A stretch of 59,844 nt of DNA from Candidatus Frackibacter sp. WG13 (GCF_900114655.1 NZ_FOTT01000018.1:1-59844), one strand, 5' to 3'; positions 1 through 59,844 are shown, counted from the first letter of the stretch. Notes: a model not told the origin generated them from the letters alone. Translations and numbers: made by a program.

Positions 1-17
1 TAAATAGTATTAGAACT

Positions 18-272
18 ATGGATTTGATTTTAACTATTTTAATCGGCTTTATAGCAATATTTTCAGAAAAAAGAAAAACTACTAAGTTAAGCTTATGGAT
101 TTCTAAATTATCTAAAAGAATTTATGAAATACCTAAATTTGATTATTATGCAATAACAGATGGTATTTTTACTATTTTGAAGAAAACAAGAAAAGGAATC
201 CAAAGCTTTATAGATAAAAATCTCAAATTTAAAGCATCACAACAGCTCAATCTGCCAAACTTACTATTATGA
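18..272 (+). CDS. Hypothetical small protein, doubtful
   Basis: An 84-codon reading frame opens with ATG at 18 and ends at 272, before the promoter of the glycine T-box. The product has a hydrophobic N-terminus (about residues 3-17) followed by a Lys-rich, amphipathic remainder. I recognise no family. There is no convincing Shine-Dalgarno site before the ATG, and the window edge cuts off the upstream context. It may be a real small membrane-anchored protein, the tail of a decayed gene, or chance in AT-rich DNA. Confidence 0.25.
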   Translation: MDLILTILIGFIAIFSEKRKTTKLSLWISKLSKRIYEIPKFDYYAITDGIFTILKKTRKGIQSFIDKNLKFKASQQLNLPNLLL

Positions 273-330
273 TAAGGTTTAAAGGTAATTGCTATTTTGA
301 TTTTGGGGAAACTCTATTAATTAATAAGTA

Positions 331-359
331 TTGACAACTCTTGCTAAGTCTGATATATT
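331..359 (+). promoter_or_regulatory. Sigma-A promoter of glyQS T-box transcript
   Basis: A consensus -35 TTGACA (331-336) is followed by a 17-nt spacer and a TATATT -10 (354-359). Transcription would begin near 366, just upstream of the T-box leader, so this is the expected promoter of glyQS. Confidence 0.75.
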
Positions 360-365
360 TAATAC

Positions 366-590
366 AAAATTAAAGATAAGCTGTGTAGAAGAAGAGGAGT
401 AACTAAAGTTTGATTATCATAGCGAATTAGGGACAGTGGAAGCCTAATATAATCACTTAGTGAACGGCACTTTGGAGCAGCATCGCAAAGAGAATTATCT
501 ACTAATAGATAATTAATTAGGGTGGAACCGCGGGAAAACCTCGTCCCTGATAGTAATTGACTGCTATCAGCGACGAGGTTTTTTAGTTGA
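366..590 (+). promoter_or_regulatory. Glycine T-box riboswitch leader
   Basis: This tRNA-sensing leader controls the glycyl-tRNA synthetase genes by transcription attenuation. The conserved T-box core (GGGTGGAACCGCGGG, 520-534) is present and precedes a strong terminator stem (539-578). In the Stem I specifier loop the GAAC-GGC-AC context puts a GGC glycine codon at 466-468, matching the downstream gene. By family logic, uncharged tRNA-Gly pairs with the GGC specifier and with the T-box bulge, stabilising the antiterminator so that glyQS is read. Stem I boundaries were set by eye. Confidence 0.93.
539..586 (+). terminator. T-box intrinsic terminator
   Basis: CCTCGTC (539-545) pairs with GACGAGG (572-578), with an inner CTGATAG/CTATCAG stem, followed by a run of T residues. 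It is the regulated terminator of the glycine T-box and is mutually exclusive with the antiterminator that contains the T-box core. Confidence 0.92.
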
Positions 591-636
591 CAATATAAAA
601 GCTTATTCTAACAATTTCTAAGGAGGAATATAAACG

Positions 637-1527
637 ATGAATTTCCAAGATATGATTCAAGCACTAAATCAATTCTGGGCAGATCAAAAATGTATTATCC
701 AACAGCCTTATGATATCGAAGTAGGTGCAGGAACGATGAATCCAGCGACTACTTTACGAGCATTAGGACCGGAGGATTGGAATGTAGCCTATGTAGAACC
801 GTCTAGACGACCGACTGATGGTCGTTATGGAGAGAACCCAAACCGATTACAACATTATTATCAATATCAGGTGATTATGAAGCCATCACCAGAAGATATT
901 CAGGAGATCTATTTGGATAGTTTACGAGCATTAGGGATTGAACCTGAAAAGCATGATATTCGTTTTGTAGAAGATAACTGGGAATCACCGACTTTAGGTG
1001 CCTGGGGATTAGGCTGGGAAGTATGGTTAGACGGCATGGAGATTACTCAATTTACATATTTTCAGCAGGTAGGAGGCTTTGATGTAAAGCCGGTTTCAGT
1101 AGAGATTACTTATGGTTTAGAAAGGATTGCCGTCTATCTACAGGAAGTGGATAGCGTCTTCGATATCGAATGGGTTGATGGTATCTCTTATGGCGATGTA
1201 CATCATCAAGGCGAGGTTGAACATTCTAAGTATAACTTTGAGGTAGCTGATATAGATACTTTATTGCAGTTATTTAACCTCTATGAAGCAGAAGCTAAGC
1301 GAGCAATGGAACATGACTTAGTTCTACCAGCTTATGATTACGTATTGAAATGTTCGCATACCTTTAATCTCTTAGATGCCCGGGGAGCTATCAGTGTAAC
1401 AGAAAGGACTAGCTACATTAAACGAGTTAGAGATCTTGCTAATCTATGTGCGAAAGGATATGTCGAGCAGCGAGAAGAATTAGGACATCCATTACTTAAG
1501 AAGGCAGGAGGGACTGAAGATGAATAA
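637..1527 (+). CDS. glyQ: Glycyl-tRNA synthetase alpha subunit
   Basis: This is the catalytic alpha chain of the bacterial alpha2-beta2 glycyl-tRNA synthetase, which charges tRNA-Gly with glycine in the cytoplasm. At 296 residues it has the normal family length. It shows the class II core, with [14 protein letters not shown] near residues 32-45 and the arginine-rich segment [14 protein letters not shown] at 57-70. An AAGGAGGA site about 10 nt upstream supports the ATG at 637. It is transcribed from the T-box promoter and overlaps glyS by 8 bases, so the subunits are probably translationally coupled. Confidence 0.97.
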
Positions 1528-3604
1528 AGAAGATTTATTATTAGAAATAGGAACTGAAGAGATTCCCGCTGGATTTATGAAGCCAGCTTTTGAACAGCTA
1601 GAAAGATTAGCTAATAATTTATTCGAACATTATCGGATTGATTTTAATGAGATAGAGACTTATGGTACTCCAAGAAGATTAGTACTCCTTTTAAGAGGGG
1701 TTAGTAGTGAACAGCAAGACTTAACCAAAGAAGTAAGAGGTCCTGCTAAGAATATTGCTTTTGATGACGACGGAAATCCTAATCAAGCAGCCAAAGGTTT
1801 TGCTAGAGGACAAGGGTTAGATGTTGAAGACTTAGAAGTACGTGACACTGATAACGGAGAATATCTATTTGCAGTCAAGACTGAAGAAGGAGAAGCAACT
1901 CAAGGACTATTATCTGAAATTCTAGATAAATTAATTAATGACCTAAGCTTTCCTAAAGCAATGCGCTGGGCTAATAAGGATATGCGCTTTGTCCGACCTA
2001 TCCAATGGTTATTAGTTCTTTACGGAGAAGAACAGATTGATTTGGAGATAGCAGGCACTAAATCTGATAGATATACCATCGGTCATCGTTTCTTAAGCAA
2101 AGGAAAAATTGAAATTGATTCAGTAGATGACTATTTTGATACATTACAAGAAGAGTATGTAATAGTAGATCAGGATAAGAGAAAAGAAATGATCGTTGAG
2201 CAGATTACTGAATTAGCAGAAGAAGTTGGAGGAGAAGTCCTAATTGATCAAGGTTTACTGACCGAGGTTAATTATCTTGTTGAATATCCAACTGCTTTAA
2301 TCGGTAGTTTTGAATCTGAATTCTTAGAGTTGCCACGAGAAGTATTAATTACATCGATGCGTGAGCATCAGCGTTACTTCCCCGTGGAAGATGAAGATGG
2401 AAGTTTAATGCCACGGTTCATTACAGTACGAAATGGTTCCGAAGAATATATTGATATCGTTAAAGAAGGTAATGAGAAGGTGCTTAGAGCAAGACTAGCC
2501 GATGCTAAATTCTTCTATGATGAAGATCAAAAAGAACATTTATTCGATAAGGTAGATGAATTAAAAGATATTATCTTCCAAGAAGATTTAGGGACTATTT
2601 ATGAAAAAGTAGAAAGGTTAGTTAAATTAAGTGAAGAATTTGCCCAAACATTAGATTTAGATGCAGCCAAGATTAATCATACTAAACGTGCAGCGTACTT
2701 ATGTAAAGCAGATTTAGTAACAGAGATGGTAACTGAATTTGCTAAATTACAAGGAGTCATGGGGCGTGAATATGCCAAGTTATCTGGTGAAGAAGAAGCT
2801 GTAGCAAATGCTATCTTTGAACATTATCTACCTCGTCATGCAACAGATGAACTGCCAGTAGGTATACTAGGGCAGATAGTTAGTATCGCTGATAAGATAG
2901 ATAATATCGTAGGGTGTTTCGGTGTCGGATTAATTCCAACCGGTTCTCAAGACCCTTATGCTTTAAGAAGACAGACCCAAGGGATCGTAAAGATTATCTT
3001 AGAAAACGAATTAGCACTAAATTTAAATGATCTAATCGATAACTCTCTCAAGCTATTTGCTGACAGCGGTAAGTTAACTCGTGATGCTAAGGAAGTAAAG
3101 ATAGATGTATTAGACTTCTTTAAACAGAGATTAGAAAGATTATTTAAAGAAGCCGAAATTCGTTATGATGTCTGCGATGCTATCTTAGCAACAGACTTTA
3201 CAGATATTAACGATGCTTTAGAAAGAGCCCAAGCATTAATGGCATTTAGAGAAAAAGAGCAATTCGAAAATCTAATCACTGCCTATAATCGTGCAGGCAA
3301 CTTAGCCGAAAAGGCAACAAGCGATGAAATTAATCCAGATCTATTTGTAGATGATTCAGAACAAGAATTATATAATGCTTACTTAGCTACTAAAGAAGAA
3401 GTAGAAGCCTTATTAGCAGATAATAACTACGTAGCTGCTTTAAATAAATTAGTAACACTTCAGCAGCCAATTGATCAGTTCTTCGACTCAGTAATGGTCA
3501 TGGCTGATGATAAAGCAGTAAAAGAGAATCGTTTAGCACTACTAAGAAACATAGTTGACATCTTTACAGAAGTAGCAGACTTATCACAAATTGTAACTGA
3601 CTAA
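1520..3604 (+). CDS. glyS: Glycyl-tRNA synthetase beta subunit
   Basis: The 694-residue beta chain of heterotetrameric glycyl-tRNA synthetase is needed for tRNA recognition and full activity. The N-terminus [15 protein letters not shown] (about 6-20) is diagnostic. The C-terminal third is the helical DALR-type anticodon-binding region. It starts inside glyQ (ATG at 1520, 8-base overlap) and shares the glycine T-box. No terminator is obvious after the stop; the operon runs into a repeat-rich spacer. Confidence 0.97.
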
Positions 3605-3609
3605 CTTTA

Positions 3610-3675
3610 ATTGATAATGGACAATTGATAATTGACAATTGACAGTTGACAGTTGACAGTTGACAGTTGACAATT
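3610..3675. repeat. TTGACAN heptad tandem repeat
   Basis: Downstream of glyS, a tract of 7-bp units (ACAGTTG repeated about four times, flanked by variants such as ATAATTG and ACAATTG) places a TTGACA-like hexamer every 7 bases. A shorter tract of the same type lies at 59464-59496 within the rRNA-type promoter array. It codes for nothing that I can see. Each unit resembles a -35 box, but no matching -10 is evident here. Confidence 0.8.
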
Positions 3676-3757
3676 AATAATTAATAATTCGGAGTTAAAC
3701 TTATATTCATAATCATTCATAATTGATTGTTTATAAGTACTTGATTAATTGAACTTC

Positions 3758-3788
3758 ATAATTAGATTTCAAGCATAATTAATTGATG
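3758..3788 (+). repeat. Dispersed ~30-bp intergenic repeat, copy 1
   Basis: This stretch carries the core GATTTCAAGCATAATTAATT. Near-identical sequence recurs at 58543-58573 on the same strand and at 47883-47911 on the opposite strand, always between operons. Related AT-rich fragments follow at 3920-3955. The spacer 3605-4000 holds this repeat, the heptad tract and a long hairpin, and no convincing gene. Confidence 0.65.
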
Positions 3789-3819
3789 TAAGCCACTTAA
3801 AAATGTAGCAGGTTGGAGT

Positions 3820-3889
3820 AAATAAAAGCATGATTAGGTTGTTTTTTGTTCGACCGTTAGGGAGTTTAAAACAACCCATGCTTTTATTT
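3820..3889. other. Long imperfect inverted repeat / hairpin
   Basis: The outer arms AAATAAAAGCATG (3820-3832) and CATGCTTTTATTT (3877-3889) are exact 13-bp complements. The inner arms GGTTGTTTT (3837-3845) and AAAACAACC (3868-3876) add 9 bp, separated from the outer stem by a 4-nt left-hand bulge. The 22-nt loop and the following 3890-3920 are noticeably richer in G+C than the flanks. It lacks a terminal T-run typical of a terminator. It could be a REP/MITE-type element or a structured RNA; the sequence alone does not decide. Confidence 0.7.
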
Positions 3890-4000
3890 GCGGAAGCCGT
3901 CGCGGAATTTTTGGGCATCAGCAATTAATTATGCAAGCACTCAATATTTCAAATTAATTATGCTAAAACCCGAAATCCTCTTTAGGAGCTGATACTCAAA

Positions 4001-4804
4001 ATGTCCAAAGCAACCGTCTTTATAATTTCAGATTCAATCGGTGAAACTGCACGCCAAGTTGTACAAGCAGCTGTTACTCAATTCAATAGCTCTACTTTAA
4101 TCAAAACTAAAAGATTTTCTTATGTTACAGAAAATGATGATATTGACGAAATAATTAATGAAGCAAAGGACCAAAAGAGCATCTTAGCCTTTACTCTAAT
4201 TAACCCAGAACTAAGGAGTTATTTAAGATTACAGGCTGACGAAGCAGAGATTCAATATGTAGATATTATGGGACCAATGATGGATGCTTTAAAGGAGGTA
4301 TTAGATGTATCTCCCAAATTACAACCTGGGTTAGTAAGAAGGTTAGATGAAGAGTACTTTAAAAGAATAGATGCTATTGAATTCACAGTTAAATATGATG
4401 ACCGTAATGATACAGCAGGAATTAAGAAGGCAGATATAGTCTTAGTTGGTATCTCTAGAACATCTAAGACGCCATTATCTATCTATCTTTCTTACCGTGG
4501 GTATAAAGTAGCCAATATTCCATTAATTCCAGAAGTAGATCCCCCAGATGTTCTATTTGGTAATCCCAATTATAAAGTAATTGGTCTAACTATCTCCCCG
4601 AATGCATTGAATGAGATTAGACAAGAAAGATTAAAAGCTTTGGGATTAGATTTAGAATCGGATTATGCTTCTATGCAGCGTATTAATAGAGAATTAAGCT
4701 ATGCCCATCGAATTATTGATAAGATAGGTTGTCCAGTAGTTGATGTAACTAATAAGTCAGTAGAAGAATCTGCTAATCTTGTATTAAAATTAGTAGAAGA
4801 ATAA
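4001..4804 (+). CDS. PPDK regulatory protein (kinase/pyrophosphorylase), copy 1
   Basis: This DUF299-family enzyme (267 aa) reversibly inactivates pyruvate phosphate dikinase: it phosphorylates the active-site threonine using ADP and reverses this by phosphorolysis. The N-terminal signature FIISDSIGETA (about 7-17) and the P-loop-like GISRTSKTPLS (about 149-159) are intact, as is the C-terminal VVDVTNKSVEE. AGGAG sits about 14 bases before the ATG. It is separated from the ccpN/glpX/ppdK run by a terminator, whereas its paralogue at 5703 lies inside the run. The likely target is the PPDK at 7568-10216. Confidence 0.93.
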   Translation: MSKATVFIISDSIGETARQVVQAAVTQFNSSTLIKTKRFSYVTENDDIDEIINEAKDQKSILAFTLINPELRSYLRLQADEAEIQYVDIMGPMMDALKEVLDVSPKLQPGLVRRLDEEYFKRIDAIEFTVKYDDRNDTAGIKKADIVLVGISRTSKTPLSIYLSYRGYKVANIPLIPEVDPPDVLFGNPNYKVIGLTISPNALNEIRQERLKALGLDLESDYASMQRINRELSYAHRIIDKIGCPVVDVTNKSVEESANLVLKLVEE

Positions 4805-4826
4805 TATAATATCTATGACAAATATA

Positions 4827-4862
4827 AAAACCCTGAGCTATAAATTATGTTCAGGGTTTTTA
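4827..4862 (+). terminator. Rho-independent terminator
   Basis: AAAACCCTGA (4827-4836) pairs with TCAGGGTTTT (4851-4860) across a short loop, followed by T residues. It ends the transcript of the first PPDK regulatory protein gene. Confidence 0.88.
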
Positions 4863-4942
4863 ATTATGTTGCACAAATTAAGAAAAAGTTTATATTAAAG
4901 AAGGAGAATCGACCCTTAATCTAGTATATAATAAGTGAAAAG

Positions 4943-5011
4943 TATAATATGTTACACTTTTTAGTGATTATGAGGTTAATAGTACAACATATAAAAGTAG
5001 AGTGACACATA
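4943..5011 (+). promoter_or_regulatory. Possible ccpN promoter and autoregulatory sites
   Basis: TATAAT-like -10 boxes lie at 4927-4932 and 4943-4948, with no good -35. TATGTTACACT (4948-4958) and AGTGACACATA (5001-5011) resemble the Bacillus CcpN operator as I recall it (TRTGHYATAYW), with one and two mismatches. They are placed where a repressor could control its own gene. This reading is inference from two short matches. Confidence 0.35.
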
Positions 5012-5036
5012 TATTAATATTGAGGGGGGATCGAGA

Positions 5037-5687
5037 ATTAATTTAAGCAAAAGACAGAAGAAGATCATTGAGATAGTAAAGAATAATGAACCAATTGCCA
5101 GTAAAGATATAGCTAATAAGTTAGATTTGACTCGCAGTGCCCTCCGTTCAGATTTATCGGTTTTAACGATGGCTAATATATTAGAAGCCAAACCAAGAGT
5201 TGGATATTTTTATGCACAGGATAATACTTCTTTAGCTAGTTTTTCTGAATTATATGATAGAAAGGTTAGTGAAATTAAATCTGTACCGGTAGTAATTAAA
5301 GAAGAGACTTCAGTCTATAACGCAATAGTGACCCTCTTTTTAGAAGATGTAGGTTCATTATTTGTTATAGATGATGAAGATGAGACTTTGATTGGAGTTA
5401 TCTCTAGAAAAGATCTATTAAAGATTGCCATGGGTGAAGCAGATATTAACCAAGTACCAGTTAGTGTTGCTATGACTCGGATGCCAAATGTAATTACTAT
5501 TGGTGATGATAATACAGTCTTTCAAGCGGCTAGACGATTAGTAGATTATGAGATTGATGCATTACCAGTAGTAAAGAACTTAACTAATGAATCAGGGGAA
5601 CCACTAGAGGGCAAATTAAAAGTAATTGGTCGAGTTAGTAAAACTAATATTACTAGAGTCTTTGTTGACTTTGGGTTGGAGATATAG
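5037..5687 (+). CDS. ccpN: CcpN-type transcriptional repressor (HTH + two CBS domains), ATT start
   Basis: In Bacillus, CcpN represses gluconeogenic genes under glycolytic conditions. With a start at ATT 5037 the product is 216 aa and begins (M)NLSKRQKKIIEIVKNNEPI, the full winged-HTH N-terminus of the family. Residues about 1-60 form the HTH and about 75-216 hold paired CBS domains. GAGGGGGG (5022-5029) lies 7 bases before the ATT. No ATG, GTG or TTG is in frame until TTG 5127, which would cut the helix-turn-helix, and the nearest upstream in-frame stop is at 4998. It sits between two PPDK regulator genes and upstream of glpX and ppdK. Confidence 0.85.
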   Translation: MNLSKRQKKIIEIVKNNEPIASKDIANKLDLTRSALRSDLSVLTMANILEAKPRVGYFYAQDNTSLASFSELYDRKVSEIKSVPVVIKEETSVYNAIVTLFLEDVGSLFVIDDEDETLIGVISRKDLLKIAMGEADINQVPVSVAMTRMPNVITIGDDNTVFQAARRLVDYEIDALPVVKNLTNESGEPLEGKLKVIGRVSKTNITRVFVDFGLEI

Positions 5688-5702
5688 GGAGGTAAAGGAA
5701 CT

Positions 5703-6524
5703 TTGCTAAAAGAGACAGTTAAAGACGTTTTAACCGTATTCATCGTATCAGATTCTATTGGTAAAACAGCAGAAACAGTAGTAAATGCAGTAGCCAGTCA
5801 ATTTAATACTGATAAGATTAAATTAAAGAAGTTTACTAATGTAACCAGCATAGCCAAATTATCAGAAATAATAAATAGAGCAGAATCCAATAATGTAGTC
5901 TTAGCTTATACTATTGTTTTACCTGAATTAAATGAATATATAAAAGATGCAGCTAAGCAGTCTGATATTCCAATTATAGATATTATGGGACCAACTATGT
6001 CCAAGTTTTCACAAGCATTAGGACAAACGCCCCAATTGGAGCCAGGGTTAAATCGTAAGATTGATCAAGCTTATTTTGAAAGAATAGCTTGTATCGATTT
6101 TGCTATTAGATGTGATGATGGAAAAGACTTAACGAAACTAAAAGAAGCAGATATTGTAGTGATCGGGGTCTCGAGAACTTCTAAGACTCCATTAAGTATG
6201 TACTTAGCACATCAAGGCTATAAGGTTGCTAATATTCCAATAGTGCCGGAGGTAACTCCGCCCCAAGAAATATTTTCAGTAGAAGCTAAAAAAGTAGTTG
6301 GATTAACGATTTCGCCTACTACTTTACAGGATATTAGACAGCAGAGACTAAAAGCAATGCGATTTGATAAGCATGCTGATTATGCAAAAGTCGATAGAAT
6401 TTTAGAAGAATTAAATTTTGCCGAAAAGATAATGAAGAAGATAGGTTGTATGGTTATTGATGTAACGAATAGGTCTATTGAGGAGACTGCCAGTGAGATA
6501 TTATCCGAAAGGAGTGGACTATAA
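5703..6524 (+). CDS. PPDK regulatory protein (kinase/pyrophosphorylase), copy 2
   Basis: This is a second, divergent DUF299-family bifunctional regulator (273 aa). It begins at TTG 5703, just after GGGAGGTAAAGG, 15 bases beyond the ccpN stop. The signature IVSDSIGKTAETV and the P-loop-like GVSRTSKTPLS (about 154-164) are intact, so nothing marks it as a pseudogene. The C-terminus keeps VIDVTNRSIEE. It abuts glpX with no intergenic base, placing it in the ccpN-glpX-ppdK unit. Its role is presumably PPDK phosphorylation/dephosphorylation; a split of substrate or signal between the two copies is possible but unproven. Confidence 0.93.
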   Translation: MLKETVKDVLTVFIVSDSIGKTAETVVNAVASQFNTDKIKLKKFTNVTSIAKLSEIINRAESNNVVLAYTIVLPELNEYIKDAAKQSDIPIIDIMGPTMSKFSQALGQTPQLEPGLNRKIDQAYFERIACIDFAIRCDDGKDLTKLKEADIVVIGVSRTSKTPLSMYLAHQGYKVANIPIVPEVTPPQEIFSVEAKKVVGLTISPTTLQDIRQQRLKAMRFDKHADYAKVDRILEELNFAEKIMKKIGCMVIDVTNRSIEETASEILSERSGL

Positions 6525-7508
6525 ATGGAAAGAGAATTAGCTCTAGAATTTGTTAGGGTAACTGAAGCGGCAGCATTAGCGGCTGCGCCGTGGATGGGTA
6601 AAGGTGATAAGATTAGTGCCGATCAGGCAGCAGTTGATGCTATGCGAGCTGTCTTTGACACTGTCAATATTAAAGGGACAGTAGTAATTGGTGAGGGTGA
6701 GAAGGATGAAGCACCGATGCTATATATTGGTGAAGAGATTGGATGTAGTGAGTCACCGGAATTAGATATAGCAGTTGATCCTGTAGAAGGAACCACTTTA
6801 GTTGCTAGGGGATTGCCAAACTCCTTAGCAGTGGTAGCAGCAGCAAAAAAAGGAAACTTACTTAAGACACCAGCTTGGTATATGAAGAAGATTGCCGTAG
6901 GTCCACAAGCAAAAGGAGCAATTGACATTCAAGCTACTCCTACTGAGAATTTGAAATCAGTAGCTGCAGCTAAAGGGAAGAAAGTTGAAGACTTGACAAT
7001 AATTATTCTCGATCGACCACGCCACGAAGAGATTATCAAAGAAATTCGTGAAGCAGGTGCAAGAATTAAACTCATTACTGATGGTGATGTAGCAGGAGGA
7101 ATTGCTACAGCTCTTGAGCATACTGGAGTTGATATATTAATGGGAATTGGTGGAGCCCCAGAAGGTGTGCTAACTGCAGCAGCCTTAAAATGTTTAGGTG
7201 GAGAGATTCAAGCACAGTTACGTCCGCGAGATGATGAAGAATATGAAGAGGCCAAAGCAGAAGGATTAGCCGATCCGAAAAAGATATTGACTACTGATGA
7301 CTTAGCTAAAGGTGAAGATGTAATGTTTTCAGTAACTGGTATAACTAATGGTGAACTGTTAAAAGGGGTTCAGTACCATGGTAATCAAGCAGAGACTCAC
7401 TCTATTGTGATGCGTAGTAAAACAGGAACTATCAGAAATATCAAGGCAGAACATAAGATTAATCAAAAGCCATCTTATTTTAAGAAGCAAGTAATTAATA
7501 ATATTTAG
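6525..7508 (+). CDS. glpX: Fructose-1,6-bisphosphatase class II
   Basis: This GlpX-type enzyme hydrolyses fructose-1,6-bisphosphate to fructose-6-phosphate, the irreversible upper step of gluconeogenesis. It has 327 residues, a usual length. The metal/phosphate motif DPVEGTTL (about 85-92) and GIGGAPEGVLTAAALKCLGG (about 207-226) are characteristic. AAAGGAGTGG precedes an ATG placed directly after the previous stop. Being downstream of a CcpN-like repressor and upstream of ppdK, it points to coordinated control of pyruvate-to-sugar flux. Confidence 0.95.
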   Translation: MERELALEFVRVTEAAALAAAPWMGKGDKISADQAAVDAMRAVFDTVNIKGTVVIGEGEKDEAPMLYIGEEIGCSESPELDIAVDPVEGTTLVARGLPNSLAVVAAAKKGNLLKTPAWYMKKIAVGPQAKGAIDIQATPTENLKSVAAAKGKKVEDLTIIILDRPRHEEIIKEIREAGARIKLITDGDVAGGIATALEHTGVDILMGIGGAPEGVLTAAALKCLGGEIQAQLRPRDDEEYEEAKAEGLADPKKILTTDDLAKGEDVMFSVTGITNGELLKGVQYHGNQAETHSIVMRSKTGTIRNIKAEHKINQKPSYFKKQVINNI

Positions 7509-7567
7509 TGGTGTAGATATCTTATTCAATAAAAACTTATAATCTTAAAAAGGAGTTGTTAATAATA

Positions 7568-10216
7568 ATGACCTCGGAAAAGAAGTATATTTATTCGTTT
7601 GAAGAAGGTTCTTTAGATCTAAAGCCAATCTTAGGAGGAAAGGGAGCTAGTCTAGGTGAGATGACTGGTTTAGATTTACCAGTACCTCCAGGAATGACAT
7701 TGACTACAGAAGCTTGTAATCTATATTATGAAAATGATGAGACTTTACCTGAATTTTTAGCCGAAGGAATTAAGGAGTATTTAAAAGAGGTAGAGGAGAA
7801 GACTGGTAAGAACTTTGGCGATAATGATAGTCCTTTATTGCTATCAGTTCGTTCGGGAGCAATAATCTCTATGCCTGGTATGATGGATACTATTCTTAAC
7901 TTAGGCTTAAATGATCAATCAGTAAAAGGGTTGGCTAAAGAAACGAATGATGAACGTTTTGCTTATGATTGTTATCGCCGTTTTATCCAAATGTTCGGTG
8001 ATGTAGTATTAAAGATCGAAGGCTACAAGTTTGGTAGGACATTAGATGCCTTAAAAGAAGAAGTTGGAGCAGAGGATGATTTAGACTTAACTACTGAGGA
8101 TTTACAAGAATTAGTTGTTAGATATAAGGCAATTATTAAAGATGAAGCCGGAATTGAATTTCCACAGGATCCTATGGATCAGTTAATTACTGCTGTAGAG
8201 GCTGTATTTGGTTCATGGAATAATGAACGAGCTATTATCTACCGAAATGCTCATGATATTGCTCATGATTTAGGTACAGCAGTTAATATCCAGACTATGG
8301 TATTTGGGAATATGGGTGATGATTCTGGAACAGGAGTTGTCTTTACAAGGAATCCATCCACAGGAGAGAATGAGTTATACGGAGAATACTTATTAAATGC
8401 ACAAGGAGAAGATGTAGTAGCCGGAATTAGAACACCGAAATCTATTCAAGCATTAGAAGATTCAAAACCAAACGTCTTTAAGCAATTAGTAGAGGTAACA
8501 GAGACTTTAGAAGATCATTATCAGGATATGCAGGACATTGAATTTACTATTGAAAAAGGAAAGTTATACTTATTGCAGACACGAACTGGAAAACGAACTG
8601 CAAAAGCAGCGATTAAGATAGCTTCTGACATGGCTGATGAAGGGTTAATTACTAAAGAAGAAGCATTACTTAGAGTAGAGCCGAAGCATGTTGAAAAGGT
8701 ATTACATAGACAGATAGACCCTGATGCAGAACCAGAAGTGATTGCTAAAGGATTACCAGCATCGCCAGGAGCAGCAGCAGGCCAAGTTGTATTCTGTGCT
8801 GATGAAGCTGAAAAGTTAGCTGGAGAAGGAAAGAAAGTAATCTTAGTTAGTTTGGAAACAACGCCAGAAGATATCCACGGAGTTTTAGCTTCCCAAGGAG
8901 TGTTAACTACTCGTGGTGGAATGACTAGTCACGCAGCAGTAGTAGCAAGAGGTATGGGTAAACCTTGTGTCTGTGGTTGTGAAGAGATAAGTGTTGACTT
9001 TGAAGCAGAAGAGTTCTTAGTTAGTGACCAAAAGATTAGGAAAGGCGATCATATAACAATTAACGGTGGAAATGGCGAAGTAATTGTCGGTAGTGTAGAT
9101 ATGACAGAACCGAAATTGAGCAAGGAGTGCCAACAAATATTAAACTGGGCTGATGAGCTAAGAGAATTAGAGGTAAGAACTAATGCTGATAACGGTCCAG
9201 ATGCTGCAAAAGCAGATGAATTTGCTGCCCAAGGAATTGGACTCTGTCGAACAGAGCATATGTTTATGGCGGCGGATAGAGTGCCGATAGTACAAAAGTT
9301 AATCTTAAGTGAATCAAAAGAAGAAGAAACCGAAGCTTTAGCTCAATTAGAGCCGATGCAAAAAGATGACTTTGAGGAGATCTTCAAAGCAATGAAAGGT
9401 AAACCAGTAACAGTTCGTCTATTAGATCCACCATTACATGAGTTCTTGCCTGATTTACCAGAGTTGATTAAAGAAGTAACTGAACTGGAGAATGCAGGAG
9501 ATGAAGAAGAATTAAAAGAGAAGCGAGAGTTATTAAGAAAAGTAAAAGATATGAGCGAATCTAACCCAATGCTAGGGTTTAGAGGTTGCCGTTTGGGAAT
9601 CATGATTCCAGAAATCTATGAGATGCAAGTAAGAGCAGTCTTTAAAGCAGCAATCGAATTAGTTGAAGAAGGGGTAGAGGTTAATCCAGAAATCATGCTT
9701 CCGTTAGTTACTCATGTTAACGAGTTTAAGATTCTTAGAGAAAAAGTAGAGAATATAGCTGATCAATTATTAGCAGAAGCTAATCTTGACTTAGAATATA
9801 AAGTAGGAACTATGATTGAATTACCAAGAGCATGTATGACAGCAGACCAGATTGCCAAAGAAGCAGACTTCTTCTCCTTTGGGACTAATGACCTAACTCA
9901 AACTACATTTGGGTTCAGTCGTGATGATGCAGAAAGTAAGTTCCTACATTATTATGTAGACGAGGAAGTCATTGAAGATAATCCATTTATTTCTTTAGAT
10001 GCTAATGGAGTTGGTAAATTAGTTAATTTAGCAGCAGATTCAGGACGAAAAGTTAATCCTAATTTAAAAGTTGGAATCTGTGGAGAACACGGTGGAGAAC
10101 CAAAATCGATAGCTTTATGCCACGAATATGGATTAGACTATGTTAGTTGCTCTCCGTATCGAGTACCAGTAGCACGTCTAGCAGCTGCACAAGCTAAGAT
10201 TAATAGTGAAGAATAA
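7568..10216 (+). CDS. ppdK: Pyruvate, phosphate dikinase
   Basis: PPDK interconverts pyruvate + ATP + Pi and PEP + AMP + PPi. The ATG at 7568 (12 bases after AAAGGAG) gives 882 aa; a TTG at 7556 would touch the ribosome site and is less likely. The swivelling domain has GGMTSHAAVVARG, with phospho-carrier His455 and the regulator's target Thr453. The number matches the well-studied clostridial enzyme, whose catalytic residue is also His455. The C-terminal PEP/pyruvate domain ends with the GICGEHGGEP loop (Cys838). Two candidate regulatory kinases are encoded upstream. Confidence 0.97.
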   Translation: MTSEKKYIYSFEEGSLDLKPILGGKGASLGEMTGLDLPVPPGMTLTTEACNLYYENDETLPEFLAEGIKEYLKEVEEKTGKNFGDNDSPLLLSVRSGAIISMPGMMDTILNLGLNDQSVKGLAKETNDERFAYDCYRRFIQMFGDVVLKIEGYKFGRTLDALKEEVGAEDDLDLTTEDLQELVVRYKAIIKDEAGIEFPQDPMDQLITAVEAVFGSWNNERAIIYRNAHDIAHDLGTAVNIQTMVFGNMGDDSGTGVVFTRNPSTGENELYGEYLLNAQGEDVVAGIRTPKSIQALEDSKPNVFKQLVEVTETLEDHYQDMQDIEFTIEKGKLYLLQTRTGKRTAKAAIKIASDMADEGLITKEEALLRVEPKHVEKVLHRQIDPDAEPEVIAKGLPASPGAAAGQVVFCADEAEKLAGEGKKVILVSLETTPEDIHGVLASQGVLTTRGGMTSHAAVVARGMGKPCVCGCEEISVDFEAEEFLVSDQKIRKGDHITINGGNGEVIVGSVDMTEPKLSKECQQILNWADELRELEVRTNADNGPDAAKADEFAAQGIGLCRTEHMFMAADRVPIVQKLILSESKEEETEALAQLEPMQKDDFEEIFKAMKGKPVTVRLLDPPLHEFLPDLPELIKEVTELENAGDEEELKEKRELLRKVKDMSESNPMLGFRGCRLGIMIPEIYEMQVRAVFKAAIELVEEGVEVNPEIMLPLVTHVNEFKILREKVENIADQLLAEANLDLEYKVGTMIELPRACMTADQIAKEADFFSFGTNDLTQTTFGFSRDDAESKFLHYYVDEEVIEDNPFISLDANGVGKLVNLAADSGRKVNPNLKVGICGEHGGEPKSIALCHEYGLDYVSCSPYRVPVARLAAAQAKINSEE

Positions 10217-10247
10217 ATAGTAATATAACCTAACTAGCAAATGAACA

Positions 10248-10280
10248 AAAAGATAAGGGGAATTTCCCCTTATCTTTTTG
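10248..10280 (+). terminator. Rho-independent terminator after ppdK
   Basis: AAAAGATAAGGGGAA is followed immediately by its exact complement TTCCCCTTATCTTTT, then T-rich sequence. This strong hairpin closes the ccpN-ppdK unit. Confidence 0.93.
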
Positions 10281-10377
10281 TTTTAAATACTAATTTTTAT
10301 ACTTTTTTCTTTTTAAAAAGTAATTCTTATGACTGTCGTGTAATAATAATATAACAGTTGAAAGGAGTGGTTTTTTA

Positions 10378-10971
10378 ATGTTGATTATTGGTCTTAATGG
10401 TAGTCCAAATCAGGACGGAAATACAGAATTATTATTAAATAAAGCATTAGATGCTGCAGAAGAATTAGGAGCAGAAACAGAAATTATTCAGGTTGCCGAT
10501 AGTTTAGAAGAGTTAGAAGAACCATACTGTACTAGTTGTTCACAGCCATGTGCTAAGGTTTGCTATGAAGGAACTAAATTAGAGGAAGACTATGACTTAC
10601 TGACTAAAGCTGATGGAGTTATCATTGGTAGTCCGGTCTACTTTGGAACTGTTAGTGCTCAATTAAAAGGTTTTTGGGATATGACTCGTGACTTACGTAA
10701 AGAGTTTAGTTTACTTAATACAGTAGGAGGAGGCGTAACTGTTGGAGCAGGTAGATTCGGAGGTCAAGAGACTACTTTAAATGCTATACATGATATGATG
10801 TTAGTTCAGGGTATGATAGTTGTAGGTGATGGTGATGATGAAAGTGATGCTGGTCACCAAGGAGCTGCTGCTCAACGTTTAGCTGCCGAAGATGAAAATG
10901 GACAGTTAAGAGCAGAGATTATAGGAAGAAGAGTAGCGAAAGTAGCTAATGCTACTAAAAGTTTACGATAG
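10378..10971 (+). CDS. Flavodoxin-fold NAD(P)H-dependent FMN reductase / iron-sulfur flavoprotein-like
   Basis: The 197-aa protein starts GLNGSPNQDGNT (5-16), the FMN-phosphate loop of NADPH-dependent FMN reductases. GSPVYFGTVSAQLKGFWD (about 82-99) is the second flavin-binding stretch. Four cysteines, C51-x2-C54-x3-C58-x3-C62, sit where iron-sulfur flavoproteins carry their cluster motif, though the spacing differs slightly from the classical one. An electron-transfer role is likely; the partner is unknown. It has its own Shine-Dalgarno site (AAAGGAGTGG) and is followed by dgt after about 26 bases. Confidence 0.8.
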   Translation: MLIIGLNGSPNQDGNTELLLNKALDAAEELGAETEIIQVADSLEELEEPYCTSCSQPCAKVCYEGTKLEEDYDLLTKADGVIIGSPVYFGTVSAQLKGFWDMTRDLRKEFSLLNTVGGGVTVGAGRFGGQETTLNAIHDMMLVQGMIVVGDGDDESDAGHQGAAAQRLAAEDENGQLRAEIIGRRVAKVANATKSLR

Positions 10972-10997
10972 CTAAAAACTAAGGAAGGTGAGTTATA

Positions 10998-12008
10998 ATG
11001 ACTCACAGAGAGAGACTAGAAAAAATAGAAGTAGAGCGTCTAGCTGATAATGCAGCTTTAAGTATTGAAACGAAAGGAAGACAGTATGAAGAGCCAAAGT
11101 GCCAAGTAAGGTCAGCCTTCCAACGAGATAGAGACCGTATTATTCATTCTAAAGCTTTTAGGCGTTTAAAACATAAGACGCAGGTCTTTATTGCGCCTGA
11201 AGGAGACCATTATCGTACTCGTTTGACTCATACTTTAGAAGTGTCTCAGATTGCTCGAACCATTGCCAGAGCTTTATATTTAAATGAGGATTTAACTGAG
11301 GCAATAGCCCTGGGTCATGACCTGGGGCATACTCCTTTTGGGCATGCTGGGGAAAGTGCTTTAAATGAAGTCTATCCTTTAGGGTTTGAGCATAATAAAC
11401 AGAGTTTAAGAGTAGTAGAATTATTAGAAGTTAAGTCTGATAATTATTCCGGGCTTAACTTAACTGTCGAAGTTAAAGATGGCATCTTAAATCATACTGG
11501 TTCTAAAGAACCTATGACCTTAGAAGGACAGATTGTAAAGATAGCAGATAGAATAGCATATATTAATCATGATATAGATGATGCGTTGCGAGCAGGGGTT
11601 ATATCCAAAGAAGATTTGCCCCAAAGTCCTTTAGAGGTTTTAGGTCAAAGTAGTGCTGAAAGAATTGATAATATGGTAAAAGATATTATCAAGAATAGTT
11701 GGCAGACTGATAAAATAAAGATGAGTAAAGAAGTAAAGGCAGCAACAGATGAGTTAAGGAGTTATCTCTTTGCTCATGTGTATATCGGTTCAATGGCAAA
11801 ATCAGAAGAAGGAAAAGCGAAGAAATTATTGAAAGAACTATTTATATACTATAATCAATATCCCGAAGAATTAACATCTGAATTTAAAGATAAATTAAAT
11901 GAATATACTATAGACCGAATAGTTGTTGATTATATTGCGGGGATGACTGATAGATATGCATTAAAGATGGGAGAAGAGTTATTCTTGCCTAATCCATGGC
12001 TTGGATAA
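10998..12008 (+). CDS. dgt: Deoxyguanosinetriphosphate triphosphohydrolase (dGTPase-like)
   Basis: This HD-superfamily dNTP triphosphohydrolase (336 aa, the shorter Firmicute type) releases deoxynucleoside and tripolyphosphate. Metal ligands are visible as His78 (RLTHTLEV) and His107-Asp108 in ALGHDLGHTPFGHAGE. The N-terminal SKAFRRLKHKTQVF is a family hallmark. In clostridia dgt often lies just before dnaG and rpoD, as here, linking it to DNA replication. Start ATG 10998 follows AAGGAAGGTGAG. Confidence 0.92.
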   Translation: MTHRERLEKIEVERLADNAALSIETKGRQYEEPKCQVRSAFQRDRDRIIHSKAFRRLKHKTQVFIAPEGDHYRTRLTHTLEVSQIARTIARALYLNEDLTEAIALGHDLGHTPFGHAGESALNEVYPLGFEHNKQSLRVVELLEVKSDNYSGLNLTVEVKDGILNHTGSKEPMTLEGQIVKIADRIAYINHDIDDALRAGVISKEDLPQSPLEVLGQSSAERIDNMVKDIIKNSWQTDKIKMSKEVKAATDELRSYLFAHVYIGSMAKSEEGKAKKLLKELFIYYNQYPEELTSEFKDKLNEYTIDRIVVDYIAGMTDRYALKMGEELFLPNPWLG

Positions 12009-12097
12009 TCCAATGCATAATTTTATAAAAAATGGAAATAATAGACTCAAGCTCTAATTAGAGAGGTATAATATATATTTATTGAAGTTCATAATTG

Positions 12098-12119
12098 AAT
12101 GTTAAGTATGCTTAACATT
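12098..12119. other. 9-bp perfect inverted repeat (operator-like or weak hairpin)
   Basis: AATGTTAAG (12098-12106) and CTTAACATT (12111-12119) are exact complements around TATG. The site lies between dgt and the YaiI-type gene, 26 bases after a TATAAT hexamer (12067-12072). There is no T-run, so an operator is as plausible as an RNA hairpin. The remainder of 12009-12228 is AT-rich without a gene. Confidence 0.5.
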
Positions 12120-12228
12120 ATAAGAGTTTTATACCAATAAATCATAAAATTAGCTATTATAAAGAAGGAATTTAGTGATTTTTATCGAAAAAAGTTTATT
12201 GCTGCCTATAATGATTGGAGAATTTAAA

Positions 12229-12672
12229 ATGAAAGTTTTAGTTGATGCAGATGCGTGTCCAGTTAAAGATTTAATTATTAAGTTAGGGACTAAGACTACT
12301 TACCAATTGATAATGGTAAGTAGTGTAGCCCACTGGTCTAAACAAACAAAGAATGAAGAAGTAGATTATATTACTGTTGATAATAGGCCAGAGGCTGCGG
12401 ATATGAAAATTATTAATTTAGCTAATACTAGTGATATAGTAGTAACACAGGATTATGGATTAGCAGCACTATTGTTAGGTAAGGGAGTTAAAGTACTATC
12501 ACCAAGAGGAAAACTCTTTACAGAAGCTAATATTAATTATCTTTTAAGTAGAAGACATCAAACAGCTAAATTACGAAGAGCTGGCGGAAGAAGTAAAGGG
12601 CCTAGCAAATATTCAGAAGCTGATAGGGAACGATTCGAGAATAATTTTAAAAAATTACTTGGACTACTATGA
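12229..12672 (+). CDS. YaiI/YqxD family protein (UPF0178)
   Basis: This 148-aa protein opens with the signature MKVLVDADACPVKD, with further conserved blocks VDNRPEAADMKI and VVTQDYGLAALLLGKG. It is a PIN-like fold family of unknown biochemical role, usually encoded next to dnaG in Firmicutes, as here. ATG 12229 fits the conserved N-terminus and TTGGAG 8 bases upstream. The frame stays open to 12175, and ATG 12211 is a weaker alternative. Confidence 0.9.
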   Translation: MKVLVDADACPVKDLIIKLGTKTTYQLIMVSSVAHWSKQTKNEEVDYITVDNRPEAADMKIINLANTSDIVVTQDYGLAALLLGKGVKVLSPRGKLFTEANINYLLSRRHQTAKLRRAGGRSKGPSKYSEADRERFENNFKKLLGLL

Positions 12673-12689
12673 TTAAAGGGTGAGTTAGA

Positions 12690-14537
12690 TTGGCTTATAT
12701 AGATGATAATTTTATAGATCAAGTTAGATTTGGTAACGATATAATAGATGTCATTTCTGAGTATTTGCAACTAGAGCGTTCTGGTAGTGATTATAAAGGC
12801 TTATGTCCTTTTCATGATGAAAATACTCCATCATTTATGGTTAGTCCAGATAAACAGCTATATCACTGTTTTGGTTGTGGTGCTGGCGGGAATATATTTA
12901 ACTTTATAATGGAGATTGAGAATGTAGAATTTATAGAAGCTGTTGAAATCTTAGCCGAAAGAATCGGTTTATCATTACCAGAAAAGGATAATTATAATGA
13001 TAAAAAACGGTCTAAAAAAGGAGAGATATATGAGATTCATGATTGGGCCGTTAAGTTCTTTAATTATTTGTTGACTGAAACTAAGCAGGGGGAAGAGGCT
13101 TATAATTATTTAAAGAATCGTGGTTTCGATGAGGAAATTATAAAAAAATTTCAATTAGGTTATGCGCCTGATAGTTGGGATGCACTCTTTAATTTCTTAA
13201 AAAAGAAAGGTTATTCAGTAAAGCGTATTCATCAGTCGGGCTTAATAATTCCTCGTAAAAAAGGTAATGGTTATTATGATCGTTTTCGTAATAGACTTAT
13301 CTTTACGATCTGTAATCCACGGGGACAGACAATTGGTTTTGGCGGTAGGGTTTTAGATGATTCACAGCCTAAATATCTTAATTCACCAGAAACTATAGTC
13401 TTTAACAAGCGAAACAATCTTTATGGTTTACATTTAGCGAAGAAAGCAATTAGAAGGTCAGGTAGTGCTGTTATAGTTGAAGGTTATACAGATATGATTA
13501 CCGGATATCAATTTGGTATCAAGAATTTAGTAGCGTCACTGGGGACCTCTTTAACTAAGGCGCAAGCTCAATTATTAAAACGCTATGCAGAACGAGTATA
13601 TATAGCTTATGATGGTGATACTGCTGGTGAAAGTGCTACTTTAAGAGGGCTAGATATCTTGAAAGAAGTTGGGGTTGAGGTTTATGTAGTTAATCTACCT
13701 CAGGATTCTGACCCTGATGAAGTGATTAGAGAGAGGGGAAAAGAAAATTTTGATTCTTTATTAGAAGAGGCTGTCTCATTAATTGAATTTAAGATGAACT
13801 GTCTATTAGAGGATAAAAGGTCAGGTAAGGTTGAAGATAAAGTAAAAGCAGTTGAACGAATAATACCTATCTTAGCACAAATTGAGAATCAGGTTGAGCG
13901 TGAGGAATACATTAAGCAGGCAGCTAATAAGGTTGAAACGAATCCAGGAGCAATTAAAGCTCGGTTAAAGAATTATATTTATCAAAATAATAAAGTTAAG
14001 TCTAGAAAACAGGATAGAAATTATAAAGATTGGAATAATAAAGATAAATTTGAAGTAGAATCTGATGATAAAATAAATGATATTGAAGATATTTACTTAA
14101 AATCAGCAAAAGATTTATTAAGATTAATGTTAGATAACAGGCAAGTCTTAAATTTGGTAAAAGAAGAGCTTGAATCAGAAGATTTCATTATAGATAAATA
14201 TAGATTTATTGCAGAGTTAATCTATAATTCTGAGGCTGATAATTTTGATTGGGCAAAGCTTATAGAAGAGGTAGAAGATCAAAAGATAAAAGAGTTAATT
14301 ACCGAATTAGCATTAGTTACTGATGAGATAGATAATTCTAGCGATTATCAAGAGGATATTGCAAAAGGTTATATTAAAAAAATAAAGGAGTATCAACTTA
14401 AGATGAAGAAAAAAGAATTAGAGGAAGAAATACAGAAATATGAAACAAATAATGATTTTTCTAAAGTAAATGATCTTTTACGAGAATATCAAGAATTATG
14501 CAAAGAGGAAGTTCTTATTAGGAAGGAGGGAGATTAA
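12690..14537 (+). CDS. dnaG: DNA primase
   Basis: DnaG synthesises RNA primers at the replication fork. The product is 615 aa. A CHCC zinc finger lies at Cys39, His42, Cys60 and Cys63. The central Toprim domain has [10 protein letters not shown] (about 261-270) and AYDGDTAG (about 305-312) as metal-binding motifs. The C-terminus is the helicase-interaction region. The start is TTG 12690 after AAAGGGTGAG, 17 bases beyond the upstream stop. It overlaps rpoD by one base (TAATG), the classic macromolecular-synthesis operon arrangement. Confidence 0.97.
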
Positions 14538-15640
14538 TGACCGAGGCAACTCGAGATGTGATTGAGAAGGAAGTCAAGAAGTTGATTGAAAAAGGGAAAG
14601 AAGATGGGACTTTAAGTTATGAAGAGATAATGGATGCTCTTTCTGAAATTGAGTTGAGTTCAGAACAGATCAATGATATATATGAAACTTTGGCTGAAAT
14701 GGGGATTGAGGTTACCGATGATAGCGAAGAAGATGAAGCTAGCCAAGAAAAGGGCGAAGATGACGATGATGATTCAGGGAGCAGTTTAGACCTTAGTGTG
14801 CCCGATGGTGTAGGGATTGATGATCCAGTAAGAATGTATTTAAAAGAGATTGGCAAGGTCCCTTTATTAACGGCAGAAGAAGAGGTTAAGCTAGCCAAAA
14901 GAATGGAAGAAGGCGATGAGGAAGCTAAGCGAATGTTAGCAGAGGCTAATTTGCGTTTAGTAGTAAGTATAGCTAAGAAGTATGTTGGTAGAGGAATGTT
15001 ATTCTTAGATTTAATTCAAGAAGGAAACTTAGGTTTGATTAAAGCTGTAGAAAAGTTTGATTATACTAAAGGTTATAAGTTCAGCACCTATGCTACTTGG
15101 TGGATTAGACAAGCTATTACACGTTCAATAGCTGACCAAGCACGAACAATTAGAATTCCTGTTCACATGGTAGAGACGATTAATAAAGTAATTAGGGTTT
15201 CAAGGCATCTCCTGCAGGAACTTGGTAGAGAACCATCTCCGGAAGAGATAGCAGAAGAGATGGATTTGACCGAAGAAAAAGTAAGAGAGATTATGAAGAT
15301 TGCACAAGAACCGGTTTCATTAGAGACACCGATTGGCGAAGAAGAGGATAGTCATTTAGGAGACTTTATTGAGGATGAGGACGCCCCAGCACCTTCGGCT
15401 GCGGCTTCATATATGCTACTCCAAGAGCAGCTTGACGAAGTATTGGATACATTAAGTGACCGTGAAAAGAGAGTATTAGAGTTGAGATTTGGGGTAGAAG
15501 ATGGACGTTCACGTACTTTAGAAGAGGTTGGTAAAGAATTTGGAGTGACTAGAGAGCGTATTAGACAGATAGAAGCTAAAGCACTTCGCAAATTAAGACA
15601 CCCAAGCCGAAGTAAAAAGTTAAAAGATTACTTAGATTAA
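14537..15640 (+). CDS. rpoD: Primary sigma factor RpoD (SigA)
   Basis: The housekeeping sigma-70 factor (367 aa) recognises the TTGACA/TATAAT promoters seen in this window. After a short region 1 and a very acidic linker (about 55-82) come region 1.2 ([16 protein letters not shown], about 94-109), region 2 with the -10-reading [17 protein letters not shown] helix, region 3, and region 4.2 [20 protein letters not shown] with the -35-reading helix. It starts within the dnaG stop codon (TAATG) after GGAAGGAGGG. Confidence 0.98.
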
Positions 15641-15738
15641 AGTTAAGGGATGGTATATTATTTATGAATAATATTAAGTAATTTGAAGGATATGATAGAT
15701 AATTAAAGATAATTTTTTCAAATCATCAATTATCTTAA

Positions 15739-15767
15739 TTGACCTTTTAATAGATTTATCATATAAT
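15739..15767 (+). promoter_or_regulatory. tRNA operon promoter
   Basis: TTGACC (15739-15744), a 17-nt spacer and a perfect TATAAT (15762-15767) put a start near 15774, about 15 bases before tRNA-Asn. The rest of 15641-15788 is AT-rich and holds only a weak hairpin after rpoD. Confidence 0.8.
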
Positions 15768-15788
15768 TAATGCTGTTGCAAGTGATGG

Positions 15789-15864
15789 TCCCCGATAGCT
15801 CAGTTGGTAGAGCAGATGGCTGTTAACCATCGAGTCGTAGGTTCGAGTCCTACTCGGGGAGCCA
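15789..15864 (+). tRNA. tRNA-Asn (GTT)
   Basis: A complete 76-nt cloverleaf: the acceptor arm TCCCCGA pairs with TCGGGGA, G is the discriminator and CCA is encoded. The anticodon loop CTGTTAA carries GTT at 15822-15824, and the T-loop GTTCGAGTCC is canonical. Confidence 0.97.
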
Positions 15865-15877
15865 TTTAATTTTGTTA

Positions 15878-15954
15878 GGGTCCATAGCTCAGTTGGTCAG
15901 AGCACTCGGCTCATAACCGAGTGGTCCTAGGTTCAAATCCTAGTGGACCCACCA
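15878..15954 (+). tRNA. tRNA with CAT anticodon: elongator Met, or Ile2
   Basis: A 77-nt cloverleaf with encoded CCA: GGGTCCA pairs with TGGACCC and the T-loop is GTTCAAATCC. CAT lies at 15912-15914 in loop CTCATAA. The first acceptor pair is G-C, so it is not the initiator, which has a mismatch there. A CAT anticodon is also used by the isoleucine tRNA whose C is changed to lysidine; the sequence does not exclude that. Confidence 0.92.
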
Positions 15955-15994
15955 TTTAAACTTTAACATTAAGTTACATAAACTATAAATAACA

Positions 15995-16028
15995 GGCTCT
16001 GTCTAATTAATTAGATGGAGTCTTTTTT
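15995..16028 (+). terminator. Terminator of the tRNA operon
   Basis: GGCTCTGTCTAA pairs (with G-U pairs) with TTAGATGGAGTC, followed by TTTTTT. The remaining spacer to 16163 is AT-rich and shows no gene. Confidence 0.85.
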
Positions 16029-16163
16029 ATATCATTGATTTGCAGGAACATTCCTTCTTCTTCTTGAATATAATATTATGGAAAATAAAAAAATATAATA
16101 ATTTTTGCCAGTAATGTATATTATATTAATTAGAGCAAAAATTTAAACTATGTGGTGAAAAAG

Positions 16164-16853
16164 ATGCAATTATCAAAGAGATTATTAAAGTTAATTTCAT
16201 TTGTAGACCAACCCTGTAGTATTGCCGATATTGGTACTGATCACGCTTATTTACCGATCTATTTAGCTAAAAATTTTAGTTGTGATAAGCTAATTGCTAC
16301 TGATATTAAGCAAGGACCTTATGAGGCTGCTGTAAGCAATATAAAGAAGTTTGGGCTTCAAGATAAAATCGAAGTTAGGATAGGGGCTGGATTAACTGTT
16401 TTAAAGCCTAAAGAAGTGAAGAGTATAGTGATAGCTGGAATGGGTGGGAATACTATTATAGATATCTTAACTAATGAAATAGAGGTTACTAATTCATTGG
16501 AAAAGCTTATTTTACAGCCGATGAATGCTAGTTATAATTTAAGAGAATGGCTAGTTACTAATCATTGGCAGATAAAAGATGAAGGTTTAGTTAGAGAAGG
16601 TGCTAAGTTTTACGAGGTTATTGCTGCTCAACCAGGCCAAGAGATAATCGACAATGATTTTTTATTAGAGGTTGGGCCTAGACTTAGAGAAGAAGAACCT
16701 CAAGATTATAAAGAATTTCTATTATCTAAAGCGGAAGGTTGGCAACGAATATTGAATGATTTACCAGAAAAGGAGATACCAGAGCTGATAAATAAACGTA
16801 GAGTACTGGAAGAAAAGATAGCTAATATTAGGGAGGTAATTCAATGTCTTTAA
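16164..16853 (+). CDS. trmK: tRNA (adenine(22)-N1)-methyltransferase
   Basis: TrmK methylates N1 of A22 in tRNAs using S-adenosylmethionine. The Rossmann SAM site is visible as SIADIGTDHAYLPIYL near the N-terminus, and VIAGMGGNTIIDIL and LILQPMNASYNLREWL are family motifs. From ATG 16164 (after GGTGAAAAAG) the protein is 229 aa; GTG 16152 is in frame but too close to the ribosome site. It overlaps the Nif3-family gene by 10 bases, the pairing usual in Firmicutes, where both follow rpoD. Confidence 0.92.
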   Translation: MQLSKRLLKLISFVDQPCSIADIGTDHAYLPIYLAKNFSCDKLIATDIKQGPYEAAVSNIKKFGLQDKIEVRIGAGLTVLKPKEVKSIVIAGMGGNTIIDILTNEIEVTNSLEKLILQPMNASYNLREWLVTNHWQIKDEGLVREGAKFYEVIAAQPGQEIIDNDFLLEVGPRLREEEPQDYKEFLLSKAEGWQRILNDLPEKEIPELINKRRVLEEKIANIREVIQCL

Positions 16854-17965
16854 GTATTCAGCAAGTAATTCAATTAATTGAAGAATTAGCGCCTAAAAGA
16901 TTAGCTGAAGATTGGGATAATGTAGGTTTGCAGATTGGCTCATATGACCAGAGAGTTAATAGAGTATTAGTGACTTTAGGTGTCAATAAAGAAGTTATGA
17001 AGGAAGCAGTAGATAATAATGTAGACCTAATCATCTCTCATCATCCAGTCATCTTTAAGTCTTTGTCAAAAGTTAGATTTGATCAAGAAGTAGGTAGTAT
17101 AATTAAGACTGCTATTGAGAATGAGATCAATATTTATGTAGCTCATACTAATTATGATATTGCTAAAGGTGGGCTTAACGATTTATTAGCAGAAAAACTA
17201 GGGTTCAATAGCGTAAAAGTTTTAAAACCGACCTATGAAGACGAGCTTAAGAAATTAGTTGTATTTGTTCCTAATCAAGACTTGGACGAAGTAAGAGAAG
17301 CAATTACAGAAGCAGGTGCAGGATGGATTGGAAATTATAGAGATTGTACTTTTCAAGCAAATGGCATTGGCACTTTTCGGCCTTTAGCAGATACTAATCC
17401 TCACATTGGCCAAGAAGGTCAGTTAGAGAAGGTAGATGAATCACGTTTAGAAACAATTGTACCTAGCAGTAAATTAAAAGAAGTAATTAATAAACTGATA
17501 GAGGTTCATCCTTATGAAGAAGTCGCGTATGATCTTTATTCAGTAGAAGCCTTTGGAGAGCGATTAGGATTAGGTCGAATTGGTGAATTAGCAAGTAGTA
17601 CGAATTTTGAAGAGTTTGTAATGCAAATAAAAGAAAGCTTAAATGTTGATAGATTGAGAGTTGTAGAACCAAAGAAGAATAGAATAAAGAAGGTAGCATT
17701 GTGTAGTGGTAGTGGTGCCGATTTGATTAGAACGGCTGCTTTCAAAGGAGCAGATTTATTGCTAACTGGTGATCTAAAGTATCATGATGCCGAACAAGCA
17801 GTAGAATTAGGTTTAGGAGTAATAGACGCAGGACATTATGGAACAGAAGTTATTATGCAGGATCAAGTTGTAGATTACTTGCAAAGAAAAATTGAAGAAG
17901 AAAACCTAACAGAGATCGATATTATTAGTGCAAAAAGTAATCAAGATTTTATAAAGGTAATTTAG
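16844..17965 (+). CDS. Nif3-like dinuclear metal centre protein (YqfO/YbgI family)
   Basis: This 373-aa protein has the Gram-positive Nif3 layout: two NIF3 halves split by an inserted PII-like domain (about 125-235). Metal-binding stretches include LIISHHPVIFKSL (about 61-73), AHTNYDIAKGGLND (about 96-109), and TGDLKYHDA and DAGHYGTE in the C-terminal half. It may act as a GTP-cyclohydrolase-like or other metal hydrolase; the cellular role is not settled for the family. GGAGGTAATTCA precedes ATG 16844. Confidence 0.92.
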   Translation: MSLSIQQVIQLIEELAPKRLAEDWDNVGLQIGSYDQRVNRVLVTLGVNKEVMKEAVDNNVDLIISHHPVIFKSLSKVRFDQEVGSIIKTAIENEINIYVAHTNYDIAKGGLNDLLAEKLGFNSVKVLKPTYEDELKKLVVFVPNQDLDEVREAITEAGAGWIGNYRDCTFQANGIGTFRPLADTNPHIGQEGQLEKVDESRLETIVPSSKLKEVINKLIEVHPYEEVAYDLYSVEAFGERLGLGRIGELASSTNFEEFVMQIKESLNVDRLRVVEPKKNRIKKVALCSGSGADLIRTAAFKGADLLLTGDLKYHDAEQAVELGLGVIDAGHYGTEVIMQDQVVDYLQRKIEEENLTEIDIISAKSNQDFIKVI

Positions 17966-18004
17966 GTAGGTCAACAGTTGCCAAGCTGTTTGGCCTACCT
18001 TTTT
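17964..18004 (+). terminator. Rho-independent terminator
   Basis: AGGTAGGTCAACAG pairs with CTGTTTGGCCTACCT (one bulge) and is followed by TTTT. It ends the trmK-nif3 unit. Confidence 0.88.
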
Positions 18005-18036
18005 GTATTGGTGAAATAGTGAAAGGAGGGGGGAAT

Positions 18037-18228
18037 ATGGTTGCTTATTTCAAAACATGTCAAGTATGCGGTCGAGCGATAAATAAAGGTAGATTAGAAA
18101 TACTACCTCAAACAAGGTTATGTATAGATTGTGCTAAAATTTTAGGTTCTGATATTAAAGGAAGCAAGGCAAGGATTGGGATGGATTTAGATACTTATTG
18201 TGATTTATTAGGTGCAGTTAGAAGTTGA
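18037..18228 (+). CDS. Small C4 zinc-finger protein, DksA/TraR C-terminus-like
   Basis: A 63-aa protein with CQVCGRAINKGRLEILPQT and then a CIDCAK pair forms one CxxC...CxxC zinc finger. The pattern resembles the DksA/TraR finger without the coiled coil. The very strong GGAGGGGGG site fixes the start at ATG 18037 rather than the upstream in-frame GTG at 18019. It is followed after 35 bases by another zinc-ribbon gene. The function is not known; control of transcription or protein contact is plausible. Confidence 0.75.
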   Translation: MVAYFKTCQVCGRAINKGRLEILPQTRLCIDCAKILGSDIKGSKARIGMDLDTYCDLLGAVRS

Positions 18229-18263
18229 CTTTGTTAAATATCTATTGAGAAAGGGGTAATAGT

Positions 18264-18992
18264 ATGATCCAATTAGAAGAATTATATAGATTACAACAAC
18301 TCGATGTAGAGATAAATAAATTAGAAGATAGATTGGTTAGTAAGCAAATATTAAAAGAGATAGAGCGTGTTAAAAGAAAGGTCGAAAAGTTAAAACAGGG
18401 TATTAATGACCAAGAAATTAAAGAAAAGAAGCTGAAGAAAGAGATCAAGAATGAAGAATTTGCTAATAGTAGATTAAGTAAGCAGGTAGATAATTATCAA
18501 GACGAACTCTATAGTGGAGAAGGTAGTGCTAAAGAATTAGAACAACTTCAGGTTAAGATAAGTGAAGTCAAGGCTGAACAATCAGAATTGGAAGATAAGA
18601 TTTTGAGTTTAATGATGGAACTAGAAGAGACTCAAAACCTTAGAATAAATAAGCAGAATGAATTAGTAGATACTAAAGAAGAGTTGGCAAATTTACATCA
18701 AGAATATGAAGAAGAACAGAATGAATTAGAGTTAGAGATAAATGAAGTTAAGGAAAAGAAAGAAGAAGTAATTGGCTGTTTAACTGAGGAAGTAATCATA
18801 AAATATAATAGATTAAAAGAAGAAAAATCGGGATTAGTTGTAGTTGAATTAAAAGATAAATACTGCATGGGTTGTGGAGTTGGGTTACCATCACGATTAG
18901 TAGAGCAAGTTAGAAATAATGACCAGTTGACTCATTGTCGAAATTGTGGTAGAATTTTATATTGGATGCAAGAAGAACAGCAAGAAGATTAA
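18264..18992 (+). CDS. Coiled-coil C4 zinc-ribbon protein (CT398-like)
   Basis: Residues about 1-190 are a long Glu/Lys-rich coiled coil. The C-terminus has a zinc ribbon CMGCGVGLPSRLVEQ ... CRNCGRIL (two CxxC pairs). This is the broadly conserved 'C4-type zinc ribbon domain' family that commonly follows the Nif3 gene, as here. The family has been linked to nucleic-acid or secretion functions, but its role is unresolved. The total length of 242 aa is typical. ATG 18264 follows GAAAGGGGT. Confidence 0.88.
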   Translation: MIQLEELYRLQQLDVEINKLEDRLVSKQILKEIERVKRKVEKLKQGINDQEIKEKKLKKEIKNEEFANSRLSKQVDNYQDELYSGEGSAKELEQLQVKISEVKAEQSELEDKILSLMMELEETQNLRINKQNELVDTKEELANLHQEYEEEQNELELEINEVKEKKEEVIGCLTEEVIIKYNRLKEEKSGLVVVELKDKYCMGCGVGLPSRLVEQVRNNDQLTHCRNCGRILYWMQEEQQED

Positions 18993-19024
18993 TTAAAAGC
19001 TGAAGAATAATTTAAGATATCTAC

Positions 19025-19053
19025 TTGACAATTAATAAATAAGGTGTTATCAT
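19025..19053 (+). promoter_or_regulatory. Promoter upstream of RNase P RNA
   Basis: A perfect TTGACA (19025-19030), a 17-nt spacer and TATCAT (19048-19053) predict a start near 19060. That is about 78 bases before the mature RNase P RNA, so a 5' leader would have to be removed, or a second nearer promoter exists. Confidence 0.65.
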
Positions 19054-19137
19054 ATTAGAGCAGTAGAGTTAAACAACTAATTATGTAAGTATTTTAGTTA
19101 CGTGGCTCTAATTAGAATTTTAATAATGTTAAATATT

Positions 19138-19500
<363 letters not shown>

Positions 19501-19508
19501 AATTTTTA

Positions 19509-19545
19509 AGACTTACTCAATTATAAATGGGTAAGTCTCTTTATT
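19509..19545 (+). terminator. Terminator of rnpB
   Basis: AGACTTACTCA (19509-19519) pairs with TGGGTAAGTCT (19528-19538), followed by a T-rich run. Confidence 0.85.
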
Positions 19546-19630
19546 TTACATATAGATAATAATATAGTATTATATAAAAAGTAAGGTAAAAAGAAGAATA
19601 GGGCTAAGCTAAATAGAGGGTGACTTACTG

Positions 19631-21274
19631 ATGTTAAATGAAAAGTTTATTGAGAATAGTGAGCAATGGCTAGACTTAATGCGAATAGTTCAAATTGACC
19701 TTTCTGTCCCCTCAATTATTAAAGAGATTGAAAGATTATTTTTAGATTTAGACCCAGTAATTGCTGGGGGTGTAGTTTCAGATAGCTATCTATTAAATCA
19801 AGAATTGATTAATGAGAGAAAGTTATCAAATCTAGATATATTTATACCTTTAGGCACTGATGATGCTAAAGTAAAAGAAATATTAAATAATAAAGATAAA
19901 GTTAAAAATTTGACAGAAGTAAAAGAAGAAAAGATTGATGCTACTTATTCGGAAGAGTTAGTTAATAAGAGGATGAGCTTTACATATGGTAGTTATAAAT
20001 GTAATTTATTATTTTGTAATAATAGAAAGACTAAAATTTGGGATATAGATATAACCCTGCATCAATTTATGTATTTAGGAGGAAAGGTCTATGCTACTAA
20101 ATTAGCAATTGCTGATATTAGGGCGAAGTTGTTAAGAATCTTGAATCCAGTTAATGGGATTAAAGCTTGGAAAAGAGTTATTAGAGTTAAAGAAGAATAT
20201 GAGTTTAATATTGAAGAAGAAGGTGCGAAGTTACTATTTGATTATATTAGGTGGCGTAAAGAAAATTTTACATCTAAAAGTAAATTGAAAGAGTATTATT
20301 ACCGACTAATTAGTCAAAAGAAAACTTATGGTAGAAGTCTAATAACTTACCTATTACTTAATAATAATTATCAGAATGATTATTTCATTGATTTACTTGG
20401 TTCTTATCAGGTTATGTATGATTCAAATCTAAATTACGAAAGATTTATAAATAAAATCAAAGATTTAAAGTTTAAGATTAATACTGAAATTAAAGATAGA
20501 CAAGAAGTTCTAGATGAGAAAGATAATGAAGCAAATATAGATTTAATGTCCAAAACAGAGTATAAACGCACGATAACTATATTAGAACAAGTGAGTCAAT
20601 TAGAATTTAAAGAATTTTTAGAAGGGCGGGTTAATAAAAACAGATTAAAAGACTGTTATAAATGGCATTCTCCTAAGATAGGTAAGATCTTAGAGAATTT
20701 AAAGAAGTTTATTGATAAGTTAAATTTAAGATACTATCAGAATTACGCTTTAAATCTATGTGACCAACTCTTGAAATTATTCAATACTAGAGGACCCAAT
20801 AATTTAGAGTTTAAAATTGTCATTTCTCAAGAAGCCAAAGACTTATTAGCTATATCCACTGACCAAAGCTGGACTAGTTGTTTAGAGTTACCCAAACCTG
20901 ATAGTCAGCGAGTTAGTGCAGCAAGGATAGCAGCAAATTTACAACCTAATACTTTAGTAGTCTACATAACTGAAGTTAATGGGCAGGAATGGTTAGGAAG
21001 GATATTAATTAGATTATTGAGAGATGGCAGCTTAAGTTTAGAAAAATATTATGGTGAACCGGTTTTAAAAGAAGTATTAATTGCTAAATTAGAAGAAATT
21101 ATTCTAGATAATGGCTATCAACTTAAAAAGGGGATGAATGGTAAGAGTTATAATTTTATTGAATGGCAGCCATACTCTGACCAAGGAAGAATAAAAAAAT
21201 TAGAATCAGAGATATATACAGAGTATTATATTGATTATTCATTACCGTCAGTTATTAAGAAGTTAGATAAATAA
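19631..21274 (+). CDS. Unrecognised protein with nucleotidyltransferase-like N-terminus
   Basis: I do not recognise a named family. Residues about 35-75 (VIAGGVVSDSYLL ... NLDIFIP) look like the GG...D-x-D core of polymerase-beta-fold nucleotidyltransferases, with Asn where the first metal Asp is usual. WDIDITLHQFMYLGGKVYAT (about 137-156) resembles the strand and helix after that core in phage-type NTases. The middle is helical and Lys-rich. The C-terminus (about 400-547) has SWTSCLELP, ARIAANLQPNTLVVYI and a YYGEP block, reminiscent of a domain I associate with phage proteins. ATG 19631 follows AGAGGGTGA. It lies between rnpB and pheA, with composition like its neighbours. Confidence 0.8.
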   Translation: MLNEKFIENSEQWLDLMRIVQIDLSVPSIIKEIERLFLDLDPVIAGGVVSDSYLLNQELINERKLSNLDIFIPLGTDDAKVKEILNNKDKVKNLTEVKEEKIDATYSEELVNKRMSFTYGSYKCNLLFCNNRKTKIWDIDITLHQFMYLGGKVYATKLAIADIRAKLLRILNPVNGIKAWKRVIRVKEEYEFNIEEEGAKLLFDYIRWRKENFTSKSKLKEYYYRLISQKKTYGRSLITYLLLNNNYQNDYFIDLLGSYQVMYDSNLNYERFINKIKDLKFKINTEIKDRQEVLDEKDNEANIDLMSKTEYKRTITILEQVSQLEFKEFLEGRVNKNRLKDCYKWHSPKIGKILENLKKFIDKLNLRYYQNYALNLCDQLLKLFNTRGPNNLEFKIVISQEAKDLLAISTDQSWTSCLELPKPDSQRVSAARIAANLQPNTLVVYITEVNGQEWLGRILIRLLRDGSLSLEKYYGEPVLKEVLIAKLEEIILDNGYQLKKGMNGKSYNFIEWQPYSDQGRIKKLESEIYTEYYIDYSLPSVIKKLDK

Positions 21275-21293
21275 AAAGTGGAGTGTGAATAAG

Positions 21294-22127
21294 ATGCAAA
21301 GATTAGCCTACTTAGGCCCAGAAGGGACCTTTACTAATGAAGCAGCCAAAAGAGCTACCAATGAAGATGAGGTTGAATTAATTCCTTATCCAGATATTCA
21401 GACTTTGATTTTAGCTATTGCTAACCAAGAGGAGAATTGGGGAATAGTACCGATTGAAAATTCATTAGAAGGTTCAGTGAATATGACATTAGATCTTTTA
21501 GCTCATAAAGTGGATTTGAAGATTATTAAGGAAGTATTAATGCCAATCAATCATCATTTAATAGGACAGCCTGGAGCAAAACTATCAGAAATAAAGAAGG
21601 TATTATCACATCGTCAAGCCTTGGCGCAATGTCGTGATAATTTAAATCAAATTTTAAATGATTTTGAAGCGATAAATACTAATAGTACTGCTGAAGCTGT
21701 CTATAGTATAAAGAATAAAGATAATAATTTTGGAGCCATCGGTTCTAAATTAGTTGCAGAAATAAATGGTCTATCTATTTTAGCTAATAATATTCAAGAT
21801 AATAGATCCAATTGGACACGATTTATAGTCTTAGGCGCTAAAGATAGTCAAGAAGTCAAGCATGCTAAAACATCATTAATCTGTTCTCCAAGTAAAGACC
21901 GTCCAGGAATCTTATATGAAATCTTAAAGGAATTTGCTATGCGAGATATTAACTTAACCAAGATTGAATCGCGCCCGGCACGTAAGATGTTAGGAGACTA
22001 TATCTTTTTTATAGATTTTAAAGGACATCGGAAAGAAGAATCAATTAAAGAAACTTTACTTGCTTTAGAGAAGAAGACTTCATTTATTAAGATTTTAGGG
22101 TCATATCCTCAAGTCAAGTTAAAGTAG
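21294..22127 (+). CDS. pheA: Prephenate dehydratase
   Basis: This enzyme converts prephenate to phenylpyruvate in phenylalanine synthesis. The start MQRLAYLGPEGTFTNEAA is diagnostic. The catalytic domain holds VPIENSLEGSV, NSTAEAV and the WTRFIVLG motif with the conserved Thr-Arg-Phe. A C-terminal ACT domain (about 190-277), with KIESRPARKMLGDYIFFID, mediates feedback by phenylalanine. ATG 21294 (277 aa) fits the GTGGAG spacing; GTG 21285 is in frame but only one base from it. It follows the orphan gene by 19 bases. Confidence 0.95.
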   Translation: MQRLAYLGPEGTFTNEAAKRATNEDEVELIPYPDIQTLILAIANQEENWGIVPIENSLEGSVNMTLDLLAHKVDLKIIKEVLMPINHHLIGQPGAKLSEIKKVLSHRQALAQCRDNLNQILNDFEAINTNSTAEAVYSIKNKDNNFGAIGSKLVAEINGLSILANNIQDNRSNWTRFIVLGAKDSQEVKHAKTSLICSPSKDRPGILYEILKEFAMRDINLTKIESRPARKMLGDYIFFIDFKGHRKEESIKETLLALEKKTSFIKILGSYPQVKLK

Positions 22128-22211
22128 TAACCGGGAACAAAAATTGAAAACTTAAACTTATTATGTTAAAATAAATAGGAAGGTCTATTGATTTTAAAAG
22201 GAGGCATAACG

Positions 22212-22976
22212 ATGGCAGGACATTCAAAATGGGCTAATATAAAACATAAGAAGAAGAAAGAAGATAAAAGAAGGGGGAAACTCTTTTCTAAGTTGAGTAA
22301 AAAGATAGCAGTTGCTGCCCGTGAAGGTGGCGGTGACCCAGAGATAAATTCAGACCTTAGAATGGCTATCCAAAAGGCTAAAGATAATAATATGCCTAAG
22401 GATAATATTCAACGGGCTATTGACCGCGGAACAGGTAACCTAGAAGGAGTAAATTATGAACGGATTATTTATGAAGGCTATGGTCCATCAGGAGTAGCTC
22501 TTTATTTAGATTTGATGAGTGATAATCGTAACAGGACCGCTTCTGAAATTAGACATGTCCTTTCGAAGCATGACGGGAACTTAGGTGAAGAAGGATGCGT
22601 TGCTTGGATGTTTGAACGTAAAGGACAATTAATTATTGACAGAACAGAAACAGAAGTTGATGAAGATGAAGTAATGATGTCAGCTTTAGAAGCTGGAGCT
22701 GAGGATATTTCAATTGAAGATGAAGTAGTAGAGATCATAACAGTTCCTAGTGACTTAGAGGATACTCGAAATAATATGGAAGAAGACGGTTATGATTTTT
22801 CCTCTGGAGATATAGTTATGCTCCCTCAAAACACTGTAAAGATAGAAGATAAGAAGTCAGCAAAGAAGATAATTAGACTGATGGACGACTTAGAAGACCA
22901 TGATGATGTGCAAGATGTTTATGCTAACTTCGATATTCCAGATGAAATCATGGCAGAGATAGAAGACGAAGAATAA
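22212..22976 (+). CDS. yebC: YebC/PmpR (TACO1) family protein
   Basis: The 254-aa product begins MAGHSKWANIKHKK, the family hallmark. The family is known as a DNA-binding regulator in some bacteria and, more recently, as a ribosome-associated factor that eases translation of proline stretches. The acidic C-terminal domains are intact. ATG 22212 follows AAAGGAGGCATAACG. It heads the classic yebC-bofC-ruvA-ruvB-queA-tgt order of clostridia. Confidence 0.95.
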   Translation: MAGHSKWANIKHKKKKEDKRRGKLFSKLSKKIAVAAREGGGDPEINSDLRMAIQKAKDNNMPKDNIQRAIDRGTGNLEGVNYERIIYEGYGPSGVALYLDLMSDNRNRTASEIRHVLSKHDGNLGEEGCVAWMFERKGQLIIDRTETEVDEDEVMMSALEAGAEDISIEDEVVEIITVPSDLEDTRNNMEEDGYDFSSGDIVMLPQNTVKIEDKKSAKKIIRLMDDLEDHDDVQDVYANFDIPDEIMAEIEDEE

Positions 22977-22982
22977 ACTTTA

Positions 22983-23013
22983 AGGCATCGAGGTTCACCT
23001 TGGTGTCTTTTTT
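22983..23013 (+). terminator. Rho-independent terminator after yebC
   Basis: AGGCATCGAGG pairs with CCTTGGTGTCT (three G-U pairs) and is followed by TTTTTT. Confidence 0.85.
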
Positions 23014-23131
23014 AATATTATTCTTTTTAGAGTATATTACCACCTTCATTAGCAAATAATAGACATTAAAACAAGTTATGATTTAAATAGACTTATATTT
23101 GTTATTTAATAAAGACTTGGAAGGTGGTAAT

Positions 23132-23806
23132 ATGTTTAAAAGAAGAAAGATTATTTTAGGTTCTTTTATATTGTTCATCTTAATGGCTAGCATTACTTAT
23201 TTAATGTGGGAAGTAGCAGATGTAACTAAAGATAAAAAGAATTATAAAGGTCAGAGTTCCAAAAAAACAGATGAAATGAAAGAAGGACAGGAAAGCAGTT
23301 TGGCAGAATTGATTAAGAAGAAAGAAGAGGAGTTTAAGAAAAAGTTGAATAGAACAGAGTACCAATTAAAGGGTAATTGGGAATTAAAACCTACCTTAGT
23401 CTTAAAGACTTATTATAAAAAGTGTGGAGATATAGTAATAGAGAAGAAAGACTTAGATTCTAAATTAGCAGGTTTGAGAAGTGATAACCTTATTAATGGA
23501 GATACAGGTTGGAAAGTTGTCAAACGAAGTGCAAGACAGGTTGTATTAGAAAAAGAATTAAATGAAGCTTGTCCAGAACATAAAGATGAAATGTATTTAG
23601 GAATTAAAGATGGTGTAGTCGCTATCTTTTATGGTAATCCTCAGGATGAAGAGAAGGTTTTAAAGCGAAAGACTAATATTTCTGCGGAAGTATTACCGGA
23701 TAAGGAAATACAGAATTTAGAAGTGGGTATCGAAGTTAAATCGCAACGACAATTGTTAATACTATTAGAGGGTTTGGCTAGTATTCAAGATGAAAAGATA
23801 GAGTAG
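23132..23806 (+). CDS. BofC C-terminal-domain membrane-anchored protein
   Basis: A 224-aa protein with an N-terminal membrane anchor (about residues 6-28), a charged Lys/Glu-rich linker (about 35-80) and a C-terminal domain. That domain contains CPEHKDEMYLGIKDGVVAIFYG, the BofC motif. In Bacillus, BofC restrains the SpoIVB checkpoint protease in the forespore; here only the C-terminal similarity is clear. Its place between yebC and ruvA matches bofC in spore formers. ATG 23132 follows GGAAGGTGG; the frame extends upstream to 23099 without a better start. Confidence 0.8.
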   Translation: MFKRRKIILGSFILFILMASITYLMWEVADVTKDKKNYKGQSSKKTDEMKEGQESSLAELIKKKEEEFKKKLNRTEYQLKGNWELKPTLVLKTYYKKCGDIVIEKKDLDSKLAGLRSDNLINGDTGWKVVKRSARQVVLEKELNEACPEHKDEMYLGIKDGVVAIFYGNPQDEEKVLKRKTNISAEVLPDKEIQNLEVGIEVKSQRQLLILLEGLASIQDEKIE

Positions 23807-23815
23807 ATTTTACCG

Positions 23816-23845
23816 ACAGCCATTTAAGTGGCTGTTTCTTTGTTT
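23816..23845 (+). terminator. Rho-independent terminator
   Basis: ACAGCCAT pairs with GTGGCTGT around TTAA, followed by a T-rich stretch, just after the BofC-like gene. Confidence 0.75.
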
Positions 23846-23938
23846 AAGAAAGGAAAAAGAAGCTCTATCTAGAAATTAAACTTAGGTAAGGTATGCTTGA
23901 AGGTTTAGATATTAAATTTCATATCGGGAGGCGAGAAG

Positions 23939-24535
23939 ATGATAGCGCATTTACAAGGAGAATTGACTTTGAAAAGAGAATCATATATTATAATTGATAT
24001 TCAAGGAGTAGGTTATAAGGTTAATATCCCTCTTTCGTTACAAATGGAGTTACCAGACCTTGGCGAAGAGGTTAAGGTATATACTTATACTTATGTTCGA
24101 GAGGATAAATTACGACTATATGGTTTTTTAAAGATGAGTGATTTAGAGCTCTTTGAAGAGTTATTAGGGGTATCTAAGATAGGCCCGAAAGGAGCAATTA
24201 ATACTCTCTCTACATTGAGCGCTAAGGAGTTTAAATTAGCAGTTGCTAAAGAAGAGATAGAGACATTAAAGAGGGTGAAAGGAATTGGTAAGAAGACAGC
24301 CCAAAGGCTAATCTTAGAGATGAAAGGTAAGATAGATTTAGAAAAGGTATTGGCTGAAGGAGATGATGATTCAAGTGTAATCATTAATCCAGAAAAAGAA
24401 GAAGCAGTAGAAGGGTTATTGAGTTTGGGTTATAGTAGAAGTGAAGCTAGAAAAGCAGTTGAAATGGCTTGTAAGGAAGAAGAAATTACTAATGTAGAAG
24501 AGATAATTAGATTATCATTACAAAATTTAGGATAA
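23939..24535 (+). CDS. ruvA: Holliday junction helicase subunit RuvA
   Basis: RuvA binds four-way junctions and loads the RuvB motor. In 198 aa it has an N-terminal OB fold (about 1-63), two helix-hairpin-helix motifs (LLGVSKIGPKGAI near 73-85 and LKRVKGIGKKTAQRLILE near 106-123) and a C-terminal UBA-like RuvB-contact domain (about 150-198). GGGAGGCGAG precedes ATG 23939. It is the first gene of ruvAB-queA-tgt-yajC. Confidence 0.96.
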   Translation: MIAHLQGELTLKRESYIIIDIQGVGYKVNIPLSLQMELPDLGEEVKVYTYTYVREDKLRLYGFLKMSDLELFEELLGVSKIGPKGAINTLSTLSAKEFKLAVAKEEIETLKRVKGIGKKTAQRLILEMKGKIDLEKVLAEGDDDSSVIINPEKEEAVEGLLSLGYSRSEARKAVEMACKEEEITNVEEIIRLSLQNLG

Positions 24536-24577
24536 TTGATAAAGGATAAATTATTATAATCCTTGGGAGGAAATAGT

Positions 24578-25579
24578 ATGGAAGAGAGGATTGTTTCGCC
24601 AGATGGAAAAGTGGCTGATATGGAGTTAGATTTAAATTTAAGACCGAGTGGCTTCGATGAATATATTGGACAAAAGAAGGTAAAGAATAACCTTGAGATA
24701 TTTATCGAGGCAGCTAAAGCTAGAGGCGAATCTTTAGACCATGTCTTATTATATGGACCGCCGGGACTAGGGAAGACCACTTTAGCTAATATTATTGCTA
24801 ATGAAATGGGGGTTAATATTAAGACTACTTCTGGTCCTGCTATTGAAAGGCCAGGCGACTTAGCTGCTATCCTAACTAATTTAAGATCTAATGATGTCCT
24901 ATTTATTGATGAAATACATAGGTTAAATAGAATGGTAGAAGAAGTCTTATATCCGGCTATGGAAGATTTTGCTTTGGATATTATGATTGGCGAGGGACCT
25001 AATGCTCGCTCAGTACGTTTAGACCTGCCAGAGTTTACTTTAGTAGGTGCTACTACTAAGGCTGGTTTATTAACTTCACCGCTACGAGATAGATTTGGTA
25101 TTATTAGTCGGTTAGAGTTTTATACTAATGATGAACTACAACAGATAGTTCATCGTTCTGCAAGAGTATTAGCAGTAGAAATAGATGATTTAGGAGCTAT
25201 GGAATTATCGCGAAGGGCAAGAGGTACGCCAAGAATTGCTAATAGATTATTAAAGAGAGTTAGAGATTATGCTCAAGTAAAAGCAGACGGAGTAATTACT
25301 CAAGAGGTAGCTCAGCAAGGATTAAAGCTCTTAGAAGTAGATGAATTGGGATTAGATCGAATAGATCGTAAGATACTACTAACGATTATTGAAAAGTTTG
25401 CTGGTGGGCCAGTAGGTTTAAGTACATTAGCAGCATCTATCGGTGAAGAAGAAGATACTTTAGAAGATGTTTATGAACCATATTTATTACAAATCGGTTA
25501 TTTAAATCGAACTCCTCGTGGCAGAGTCGCTACTAAGTTAGCGTATGAACACTTTGATATTGATTATAAGGAGGAGTAA
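24578..25579 (+). CDS. ruvB: Holliday junction helicase motor RuvB
   Basis: RuvB is the AAA+ hexameric motor that drives branch migration with RuvA. Walker [14 protein letters not shown] (about 54-66), Walker [10 protein letters not shown] (about 108-116), the sensor GATTKAGLL and the C-terminal winged-helix TPRGRVAT are present. ATG 24578 follows GGGAGGAAATAGT and gives 333 aa, a usual length; the in-frame TTG at 24563 precedes the ribosome site and is rejected. Confidence 0.97.
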
Positions 25580-25640
25580 TTATTTAGTATTATTTTATCT
25601 TTACTTATGAAGTTATTTAAATAATAAAAAGGAGAATACT

Positions 25641-25670
25641 ATGGATAAAATATTAAAGGTGATTATGTAG
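25641..25670 (+). other. Nine-codon mini-ORF with a good ribosome site
   Basis: Between ruvB and queA, AAAAGGAGA is followed at normal spacing by ATG and eight more codons, then TAG (encoding MDKILKVIM). The stop lies 34 bases before the queA start. It may be a translated leader peptide or the remnant of a lost gene. No attenuator hairpin is evident beside it. Confidence 0.35.
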
Positions 25671-25703
25671 CATTCAAATAGAGATATGATGGAGGAATTA
25701 AGA

Positions 25704-27874
<2,171 letters not shown>

Positions 27875-27953
27875 AGTTAAAATAGAGGAATTAAGTTGTT
27901 AGTATTGAAATATAAAATAGTAGTGACTAAATTTTACAAGGAGGAGTTTACAT

Positions 27954-28229
27954 ATGGAAAACTATCTACCATGGATAACCTGGATAGCAATTTTTGGTAT
28001 ATTTTGGTTTTTGTTTATTAGACCACAACGTAAGCAACAGAAAGAACATCAAGAAATGGTGAATAATCTTAAGGTAGGTGATGAAGTAACGACTATTGGA
28101 GGTCTTAAAGGAGAAATAGTAGAAATTGAAGAAGATGATTTAACTTTAGAACTCCTTCCTAATGAGGTAAGGGTTACTGTACTTAGAAGGGCTATTCATC
28201 ATTCTAGTAGTGCTGACGAAGAAAATTAA
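27954..28229 (+). CDS. yajC: Preprotein translocase subunit YajC
   Basis: A 91-aa inner-membrane accessory of SecDF. It has one N-terminal membrane helix (about 7-22), then RPQRKQQKEHQEMVNNLKVG and the β-rich DEVTTIGGLKGEIVE region typical of YajC. AAGGAGGAG lies 8 bases before ATG 27954. As in most bacteria it follows tgt and precedes secD, here separated by lepB and three signalling-type genes. Confidence 0.94.
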   Translation: MENYLPWITWIAIFGIFWFLFIRPQRKQQKEHQEMVNNLKVGDEVTTIGGLKGEIVEIEEDDLTLELLPNEVRVTVLRRAIHHSSSADEEN

Positions 28230-28250
28230 TATTAATTTTCTTCGTTTAAA
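28217..28250 (+). terminator. Palindromic hairpin overlapping the yajC stop
   Basis: CGAAGAAAATTAAT (28217-28230) is followed with no loop by its exact complement ATTAATTTTCTTCG (28231-28244), then TTT. The yajC stop codon lies within the stem. The T-run is weak, so it may give partial termination. Confidence 0.6.
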
Positions 28251-28277
28251 TCTGTTTCAATAATAGGAGGATATTTT

Positions 28278-28826
28278 ATGCAGGTTACAAGAAAAGAAGT
28301 TAAAGAGTTAGTAGAGTCAGTAGTAATTGCTGGTATTTTAGCATTTTTTATTATTACTTTTATTGCTCAATCGTTTGTAGTACAAGGGCAATCTATGGAG
28401 CCGACCTTACATAACGGAGAACGTTTATTTGTTGATAAACTTTCTTATCGTTTCTCAGAACCGGCGAGAGGAGATATAATAGTCTTTACTCCTAAAGGTG
28501 CTCCTGGTAGAAAGTATATTAAACGCGTAATCGGTTTGCCAGGAGATAGAGTAAAGATTCGGAATAAGAAAGTATATATTAACGGCAAACAGATTAAAGA
28601 GAATTATATTTTAGAAGCAACTTTAGGTAACTTTGGACCTTATAAAGTACCAAAGAATCATCTATTTGTCTTAGGAGATAATCGGAATAATAGTGCTGAT
28701 AGTAGATATAGTTCATTAGTTGGCTTTGTTTCTTATGATAGTATTTCCGGCAAGGCATTTTGGGTCTATTGGCCATTAACTAATATGAGAGTTATTGATC
28801 ATCAAAGTTATGAGCATTTGAATTAA
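28278..28826 (+). CDS. lepB: Signal peptidase I
   Basis: This membrane protease removes signal peptides from exported proteins. The 182-aa protein has one N-terminal transmembrane segment (about 13-32), the catalytic Ser39 in QGQSMEPTL, the general-base Lys82 in KYIKRVIGLPGD, and box E GDNRNNSADSR. It is the short Gram-positive SipS type. Its location among yajC and secDF groups protein-export functions. AGGAGGATATTTT precedes ATG 28278. Confidence 0.96.
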   Translation: MQVTRKEVKELVESVVIAGILAFFIITFIAQSFVVQGQSMEPTLHNGERLFVDKLSYRFSEPARGDIIVFTPKGAPGRKYIKRVIGLPGDRVKIRNKKVYINGKQIKENYILEATLGNFGPYKVPKNHLFVLGDNRNNSADSRYSSLVGFVSYDSISGKAFWVYWPLTNMRVIDHQSYEHLN

Positions 28827-28864
28827 TTATAATTTATTATTTATTGTTTAGATAAACTAATATA

Positions 28865-28903
28865 AGGCTATCATCTGGATTTCATAGATGATGGCCTTTC
28901 TTA
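28865..28903 (+). terminator. Rho-independent terminator after lepB
   Basis: AGGCTATCATCT pairs with AGATGATGGCCT (one G-U or mismatch), followed by a T-rich run. Confidence 0.85.
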
Positions 28904-28968
28904 TAGTATTAAAATAATAATAAGATGAAAGAATAGTAATCATACTAAAGAAGGAAGTGGAAGTAGGT

Positions 28969-29673
28969 ATGGAAGTCAAGATTGAAATTGCCAAAAGAGC
29001 TAAATATGGTGTTTCTGGTAGTGGAGACACTGTTGAAGTAGTTGAAAGACCTCAAGGAGGCTTTTCAGTTATTCTAGCAGATGGGCAAGGAAGTGGAAGA
29101 AAAGCGAAGACGATTAGTAATCTAGTAGTTAATAAGGCGATCTCTCTAATAGGTGATGGAGCAAGAGACGGTGCAGTTGGGAGAGCAGTTCATGATTATC
29201 TATATACATTGCGACATGGCAAAGTATCTTCTACTTTGAATATTCTATCTGTAGATTTAGATACCGATTCAATCGTTCTTTCTAGAAATAGTAATACCCC
29301 TATTATGTTAATTGATGATGACAAAGAGGTCATCTTTGATAAGAAAGTTAAGACGATTGGGTTTCATAAAGAAGTCAAACCAATAATCAATGAAGTAAAG
29401 TTAAAGCCAAGAATGAAATTTTTAGCTTTTTCTGATGGTATTTTACATGCTGGGAGACGATTTGACCAGCAAGTAAAGCTTAGTGATATAATTGAAATCT
29501 GCAAAAATAACTCTAGTAATGAACCCCAAAGCTTAGCGAAACGAATTTTGACTCATGCTTTAGAGTTAGATAAGAATAGACCTCAAGATGATATGACGGT
29601 AGTGGTTTTAGGATTAGTAGAAAATATTAATCAAAAGGAGATTAAAGAGTATAATCTTTCGCTACCGATCTAA
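28969..29673 (+). CDS. SpoIIE/PP2C-type serine phosphatase
   Basis: This soluble 234-aa protein is essentially a lone SpoIIE-like phosphatase domain. The metal-binding blocks LADGQGSGRKAK (about 26-37) and FLAFSDGILHAG (about 150-161), and PQDDMTVVVLG near the end, are conserved. There is no sensor or membrane domain. Such proteins usually dephosphorylate anti-sigma-factor antagonists, but none is encoded nearby. ATG 28969 is preferred; GTG 28957 is in frame and overlaps AAGGAAG. It heads a cluster with a P-loop protein and an HD hydrolase, before secDF. Confidence 0.88.
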   Translation: MEVKIEIAKRAKYGVSGSGDTVEVVERPQGGFSVILADGQGSGRKAKTISNLVVNKAISLIGDGARDGAVGRAVHDYLYTLRHGKVSSTLNILSVDLDTDSIVLSRNSNTPIMLIDDDKEVIFDKKVKTIGFHKEVKPIINEVKLKPRMKFLAFSDGILHAGRRFDQQVKLSDIIEICKNNSSNEPQSLAKRILTHALELDKNRPQDDMTVVVLGLVENINQKEIKEYNLSLPI

Positions 29674-29692
29674 TAGAAGGTGGTGTAGTCCC

Positions 29693-30118
29693 TTGAATAA
29701 AGAAGACCTTAATATTTTAATTGTAGGGATTTGTGCTTCTGGTAAGTCATCAGTTGTAGAGAGATTAAAAGATTTAGGTTTTAATGCTAAAACTTGTGCT
29801 CAGGAGCATTCTTATAGTAAGTCATTGTGGACTAGACTAAATCCAGACGTATTAGTAGTTTTAGATTGTAGTTATGAAACTATTAAAGAGAGACGAAATG
29901 TTGGTTGGGGTGTAGAAAGAATTAAGATACAGAAAGAAAGGTTGCAAGGTGCATTACAGAATTGTGATTTATATTTAAAGACTGATAATTTGACTATAGA
30001 AGAGACTATAGAGAAGATTATTAATTATTTAGTTAACGAAAAACTAATAGATGATCGAAATGTGATATTAAAAGGAGGAAGAAGCGATAATGAGCTCGAT
30101 TACTCTACAGGAAGTTAA
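29693..30118 (+). CDS. Small P-loop NTPase/kinase-like protein
   Basis: A 141-aa protein with Walker A GICASGKSS (12-20) and VLVVLDCSYETIKERR, resembling a nucleotide/small-molecule kinase fold with an arginine-rich lid. It is about 60 residues shorter than typical kinases. The start is TTG 29693 after GAAGGTGGTG. Its last 29 bases overlap the following HD gene, suggesting coupled expression. The substrate is unknown; nearby genes suggest a regulatory role with the phosphatase upstream. Confidence 0.75.
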   Translation: MNKEDLNILIVGICASGKSSVVERLKDLGFNAKTCAQEHSYSKSLWTRLNPDVLVVLDCSYETIKERRNVGWGVERIKIQKERLQGALQNCDLYLKTDNLTIEETIEKIINYLVNEKLIDDRNVILKGGRSDNELDYSTGS

Positions 30119-30755
30119 AGAAAATCCACAGATAACTGCTTACATAAAGAAAGCTGATGAACATTTAAGGTCGCTAGGATTTACAGAACATAGCTTTCGT
30201 CATGCTAGTTTAGTTGCTGATATTGCTAGAGATATTTTGCAAAGGTTAGAATATCCTAGACATACTACAGAATTAGCAGCGGTTGCCGGTTATTTACATG
30301 ATATAGGTAACGTTGTCAATCGTCAAAATCATGGACATACTTCGGCTATATTAGTTTCACGAATTTTAACAGAATTAGAGGTTAATTATGAAGATATAGC
30401 GACTATAATTGGCGCCATAGGCAATCATGATGAAGGCACAGGAGAACCAGTTAATGTTGTAGCTGCTGCTTTAATTATTTCTGATAAATCAGATGTTCAT
30501 TGGACAAGGGTCAGAAATAATGACTATGCTACTTTTGACATTCATGATCGGGTCAATTATGCAGCTAAACAGTCCTTCATTGAAGTAAATAATGATGATA
30601 AGATAATTACATTAGAATTAGAAATTGATACAGAAATTAGTACAGTTATGGAATACTTTGAAATCTTTTTAACCCGAATGATTATGTGTCGGCGGGCAGC
30701 TGAGGCTTTAAGTTGTGATTTCCAATTGATTATCAATGAGGTTGAATTATTGTAG
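30090..30755 (+). CDS. HD-domain metal-dependent phosphohydrolase
   Basis: This 221-aa HD protein has candidate ligands His38 (SFRHASLV), His70-Asp71 (YLHDIGNVV), His81/His83 (NHGHTS), a GNHDEGTG motif and an ISDKSD motif. This is the HD subgroup commonly found just before secD in clostridia and halanaerobia. It probably hydrolyses a phosphate ester, possibly of a nucleotide, but the substrate is unknown. AAAGGAGGAAGAAGCGATA precedes ATG 30090, inside the end of the P-loop gene. Confidence 0.88.
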   Translation: MSSITLQEVKENPQITAYIKKADEHLRSLGFTEHSFRHASLVADIARDILQRLEYPRHTTELAAVAGYLHDIGNVVNRQNHGHTSAILVSRILTELEVNYEDIATIIGAIGNHDEGTGEPVNVVAAALIISDKSDVHWTRVRNNDYATFDIHDRVNYAAKQSFIEVNNDDKIITLELEIDTEISTVMEYFEIFLTRMIMCRRAAEALSCDFQLIINEVELL

Positions 30756-30822
30756 ATATAATTAATTGCGCCTGGCTTTTAACTTTTTAGAGTAAATTTT
30801 CACAAATCTTCTTTAGTTAAAA

Positions 30823-30851
30823 TTGACAAGCTATATTGAAAGAGATATAAT
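30823..30851 (+). promoter_or_regulatory. Consensus sigma-A promoter of secDF
   Basis: TTGACA (30823-30828), exactly 17 nt, then TATAAT (30846-30851): a full-consensus promoter 65 bases before secD. Confidence 0.88.
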
Positions 30852-30915
30852 ATAAGTTGTTGGTTTAGAATATGTTATTACTTAGTTTTAAAGTATAGGA
30901 AGGAGAGTATTTGTA

Positions 30916-32136
30916 ATGACTCGGAGTCAAAAGAGAACATTTAAATTAATCGGAATAGTAGTTTTACTTGCAGCAGCGGTCTACTTCTTATTTCCGATTA
31001 ATCAGAGCATTAATTTAGGTTTAGATTTACAAGGGGGAACCCATGTAGTTTTAGAAGCCCAGGAAACGCCAGAAAGTCCTGTAACTAACGATGCTATGCG
31101 TAGAGTAACTAGTGTTATTAGTCGGAGAGTAAATCAGATGGGATTAACAGAACCGGTAATTCAAAGGCAGGGAGATAAGAGAATTATTGTAGAACTACCG
31201 GGGATTAAGAATCCAAATCAAGCAATCAATACTATAGGTAAGACTGCACAATTAAAGTTTAAGAATCCGGCGGGAGAGGTTGTTATGACCGGAGAAACTT
31301 TAATTGATGCTCAAGCAGATTATGGTGGACAGTTTGGAAGACCGGTGATTAGATTTAGGTTGAATGATGAAGGTGCAGATAAATTTGCTAAACTAACTAA
31401 AAAGTATGTAGGGCAGCGAATTGCTATTTACTTAGATAATGACTTATTGACTAATCCAATGGTGCAGAACCCAATTACTGGTGGTCAAGGTATAATTACA
31501 GGTTATAAGACATTAGAAGAAGCTCAAAAGGATGCACTATTATTAAGAGCAGGTGCATTGCCGGTTCCAGTTAAAGTAATAGAGAATAGAACTGTAGGAC
31601 CAACATTGGGTAAAATATCAATCAATAAAAGTATTAATGCTGGCGCAATTGGCTTAGTATTAGTGGCTTTATTAATGATTATCTTATATCGTGTTTCAGG
31701 TTTAATCGCTACTTTAGCTTTAGGTATCTATGGCATTATTGTTTTAGGAACGTTAGCCGGATTAGGTGCCACCTTAACTCTACCTGGAATTGCAGGTCTT
31801 ATTCTTTCAGTAGGTATGGCTGTAGATGCTAATATTATCATCTTTGAACGTATCAAGGAAGAGTTAGGACAAGGTAAGACTACACGAGCAGCTATTAGAG
31901 CCGGATTTGAACGTGCATTTAAGACTATTTTAGATTCAAATGTAACTACTTTAATTACAGCAGCAATCCTTGCTTACTTTGGCACGGGAACGGTTAGAGG
32001 GTTTGCTATTACTTTAAGTATAGGTATTTTAGCTAGTATGTTTACTGCAATTGTAGTAACTAGAACTATTATAGATTTAGCGTTAGATGCTAATTTATTA
32101 AAGGGTCAAAGTTCATTTGGCCGAGCAAGGAGGTAA
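30916..32136 (+). CDS. secD: Protein translocase subunit SecD
   Basis: SecD works with SecF and YajC to drive late steps of Sec export using the proton or sodium gradient. The 406-aa protein has an N-terminal membrane helix (about 11-27), INLGLDLQGGTHVVLEA after it, the P1 periplasmic domain, and five C-terminal membrane helices including GLILSVGMAVDANIIIFERI with the essential Asp. It is the shorter Gram-positive P1 form. GGAAGGAGAG precedes ATG 30916. secF follows after 5 bases. Confidence 0.97.
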   Translation: MTRSQKRTFKLIGIVVLLAAAVYFLFPINQSINLGLDLQGGTHVVLEAQETPESPVTNDAMRRVTSVISRRVNQMGLTEPVIQRQGDKRIIVELPGIKNPNQAINTIGKTAQLKFKNPAGEVVMTGETLIDAQADYGGQFGRPVIRFRLNDEGADKFAKLTKKYVGQRIAIYLDNDLLTNPMVQNPITGGQGIITGYKTLEEAQKDALLLRAGALPVPVKVIENRTVGPTLGKISINKSINAGAIGLVLVALLMIILYRVSGLIATLALGIYGIIVLGTLAGLGATLTLPGIAGLILSVGMAVDANIIIFERIKEELGQGKTTRAAIRAGFERAFKTILDSNVTTLITAAILAYFGTGTVRGFAITLSIGILASMFTAIVVTRTIIDLALDANLLKGQSSFGRARR

Positions 32137-32141
32137 TTCTT

Positions 32142-32999
32142 TTGGATATTATCGGTAAACGTAAGGTTTGGTTTATTATTTCTAGTTTGATAATTATTGC
32201 TGGTTTAATTTCGATGGTAGTTCAAGGAATGAACTGGGGTATTGATTTTACTGGTGGAACTTTGATGGAGTTTTCATTTGATAAATCAGTATCGACTAAG
32301 CAAGTAAGGGGAGTATTTGATGAGTTTGGTTTAGGAAAGGAAAGTATCATTCAAGAGACTGGCGATAAAGGTATCTTTATCAGAACAGTTAGTCTTAATC
32401 AAGATAAGATTACTAATATTCAAGAAAGAATCAAAGAAGAATTCCCATCAGCTAAGATGTTAAGAACAGAGATGGTAGGTCCAACAATTGGGGCAGAATT
32501 AAAGAAAAAGGCTTTATTAGCTCTATTAGCAGCGGCTATTGCTATTGTTATCTATATCAGTGTTAGATTTGAATTTAAGTTTGCTATGGCAGCAATCATT
32601 GCCTTATTACATGATACGTTAATTGTGGTTGGACTCTTTTCTATTCTAGGACAAGAGATTAATAGTCCATTTATTGCGGCTTTATTAACAATTATCGGTT
32701 ATTCTATTAATGATACCATAGTTATCTTCGATAGAATCCGAGAAAAGATTAACTATAAGAAGAAAGAGACCTTTGCTGAACTAAATAATAAAGCTATTTT
32801 AGATACATTGCCTCGTTCAATCAATACTTCGTTAACTACTTTAGTTTCTGTTGTTGCTATCTTAGTATTTGGAGGAGCCACAATCCAGAACTTTATGTTA
32901 GCTCTGTTAATCGGTATTATGGCAGGAACTTATTCTTCTATCTTTGTTGCTAGTCCTGTTTTAGTAGAATGGGATGCTTGGCAAAAAAGAAAGGCTTAA
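32142..32999 (+). CDS. secF: Protein translocase subunit SecF
   Basis: The 285-aa partner of SecD. It has an N-terminal helix, GMNWGIDFTGGTLMEFSFD, then five membrane helices with IIGYSINDTIVIFDRIRE, the conserved RND-like motif. The start is TTG 32142, 6 bases after AAGGAGGT. A strong hairpin terminator follows, so the secDF unit stands alone from its own promoter. Confidence 0.97.
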   Translation: MDIIGKRKVWFIISSLIIIAGLISMVVQGMNWGIDFTGGTLMEFSFDKSVSTKQVRGVFDEFGLGKESIIQETGDKGIFIRTVSLNQDKITNIQERIKEEFPSAKMLRTEMVGPTIGAELKKKALLALLAAAIAIVIYISVRFEFKFAMAAIIALLHDTLIVVGLFSILGQEINSPFIAALLTIIGYSINDTIVIFDRIREKINYKKKETFAELNNKAILDTLPRSINTSLTTLVSVVAILVFGGATIQNFMLALLIGIMAGTYSSIFVASPVLVEWDAWQKRKA

Positions 33000-33026
33000 A
33001 TGCTGTAATAATATAGAGTATTATTA

Positions 33027-33057
33027 ACCACCCTAAGGTAAATTAAGGGTGGTTTTA
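33027..33057 (+). terminator. Terminator after secF
   Basis: ACCACCCT (33027-33034) pairs with AGGGTGGT (33046-33053), then TTT. It separates secDF from the IS605-type element region. Confidence 0.85.
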
Positions 33058-33202
33058 TCTATTTAGGGATAAATAGATGATCAGTTAAGTAGAATAATAA
33101 TATGTTTAGGACACAAAAATTTATTCTATCACGAAATATGACCTTTTTGTGGTTAAACCATAATATGATTTGAGAATAAAAAGAATATATTACCTTACCG
33201 AA

Positions 33203-33245
33203 TTATAGTCAAGAAAGCCTCACCCTTGAATTAGGGTGGGGATGA
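33203..33245 (+). other. Orphan IS605 right-end / omega-RNA-like hairpin
   Basis: TAGTCAAGAAAGCC, CTCACCCT-TGAATT-AGGGTGGGG and then A match in layout the right end of the tnpB element at 34719-34757, which has TATCAAGAATCCTC and GGGTGGGGAGTA. Both have a CCTC...GGGTGGGG hairpin. No transposase gene stands to the left of this copy. It may be the scar of an earlier element or a stand-alone guide-RNA scaffold. The rest of 33058-33460 is AT-rich and holds no gene that I can support. Confidence 0.55.
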
Positions 33246-33362
33246 ATTGGCTATTTTAATTTTTAGTCAATCTGAAAATTAAAATTATTCTTGTACTTCT
33301 TGTATAAATCCTTAATAGCTTCGTTAAATAATTTAGTTTCAGGAATAATTAAACATATTATT

Positions 33363-33407
33363 TATGGGAACAACGTCTATGGGAACAACGTCTATGGGAA
33401 CAACTTC
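33363..33407. repeat. Three tandem copies of a 15-bp unit
   Basis: TATGGGAACAACGTC occurs at 33363-33377 and 33378-33392, with a third, slightly changed copy (TATGGGAACAACTTC) at 33393-33407. The first copy is preceded by TT, giving TTTAT-GGGAACAAC. It lies just upstream of tnpB and may be the repeated left end of the element. Confidence 0.85.
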
Positions 33408-33461
33408 CAATACCTATGTGTTTGTGATATAATGTAATTAAGTTAAAGGGAGGTGTCAATG

Positions 33462-34691
33462 ATGGATAAAACTTATATACTACCTATTGAACAACAAGAT
33501 TTAGCACATAGATTATCTAGGTTAAGTGGTCGTATATACTCTAAAACTGTATCAACTACCTTTAAGTTAAAGCAATCTAAAGATATATGGTTATCTAAAA
33601 ACGATATGGAGAAATTAATTAAATTATATGCTAGCGAGTTTGGAATGCACTCACAATCTAAACAAGGTTCGGTACAACAATACTATACTAATCTTAAATC
33701 TTTCTTTAAATCTATGAATAAAGCAGGTAATCCCAAACCACCATATCGGACTAGAAAGTTTAATAAAGTAATCTATAAAAAGTCTGCTATTAAATTAAAA
33801 GATAATGGTATATTAAGGTTATCTAATGGTAGAGGTGCAATTCCATTAAAGGTTAAAACTTCTAGTTTAAATCAGAGACCTAAATATGCTGAAATAATCT
33901 ATCATCATCAAGAAAATAAATACAAACTCCATATTGTAGTTGATGTTGAAAATAAACAAATAGATTATAATACTAATAAAACTTTATCTATTGACCTCGG
34001 TCAAATTCATCCTATGGTAACTTTTGATGGAGAACAGAGTTTAATTTATAATGGTGGAAAACTCAACTCTTTTATTAGATTTAGGAATAAAGAGTTAGCT
34101 AAATTGCAAACTAAAATCTCTAAGTGTCAAAAATTCTCTAATCGTTGGAAGAGACTCAATCGTGGTAAAAAGAAACTTATGCTTAAAAGTAGAAATAAGA
34201 TTAATGACCTATTGCAAAAATATAGCAGTCATCTTATTTCATACTGTATTAAGAATAAAGTTTCTATTATTGTGATTGGTGATATTAAAGGTATTAGAGA
34301 AAAGATCAATTTTGGCACTAAAACTAATCAAAGCTTGCACCAATGGGTATATAAGCAATTAACAGATATGCTTGAATATAAAGCAAAATCAGTAGGAATA
34401 GAAGTTGACTATCAAGAAGAATCTTATACAAGTCAAACCTGCCCTAAATGTAATAAAAGACATAAACCTACTAATAGAAATTATATCTGTCAATGTGGTT
34501 TTGAATATCATAGAGATAGCATTGGTGCTATTAACATTTATAAAAAGTATACTAGGGGCAATTTAGATAAGTCCTCTAGGTTAGAAGGCGAATTGACCTC
34601 GCCCTATGGAGTAAGATATGATTCTAACTCCATTAGTTGCCAAGTTGAATGGAACTCTAGACCGTTTAGTAGTCAGGGAGTTTCAGCGTAA
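33462..34691 (+). CDS. tnpB: TnpB, RNA-guided RuvC nuclease of IS605-type element
   Basis: TnpB proteins use an omega RNA from the element's right end to cut DNA beside a target motif, favouring element retention. From ATG 33462 (8 bases after AAAGGGAGG) the product is 409 aa. RuvC-I has Asp178 in SIDLGQ and RuvC-III has Asp352 in YHRDSIGAINIY. At RuvC-II the sequence is IVIGDIKGIRE: Gly273 stands where many TnpBs have Glu. E319/E320 in YQEESYTSQTCPKC may supply an alternative carboxylate, as reported for some TnpB/Fanzor lineages. The zinc finger is CPKC ... CQC. No frameshift is seen. Confidence 0.92.
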   Translation: MDKTYILPIEQQDLAHRLSRLSGRIYSKTVSTTFKLKQSKDIWLSKNDMEKLIKLYASEFGMHSQSKQGSVQQYYTNLKSFFKSMNKAGNPKPPYRTRKFNKVIYKKSAIKLKDNGILRLSNGRGAIPLKVKTSSLNQRPKYAEIIYHHQENKYKLHIVVDVENKQIDYNTNKTLSIDLGQIHPMVTFDGEQSLIYNGGKLNSFIRFRNKELAKLQTKISKCQKFSNRWKRLNRGKKKLMLKSRNKINDLLQKYSSHLISYCIKNKVSIIVIGDIKGIREKINFGTKTNQSLHQWVYKQLTDMLEYKAKSVGIEVDYQEESYTSQTCPKCNKRHKPTNRNYICQCGFEYHRDSIGAINIYKKYTRGNLDKSSRLEGELTSPYGVRYDSNSISCQVEWNSRPFSSQGVSA

Positions 34692-34757
34692 CATCAGTTT
34701 GGAAGATGGTCTTGAACTATCAAGAATCCTCGTTCATGAACGTAGTGAATGGGTGGG
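34692..34757 (+). ncRNA. Putative omega RNA 3' scaffold at the element right end
   Basis: Downstream of tnpB lies a structured stretch with the palindrome CGTTCATGAACG (34731-34742) and a terminal CCTC...GGGTGGGG hairpin. In characterised TnpB systems the omega RNA covers the 3' end of tnpB and this region, and the bases immediately after the right end (here AAAAAATTAATATT...) serve as the guide. Ends and transcription are inferred. Confidence 0.5.
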
Positions 34758-34789
34758 GAGTAGGTCAAAAAATTAATATTAAGTCATAT

Positions 34790-34818
34790 TTGGCATGAGT
34801 TCTTACCTGTGTTATAAT
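34790..34818 (+). promoter_or_regulatory. Promoter of phasin-like/DUF456/UbiB genes
   Basis: TTGGCA (34790-34795), a 17-nt spacer and a perfect TATAAT (34813-34818) lie 37 bases before the phasin-like ATG. It is just outside the tnpB element, so the insertion seems to have spared it. Confidence 0.8.
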
Positions 34819-34854
34819 TAAAGCTAAGGATTATCTAACTGAGGAGGGATGCTT

Positions 34855-35223
34855 ATGTTTGAATTATTTAAAAAGACACTTGCTACTGGTTTAGGGGCGA
34901 TGTTATTTACTAAGGAAAAAGCCGAGGAATTAGTGGAGGAATTAGTTGAACAGGGCAGACTTAACCGCGAAGAAGCTGAAGTAATAATTGATGATCTAAT
35001 GGAAATGTTTGAAAAAGAAAGAGATGAAACTAAAGATAAGGTAAAGAAAGAATTTGAAGAATTATTAGAAAAAGCTGGTCTTAAAAGAGATAATGAGATA
35101 GATAACTTAAAAGATAAAGTTAGAAATTTAGAATTAGAAATTGTAGCTTTACGAGAAGAGATTGAAGGTTTGAAAGAAGGAGAAAATGAAGATTCTGAAT
35201 TAATCTCAGAAGTTAATGATTAA
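34855..35223 (+). CDS. Phasin-like coiled-coil protein
   Basis: A 122-aa, highly charged helical protein. The N-terminal FELFKKTLATGLGAMLFTKEKAEELVEELV pattern (given here in outline only: residues about 2-31) and the following EAEVIIDDLMEMFEKERDE resemble the 'polyhydroxyalkanoate synthesis regulator phasin' family. A C-terminal coiled coil (about 60-110) ends in an acidic tail. ATG 34855 lies 6 bases after GAGGAGGG; ATG 34849 is too close. No PHA synthase is near, so a role in granules is unsupported. It overlaps the DUF456 gene by 8 bases. Confidence 0.75.
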   Translation: MFELFKKTLATGLGAMLFTKEKAEELVEELVEQGRLNREEAEVIIDDLMEMFEKERDETKDKVKKEFEELLEKAGLKRDNEIDNLKDKVRNLELEIVALREEIEGLKEGENEDSELISEVND

Positions 35224-35686
35224 AGCCATAATTCTTATTATGGCTTTAATCGGAGTAATTGGGACTTTATTGCCTGGTTTGCCAGGAACTCCTGTTATAG
35301 TCATAGGAGCACTTATTTATGGTTTATTAGAAGGGTTTCATTTGGTATCTATAAAATTTCTTTTAATACTAACCGGATTAAGTATAGTAGCAGAAGTGTT
35401 AGAATACATAGTTAGTGGAATTGGTGCTAAAAAGTTTGGTGGTAGTAAGTATGGGATAATAGGTGCAATAGTAGGTGGCTTGATTGGTATTATATTTGGT
35501 GGCCCATTAGGAGTTTTAGTGGGGATGTTAAGTGGAAGCATAATTGTAGAATTGATTACAGGAAAAGATTTAATTGCAGCAGGCAAGATAGGGGTAGGTG
35601 CTTTATTAGGAGCACTAGGAGGTTCTATATTCTCATTTTTAATAGCATTATTAATGACTGGTTTACTATTAAGTAGAGTTTTTTAA
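35216..35686 (+). CDS. DUF456 family membrane protein
   Basis: A 156-aa, very hydrophobic, glycine-rich protein with four to five membrane segments. TLLPGLPGTPVIVIGALIYG and the Gly-rich KFGGSKYGIIGAIVGGLIG match the DUF456 pattern. The function is unknown. It starts inside the phasin-like gene and is followed by the UbiB kinase after 18 bases, suggesting a membrane-associated unit. Confidence 0.85.
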   Translation: MIKAIILIMALIGVIGTLLPGLPGTPVIVIGALIYGLLEGFHLVSIKFLLILTGLSIVAEVLEYIVSGIGAKKFGGSKYGIIGAIVGGLIGIIFGGPLGVLVGMLSGSIIVELITGKDLIAAGKIGVGALLGALGGSIFSFLIALLMTGLLLSRVF

Positions 35687-35704
35687 TCTAGGATGGTGAC
35701 TTAA

Positions 35705-37381
35705 ATGGCTTTTTGGAGTTTAAACCGACATTATCGTCATATCCAACGTTATCGAAGGATAGCAGAAGTCTTAATTAAGAATGGCTTTGGTTATTTGATT
35801 GATAGTTTGGATTTATATCAGTTTTTACCTTTAAGAAAGAGATTTAATATAGAACCTCAGGAGTCTAATGAACTATCTAGAGCTAAGAGATTACGTTTAG
35901 TTTTAGAAGAATTAGGGCCTACATTTATTAAATTAGGCCAACTATTGAGTACTAGACCCGATTTGATTCCGCAGAATTATATTGAAGAATTAACTAAACT
36001 GCAAGATGAGGTCCCTTCTTTTGAGTTCGAATCAGTAATTGAACAAGTAGAAAAGGAGTTAGACTGTAGTTATCGTGAATTATTTACAGAGATAGAAAAA
36101 GAACCTTTAGCAGCAGCATCGATTGGTCAAGTTCATAAAGCATATCTAAAAGGTGGTCAGAAAGTAGTAATTAAGGTTCAACGACCTAATATTAGAAATA
36201 TGATTCAGACTGACCTGGATATTATATTTAATTTAGCTAAAGTATTAAAACAAAGAGTATTTACAGATGAATTTTTAAATCCAGTAGAGATTGCAAAAGA
36301 ATTTGATCGGCTGATTAAGAAAGAATTAAATTATGAGATTGAAGGTAAGAATACAGATAAATTTCGAGAGAATTTTGCAGATGATAAAAAAGTAAAGATT
36401 CCAAAAGTACATTGGGATTTTAGTACTAAGAAGTTGTTAGTATTAGAATATATTGATGGAGTTAAGTTAAGTAAAGTTTGTAAGGGAGAGACTAAGTTTA
36501 ACCGTAAAAAGTTAGCTAAAATTGGTGCTGAATCATTTATGAAGCAGATATTAATAGATGGTTACTTTCATGGTGACCCACATCCAGGGAATATGTTAGT
36601 AACTGATAAAGAACAATTGGCATATTTAGACTTTGGTATTGTAGGTCGTATAGATCAAAAAACAATGGAAGAGATCGCTAATATATTTTTAGCTGTTATT
36701 AGACAAGATGAAGATAAGATGCTTGATGGGTTACTGAATTTAGGAGTCCTAACTCAACAGATTGATGAAAGGTCACTAAAGAGAGATATAAATGAACTAT
36801 TAGATGAATACTATGGGGTTAGTCTTCAAGATGTTGAATTGAGTAGAATAATTAATCAAATGTTGCAATTAGCATATGAATATCGTGTGGAACTTCCATC
36901 TGATTTTATCTTGCTTGGGAAATCTTTGATTACTCTTGAAGGAGTAGGGACAGATTTAGATCCTGAGTTTAACGCAATTAAAACTGCTAAACCTTTTGCT
37001 TATAAGTTATTAAGAGAACGTTTAGAGCCTAAACGTCTGATTAAAGATTTATTTGATGATATTAGAGAGTTTTATGATTTTATAATTAATTTTCCTGAAA
37101 AGTTGGACAAGGTGTTAAGGTTATTGGAAAACAGGAATTTAAGAATAGAATTGAAGCATTTAGGTTTAGATGAGTTGATTTCTAAATTAGATATAGTTAC
37201 TAATCGTTTATCAATCTCAGTAATTATTGCAGCATTAATTGTCGGGTCATCCTTGGTTATGCAGATAGATAAGGGGCCTTCATTTTTAGGTCTACCAATG
37301 ATTGGGTTAAGCGGTTATTTGATAGCAGGCTTTTTTGGAATCTTATTAATTATTTCTATTATTAAATCTGGTAGATTTTAA
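35705..37381 (+). CDS. AarF/UbiB (ABC1/ADCK) family atypical kinase
   Basis: A 558-aa UbiB-like protein. It carries the KxGQ motif in FIKLGQLLSTRPDLIP (about 77-92), the Ala-rich nucleotide loop AAASIGQVHKAY (about 137-148), the catalytic YFHGDPHPGNML (about 285-296) and the metal-binding LDFGIVGRI. Two C-terminal membrane helices (about 498-556) anchor it. The family supports isoprenoid-lipid or quinone biosynthesis in other bacteria; its task in an anaerobe lacking an obvious ubiquinone pathway here is open. ATG 35705 follows TAGGATGGTGA. Confidence 0.93.
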   Translation: MAFWSLNRHYRHIQRYRRIAEVLIKNGFGYLIDSLDLYQFLPLRKRFNIEPQESNELSRAKRLRLVLEELGPTFIKLGQLLSTRPDLIPQNYIEELTKLQDEVPSFEFESVIEQVEKELDCSYRELFTEIEKEPLAAASIGQVHKAYLKGGQKVVIKVQRPNIRNMIQTDLDIIFNLAKVLKQRVFTDEFLNPVEIAKEFDRLIKKELNYEIEGKNTDKFRENFADDKKVKIPKVHWDFSTKKLLVLEYIDGVKLSKVCKGETKFNRKKLAKIGAESFMKQILIDGYFHGDPHPGNMLVTDKEQLAYLDFGIVGRIDQKTMEEIANIFLAVIRQDEDKMLDGLLNLGVLTQQIDERSLKRDINELLDEYYGVSLQDVELSRIINQMLQLAYEYRVELPSDFILLGKSLITLEGVGTDLDPEFNAIKTAKPFAYKLLRERLEPKRLIKDLFDDIREFYDFIINFPEKLDKVLRLLENRNLRIELKHLGLDELISKLDIVTNRLSISVIIAALIVGSSLVMQIDKGPSFLGLPMIGLSGYLIAGFFGILLIISIIKSGRF

Positions 37382-37486
37382 TGGGAGAAGAATCAAATAA
37401 GCAGGAAGATTGATATAAATCTAGAATAATAAAAGTGTTTGAGCAAGAATATTTTTAAAGCTTGTAGAATTTGGAGGCTATAAAAG

Positions 37487-40400
37487 GTGATATTGGATAA
37501 AAAATGGCAACTACCTAAACAAAAAGAAGAACTTAGTAAAAATTTAAGTGAAAGACTTAATTTATCGAAGGTTATGGCAGAAATTTTAGTAAATCGTGGC
37601 TTGCAAACTGAGGAAGAGATTGAAGAGTTCTTGCATGTTGATTTAAATGACCTTCATTCTCCTTTTTTATTTAGAGGGATGAAAGAGGCGGTAGAAAGAA
37701 TTTTACAGGCTATCTCTTTTGAAGAAACGATTGCTATTTATGGAGATTATGATGTAGATGGAATTACTAGTACTAGTTTGTTGATTAACTTCTTTAGGAG
37801 ATTAAATGCTGAACCTAAGCACCATATTCCTAATCGGATAGAAGAAGGTTATGGTCTCAATAAAGGGGCAATTAAAGAGCTAGCAGACCAAGGGGTAGAA
37901 CTTTTAATTACTGTTGACTGTGGAATTAGTGATTATGATGAAGTTGAATATGCTAACGAATTAGGAATTGATGTGATTATTACTGATCATCATGAAGTAC
38001 CCGATCAAGTTCCTAATGCCAAAGCAGTAATTAATGCTAAGCAGGATGACTGTAACTATCCGTTTCCTGAATTATGTGGGGTAGGAGTTGCTTTTAAGTT
38101 AATTCATGGACTAGCTATTATGGAGCATACTCTACAAGTAGATGAAGTTATTAATGAATATCTAGATTTGGTTACTTTAGGAACTATAGCAGATATTGTG
38201 CCTTTACAAGGAGAGAATAGAATTATTGTTAAGCATGGCTTAGATTTATTAAGAAACCCTAATAATCTAGGAGTAGAAGCGTTAATTGAAGTTTCAGATT
38301 TAGAAGGCAAAGAAATTAGTACTGGACGTGTTGGCTATATCTTAGCGCCTAAGATTAATGCTGCTGGCCGGATTGGGGACCCTGATTTAGCCTTGAGTTT
38401 ATTGATAACAGAAAGACCTTCGGAGGCTAGAGAAGTTGCTCAGAAGTTAGATGAATTGAATCGTGAGCGAAAAGATATTCAAGATAAGATTTTGCATGAA
38501 GCGGAATTGATGGTTGAAGGAATTGATTTAGATAAAACTAAAGTATTAGTCTTAGCATCTGAAGGATGGCATTCAGGAATTGTAGGGATAGTTGCTTCTG
38601 AAATTGTTGAAAAGTATTACCGACCGACAATTATGATTGCTATTGAAGAAGATGGGATTGGGAAAGGTTCTGCTCGCAGTATAAAAGGATTAAATATTTA
38701 CCAGGCAATAAAGAATTCAAAAGATCTATTACCTAATTATGGCGGGCATGAACAGGCAGCTGGATTAAGTATTGCTCAAGAAGATATTGTTCAATTTAGA
38801 AAAGAAATTAATCAATATGCTGAAGAAGCTCTAACTGAAGAAGACTTAGTACCGAAACTTAGACTAGATGCAGAGGTAGAATTATCAGATTTAGATATGG
38901 ATTTAGTTGAAGAAATAAACTCCTTAGCTCCATTTGGTCTAAAGAATCCGCGACCTAAACTAGCAATTAAGGATGTGAATGTAGCTAACTTTAGAATAGT
39001 AGGCAATTCTAAAAAGCATCTAAAGTTAATGGTTAGTGATGATAAGGATAATAAGTTAGACTGCATAGGTTTTAATTTAGCTGACTTTCGTGAGAAATTG
39101 ATTACCCAAAGAGAAGGAATAGCTATCGCAGGCTCTTTAGAGATTAATGAATGGAAAGGTAATAAAAAAATACAACTAAATTTGCGGGATATAAATCTTC
39201 CAGAGGTATCTTTTGTCGATAGACTATTTGCTAGATCTGATGAGATTATTGCTAATGATTATTATCGTGGTATTGGAGATGCTGATAAATTTTATACTAA
39301 AGTAGTAGGAGTAACCTTTGAAAATCGGCAAGAGATAATTACAGAACTAAGGGCTGGTGAAAAATTAAAGTTAGTTAGAGAGCCAGATAATGAATATGAT
39401 GAATCGGCAATAAAAGTAGAGAATAATGCTGGAAAGCAGATTGGTTATTTAAATGCTAATTTAGCCCAGTATTTAGCGCCATATTTAGATTTAGGATTCT
39501 ATTATCAAGTAAACGTTTCTGAAGTTACCGGTGGAGGAGAACAGAACTTAGGAGTCAATATCTTTATTCGCAAAGAAGGATGTGAAGCCGGAGAGGTTGA
39601 AGTTAACACTAGAGCCCAAAGAGCTAGATTGCAAAGTTTAAGTCAAGCCGAAATATTAGAGGAGATACGGAGTTCGTTAATTGGAGAATACGACTTTAGA
39701 CCTAAACAGCAAGAAGCTCTAAATAGCCTATTTAATAAGAAGAATACATTGGCTATCTTTGGTACAGGACGAGGCAAATCAGCTATTTTTCAAAGTTTTG
39801 CAGCCTTGAAAGCCTTAGATCAAGGTGAAATAACTATTGTATTATATCCATTACGAGCCTTGGTCAATGATCAGTTTGAAATTTTACAGAACAAATTAAA
39901 TCCTTTAGGTTTGCAAGTTTATAAAGCAAATGGCTCATTAAGTGTTAGTGAGAGAGAAGAGTTAATGACTGCTCTACAACAAGGAGATTTAGATATCTTA
40001 TTAACAACTCCCGAATTTCTTGAATATCATTTAGATAAATTTCTAAACTTAAGAGAAGAGATAGGGTTTTTAGTTGTTGATGAAAGCCATCATATTGGTT
40101 TAGCTACTAATTCTTTTCGGTCAACTTATAAGCGTTTAGGAAGATTGATTACAAAATTAGATGATCCGTTAACATTAGCAGTTACAGCAACTGCTAATGA
40201 TCAAGTTGCACAAGAGATTAGTCAAACTTTATCTATTGATCAAATTATAGTTGATCCTCATATCCGTAGTAACTTAAAGATAGTCGATCAAAGAAATTGT
40301 AATGACAAAGATAGTTATCTGCGGAACTTATTAAAAAGTGGTGAAAAGAGCATTATATATGTAAATAGTAGAGAAAAGAGTGTGGAAATTGCTAGTAAAT

Positions 40401-41119
40401 TAAGAGAAGAAATACCGGCATTAGCTGACAAAATAGCCTTTTATAATGCTGGTTTAACCAATAAAGAGCGTAATACAGTAGAAAATATGTTTAGAAATGG
40501 AGAATTAAAGATAATAGTTTCGACTAGTGCTTTTGGTGAAGGAATAAATATTCCTGATATTCGTAATGTTATCTTATATCATCTTAATTTCAACCTTACT
40601 GAATTTAATCAACAGAGTGGTCGAGTTGGTAGAGATGGTGAAGAAGCTAAAGTTCATCTTTTGTTTGAAGATAGAGATGTAAGAATTAATGAATTTATCT
40701 TAGATAGTATGGCACCTGAACGAGATATATTAGCTGAACTTTATCGAGTATTAAAGATGGTAGAAGATGATGATCAAGAGGTTAGACTAACTAATCAGCA
40801 ATTAGCTGATGAGGTAAGTAAATTAGTTAAACATAAAGTTAGAGATAATACTATTTCTGCCGGTTTAGGGATTTTAGAAGAACTAAACCTATTAACTAGG
40901 ATTCAGGAGGTAGGAAAGAGAATAATTCAATTAGAACAAGCTCCTGCTGATAAATTAGATTTAAATGATTCATTAAGATATCAAGAAGGGCAGGAAGATA
41001 AAGATGCTTTCAAGAAATTTAAAAAGATGGCCCTCAATGAATCGGCTGAAAAGTTATTATCATTAATTAATAAACCTATTTATCCAACAAAATTAGTAAA
41101 AATTAAGGAGGAAGATTAA
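37487..41119 (+). CDS. recJ: RecJ exonuclease fused to HIRAN domain and RecQ-like helicase
   Basis: RecJ degrades single-stranded DNA 5' to 3' in repair. Residues about 1-575 are RecJ: DHH motif I IYGDYDVDGITS (84-95), the DHH motif TDHHEVPD, and DHHA1 GGHEQAAGLS. Then comes a HIRAN domain (about 600-705) with KLVREPDNEYDESAIKVE and QIGYLNANLA. The C-terminal half is an SF2 helicase: Walker A FGTGRGKSA (about 757-765), DESHH (about 864), motif VI QQSGRVGRDG (about 1042). At 1210 aa it is over 400 residues longer than Bacillus RecJ, with one uninterrupted frame. Start GTG 37487 or TTG 37493. It sits in the usual secDF-recJ-apt-relA order. Confidence 0.93.
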   Translation: MILDKKWQLPKQKEELSKNLSERLNLSKVMAEILVNRGLQTEEEIEEFLHVDLNDLHSPFLFRGMKEAVERILQAISFEETIAIYGDYDVDGITSTSLLINFFRRLNAEPKHHIPNRIEEGYGLNKGAIKELADQGVELLITVDCGISDYDEVEYANELGIDVIITDHHEVPDQVPNAKAVINAKQDDCNYPFPELCGVGVAFKLIHGLAIMEHTLQVDEVINEYLDLVTLGTIADIVPLQGENRIIVKHGLDLLRNPNNLGVEALIEVSDLEGKEISTGRVGYILAPKINAAGRIGDPDLALSLLITERPSEAREVAQKLDELNRERKDIQDKILHEAELMVEGIDLDKTKVLVLASEGWHSGIVGIVASEIVEKYYRPTIMIAIEEDGIGKGSARSIKGLNIYQAIKNSKDLLPNYGGHEQAAGLSIAQEDIVQFRKEINQYAEEALTEEDLVPKLRLDAEVELSDLDMDLVEEINSLAPFGLKNPRPKLAIKDVNVANFRIVGNSKKHLKLMVSDDKDNKLDCIGFNLADFREKLITQREGIAIAGSLEINEWKGNKKIQLNLRDINLPEVSFVDRLFARSDEIIANDYYRGIGDADKFYTKVVGVTFENRQEIITELRAGEKLKLVREPDNEYDESAIKVENNAGKQIGYLNANLAQYLAPYLDLGFYYQVNVSEVTGGGEQNLGVNIFIRKEGCEAGEVEVNTRAQRARLQSLSQAEILEEIRSSLIGEYDFRPKQQEALNSLFNKKNTLAIFGTGRGKSAIFQSFAALKALDQGEITIVLYPLRALVNDQFEILQNKLNPLGLQVYKANGSLSVSEREELMTALQQGDLDILLTTPEFLEYHLDKFLNLREEIGFLVVDESHHIGLATNSFRSTYKRLGRLITKLDDPLTLAVTATANDQVAQEISQTLSIDQIIVDPHIRSNLKIVDQRNCNDKDSYLRNLLKSGEKSIIYVNSREKSVEIASKLREEIPALADKIAFYNAGLTNKERNTVENMFRNGELKIIVSTSAFGEGINIPDIRNVILYHLNFNLTEFNQQSGRVGRDGEEAKVHLLFEDRDVRINEFILDSMAPERDILAELYRVLKMVEDDDQEVRLTNQQLADEVSKLVKHKVRDNTISAGLGILEELNLLTRIQEVGKRIIQLEQAPADKLDLNDSLRYQEGQEDKDAFKKFKKMALNESAEKLLSLINKPIYPTKLVKIKEED

Positions 41120-41121
41120 AA

Positions 41122-41634
41122 GTGGATTTAAATGAAAAGATAAGAGTGATTAAGGACTTTCCAGAGGAAGGAATTGAATTTAAGGATATTACTACCTTAT
41201 TAAAGGACCCTGAGGCTTATCAATATGCAATTCAACAATTTGTAGAACAGTATAAAGATATGGAAATAGATGTAATTGTCGGTATTGAGGCAAGAGGATT
41301 CTTGGTAGGGGCGCCTTTAGCTTTAGAATTAGACAAGAGCTTTGTGCCAGCAAGAAAAGAGGGCAAGTTACCGGCAGAAGTAGCTAGAGCTGAATATGAT
41401 TTAGAGTATGGAAGTAATGTGCTTGAGATTCATAGGGATGCCGTTGAAGAAGGGCAGAAGGTGTTGATTATAGATGATCTGTTAGCTACAGGAGGTACTG
41501 TAAAGGCAACTGCTGAGTTAATTGAAGAAATCGGTGGTGAAGTAGTAGGATTAGGTTTTTTATTAGAATTATCTTTCTTAAAGGGAAGAGAAAAATTGCA
41601 GGATTATGATTTATATACTATAATTAGAGAATAA
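41122..41634 (+). CDS. apt: Adenine phosphoribosyltransferase
   Basis: This purine-salvage enzyme joins adenine and PRPP to form AMP. It is 170 aa, the family length. The PRPP loop VLIIDDLLATGGT (about 115-127) and VDVIVGIEARGFLVGAP (from IDVIVG, about 50-66) are diagnostic. GTG 41122 lies 2 bases after the recJ stop, with AAGGAGGA upstream. The apt-relA order is widely conserved and links salvage to (p)ppGpp metabolism. Confidence 0.96.
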   Translation: MDLNEKIRVIKDFPEEGIEFKDITTLLKDPEAYQYAIQQFVEQYKDMEIDVIVGIEARGFLVGAPLALELDKSFVPARKEGKLPAEVARAEYDLEYGSNVLEIHRDAVEEGQKVLIIDDLLATGGTVKATAELIEEIGGEVVGLGFLLELSFLKGREKLQDYDLYTIIRE

Positions 41635-41686
41635 GTTTGATCTTAACTAAGAAATTAATGCTAATTGGAGTAAAGGGGCAAAAATA

Positions 41687-43858
41687 ATGGCTATTAAGGA
41701 ATTAACAGACAAGATAAAATCTTATACAAGTGATCCTAACTTAGAATTAGTTCATCAAGCTTACGAATTTGCTAAAGAAGCCCATAAGGGTCAGTATCGT
41801 GTTTCTGGAGAGCCTTTTGTTAAACATCCTTTAGGGGTAGCATTAATTATGGCCGAATTAGAGTTAGATGTTATTTCAATTGCTGGAGCTTTATTACATG
41901 ATGTAGTTGAGGATACTGAGGTGTCTTTCGCTCAATTAAGAAATGAATTTGGTGAAGAGATTACTCTGCTAGTTAACGGGGTTACTAAGCTAAGTAAAAT
42001 TGCTTTTAAATCTCGAGAAGAGCAACAAGCAGAGAGCCTAAGGAAGATGTTCTTAGCTATGGCTAAGGATATTCGAGTAATCTTAATTAAATTATCTGAT
42101 CGTTTACATAATATGCGTACCTTAGAATATTTACCTAAGGAGAAACAAAAGCGGAAAGCTACCGAAACAATAGAAATTTATGCTCCTTTAGCTCATAGAT
42201 TAGGTATTTCCAGACTGAAATGGGAATTAGAAGATTTAAGTTTTAAACATTTAGAACCTAATAAATATCATGAACTGACTAATTCAGTAGCAAAGAATCG
42301 AGACGAAAGAGAAGAATATATAGATAGCTGTATTGATAAAATAGAAGAGAGATTAGAGCGTTCAGGAGTTAATGCTCATATTTATGGGCGTCCTAAACAC
42401 TTATATAGCATCTATCAAAAGATGGTGCGACAGGATAAAGACTTCACTGAGATTTATGATTTAATTGCATTAAGGGTAATTGTTAATACAATTAAAGAAT
42501 GCTATCAAGTCTTAGGAATTATTCACGAAATATGGAGTCCAATGCCAGGGCGAATTAAAGATTATGTAGCTATGCCAAAGTCTAATATGTATCAGTCACT
42601 CCATACCACAGTAATTGGCCCTAAGGGAGAGCCGTTAGAGATTCAAATTAGAACTTGGGAGATGCATAGAACTGCTGAATACGGTATTGCTGCTCACTGG
42701 CGTTATAAAGAGGGAAATCAGAATAATGAAGAGTTTGAAAAGAAGATTTCATGGTTAAGGCAGTTATTAGAATGGCAGAAGGATTTACAAGATGCTACTG
42801 AATTTATGGAGACGCTTAAAATTGATCTCTTTGAAGATGAAGTCTTTGTTTTTACACCTAAAGGCGATGTAGTATCACTACCTCGTGATGCAACACCGGT
42901 AGACTTTGCTTATAATATTCATACTGATGTTGGACATACGTGTGTAGGAGCTAAAGTTAACGGCAAGATAGTACCATTAGAGTATAAGTTAGAGAATGGT
43001 GATATAATTGAAGTCTTAACCTCTAAGAATAGTAATGGTCCTAGCCGTGATTGGCTAAATTTCGTTAAGACATCTAAAGCTAAAAGCAAGATAAAGCGTT
43101 GGTTTAAGAAGCAGAGACAAGAAGAAGCTATAGATAAAGGAAAGGATAGTTTAGAGCGTAAGATACGGAAGTATAATATTAATTTAAAAGAAGGAGAAAA
43201 AGAAGCTAAGTTAGAAGAAATAGCACGTAAGTTAGGTCGCTCTAGTGCTCAGGATTTGTATGCGGCTATAGGATATAATAAGATTACTACTTCTCAGGTG
43301 ATTAAGAAATTACGACCAGAAGAAGAAAAACAGAAGGATAAGTCGCCAGAAAAAATATTAAAGAAATTAAAAGAGAAGACTAAATCCCGAAGAAAGAGTA
43401 GTGCTGATAAAGGTGTTAGAGTTAAAGGAATGGAAGGTCTATTAGTGCGAATTGCTAAGTGTTGTAATCCAGTACCCGGAGATAGAATTATCGGTTATAT
43501 CACTAGAGGACGAGGGGTTTCAGTCCATCGCCATGATTGTGTCAATATTAATAACTTATTAGAAAAGGATGCTGATCGTAGAATTGATGTAGAATGGAAT
43601 GTCAAACAAGAAGCATCTTATGAAGTAGCTCTAGAGATTGAAGCATTGAATCAACATTCTCTACTAAACGATTTAACAACAGTCATCTCTGATGCTCAAC
43701 TAAATATTACAGCTATCAATGCCCAGACGACTGATGATGGATTAGCTTATATTCGGATCGTCTTACAGATTAGTAGTTTAGAGCATATGACCGATATTAT
43801 GAATAAATTAGAAAGAATCCAAGGAGTATTGGATGTTCAGAGAGCTACACCTAATTAG
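41687..43858 (+). CDS. relA: Bifunctional (p)ppGpp synthetase/hydrolase Rel
   Basis: The long RSH enzyme (723 aa) makes and degrades the stringent-response alarmone. Domains in order: hydrolase HD with LLHDVVEDT (about 67-75); synthetase with YDLIALRVIV and NMYQSLHTTVIGP (about 304-316); TGS (about 390-450) with FTPKGDVVSLPRDATPVDFAY; a conserved-cysteine region with AKCCNPVPGDRIIGYITRG; and a C-terminal ACT domain. Both active sites look intact. ATG 41687 follows AAAGGGGCAAAA. Confidence 0.97.
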   Translation: MAIKELTDKIKSYTSDPNLELVHQAYEFAKEAHKGQYRVSGEPFVKHPLGVALIMAELELDVISIAGALLHDVVEDTEVSFAQLRNEFGEEITLLVNGVTKLSKIAFKSREEQQAESLRKMFLAMAKDIRVILIKLSDRLHNMRTLEYLPKEKQKRKATETIEIYAPLAHRLGISRLKWELEDLSFKHLEPNKYHELTNSVAKNRDEREEYIDSCIDKIEERLERSGVNAHIYGRPKHLYSIYQKMVRQDKDFTEIYDLIALRVIVNTIKECYQVLGIIHEIWSPMPGRIKDYVAMPKSNMYQSLHTTVIGPKGEPLEIQIRTWEMHRTAEYGIAAHWRYKEGNQNNEEFEKKISWLRQLLEWQKDLQDATEFMETLKIDLFEDEVFVFTPKGDVVSLPRDATPVDFAYNIHTDVGHTCVGAKVNGKIVPLEYKLENGDIIEVLTSKNSNGPSRDWLNFVKTSKAKSKIKRWFKKQRQEEAIDKGKDSLERKIRKYNINLKEGEKEAKLEEIARKLGRSSAQDLYAAIGYNKITTSQVIKKLRPEEEKQKDKSPEKILKKLKEKTKSRRKSSADKGVRVKGMEGLLVRIAKCCNPVPGDRIIGYITRGRGVSVHRHDCVNINNLLEKDADRRIDVEWNVKQEASYEVALEIEALNQHSLLNDLTTVISDAQLNITAINAQTTDDGLAYIRIVLQISSLEHMTDIMNKLERIQGVLDVQRATPN

Positions 43859-43896
43859 AGTAAAGTATAATTTAGAATGAACGAAAGGAGTCTGTT

Positions 43897-44346
43897 ATGA
43901 GAGTAATAATTCAGCGTGTTAAGGAAGCTTCGGTAAGAGTAGATGGAGAAGTTATAGGTGAGATTAATAAAGGGCTACTTGTCTTATTAGGCGTAGGTGA
44001 AGGTGATAATGAAACTGATATAAATTATTTAGCTGATAAGACAGTTCATCTTAGAATTTTTGCTAATGAAGAAGGAAAGATGGATTTAGCGGCTAGAGAC
44101 TTAGATTTAGACATTCTAATTGTGCCGCAATTTACTCTATACGGTGATTGTCACGAAGGCAAAAGACCAAACTTCACCTCAGCAGCACCACCTAAAGAGG
44201 CTAAGGATTTATACCAGCGTTATGTGAAGGCTGTTAAAGAATATCCTTTAAAAGTTGAAACCGGTGAATTTGGAGCGATGATGGAGGTTAATCTAATTAA
44301 TGATGGACCAGTAACGATTATGTTAGACAGTAATAAGGAGTTTTAA
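43897..44346 (+). CDS. dtd: D-aminoacyl-tRNA deacylase
   Basis: Dtd frees tRNA from mis-attached D-amino acids (and Gly-tRNA-Ala). It is 149 aa. The start MRVIIQRVKEASVRVDGEVIG is typical (residues 1-21). The catalytic-edge motif KRPNFTSAAPP and the Gly-Pro motif NDGPVTIML are present. Note NFT in place of the usual SFT. AAAGGAGTCTGTT precedes ATG 43897. relA-dtd adjacency is usual in Firmicutes. Confidence 0.95.
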   Translation: MRVIIQRVKEASVRVDGEVIGEINKGLLVLLGVGEGDNETDINYLADKTVHLRIFANEEGKMDLAARDLDLDILIVPQFTLYGDCHEGKRPNFTSAAPPKEAKDLYQRYVKAVKEYPLKVETGEFGAMMEVNLINDGPVTIMLDSNKEF

Positions 44347-44396
44347 TAGCAATAAAGAATTTAAATAAAAGCAAAGATGAAGAAGGTGGGGATAGC

Positions 44397-45017
44397 ATGA
44401 TCTTAAGAGAATTAAAAGTTAGCTCATTAGACACGAACTGTTATATCTTAGGTGACGAAGAAGTTGGAGAAGCCATTGTAATTGATCCTGGTGATGATGG
44501 AGAGGAGATTATGAATTTATTAGATGAATTAAATCTAGACCTAAAGTACATACTTGATACCCATGGGCATCATGACCATATAAGTGCTAATCGGTATTTG
44601 GCAGAGAATAGTGATGCAGAGTTATTGATTCATGAAGCTGATGCTGAGTATCTAACTAATCCACGCTATAATTTAAGTTTTTTCCATAAAAGTGATGCTA
44701 TAGAAGGGCCAGCAGCCGATAGGCTATTAGTTGAAGGTGATAGAGTTAAATGTGGAGAATGGGATTTAGAAGTAATCCATACTCCTGGACATACTCCGGG
44801 CGGAATTGTATTATTAGGAAATGGGAAGCTATTTAGCGGCGATACTTTATTTTCGATGGGTGTTGGTAGGACTGATCTACCAAATGGTTCGCGAGAAGAT
44901 TTGATGGCTTCGATAGAAGAAAAACTTATGTCCTTAGATGATGATTTAGAAGTATATCCCGGTCACGGTCCAAGTGGCAAGTTAGGTGAAATTAAAGCAG
45001 TTAATCCATTTCTTTAG
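44397..45017 (+). CDS. Metallo-beta-lactamase fold hydrolase (glyoxalase II-like)
   Basis: A 206-aa protein with the binuclear zinc motif THGHHDHISA (His56, His58, Asp60, His61), the HTPGHTPGG motif (about 127-135), LFSGDTLFSMGVGRTDLPNG and VYPGHGPSG. This is the short clostridial glyoxalase-II-like family encoded between dtd and hemZ. The substrate is probably a thioester, but that is not proven. AAGGTGGGGATAGC precedes ATG 44397. Confidence 0.93.
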   Translation: MILRELKVSSLDTNCYILGDEEVGEAIVIDPGDDGEEIMNLLDELNLDLKYILDTHGHHDHISANRYLAENSDAELLIHEADAEYLTNPRYNLSFFHKSDAIEGPAADRLLVEGDRVKCGEWDLEVIHTPGHTPGGIVLLGNGKLFSGDTLFSMGVGRTDLPNGSREDLMASIEEKLMSLDDDLEVYPGHGPSGKLGEIKAVNPFL

Positions 45018-45031
45018 TGAGGGATAAGTTA

Positions 45032-46543
45032 ATGAAAGTTAAAAAAGAGGGGTTGCAAATAAAGCTTGAATTGACCAGAGAAGATTATTACTCATCAGTT
45101 AAAAGAATGCTAAATATCTTAATACCGGATATAGAAGTGGTTAATGATGATTCAGCTGAAGTAGTGATTACAAGCAATTTAAAAGTAGATACTGATAAGA
45201 TTAAATTAAAGACTAAATTAGTTAGTTCAGATACGGAATTAATGAAAAAAGATATAGATACAGAGATTAGAGATGCTAGATATACAGATGGAGATATCGA
45301 GCGAAGGTGTAGGAGTAAAGTTAAATTTCATATTTATCAGCTACTAGTTAAGTTTTTAGACCTTACACCTAGTCCCTGGGGGATTTTAATTGGGGTTCGT
45401 CCAACTAAGATTGGACATTTTTTAATGGATAAAGGCTTTAATTATAACGAAATCAAGAATAATTTGCAGTCAACATATGGAGTTAGTAATGAAAAGGCTG
45501 ACCTATTATTACGGGTAGTTAAAAAAGAGAGAATATATCTCCCAACAAAAGAAGAAGTTAAGGATAGAGTAAGTATTTATATAGGAATACCTTTTTGTCC
45601 ATCGAGATGTGGTTACTGTTCATTTCCAGCTTATGGTCTGAAGGATGCTGCAAAGTATATTTCTCCTTTTTTGAAGAGCCTTCATTATGAAATTCGAGAA
45701 GTAGGTAGTTGGCTAGCTAAGAATGGAATTACTGTGGATACTATTTATTTAGGTGGTGGTACACCTACTACCTTAAATGAAGAACAATTAAAAGAACTAC
45801 TAGCAATAATTAAAGAAAGTTTCTACCATTTAGAAGTAAGAGAATTTAATGTAGAAGCCGGAAGACCAGACACAATTACTAAGAAGAAATTAGAACTATT
45901 GAAAGAATACAATGTTAATCGAATTAGTATTAATCCTCAGACTATGAATCAAGGTACTTTAAAAGCCATAGGAAGAGACCATACTATTAGGGAAGTTAAA
46001 GATGCTTTTAAATTAGCACGCCAGGTTGGATTTAATAATATTAATATGGATTTGATTATTGGATTACCAGGAGAAGATGAAGAATCTTTTACTAAAACGG
46101 TTCAAGATATAGAAGAATTAAATCCAGATAATTTAACAGTACATACAATGGCGATGAAGAGAGCATCAAGGTGGAAGCAAAACTCTAATAAATTAGATTT
46201 TCCGCAAAGCGAAGAAGTAAGAAGAATGTTAGCACTTTCAAAGCAGCTAGCAATAAACTTAGGGGTGGAGCCTTATTACATGTATCGGCAGAAGTATATG
46301 TTAGGCAATCTTGAAAATATAGGTTATGCGAAACCAGGTTTAGAGTCGATATATAATATAATAATGATGGAAGAACGTGAAACAGTAATTGGCTTAGGAG
46401 GAGGGGCAATAACTAAGTTAGTCAATCCAGAAGATTGGACGATAGCTAGATTAAATAATCCTAAACAGCCTCAAGATTATATTAGAGAAGTAGAAGAGAG
46501 GACCACTAGCAAATTACAAAGGTTGACATCTTTATTCAGATAA
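45032..46543 (+). CDS. hemZ: HemZ-type oxygen-independent coproporphyrinogen III dehydrogenase
   Basis: This radical-SAM enzyme family is related to HemN. The cluster motif is Cys189-x3-Cys193-x2-Cys196 (CPSRCGYCSFPAY). GGGTPTTL and INPQTMN follow, together with IGLPGEDEESF, as in the HemN/HemW group. A family-specific N-terminal 180 residues precede the barrel. Its haem role is presumed from homology, and anaerobe HemZ proteins may serve other ends. From ATG 45032 (8 bases after GAGGGA) it is 503 aa; GTG 45017 overlaps the previous stop and is less likely. Confidence 0.92.
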   Translation: MKVKKEGLQIKLELTREDYYSSVKRMLNILIPDIEVVNDDSAEVVITSNLKVDTDKIKLKTKLVSSDTELMKKDIDTEIRDARYTDGDIERRCRSKVKFHIYQLLVKFLDLTPSPWGILIGVRPTKIGHFLMDKGFNYNEIKNNLQSTYGVSNEKADLLLRVVKKERIYLPTKEEVKDRVSIYIGIPFCPSRCGYCSFPAYGLKDAAKYISPFLKSLHYEIREVGSWLAKNGITVDTIYLGGGTPTTLNEEQLKELLAIIKESFYHLEVREFNVEAGRPDTITKKKLELLKEYNVNRISINPQTMNQGTLKAIGRDHTIREVKDAFKLARQVGFNNINMDLIIGLPGEDEESFTKTVQDIEELNPDNLTVHTMAMKRASRWKQNSNKLDFPQSEEVRRMLALSKQLAINLGVEPYYMYRQKYMLGNLENIGYAKPGLESIYNIIMMEERETVIGLGGGAITKLVNPEDWTIARLNNPKQPQDYIREVEERTTSKLQRLTSLFR

Positions 46544-46607
46544 GTTACAATGTGAAAGTAAAGTTGACTTAATAGTTTTATTCTATTATTAGAGGGAGGA
46601 TAAAGTG

Positions 46608-47822
46608 ATGATTTTTGATAGTTTACGGGATAACTCAAAGATACTGATCTATATAGTAGTTATTGCTTTTGCAGCTGGTGGTCTATTGGTAGGAGTTAGC
46701 GGTCTATTTACTAATTCTAAAACTCAACGCCAACCGGCATCGTATAATCAGGTAACGGAAAGAAATATCGCAGTAGTCAATGGGAAAGGCATCTCTTATC
46801 AGGAGTATTTGCAAGTATTACAAGGTATGAGTCAACAATATTTAGGACAGATTGGGAGCACTCAGCTCTTAGCGTTAAAAAGTAAGGTCTTAGATGAGAT
46901 GATTAATCAAGAATTACTATTACAAAAAGCAAAGGAAAAAGACTTTAATGTAGAAGTATCTAATGAAGAGGTTCAGACTCAGATTGATAAATTAATTAAT
47001 AATTATGCTAATTCTAAAGCTGATTTTGAAAAAATACTAGAATCTAGAGGGTTAACACTAGCTGATGTTAAGGCAGATTTAAAAGAAAGAATTAAACAAC
47101 AGAAGATGTTACAGAAGTTAGCAACTGAATTAAAGTCAGGTATTAAAGTAACTGACCAAGAAATAAAGACAGCATACAAGAAGCAGACAAACAAAGAAGA
47201 GTTAGATGATAACTTTGCTAAACAGAAGTCCGAAATTAAGAAGCAATTAATGCAACAGAAGACAAACCAAGCATTAACAAAATTAATAGAAGACTATAAA
47301 GCAAAGGCAGAGATTAAGATTAATTCTCCAGAGCTAAGAGGTTTTAAAGCAGCACAGAACAAAAAGTTTGATAAAGCGATTAAGAATTATAAGGAAGCTT
47401 TAAAACAGAGTGGTGGAAGAATTTATTTATATATGAATTTAGCTGATGTATATCAGAAACAGGGTAATAACGACTTAGCTTTAGAGACCTATCAAAAGGC
47501 TTTGGATAAGGCACCAGAAAACGCTGAATTGAGGTTTGCACTTGGTAACTTCTATTATCAAACTGGTGCTAAGAAGAAAGCAGTTAAGCAATTTGATAAA
47601 GCTTCTAAATTAGCCGGTGATGATCTTTTGATGCATTATAGATTATTATCAATTTATCAAAAGATGGGTTATAAAGAAAAATCTCAAGCAGAACTAAGTA
47701 AGATTGAAGCTATTCAAAAGAAAGCAGCTAAAGAAAGACAAAAAGCTATTCAAAAAGAAGCTAAGACTAAAACAGGTGGTAAGAAGAAGGCAGAGAATAA
47801 TAGTCAACAAAAAGATAATTAA
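46608..47822 (+). CDS. SurA N-terminal-like membrane-anchored protein with TPR repeats
   Basis: A 404-aa protein with one N-terminal membrane helix (about 12-32). A SurA_N-like chaperone region (about 53-190) contains AVVNGKGISYQEYLQVLQGM and LKSKVLDEMINQELLLQKA. From about 240 to 370 there are three TPR repeats, including LYMNLADVYQKQGNNDLALE. The C-terminus is Lys-rich. No parvulin PPIase domain follows the SurA region, so it is more likely a scaffold or chaperone than an isomerase. AGAGGGAGGA precedes ATG 46608. Confidence 0.85.
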   Translation: MIFDSLRDNSKILIYIVVIAFAAGGLLVGVSGLFTNSKTQRQPASYNQVTERNIAVVNGKGISYQEYLQVLQGMSQQYLGQIGSTQLLALKSKVLDEMINQELLLQKAKEKDFNVEVSNEEVQTQIDKLINNYANSKADFEKILESRGLTLADVKADLKERIKQQKMLQKLATELKSGIKVTDQEIKTAYKKQTNKEELDDNFAKQKSEIKKQLMQQKTNQALTKLIEDYKAKAEIKINSPELRGFKAAQNKKFDKAIKNYKEALKQSGGRIYLYMNLADVYQKQGNNDLALETYQKALDKAPENAELRFALGNFYYQTGAKKKAVKQFDKASKLAGDDLLMHYRLLSIYQKMGYKEKSQAELSKIEAIQKKAAKERQKAIQKEAKTKTGGKKKAENNSQQKDN

Positions 47823-47837
47823 GTAGTAATTAAACAT

Positions 47838-47911
47838 GCATAATCAATTGATAATGCCTAAAAGTTATCTTTGAAGTTGTGCTATCAATTGATTATGCTT
47901 GAAATTTAATT
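47838..47911. repeat. 16-bp perfect inverted repeat containing dispersed-repeat copy 2
   Basis: GCATAATCAATTGATA (47838-47853) and TATCAATTGATTATGC (47883-47898) are exact complements separated by 29 bases. The right arm plus its flank (47883-47911) is, on the minus strand, a copy of the repeat seen at 3758-3788 and 58543-58573. There is no T-run, so it is unlikely to be a simple terminator. Confidence 0.75.
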
Positions 47912-47976
47912 GTAGAATAAGATAAGCTTATTCTTAGTAAAATTGTGGATTAGTTTTAATATTAGGAGGTTTAAAG

Positions 47977-49239
47977 ATGGGAATTACAGGACCAAGAGGA
48001 ACGAATGATATTCTACCTGAGGAGAGTCTAAAATGGCAATATGTTGAGGAGACTGCTCAGGATATCTTTAAAAGATATAATTATCAAGAAATTCGAACGC
48101 CAATCTTTGAAGATACCAATCTATTTCAAAGAGGAATTGGCGAAACTACAGATATTGTAGAAAAAGAGATGTATACCTTTGATGATAAAGGGGGACGGAG
48201 TATTACTCTTCGACCGGAAGGTACAGCTTCTGTAGTAAGATCATTTTTAGAACATAAGGTTTATGGACAGGCTCAACCGACTAAGTATTACTACTTTGGG
48301 CCGATGTTTAGGTATGAAAGACCCCAATCAGGGCGTTATCGTCAATTTCATCAGCTAGGTGTTGAGGTGTTGGGTGCAGATAATCCGGCTATTGATGCTG
48401 AGGTTATAGCTTTAGGTCTGCAGATCTTAACTGAATTAGGTCTATCTGATTTAGAGGTGCACTTAAATAGTGTTGGTTGTCCCGATTGTAGAGATGAATA
48501 TCGCGAAGCATTAATGGATTACTTTGCCCCTAATTTAGATGATTTATGTTCTGATTGTCAATCTAGATATGAACGTAACCCATTAAGAATTCTTGATTGC
48601 AAGAATGAAAATTGTAAAGAATATACTGATGATGCACCAGAAATCTATGATTCATTGTGTGATGAATGTGCAGATCACTTTGATATGGTTGAAAAGTACT
48701 TAGAAGAGTTAGAAATAGACTATATTTTAGATCCGAGGTTAGTTAGAGGTTTGGATTACTATACGAAAACAGCATTTGAGATTATTTATACAGGCTTAGG
48801 AGCTCAAGACACTATCTTTGGTGGAGGGCGTTATGATGGTTTAGCAGAAGAAGTAGGTGGTCGTGAAATTCCTGGTATTGGTTTTGCAATGGGAATGGAG
48901 CGAATTATCCTTGCTTTAGAAGAACAAGAAGTTGATTTGCCATTAACAACAGATTTAGATCTATTTATAACGACTATCGGACAACCAGCTCAAGAAGCAG
49001 CATTTAAATATCTATATCAATTAAGAAAAGCTGGTTTGAGAGTAGAGATGGATCATTTAGATAGAAGTGTAAAAGGGCAGATGAAGTGTGCTGACCGAAA
49101 TAATGCACAATATAGTATCATTTTAGGTGGCAACGAATTAGAAAAAGGCGTAGCTACTATAAGAGAGATGAAGACTGGAGAGCAAGAAGAGATTGAATTA
49201 GACAACTTAATTACAGTAATGAAAGAAAAGGTAGAATAG
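47977..49239 (+). CDS. hisS: Histidyl-tRNA synthetase
   Basis: A class II synthetase of 420 aa. It begins GITGPRGTNDILPEES. Motif 2 is YYFGPMFRYERPQSGRYRQF (about 107-126). The histidine-specific LDPRLVRGLDYYTKTAFE (about 253-270) and motif 3 GIGFAMGMERI (about 307-317) are complete, followed by the HGTP anticodon domain. AGGAGGTTTAAAG precedes ATG 47977. No T-box is seen upstream. It pairs with aspS 20 bases downstream. Confidence 0.97.
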   Translation: MGITGPRGTNDILPEESLKWQYVEETAQDIFKRYNYQEIRTPIFEDTNLFQRGIGETTDIVEKEMYTFDDKGGRSITLRPEGTASVVRSFLEHKVYGQAQPTKYYYFGPMFRYERPQSGRYRQFHQLGVEVLGADNPAIDAEVIALGLQILTELGLSDLEVHLNSVGCPDCRDEYREALMDYFAPNLDDLCSDCQSRYERNPLRILDCKNENCKEYTDDAPEIYDSLCDECADHFDMVEKYLEELEIDYILDPRLVRGLDYYTKTAFEIIYTGLGAQDTIFGGGRYDGLAEEVGGREIPGIGFAMGMERIILALEEQEVDLPLTTDLDLFITTIGQPAQEAAFKYLYQLRKAGLRVEMDHLDRSVKGQMKCADRNNAQYSIILGGNELEKGVATIREMKTGEQEEIELDNLITVMKEKVE

Positions 49240-49259
49240 GTTAGGAGGTAATTTGACGA

Positions 49260-51053
49260 ATGGCAACTATGAAAGAGTTAAAGAGAAATTATTATTGTGG
49301 AGCATTAGGTGAAGACCAAGTAGGAGAAGAAGTGACCTTAATGGGCTGGGTACAACGTCGTCGTGATCATGGAGGGTTAATCTTTGCAGATCTAAGAGAT
49401 CGTTTTGGCATGGTACAGGTGGTATTTAATCCAGAAGATTCTGAGGCTGCATTTGAAAAAGCCGAAGAATTACGAAAAGAGTATGTAATTGCTGTTGTGG
49501 GTGAAGTAGTAGCAAGACCAGAAGGAACAGTTAATCCTGATTTGGCAACGGGAAAGGTAGAAGTTCATGTTAAAAAATTAGAGATTTTAGATGCTGCTGA
49601 AACGCCACCACTACAGATTGCTGAAGAGTCAGAAGTAGGAGAAGATTTAAGGTTAAGATATAGATATTTAGACCTGCGACGGCCAACTATGCAGCAGAAT
49701 TTAATCTTAAGACATAAAGTAAAGAAGTTAGTTCGAAATTACTTAGATAAACATGATTTCTTAGAGATTGAAACACCAATGCTGACTAAGAGTACTCCTG
49801 AGGGGGCTAGAGATTATTTAGTAGCTAGCCGAGTTAATCCTGGTAAGTTTTATGCGTTACCACAGTCACCTCAATTGTTTAAACAGTTATTAATGGTTTC
49901 TGGTATGGAAAGGTACTATCAGATTGTAAGATGTTTTAGAGATGAAGATTTACGGGCCGATAGACAGCCAGAATTTACTCAGATAGATTTAGAGATGTCC
50001 TTTATAAGTCAAAAAGATATTATGTCATTAATGGAAGGTATGATGCAGGAAATCTTTGCTCTTGCTGATGTTGAAGTTGTTGATGAATTTCCAAGGATGA
50101 GTTATCAAGAAGCCATAGAGAAGTATGGTAGTGATCGACCAGACTTGCGATTTGACTTGGAATTGATCGATATTTCTGGTATAGTAGCAGATGCAGAATT
50201 TAAAGTCTTTAGCGGAACCGTTGCTAATGGTGGTCAAGTAAAAGGAATTAATGCTAAAGGTTGTGCAGACTTTTCTCGTAAAGACCTAGATGATTTAACT
50301 GACTATGTAGGTATCTATGGAGCTAAAGGACTGGCTTGGATTGCACTTAAAGAAGATGGCATTAATTCTCCAATTACTAAATTCTTAAGTGAAGGGGAAT
50401 TAGAAAAGATCTTAGATAAGATGGGAGCAGAAGAAGGAGACTTATTATTATTTGTAGCTGACAAGCCAAAAGTTGTAGCAGCTGCTTTAGGTAACTTAAG
50501 ACAGAGATTAGCACGAAAATTAGATTTGATTGATAAAGATGAGTTTAACTTTGTCTGGATTACTGACTTCCCATTATTAGAAGAGGATGAAGATGAAGGC
50601 AGATTAATATCTTTACATCATCCATTTACAGCGCCACAAGATGAGGATATCGATCTATTAGATGATCAGCCTACGGAAGTTAGGGCTAAAGCTTATGACT
50701 TAGTCTTAAATGGAGTAGAAATTGGCGGAGGTAGTGTGAGAATTCATAATCGCGATTTACAAGAGAAGATATTTAAAATTCTTGACTTAGATGAAGAAGA
50801 GATTGATGAAAAGTTTGGGTTCTTATTAGAAGCTTTTGAATATGGTACTCCACCGCATGGCGGAATTGCTTTTGGATTAGACAGATTAGTGATGTTATTA
50901 GGAGGATTAGAATCTATTCGTGATGTAATTGCTTTTCCTAAAACGCAGAATGCAACTTGTCTACTAACTGAAGCCCCTTCTAATGTAGAAGAGAGACAGT
51001 TAGAAGAGCTACACTTAGAGATTGAAGAAGAGGATGAAATCGAACTTGAATAA
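49260..51053 (+). CDS. aspS: Aspartyl-tRNA synthetase
   Basis: A 597-aa bacterial-type AspRS. It has an N-terminal OB fold ([20 protein letters not shown], about 28-47), class II motif 2 [18 protein letters not shown], the bacterial GAD insertion (about 300-400) and motif 3 [12 protein letters not shown]. Anaerobes lacking AsnRS often use a non-discriminating AspRS; this cannot be decided from the sequence here. TTAGGAGGT precedes ATG 49260. Its stop is 1 base from that of the convergent minus-strand gene. Confidence 0.96.
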
Positions 51054-51054
51054 T

Positions 51055-51345
51055 TTATTTCTTTTGAAGATGATTCTTTAATCCAGATGAGATATCATGA
51101 ATAGCATGAGAACCACGAGAAATAATAATCCCAGTGATAATATAATCGATAACATCATAATAGATATCGACATCTAATTTATGCAAGATGCCAATTTGAG
51201 TACTAATACAGACTGTTATACCAATCATTACGGCAATCATTTTGCTACGACTACCTTTAATAGAAAAGATTGATTTGAATGTATTAGTAACCATTTCTAC
51301 TAAGATAGCAAGTAAAAGAACTGTAGATAGCGATTCTAAAACCAT
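51055..51345 (-). CDS. Small membrane protein of unknown function
   Basis: This is the only convincing minus-strand gene of the window. The 96-aa product has three hydrophobic segments (about residues 5-20, 35-52 and 65-80), with GSRSKMIAVMIGITVCIS in the middle and a conserved-looking IITGIIISRGSHAIHDI near the end. The size and helix pattern resemble holin-like or small toxin-like membrane proteins, but I cannot assign a family. GAGAGG lies 8 bases before ATG 51345 (GTG 51354 is in frame). It converges tail-to-tail with aspS with no room for a separate terminator. Confidence 0.75.
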   Translation of the reverse strand: MVLESLSTVLLLAILVEMVTNTFKSIFSIKGSRSKMIAVMIGITVCISTQIGILHKLDVDIYYDVIDYIITGIIISRGSHAIHDISSGLKNHLQKK

Positions 51346-51441
51346 AGTAGTCACCTCTCATTTATTAGTCTTTCAATACATAATATGTGAGGGGGCAGGA
51401 ATATATGCTATACGATATAATGAAATTACATTTTTTGGTGT

Positions 51442-51470
51442 TTGCAATTTAGGTTGGGTTATGATATTAT
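51442..51470 (+). promoter_or_regulatory. Promoter of 6S RNA
   Basis: TTGCAA (51442-51447), a 17-nt spacer and TATTAT (51465-51470) place transcription start near 51477, at the 5' edge of the 6S-like RNA. Confidence 0.65.
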
Positions 51471-51477
51471 TTAATTA

Positions 51478-51685
51478 AGTTAAAAAACAGCAAAAACCAA
51501 TCTTGTTCTGCCGTGTACGTGGGGATATTATATTTTGCCCAACACCAACACACAGGGAGCCTGGACTCCATCTGTGGCGTATATGCCTCCATAGAGTGGA
51601 CATACAAATCAGGTGGGAGGGCACCCACTTTGTAGACAGGGAGCAAAATCATAAGTCCATACGGCATGGTGGGACATTCTATTTT
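51478..51685 (+). ncRNA. ssrS: 6S RNA (RNA polymerase regulator)
   Basis: About 200 nt with no sensible reading frame and higher G+C than its flanks folds as a long rod. A closing stem pairs TGTTCTGCCGTGTA (about 51509) with TACGGCATGGTGGGACA (about 51659), and the interior is interrupted (CTCCATCTGTGG, GTGGGAGGGCACCCAC). 6S RNA mimics an open promoter and sequesters the sigma-A holoenzyme. Context supports the call: Bacillus 6S-1 lies beside aspS and near rarA, and proteobacterial 6S lies beside the 5-formyl-THF ligase gene. Both neighbours are here. Ends are approximate. Confidence 0.8.
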
Positions 51686-51686
51686 T

Positions 51687-51719
51687 AAAACTGGTTCTAA
51701 AATGAGAACCAGTTTTTTT
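51687..51719 (+). terminator. Terminator of 6S RNA
   Basis: AAAACTGGTTCT (51687-51698) pairs perfectly with AGAACCAGTTTT (51705-51716), followed by T residues. Confidence 0.92.
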
Positions 51720-51720
51720 A

Positions 51721-51750
51721 TTGACAACTACTTTTAAAATTTGATATGAT
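51721..51750 (+). promoter_or_regulatory. Promoter of the formyl-THF ligase operon
   Basis: TTGACA (51721-51726), an 18-nt spacer and TATGAT (51745-51750) directly follow the 6S terminator and drive the genes from 51792. Confidence 0.7.
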
Positions 51751-51791
51751 AAATGTAGATTGACTTCCAAATTAAGCCAACAAGGAGTGGT

Positions 51792-52382
51792 ATGATGTCT
51801 GATAAGAAGGTACAAGAAGCAAAAGCAGAACAGAGAGAGAAGGTATTAAATTATCGACAAAGATTAACTGATAGAGAGTTATTGGGTAAAAGTATGGAGA
51901 TCAAAAAGAAGCTATTTGAATTAAAAGAGTTTCAGGAAGCAGAAGTAATTATGTTTTACATAGATTTTAGAAATGAAGTGAAGACTGAGTTTATGATTAA
52001 AGAAGCATTAAAGTTGGGTAAGAGAGTACTTGTACCCATTAGCCAAGTAGAAGATAGGTCATTATTATTATCTGAACTAAAAGACTATGACCAAGAATTA
52101 GAATTAGGTACATATGACATTTTAGAACCGAAAAAAGAGTATATTAGACCAGTAAAATACAAGAAACTTGACTTTGTTGTAGTTCCTGGGGTTGCCTTTG
52201 ATGAAGAATGTAACCGTTTAGGCTACGGTGGAGGCTACTATGATCGATTTTCAGCTAAGCTAGATGATAATGTAATGAGAGCGGCATTAGCTTTTGAAAT
52301 CCAAATTGTAGATGAAGTTATTACTGGTGAATATGACTTACCAGTTGATAAAGTCTTAACAGAAGAAAGAGTTATAGGGTGA
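51792..52382 (+). CDS. 5-formyltetrahydrofolate cyclo-ligase
   Basis: This enzyme (MTHFS, 196 aa) converts 5-formyl-THF to methenyl-THF with ATP, recovering folate one-carbon units. The family motif EECNRLGYGGGYYDRF (about 138-153) and VPGVAFD just before it are clear. The N-terminus is a charged helix. CAAGGAGTGGT precedes two adjacent ATGs (51792, 51795). In many bacteria this gene follows 6S RNA, as here. Its stop overlaps the in-frame upstream edge of rarA. Confidence 0.93.
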   Translation: MMSDKKVQEAKAEQREKVLNYRQRLTDRELLGKSMEIKKKLFELKEFQEAEVIMFYIDFRNEVKTEFMIKEALKLGKRVLVPISQVEDRSLLLSELKDYDQELELGTYDILEPKKEYIRPVKYKKLDFVVVPGVAFDEECNRLGYGGGYYDRFSAKLDDNVMRAALAFEIQIVDEVITGEYDLPVDKVLTEERVIG

Positions 52383-52387
52383 CTATA

Positions 52388-53716
52388 ATGGATCTATTTA
52401 CTCATAGTGCACAAGATGAAATAGCAGCTACATCTCCTTTGGCCGATAGGATGCGACCACGAAGTTTAGATGAATTTATTGGTCAAAGTAAGATTGTGGG
52501 TGAAGGCAAGTTATTACGGAGGGCTATTCAAGCTGATCGTTTGCAGTCTTTAATCTTCTATGGTCCACCGGGCACAGGAAAAACTACCTTAGCTATGATT
52601 ATTGCTAATACTACTAGTTCTGAATTTGAAAAACTGAATGCTGTTACTTCCGGGGTTAAAGATATTAGACGAGTAATTAAACAAGCTAGAGAGAGGAAAG
52701 GTATGTATCAGCAACAGACGATCCTCTTTATCGATGAGATTCACCGATTCAATAAATCACAACAAGATGCTCTTTTGCCAGCAGTTGAAAAAGGGACGAT
52801 TATCTTAATTGGAGCTACTACTGAGAATCCTTATTTTGAAGTTAATTCACCTTTAGTTTCTAGGTCAAGGATATTTCAATTAGAACTACTTAAAAGAGAA
52901 GACTTGAAGCAAATTTTATTAAATGCACTAAAAGATGAAACTAGAGGTCTAGGTGAATATAAAGTTCATTTAAAAGAAGAAGCATTAGAACATATTATAG
53001 ATGTAGCCGGAGGGGATGCCAGATCGGCTCTAAATGCCTTAGAATTAGCAGTCTTAACTACACCAACTAAGAAAGATGGAGTTAAAGATATTACAATAGA
53101 AGTAGCAGAAGAATCTATTCAGCAACGATCTTTAGATTATGACCAAGCAGGAGATAATCATTATGATACAGTCTCAGCTTTTATCAAAAGCATGCGTGGT
53201 TCAGATCCTGATGCTACATTATATTGGTTAGCCAAAATGTTAGAAGCCGGTGAAGACCCTAGATTTATTGCTCGGCGAATGATTGTACACGCTGCTGAAG
53301 ATGTAGGTATAGCAGACCCGCAAGCATTAGTAATTGCTAATGCTGCCGCTGACGCTGTAGAGTATGTGGGGCTACCAGAAGCTCGTATTCCCTTAGCCGA
53401 GGCAGCAGTCTACATTGCGACTGCTCCGAAGAGTAATGCTATTATCAGAGGAATAGATAAAGCGATAAGTACTGTTCGCAATCAGAATTCCTCAGGAATA
53501 CCTGACCACCTTCGTGATGCTCATTATAAAGGTGCTAAGAAATTAGGTCATGGTAAAGGATATAAGTATCCTTATCATTATCAGGATAATTATGTAGAAC
53601 AGCAGTACTTACCAGATGAATTAGTTAAAGAAGAATTTTATCATCCTGGAGACCAGGGCTACGAAGAAGAGATTAAGCAATTTTGGCTAAAGGTAGGGAA
53701 TAAGAAAAAAGATTAG
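52388..53716 (+). CDS. rarA: Replication-associated recombination protein A (MgsA/RarA AAA+ ATPase)
   Basis: RarA is a clamp-loader-like AAA+ tetramer acting at stalled forks. Residues DRMRPRSLDEFIGQ (about 21-34) open the module. Walker A FYGPPGTGKTTLA is near 57-69, Walker B FIDEIHRFNK near 116-125, the sensor GATTENP near 142-148. The C-terminal tetramerisation region has DYDQAGDNHYDTVSAFIKSM. ATG 52388 gives 442 aa; GTG 52379 overlaps the previous stop. In Bacillus it also lies near aspS and 6S RNA. Confidence 0.95.
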   Translation: MDLFTHSAQDEIAATSPLADRMRPRSLDEFIGQSKIVGEGKLLRRAIQADRLQSLIFYGPPGTGKTTLAMIIANTTSSEFEKLNAVTSGVKDIRRVIKQARERKGMYQQQTILFIDEIHRFNKSQQDALLPAVEKGTIILIGATTENPYFEVNSPLVSRSRIFQLELLKREDLKQILLNALKDETRGLGEYKVHLKEEALEHIIDVAGGDARSALNALELAVLTTPTKKDGVKDITIEVAEESIQQRSLDYDQAGDNHYDTVSAFIKSMRGSDPDATLYWLAKMLEAGEDPRFIARRMIVHAAEDVGIADPQALVIANAAADAVEYVGLPEARIPLAEAAVYIATAPKSNAIIRGIDKAISTVRNQNSSGIPDHLRDAHYKGAKKLGHGKGYKYPYHYQDNYVEQQYLPDELVKEEFYHPGDQGYEEEIKQFWLKVGNKKKD

Positions 53717-53783
53717 GTAACGACAGTATGTAACTAAACTTCAATAATTTACAGGCATTATCCTATGATTGAGGTGAATCAAC

Positions 53784-54410
53784 ATGAGCGATAATTATAA
53801 AACAATAGCTAAGGATTACAGAATACAACGGACTATCAAAAAATGCAAATTTATAACTTCAGCAGCTAATGTTAAAAGCGTAAAAGAAGCTGAAGATTTT
53901 ATAAATAAAGTTTCAGAGGAATTTGCTGATGCTACTCATAATGTTTATGCATTTAAGATTGGTTTAGGAGATCAAGCAATTAAAAGAGCAAATGACGATG
54001 GAGAACCGGCGGGATCATCGGGCCCTCCGGTTTTGAAGGCAATTGAGGGAGAAGAAGTGATTAATATAGTAATTGTAGTCACTCGTTACTTTGGCGGAGT
54101 TAAACATGGGATTGGAGGTTTGATTCGTGCCTATGGGCAAAGCGGACGCGAGGTAATTAGAGAAGCGGGAATAATAGAAAAAGAACGTTATTTAACTATC
54201 GGTATTTCTGTATCATATGATGCTATGGGACAGGTGATTAATGACTTATCAGGAAAGCAAGGCAAAGTTAAAGATACTAATTATACTAACGATGGAGTAG
54301 AGATTATAGCGGCAATGAAACCAAGCTATTTAGAGGCATTTAAAGATAGAATGGTAGAAGCTACTAGAGGTCAAGCTAGATTTCGTACTATAGGAGAGGA
54401 GTTTAGATAA
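53784..54410 (+). CDS. YigZ/IMPACT family protein
   Basis: A 208-aa protein with the IMPACT N-terminal domain: ATHNVYAFKIG, NDDGEPAGSSGPPVL (about 72-86) and VVTRYFGGVKHGIGGLIRAY. A DUF1949 C-terminal domain (about 140-205) follows. The family is widely conserved, with a suspected role in translation control or nucleotide/peptide binding; none is proven here. ATG 53784 follows GATTGAGGTG. It is joined to the next gene by a one-base overlap. Confidence 0.92.
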   Translation: MSDNYKTIAKDYRIQRTIKKCKFITSAANVKSVKEAEDFINKVSEEFADATHNVYAFKIGLGDQAIKRANDDGEPAGSSGPPVLKAIEGEEVINIVIVVTRYFGGVKHGIGGLIRAYGQSGREVIREAGIIEKERYLTIGISVSYDAMGQVINDLSGKQGKVKDTNYTNDGVEIIAAMKPSYLEAFKDRMVEATRGQARFRTIGEEFR

Positions 54411-55024
54411 TGCAAAAGATAAAGAAGTGGTCTATATTTGTAATTGGCTTATTTATAGTTAGTATTGGGATTGTATTAACTATTAAAGCAGATTTAGGAG
54501 TATCTCCGTGGGATGTATTTCATATTGGTTTAACAAAATATTTTGATGTATTGACGGTAGGTAGGGCGAGTCAGTTAACTGGTTTAATAGTCATTACTCT
54601 TAGTTATATACTAGGACAGATCAAACCCAATATAGGTACTGTAATTAATATGCTTTTAGTTGGTTTTATGATTGATTTTGTAATGACAGTTATTCCTGAA
54701 CCAACAATTTTAGGTTATCGGTATATTTATTTAATAGCAGGAACGATTCTTTTTGGTTTAGGTGCCGGGATTTATATATCATCCCATTGTGGAACTGGAC
54801 CACGAGATAGTTTGATGATGGCTTTAGATAGAAAATTAGATATAAACATTCAATGGGTAAGAAGTGGAATGGAATTAGCAATTTTGATTCTAGGCTACTT
54901 TTTAGGAGGTCCAGTTGGAATCGGAACTGTCTGTATTGCGATAGGAATTGGACCAGTAGTTGGTTTTTCATTAGACTTAATGGAGAATCTCTCTAGAAAG
55001 TCAGCTATCCGGGCTAATTTATAA
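54410..55024 (+). CDS. YczE/YitT-type integral membrane protein
   Basis: A 204-aa membrane protein with about five helices. Conserved features include the N-terminal GIVLTIKADLGVSPWDVFHIGLT (outline of residues about 20-42) and the ISSHCGTGPRDSLMMALDRK block (about 122-141), which is diagnostic of the YczE family. Such proteins have been linked to lipopeptide production in Bacillus, but their activity is unknown. It starts within the yigZ stop (TAATG). Confidence 0.9.
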   Translation: MQKIKKWSIFVIGLFIVSIGIVLTIKADLGVSPWDVFHIGLTKYFDVLTVGRASQLTGLIVITLSYILGQIKPNIGTVINMLLVGFMIDFVMTVIPEPTILGYRYIYLIAGTILFGLGAGIYISSHCGTGPRDSLMMALDRKLDINIQWVRSGMELAILILGYFLGGPVGIGTVCIAIGIGPVVGFSLDLMENLSRKSAIRANL

Positions 55025-55081
55025 TGAAAATAAATTTTTTGAAAATAGTAAATAATATAGATGTAGTTTAACTAAATTAGA

Positions 55082-55120
55082 AGTTAATGCTTTATTGCAA
55101 ATAAAGCATTAACTTTTTTA
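55082..55120 (+). terminator. Rho-independent terminator
   Basis: AGTTAATGCTTTA (55082-55094) pairs perfectly with TAAAGCATTAACT (55102-55114), then TTTTT. It ends the MTHFS-rarA-yigZ-yczE unit. Confidence 0.93.
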
Positions 55121-55138
55121 TAATTTTATTTTAAGTTA

Positions 55139-55170
55139 TTGACAAACTATAATTCTTATGTTAATATTAT
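55139..55170 (+). promoter_or_regulatory. Promoter of the isc/mnmA operon
   Basis: TTGACA (55139-55144) is followed at 17 nt by TAATAT (55162-55167), overlapping TATTAT (55165-55170). This AT-rich region before the Rrf2 regulator is where autoregulation by an IscR-type protein would act. Confidence 0.65.
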
Positions 55171-55215
55171 GCTAGAAAACCAACAAAAATAGTCGGGATT
55201 AAAAGGAGGAATTAA

Positions 55216-55674
55216 ATGAAGCTATCTACTAAAGGGCGTTATGGGGTGCGAGCGATGTTTGATTTGGCTCTACATTATGGCGAAGGAACTACTCCATTGC
55301 GTAGTATAGCTGAAAGACAGAATATTTCTGAACATTACTTAGAACAGTTAATAGCTGTGCTTCGTAAATCAGGTTTAGTGAATAGTGTCCGTGGTGCTCA
55401 TGGTGGATACTTGTTAGCTAAGGAACCACCAGAGATTACTATTGGGGATATTATTAGAGCATTAGAAGGGCCTATTGCACCATCTGATTGTGTAGCTGAA
55501 GATGTAGAAAAGGATTGTGAAAATATAGAAGAGTGCATAACTCGTTTGATCTGGAAACAACTGCAAGAGAGTATTAATGAAGTTCTAGATTCAATTAGTT
55601 TAGAAGATTTGCGTCAAGAAGCTATTAATGCTAAACAGAAGGATGGACATCACGGTTATTTATACCATATTTAA
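55216..55674 (+). CDS. iscR: Rrf2/IscR-type transcriptional regulator
   Basis: A 152-aa winged-HTH regulator starting MKLSTKGRYGVRAMFDLALH. The recognition region is SEHYLEQLIAVLRKSGLV, with wing SVRGAHGGYLL. Three cysteines, Cys92, Cys101 and Cys107, sit in the cluster-ligand region. E. coli IscR uses Cys92, 98 and 104, so the spacing is altered but three thiols remain, favouring an Fe-S sensor over the cysteine-only CymR type. It precedes iscS and iscU and probably controls them. AAAGGAGGAATTAA precedes ATG 55216. Confidence 0.92.
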   Translation: MKLSTKGRYGVRAMFDLALHYGEGTTPLRSIAERQNISEHYLEQLIAVLRKSGLVNSVRGAHGGYLLAKEPPEITIGDIIRALEGPIAPSDCVAEDVEKDCENIEECITRLIWKQLQESINEVLDSISLEDLRQEAINAKQKDGHHGYLYHI

Positions 55675-55699
55675 AACTAATCAAGGGGGAATTGCAAAG

Positions 55700-56869
55700 A
55701 TGAAGCGGGTCTATTTAGATAATGCTGCTACAACTCCTACTGCATCTGAAGTTGTAGAGGCAATGGAACCATATTTCAATGAAAATTTCGGAAATCCTTC
55801 TAGTATCTATTCATTCGGTAGAGAAGCTAAGAATACTGTTGAGGATGCTAGAGAAAAGGTTGCTCAATTAATTGGAGCTGATGATGCAGCAGAGATTGTG
55901 TTTACTAGTGGAGGTACAGAAGCTGATAATTTAGCTATTAAAGGAGTAGCAATGAAGAACAAAGAACAAGGGAACCACATTATTACCTCAGCTGTAGAAC
56001 ACCATGCTGTACTACATACTTGTGAATATTTAGAGGAGTATCATGATTTTGAAGTAACATATCTACCAGTTGATGAAAATGGTTTAGTTAACCCAATTGA
56101 TGTAGCAGAAGCAATTACTGATGATACGATATTAATTAGTATTATGTTAGCAAATAATGAAGTAGGAAGTATTCAACCGATTGCAGAAATAGGACAAATT
56201 GCTCAGAAAAATGATATTTATTTTCATACTGATGCTGTTCAGGCAGTGGGCTCAATTCCTGTGGATGTCAATGAACTGAATGCGGACTTACTTGCTTTGT
56301 CAGGCCATAAATTTAATGGGCCAAAAGGCATAGGAGCACTTTATATCAGAAAGGGCACTCAACTTACTTCCTTTATGCATGGGGGTGCGCAAGAAAGGGG
56401 TAGGAGAGCTAGTACTGAAAATGTACCGGCTATTGTCGGTTTAGGTAAAGCAGCCGAGATAGCATTAGAAGAGTTAGATGAAAAGAGAGAAAAGATGATT
56501 AAGTTGCGGGATAAGTTAATTAACGGGATTAAAGCAGAGATTGATGAAGTAATTTTGAATGGACATCCAACTAAGCGTTTACCGAATAATGTTAACTTTA
56601 GTATTCGTTACATTGAGGGAGAATCATTATTACTTAATTTAGATTTAGAAGATATAGCCGCTTCAAGTGGTTCAGCTTGCACTTCAGGCTCATTAGACCC
56701 ATCCCATGTATTATTAGCTATGGGATTATCTCACGAAGTGGCACATGGGTCATTGCGCCTAAGTTTAGGTAAGTATAATACAGAAGAAGACGTTGATTAT
56801 GTCTTGGAGAAGTTACCAGCAATAGTTGATAAGTTAAGAGCTATGTCTCCAATCTATAATCAGAAGTAA
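55700..56869 (+). CDS. iscS: Cysteine desulfurase IscS/NifS
   Basis: This PLP enzyme strips sulfur from cysteine for Fe-S clusters and tRNA thiolation. It is 389 aa from ATG 55700, beginning MKRVYLDNAATTPTASEVVEA in outline. PLP Lys204 lies in SGHKFNGPKG, and the catalytic Cys327 in SSGSACTSGSLDPSH, a long flexible loop as in group I enzymes. GGGGGAATTGCAAAG precedes the start; the frame runs upstream into the regulator gene but without conserved sequence. It supplies the adjacent IscU and MnmA. Confidence 0.96.
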   Translation: MKRVYLDNAATTPTASEVVEAMEPYFNENFGNPSSIYSFGREAKNTVEDAREKVAQLIGADDAAEIVFTSGGTEADNLAIKGVAMKNKEQGNHIITSAVEHHAVLHTCEYLEEYHDFEVTYLPVDENGLVNPIDVAEAITDDTILISIMLANNEVGSIQPIAEIGQIAQKNDIYFHTDAVQAVGSIPVDVNELNADLLALSGHKFNGPKGIGALYIRKGTQLTSFMHGGAQERGRRASTENVPAIVGLGKAAEIALEELDEKREKMIKLRDKLINGIKAEIDEVILNGHPTKRLPNNVNFSIRYIEGESLLLNLDLEDIAASSGSACTSGSLDPSHVLLAMGLSHEVAHGSLRLSLGKYNTEEDVDYVLEKLPAIVDKLRAMSPIYNQK

Positions 56870-56918
56870 TAAGAATAATAAATTAATTGTGTGAAAGACT
56901 AAAGAGGAGTTGATAGAT

Positions 56919-57326
<408 letters not shown>

Positions 57327-57366
57327 AATTTATAGATAGTGTTGAAATAGAAAAGGTGATTTAAAG

Positions 57367-58452
57367 ATGGCAACACAAAAGAGAGTAGTAGTGGCAATGA
57401 GTGGTGGTGTAGATAGTTCTTTAACTGCTGCTTTGTTAAAAGATAGAGGATATGATGTAATAGGAATTACGATGCAGATATGGCCTTCAGATCAACCATC
57501 TCCAGATGATGGAGGTTGTTGTTCGTTATCGGCTGTAGAGGATGCTAGAAGAGTAGCATATAAATTAGATATTCCATTTTATGTAGTTAATTTTGAAGAT
57601 GTATTTGCTAATAAGGTAATTGACTACTTTGTTGATGAATATGCTAAAGCTAGAACACCTAATCCTTGTATTATGTGTAACCAAGAGATTAAATCAGAAG
57701 TTTTTTTAAAAAAAGCTTTAGAATTAGATGCAGATTATATGGCAACGGGTCATTATGCTCGAATAGAACATAATCCTGAGGGAAGGCATTTGATTAAAAA
57801 AGCACAAGATGAACATAAAGATCAAACTTATGCTTTATATGGAATGACTCAAAACCAATTAGCACATACTTTAATGCCCTTAGGAGATTTTAAGAAGACT
57901 AAAACCAGAGAGATGGCTAAAGAATTCAACTTAGATGTATATGATAAGCCTGATAGTCAAGAGATTTGTTTCATTCCAGATGATGATTATCAAGGGTATA
58001 TTAAAGAAAAGCATTCAGAAATAGCTAGCCCAGGGCCTATCCTTGATTTAGAAGGGAACAAATTAGGAGAGCATGAAGGACTTCCTTTCTATACTATAGG
58101 ACAGAGAAAAGGGTTGGGACTTGCTTATCATAAGCCATTATATGTAGTAGCTTTAGATTCAGAAAGGAATGCGGTTATTGTTGGTGATAATGAAGATGTA
58201 TTTGGTGATACACTAGTTGCTGATCAACTTAATTGGGTTTCTATTTCGCAGCTAAAGGAACCTATGGAAGTAGAAGCTAAAATTAGATATAATGTCACAC
58301 CATCACCAGCCACAATTTATCCACTGACTGATGGTAAAATTAAAGTTAAGTTTGTAGAGCAAGAACGAGCAATTACTCCTGGTCAAGCAGTAGTATTCTA
58401 TCAAGATGATATCTTAGTTGGTGGAGGAATAATAGAAAAGGAATTAAAATAA
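57367..58452 (+). CDS. mnmA: tRNA-specific 2-thiouridylase MnmA
   Basis: MnmA uses persulfide sulfur from IscS to make s2U34 in Lys, Glu and Gln tRNAs. It is 361 aa. The ATP-pyrophosphatase loop MSGGVDSSLTA (11-21), Cys101 and Cys104 in PNPCIMCN, and catalytic Cys201 in DSQEICFIP are all present. AAAGGTGATTTAAAG precedes ATG 57367. It ends the iscR-iscS-iscU-mnmA operon; a hairpin terminator follows. Confidence 0.97.
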   Translation: MATQKRVVVAMSGGVDSSLTAALLKDRGYDVIGITMQIWPSDQPSPDDGGCCSLSAVEDARRVAYKLDIPFYVVNFEDVFANKVIDYFVDEYAKARTPNPCIMCNQEIKSEVFLKKALELDADYMATGHYARIEHNPEGRHLIKKAQDEHKDQTYALYGMTQNQLAHTLMPLGDFKKTKTREMAKEFNLDVYDKPDSQEICFIPDDDYQGYIKEKHSEIASPGPILDLEGNKLGEHEGLPFYTIGQRKGLGLAYHKPLYVVALDSERNAVIVGDNEDVFGDTLVADQLNWVSISQLKEPMEVEAKIRYNVTPSPATIYPLTDGKIKVKFVEQERAITPGQAVVFYQDDILVGGGIIEKELK

Positions 58453-58477
58453 CATTATAGTTAATATATAGAATTCA

Positions 58478-58522
58478 AGTAAGTACTATGGGGAAGAGTA
58501 TTCCTCTAGTGCTTACTTTTTG
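58478..58522 (+). terminator. Terminator of the isc/mnmA operon
   Basis: AGTAAGTACTA (58478-58488) pairs with TAGTGCTTACT (58507-58517), with an inner GGGGAA/TTCCTC stem, followed by T residues. Confidence 0.88.
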
Positions 58523-58542
58523 TTTATATATAAGCATATTTT

Positions 58543-58573
58543 ATAACTAAATTTCAAGTATAATTAATCTATT
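58543..58573 (+). repeat. Dispersed ~30-bp intergenic repeat, copy 3
   Basis: AAATTTCAAGTATAATTAAT and flanks match 3758-3788 on the same strand with a few changes, and match the reverse strand of 47883-47911. It lies between operons, like the others. Confidence 0.65.
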
Positions 58574-58659
58574 CTTTAAATTTCATAATTTCATCATAAT
58601 TGTTTAATATAATATAATTGTCTTTTGTTCATAAAATGGTCAAAGTGAAAGATGTAACT

Positions 58660-58723
58660 TAAAGAAGGGTTTTAGGGGTGAGGGGTAGAATATTTTTAAT
58701 GATGAAAGAAAATACCTTCTTTA
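58660..58723 (+). other. Possible leader stem before the CcmH-like gene
   Basis: TAAAGAAGG (58660-58668; first T shared with the flank) is complementary to CCTTCTTTA (58715-58723), enclosing about 46 bases with two G-rich stretches (AGGGGTGAGGGG). The ribosome site of the next gene lies just downstream. It may be a leader structure; nothing identifies a known riboswitch. Confidence 0.4.
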
Positions 58724-58747
58724 GACTAAAGGAAGGGGGTGAATGAT

Positions 58748-59209
58748 TTGTCAAGAAGACAAAAGTGTTTAATATTATTAGTGTTAATTGTTTCTCTTTT
58801 TGTTATTAATGTTGTTGCAACAGCTACAACAGTTAGCGAGGTAGAGAAAGGGTTAATGTGTTATTGTGGGTGTAACATGACTTTATATAGTTGCGAATGT
58901 GCTGATGCAGCACAAATGCGTAGTGATATCCAAAAGATGATAGACCAAGGCATGACTAAAGATGAAATTATAAAGAACTATGTCAAGAAGTATGGGAACA
59001 CTATATTAGCTTCTCCTCCCAAAAAAGGCTTTGATTTAATTGCTTGGGTTATACCTGGAATTATCATATTAATTAGCGGTTTTTTAGTATGGATGTTCAT
59101 TAAAAAAGGAGTTTTATCATCTAAGTCCAAATCGAAAAAATCGTTAGACAATAGTGAAGTAGAAGAATATGATGAGCAGATTGAGGAAGAAATTAAAAAG
59201 TACTTATAA
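58748..59209 (+). CDS. CcmH/NrfF-like membrane-anchored thiol protein
   Basis: A 153-aa protein with an N-terminal hydrophobic segment (about 7-24, signal or anchor), a CcmH-type domain (about 28-92) and a second membrane helix (about 100-120), then a charged tail. CcmH proteins handle apocytochrome c thiols in haem attachment. Instead of the usual LRCxxC, this one has MCYCGC ... YSCECADA (Cys38, 40, 42, 49, 51); the following MRSDIQKMIDQGMTKDEI and ASPPKKGF are typical. No other cytochrome-maturation gene is present. TTG 58748 lies 9 bases after GGAAGGGGG; GTG 58739 abuts it. Confidence 0.8.
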   Translation: MSRRQKCLILLVLIVSLFVINVVATATTVSEVEKGLMCYCGCNMTLYSCECADAAQMRSDIQKMIDQGMTKDEIIKNYVKKYGNTILASPPKKGFDLIAWVIPGIIILISGFLVWMFIKKGVLSSKSKSKKSLDNSEVEEYDEQIEEEIKKYL

Positions 59210-59218
59210 CTACTTTAA

Positions 59219-59247
59219 AGAGTGACTAAAATAGTCACTCTTTTTTA
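59219..59247 (+). terminator. Terminator after the CcmH-like gene
   Basis: AGAGTGACTA (59219-59228) pairs perfectly with TAGTCACTCT (59232-59241), then TTTTT. Confidence 0.92.
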
Positions 59248-59327
59248 ATTCAGAGAATTTTAAATATAGATTAACATATACTAAAATAAATTTAACTAAA
59301 ATGATATTCTTTTGATTAAAATTCTTC

Positions 59328-59356
59328 TTGACATGTTTTAATAGTTTTGCTATACT
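59328..59356 (+). promoter_or_regulatory. rRNA-type tandem promoter P1
   Basis: TTGACA (59328-59333), 17 nt, TATACT (59351-59356), followed by GTTAAACGTCG. It is the first of four equally spaced consensus promoters that end in an rRNA-type leader. Confidence 0.88.
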
Positions 59357-59417
59357 GTTAAACGTCGTTTGAAGAAAGTCTGTGGCGATAAGGAAAGAAA
59401 AGTATTTAATTTTTCTC

Positions 59418-59446
59418 TTGACACTTTTCAAAGAATTTGTTACACT
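59418..59446 (+). promoter_or_regulatory. rRNA-type tandem promoter P2
   Basis: TTGACA (59418-59423), 17 nt, TACACT (59441-59446), followed by a TTGTCGCTTGA start region nearly identical to that of P3. Its -35 is 90 bases after that of P1. Confidence 0.88.
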
Positions 59447-59463
59447 ATTTCTTGTCGCTTGAG

Positions 59464-59496
59464 CAATTGACAGTTGACGATTGACTATTGACAATT
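59464..59496. repeat. TTGACAN heptad repeat inside the promoter array
   Basis: CAATTGACAGTTGACGATTG and the following ACTATTGACAATT repeat a TTGACA-like hexamer about every 7 bases, as in the tract at 3610-3675. It interrupts the initially transcribed region of P2 just after TTGTCGCTTGA. Confidence 0.75.
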
Positions 59497-59586
59497 TTAA
59501 AATCAAAAGATTAAAGATAGTTGTCAAAGGTTGTTGTTAATTATAAATTGTTAGCGTGAGCAAGAGAAAACATTTTAAAGTTTCTC

Positions 59587-59615
59587 TTGACAAGTTCCGA
59601 AAGTTTTGTTACACT
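59587..59615 (+). promoter_or_regulatory. rRNA-type tandem promoter P3
   Basis: TTGACA (59587-59592), 17 nt, TACACT (59610-59615). The flanks (TTTCTC before, TTGTCGCTTGA after) are shared with P2, so the two look like duplicates. TGTCGC (59622-59627) and GCGACA (59638-59643) form a hairpin at the transcript start. Confidence 0.9.
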
Positions 59616-59682
59616 GTTAATTGTCGCTTGAAGAAATGCGACAGATTATAACTTGTCTAGCAAAATTATTTTTAAAATTATC

Positions 59683-59711
59683 TTGACAAGTTTTGATGAG
59701 TGTGATAAAAT
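59683..59711 (+). promoter_or_regulatory. rRNA-type tandem promoter P4
   Basis: TTGACA (59683-59688), 17 nt, TAAAAT (59706-59711), followed by a start hairpin TGTCGC (59719-59724) / GTGACA (59731-59736). It is the promoter closest to the leader and 96 bases after P3. Confidence 0.88.
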
Positions 59712-59765
59712 TTTAAATGTCGCTGAAAAAGTGACAGCAAAATTTAAAATTCATTTTAACAAGTC

Positions 59766-59844
59766 AAATCATTAAATCTTCATTATATATTAATGATTTT
59801 GATTAACAAAAAAGTTGGTCTTTGAAAACTAAACATTGTCTGTA
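59766..59844 (+). promoter_or_regulatory. rRNA operon leader with boxA-like antitermination site
   Basis: An inverted repeat AAATCATTAA / TTAATGATTT (59766-59799) is followed by GGTCTTTGAAAACTAAACA (59817-59835). This closely resembles the boxA-containing leader found just before 16S rRNA in Bacillus and relatives. The 16S gene itself is not in the window, so an rRNA operon is strongly inferred, not seen. Confidence 0.8.

Follow-up and report, generated by a model that had tools for sequence, protein, structure and literature searches.

A RecJ nuclease, a HIRAN domain and a RecQ-like helicase in one polypeptide: an old RecJ variant whose helicase has decayed repeatedly

The only RecJ in the genome of Candidatus Frackibacter sp. 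WG13 is a fusion protein in which the nuclease is followed by a HIRAN domain and a RecQ-like SF2 helicase. The fusion is a real, old and under-described variant of RecJ, and with its helicase intact, as it is here, it probably serves as a one-polypeptide enzyme for the resection of 5' ends. Across its relatives the helicase has decayed repeatedly while the nuclease stayed intact, and what is left of such a helicase appears to form the tail of the RecJ proteins of Bacillus and Staphylococcus.

Domain organisation of the fusion protein

The window, the whole stretch of 59,844 nucleotides that was analysed, contains the fusion gene as a single open reading frame with no internal stops, which runs from a GTG start to a TAA stop and ends 2 nucleotides before apt (Table 1). 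The DHH, DHHA1, RecJ_OB, HIRAN, DEAD and Helicase_C domains all exceed their curated Pfam cut-offs, with E-values of 1.8e-31 for DHH, 3.7e-32 for RecJ_OB, 2.2e-15 for HIRAN, 6.9e-25 for DEAD and 4.1e-29 for Helicase_C, and the protein scores 621 bits against the NCBIfam RecJ equivalog TIGR00644, for which the cut-off is 397. Both the nuclease motifs (DYDVDG, VDCG and DHH) and the helicase motifs (GTGRGKS, which is the Walker A motif, DESH and QQSGRVGRDG) are present. The union of RecJ, HIRAN and an SF2 helicase in one chain, which an initial annotation had read from the DNA and for which it proposed a domain search as a check, is therefore borne out by Pfam, TIGR00644 and the motifs.

Table 1. 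Features of the fusion gene and its downstream neighbour, in window coordinates
Feature	Position	Strand	Evidence
GGAGG ahead of the fusion gene, likely its ribosome-binding site	37473-37477	+	sequence reading
recJ-HIRAN-helicase fusion gene, 1210 aa	37487-41119	+	ORF and Pfam
RecJ DHH domain, aa 81-233 (DYDVDG aa 87-92; DHH aa 167-169)	37727-38185	+	PF01368
DHHA1 domain, aa 351-446	38537-38824	+	PF02272
RecJ_OB domain, aa 460-568	38864-39190	+	PF17768
HIRAN domain, aa 602-672	39290-39502	+	PF08797; HLTF HIRAN structures
Helicase lobe 1 (DEAD), aa 738-909 (GTGRGKS aa 759-765; DESH aa 865-868)	39698-40213	+	PF00270
Helicase lobe 2 (Helicase_C), aa 941-1051 (motif VI QQSGRVGRDG aa 1042-1051)	40307-40639	+	PF00271
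C-terminal helical, winged-helix-like domain, aa ~1076-1200	40712-41086	+	domain HMM map, AF2 secondary structure, hhalign, 8y30 alignment
apt, adenine phosphoribosyltransferase-like, probable operon partner	41122-41634	+	ORF and neighbourhood annotation

By all tests made on its sequence and predicted fold, the nuclease half is RecJ. It shares the DHH-DHHA1-OB core and all catalytic motifs with bacterial RecJ proteins (TIGR00644; S. aureus 8y30, D. radiodurans 5f54 and T. thermophilus 2zxo), to which it aligns with VIA Z values of 42-55. These proteins differ in what follows the OB domain, which is nothing in E. coli RecJ, an SSB-binding C-terminal domain in Deinococcus and PF10141 in Bacillus and Staphylococcus, whereas the fusion carries an active-looking helicase of ~640 amino acids.

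The helicase half is RecQ-like but not a canonical RecQ

The nearest relatives of the helicase by both sequence and fold are the RecQ helicases (bacterial RecQ, BLM, WRN and RECQL5), which have the same SF2 core. An AF2 model of the fusion (pLDDT 89.7; pTM 0.64, which allows no firm inter-domain geometry) finds its closest helicase folds in BLM, WRN and D. radiodurans RecQ with Z values of ~28. The scores against the two RecQ models are nevertheless both below the cut-off (TIGR00614, 206.7 bits against 219.8; TIGR01389, 221 against 640), Pfam finds no match to RQC or HRDC in the window protein, and the RecQ zinc cysteines are absent, Cys938 being the only cysteine in residues 700-1210. A motif 0-like sequence, FRPKQQEAL, is present, of which only the Q is invariant among the positions checked in 56 fusions. 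The aromatic-rich loop lacks the QW of RecQ, and DNA binding may therefore be coupled to ATP hydrolysis in a way that differs from RecQ. The C-terminal domain, which is called winged-helix-like from a reading of the AF2 secondary structure, gives a tentative match to the RQC winged helix, with a probability of 88.8 and a gappy alignment. In the helicase tree the fusion helicases form a clade of their own apart from RecQ. The earlier description as a RecQ-like helicase stands as far as the SF2 motifs and the proximity to RecQ, WRN and BLM are concerned, and the term "RecQ-like" is used here because the RecQ cut-offs are not reached and the zinc cysteines, RQC and HRDC are missing.

The HIRAN domain

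The HIRAN domain scores 56.7 bits against PF08797 (cut-off 24.7) and is matched by HLTF HIRAN structures with an E-value of 8.5e-6. A preference of the HLTF HIRAN domain for 3' ends is well established. The HLTF domain holds a dinucleotide between Y72 and Y93 and mediates the fork remodelling carried out by HLTF (PMC4666394). The residue equivalent to Y72, with equivalence set by eye, is a phenylalanine (F602) in all 56 full-length fusions, and that equivalent to Y93 is Y, H or F in 51 of the 56; N635 and D638 are invariant along with F602. Like the fusion, HLTF and Rad5 combine HIRAN with an SF2 motor, which is of the Swi2/Snf2 type in these proteins and RecQ-like in the fusion; the fusion differs further by the addition of a nuclease and in that HIRAN is sometimes absent.

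Genomic context

Upstream of the fusion gene lie genes for SecD, SecF, a TnpB-like protein, a protein without Pfam match, a DUF456 protein and an ABC1/UbiB kinase, and downstream of it apt is followed by the gene for RelA. This is the usual neighbourhood of recJ, as had been claimed from the order secDF-recJ-apt-relA, except that the TnpB-like gene and three others separate secF from recJ. A search of the window genome for a second RecJ found none, which upholds the view that the fusion is the main RecJ of the organism. The same search did find a separate RecQ of 715 amino acids, and the genome also encodes an AddA-like frame of 1214 amino acids (366 bits, below the cut-off). The proposal of a "self-contained" machine is overstated for this genome given the presence of both proteins, and for the same reason break resection need not depend mainly on the fusion.

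Proposed mechanism

RecQ and RecJ are textbook partners, and their physical coupling is unclear. In the RecF pathway the same two activities reside in separate proteins acting with SSB, and in the fusion they reside in one chain. RecJ alone digests 5' overhangs and depends on RecQ where ends are blunt or carry a 3' overhang, and no physical contact between DrRecJ and DrRecQ was found (PMC4846377), so that a covalent link would supply a contact which the separate proteins lack. It is proposed that HIRAN would grip 3'-terminal single-stranded DNA at a blunt or 3'-overhang end, a gap or a fork, that the helicase would move 3' to 5' on the strand held by HIRAN into the duplex, and that the displaced 5'-ended strand would pass to the RecJ site to be digested 5' to 3'. 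As both activities would travel the same way, the fusion should be able to resect ends on which RecJ alone cannot start. The polarity of the helicase, the coupling of unwinding to digestion and the role of HIRAN at 3' ends are inferred.

AddA-type proteins are the usual break-resection subunits of Firmicutes. They accompany the fusion in the majority of Bacillota genomes tested, on which ground the idea that the fusion replaces AddAB was rejected. Their coexistence would leave gap and fork work to RecJ and lends some weight to the main rival of the proposed mechanism, in which the fusion acts at forks and gaps instead of at breaks. HIRAN would then recognise the nascent 3' end where a fork has stalled or reversed, the helicase would unwind nascent DNA and RecJ would trim the nascent lagging strand or widen gaps, and the part played by HIRAN in the fork remodelling of HLTF (PMC4666394) is in keeping with this. 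The domain content, however, fits both readings, which overlap, and a role confined to forks and gaps is regarded as possible though distinctly less probable than end resection.

For one-polypeptide resection there are partial parallels elsewhere. In eukaryotic end processing, DNA2 with BLM or WRN likewise pairs a nuclease with an SF2 helicase, the nuclease fold being unrelated to RecJ. The Firmicute DinG with a 3'-5' exonuclease domain is a nuclease and an SF2 helicase in one chain, again with an unrelated nuclease fold and with helicase and nuclease polarities opposite to those proposed for the fusion (PMC12345164).

Conservation and selection

Every catalytic residue that was checked is invariant in all 56 full-length fusions, namely D87, D89, D91, D144, D167, H168, H169 and D236 of RecJ and K764, D865, E866, H868, Q1042, R1046 and R1049 of the helicase. 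Between close intact pairs dN/dS is 0.07-0.13 in the half that follows the OB domain and 0.09-0.18 in the RecJ half. Where the helicase motifs survive, selection on the helicase is thus as strict as that on the nuclease, and together with the invariance of the catalytic residues this indicates that helicase activity itself is selected. The intact fusion is the only RecJ in each of 47 genomes examined that carry one, and another RecQ-type helicase was undetected in 13 of 25 genomes with an intact fusion, an absence that is provisional as several of these are MAGs.

These observations bear on an unlikely alternative in which the two halves are merely tethered, act on separate substrates without coupling, and are fused for the sake of co-expression or to provide an ATP-driven clamp on DNA. 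The nuclease motifs do persist in RecJ proteins with a dead helicase, and the decayed C-terminal halves are under purifying selection (dN/dS of 0.20-0.37, weaker than on the adjoining nuclease half), which implies a role independent of the ATPase motifs. Against simple tethering, the surviving helicases are held under selection of the same level as the nuclease, with no change at any catalytic residue checked.

Repeated decay of the helicase

With domain HMMs derived from intact fusions, the relatives resolve into a series of intact helicases, full-size dead helicases, shortened forms and proteins that retain lobe 2 and the C-terminal domain only, and the RecJ open frames of 139 Bacillota genomes cover a continuous range from ~570 to 1270 amino acids. 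In the family of the window, L013 has a RecJ core 59-63% identical to those of intact members and a helicase half only 33% identical, in which Walker A, DExH and motif VI are missing. L019, of 857 amino acids, has a core 61% identical to that of the intact L010 and has lost HIRAN and lobe 1, and L036 of genome G014 has a full-length helicase with ruined motifs. L144, in which Walker A reads GTSRGKS, was counted as intact. In the alignment all decayed forms examined keep the nuclease motifs.

On a RecJ-core tree rooted with paralogues the intact fusions are widely scattered and include early branches, and the intact or decayed state changes some 9-11 times, a count which carries no direction. 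Reduction is the natural direction because there are intermediates that are full-length yet dead in their motifs. The helicase has thus decayed repeatedly while the nuclease stayed intact, from which it follows that the nuclease half can do without the helicase in many lineages. When placed jointly in the helicase tree the decayed helicases join through long branches, and they were therefore placed singly: L013 and L014 fall with the order of the window and L016 and L019 with its sister group, and L018, L205 and L024 take no resolved position.

The opposite course of events, in which the intact helicases are later re-acquisitions that arose when an active HIRAN-helicase gene was re-joined to RecJ in a few lineages, is improbable. 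Stand-alone HIRAN-helicases do exist, such as L190, L193, L198 and L037, the last of which is intact and encoded elsewhere in G014. L037, however, groups with L036 and its family's decayed fused helicases and so appears to be a copy that split off from the fusion. The helicase tree also follows the RecJ-core tree in broad outline, and the L013 helicase, which is decayed, lands within the family of the window when placed by itself.

A second RecJ occurs in none of 45 intact rows and in 18 of 41 decayed rows. As these represent only 2-3 independent pairs (p 0.25), the suggestion that a dead helicase is accompanied by a second RecJ was dropped.

A probable helicase remnant in the RecJ of Bacillus and Staphylococcus

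In many Bacillota the dead helicase would have shrunk to lobe 2 and the C-terminal domain and so given rise to PF10141 (ssDNA-exonuc_C), which lacks ATPase and helicase motifs, lobe 1 and HIRAN. PF10141 gives no direct match to the window protein at E<=1, and the relationship emerges from profile comparisons. Using hhalign, lobe 2 and the C-terminal domain of the fusion match the tails of clostridial RecJ proteins with probabilities of 99.9 and 99.7, these tails match the PF10141 tails of Bacillus with 97.9, and the fusion matches the Bacillus tails directly with 93.3, against values of at most 1.2 in reversed and column-shuffled controls. The tail profile A3 contains PF10141 in 13 of its 18 members and matches residues 556-735 of S. 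aureus RecJ (8y30) with an E-value of 2.4e-7. The AF2 model points the same way, since 659 of its residues, spanning 1-1186, can be aligned by VIA with 8y30, compared with at most 527, ending at or before residue 570, for other bacterial RecJ structures. The rmsd of this long alignment is 21 Å, as is expected for domains that are differently placed, and it is taken as support rather than proof. An AF2 model of lobe 2 and the C-terminal domain from single sequence reached a pLDDT of 40 and was set aside. Taken together, the PF10141 tail appears to be a decayed remnant homologous to lobe 2 and the C-terminal domain of the fusion. For the tails of the second RecJ paralogues the probabilities are 92-93 (shuffled controls at most 0.3), and these tails, tentatively, may also be helicase relicts. 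Neither the relatives with a dead helicase nor the link to PF10141 featured in the initial annotation.

Distribution of the fusion

The fusion is ancient, widespread in the Bacillota and Actinomycetota and common to hundreds of bacteria. The full form occurs in 4 genomes of the family of the window, its own included, in 3 genomes of one genus of a sister family in the same order, and, among 398 Bacillota genomes sampled, in at least 26. One of the sister-family fusions has a RecJ core identical to that of Orenia metallireducens L121. A scan of 84,980 named species returned 495 candidate stretches, and among the best 80 of these, which were inspected, RecJ lies in the same frame in 74, a contig end cuts 3 and a further 3 are stand-alone HIRAN-helicases, two of them in Eremiobacterota. 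Species titles with a match include Orenia, Thermincola, Anaerospora, many Peptococcaceae and, in the Actinomycetota, Coriobacteriia, Atopobiaceae and Olsenella. Six of 149 Actinomycetota genomes carry the full fusion and ~10 a form without HIRAN, in which the helicase motifs are intact in all 6 copies examined at full length; HIRAN is to judge by this subtype dispensable. The architecture, for which a survey of Halanaerobiales and other clostridia had been suggested, is therefore no speciality of the Halanaerobiales. No relative was found in viral contigs.

That a sequencing or assembly error joined two genes is refuted by the continuous full-length frame, which recurs at no fewer than 74 independent loci and in several isolate genomes, among them those of Orenia metallireducens, Anaerospora hongkongensis and Olsenella porci.

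Significance

No account of a RecJ-HIRAN or RecJ/RecQ fusion or of the origin of PF10141 was found in the open-access literature that was searched. Annotation pipelines are likely to label the fusions plain "RecJ". Such a label would conceal a helicase that, in roughly half of the genomes tested, seems to be the sole RecQ-type enzyme. As a natural RecJ-helicase in one chain, the protein allows coupled unwinding and digestion to be tested directly with a single protein and point mutants, and close relatives with a live and a dead helicase are natural before-and-after pairs. The decay series in turn offers a ready explanation for the as yet uncharacterised tail domain of B. subtilis and S. aureus RecJ.

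RecJ and helicase proteins of other architecture

Six loci of Actinomycetota (L221-L226) encode fusions of RecJ to a helicase, 1122-1196 aa long, in which the helicase motifs are intact but HIRAN is absent and the two parts are joined by a linker of only about 50 aa. At four further loci (L208, L229, L231 and L232), RecJ is enlarged to about 980-1150 aa by long N-terminal or other extensions that are not recognisable as a helicase. In many relatives there is also a second RecJ paralogue (L038, L040, L042, L044, L046-L048, L053 and L055), about 770 aa long, and its tail of about 205 aa shows weak similarity to the decayed helicase domain.

In the window, a TnpB-like gene lies after secF and before the genes upstream of recJ, and no transposase partner was seen among the adjacent ORFs.

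Coordinates of helicase genes and of other features of the window
Feature	Location	Strand	Remark
RecQ-like helicase	G444:C11:205520-206689		inside open frame of ~1600 aa
RecQ-like helicase	G455:C47:51842-52954		inside open frame of ~1600 aa
Stand-alone HIRAN-helicase	L037:6343-8286		genome G014; intact
RecJ with fused helicase	L036:1715-4963		genome G014; helicase dead
TnpB-like gene	window 33453-34691	+	OrfB_IS605, Cas12f1-like_TNB domains
T-box leader	window 377-551		Rfam
RNase P RNA	window 19145-19497
ORF, 547 aa	window 19631-21274	+	no Pfam match; directly after RNase P RNA
6S RNA	window 51502-51679		Rfam

Stand-alone HIRAN-helicases

The stand-alone HIRAN-helicase L037 groups together with the fused dead helicase L036 of the same genome, which suggests that the active copy of this genome departed from a RecJ fusion. 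Stand-alone HIRAN-RecQ-like helicases also occur at L190 and L193 (Eremiobacterota) and at L198, in genomes in which no RecJ match was found. In the tree these three are placed outside all of the fused helicases, and they possibly represent the form that preceded the fusion.
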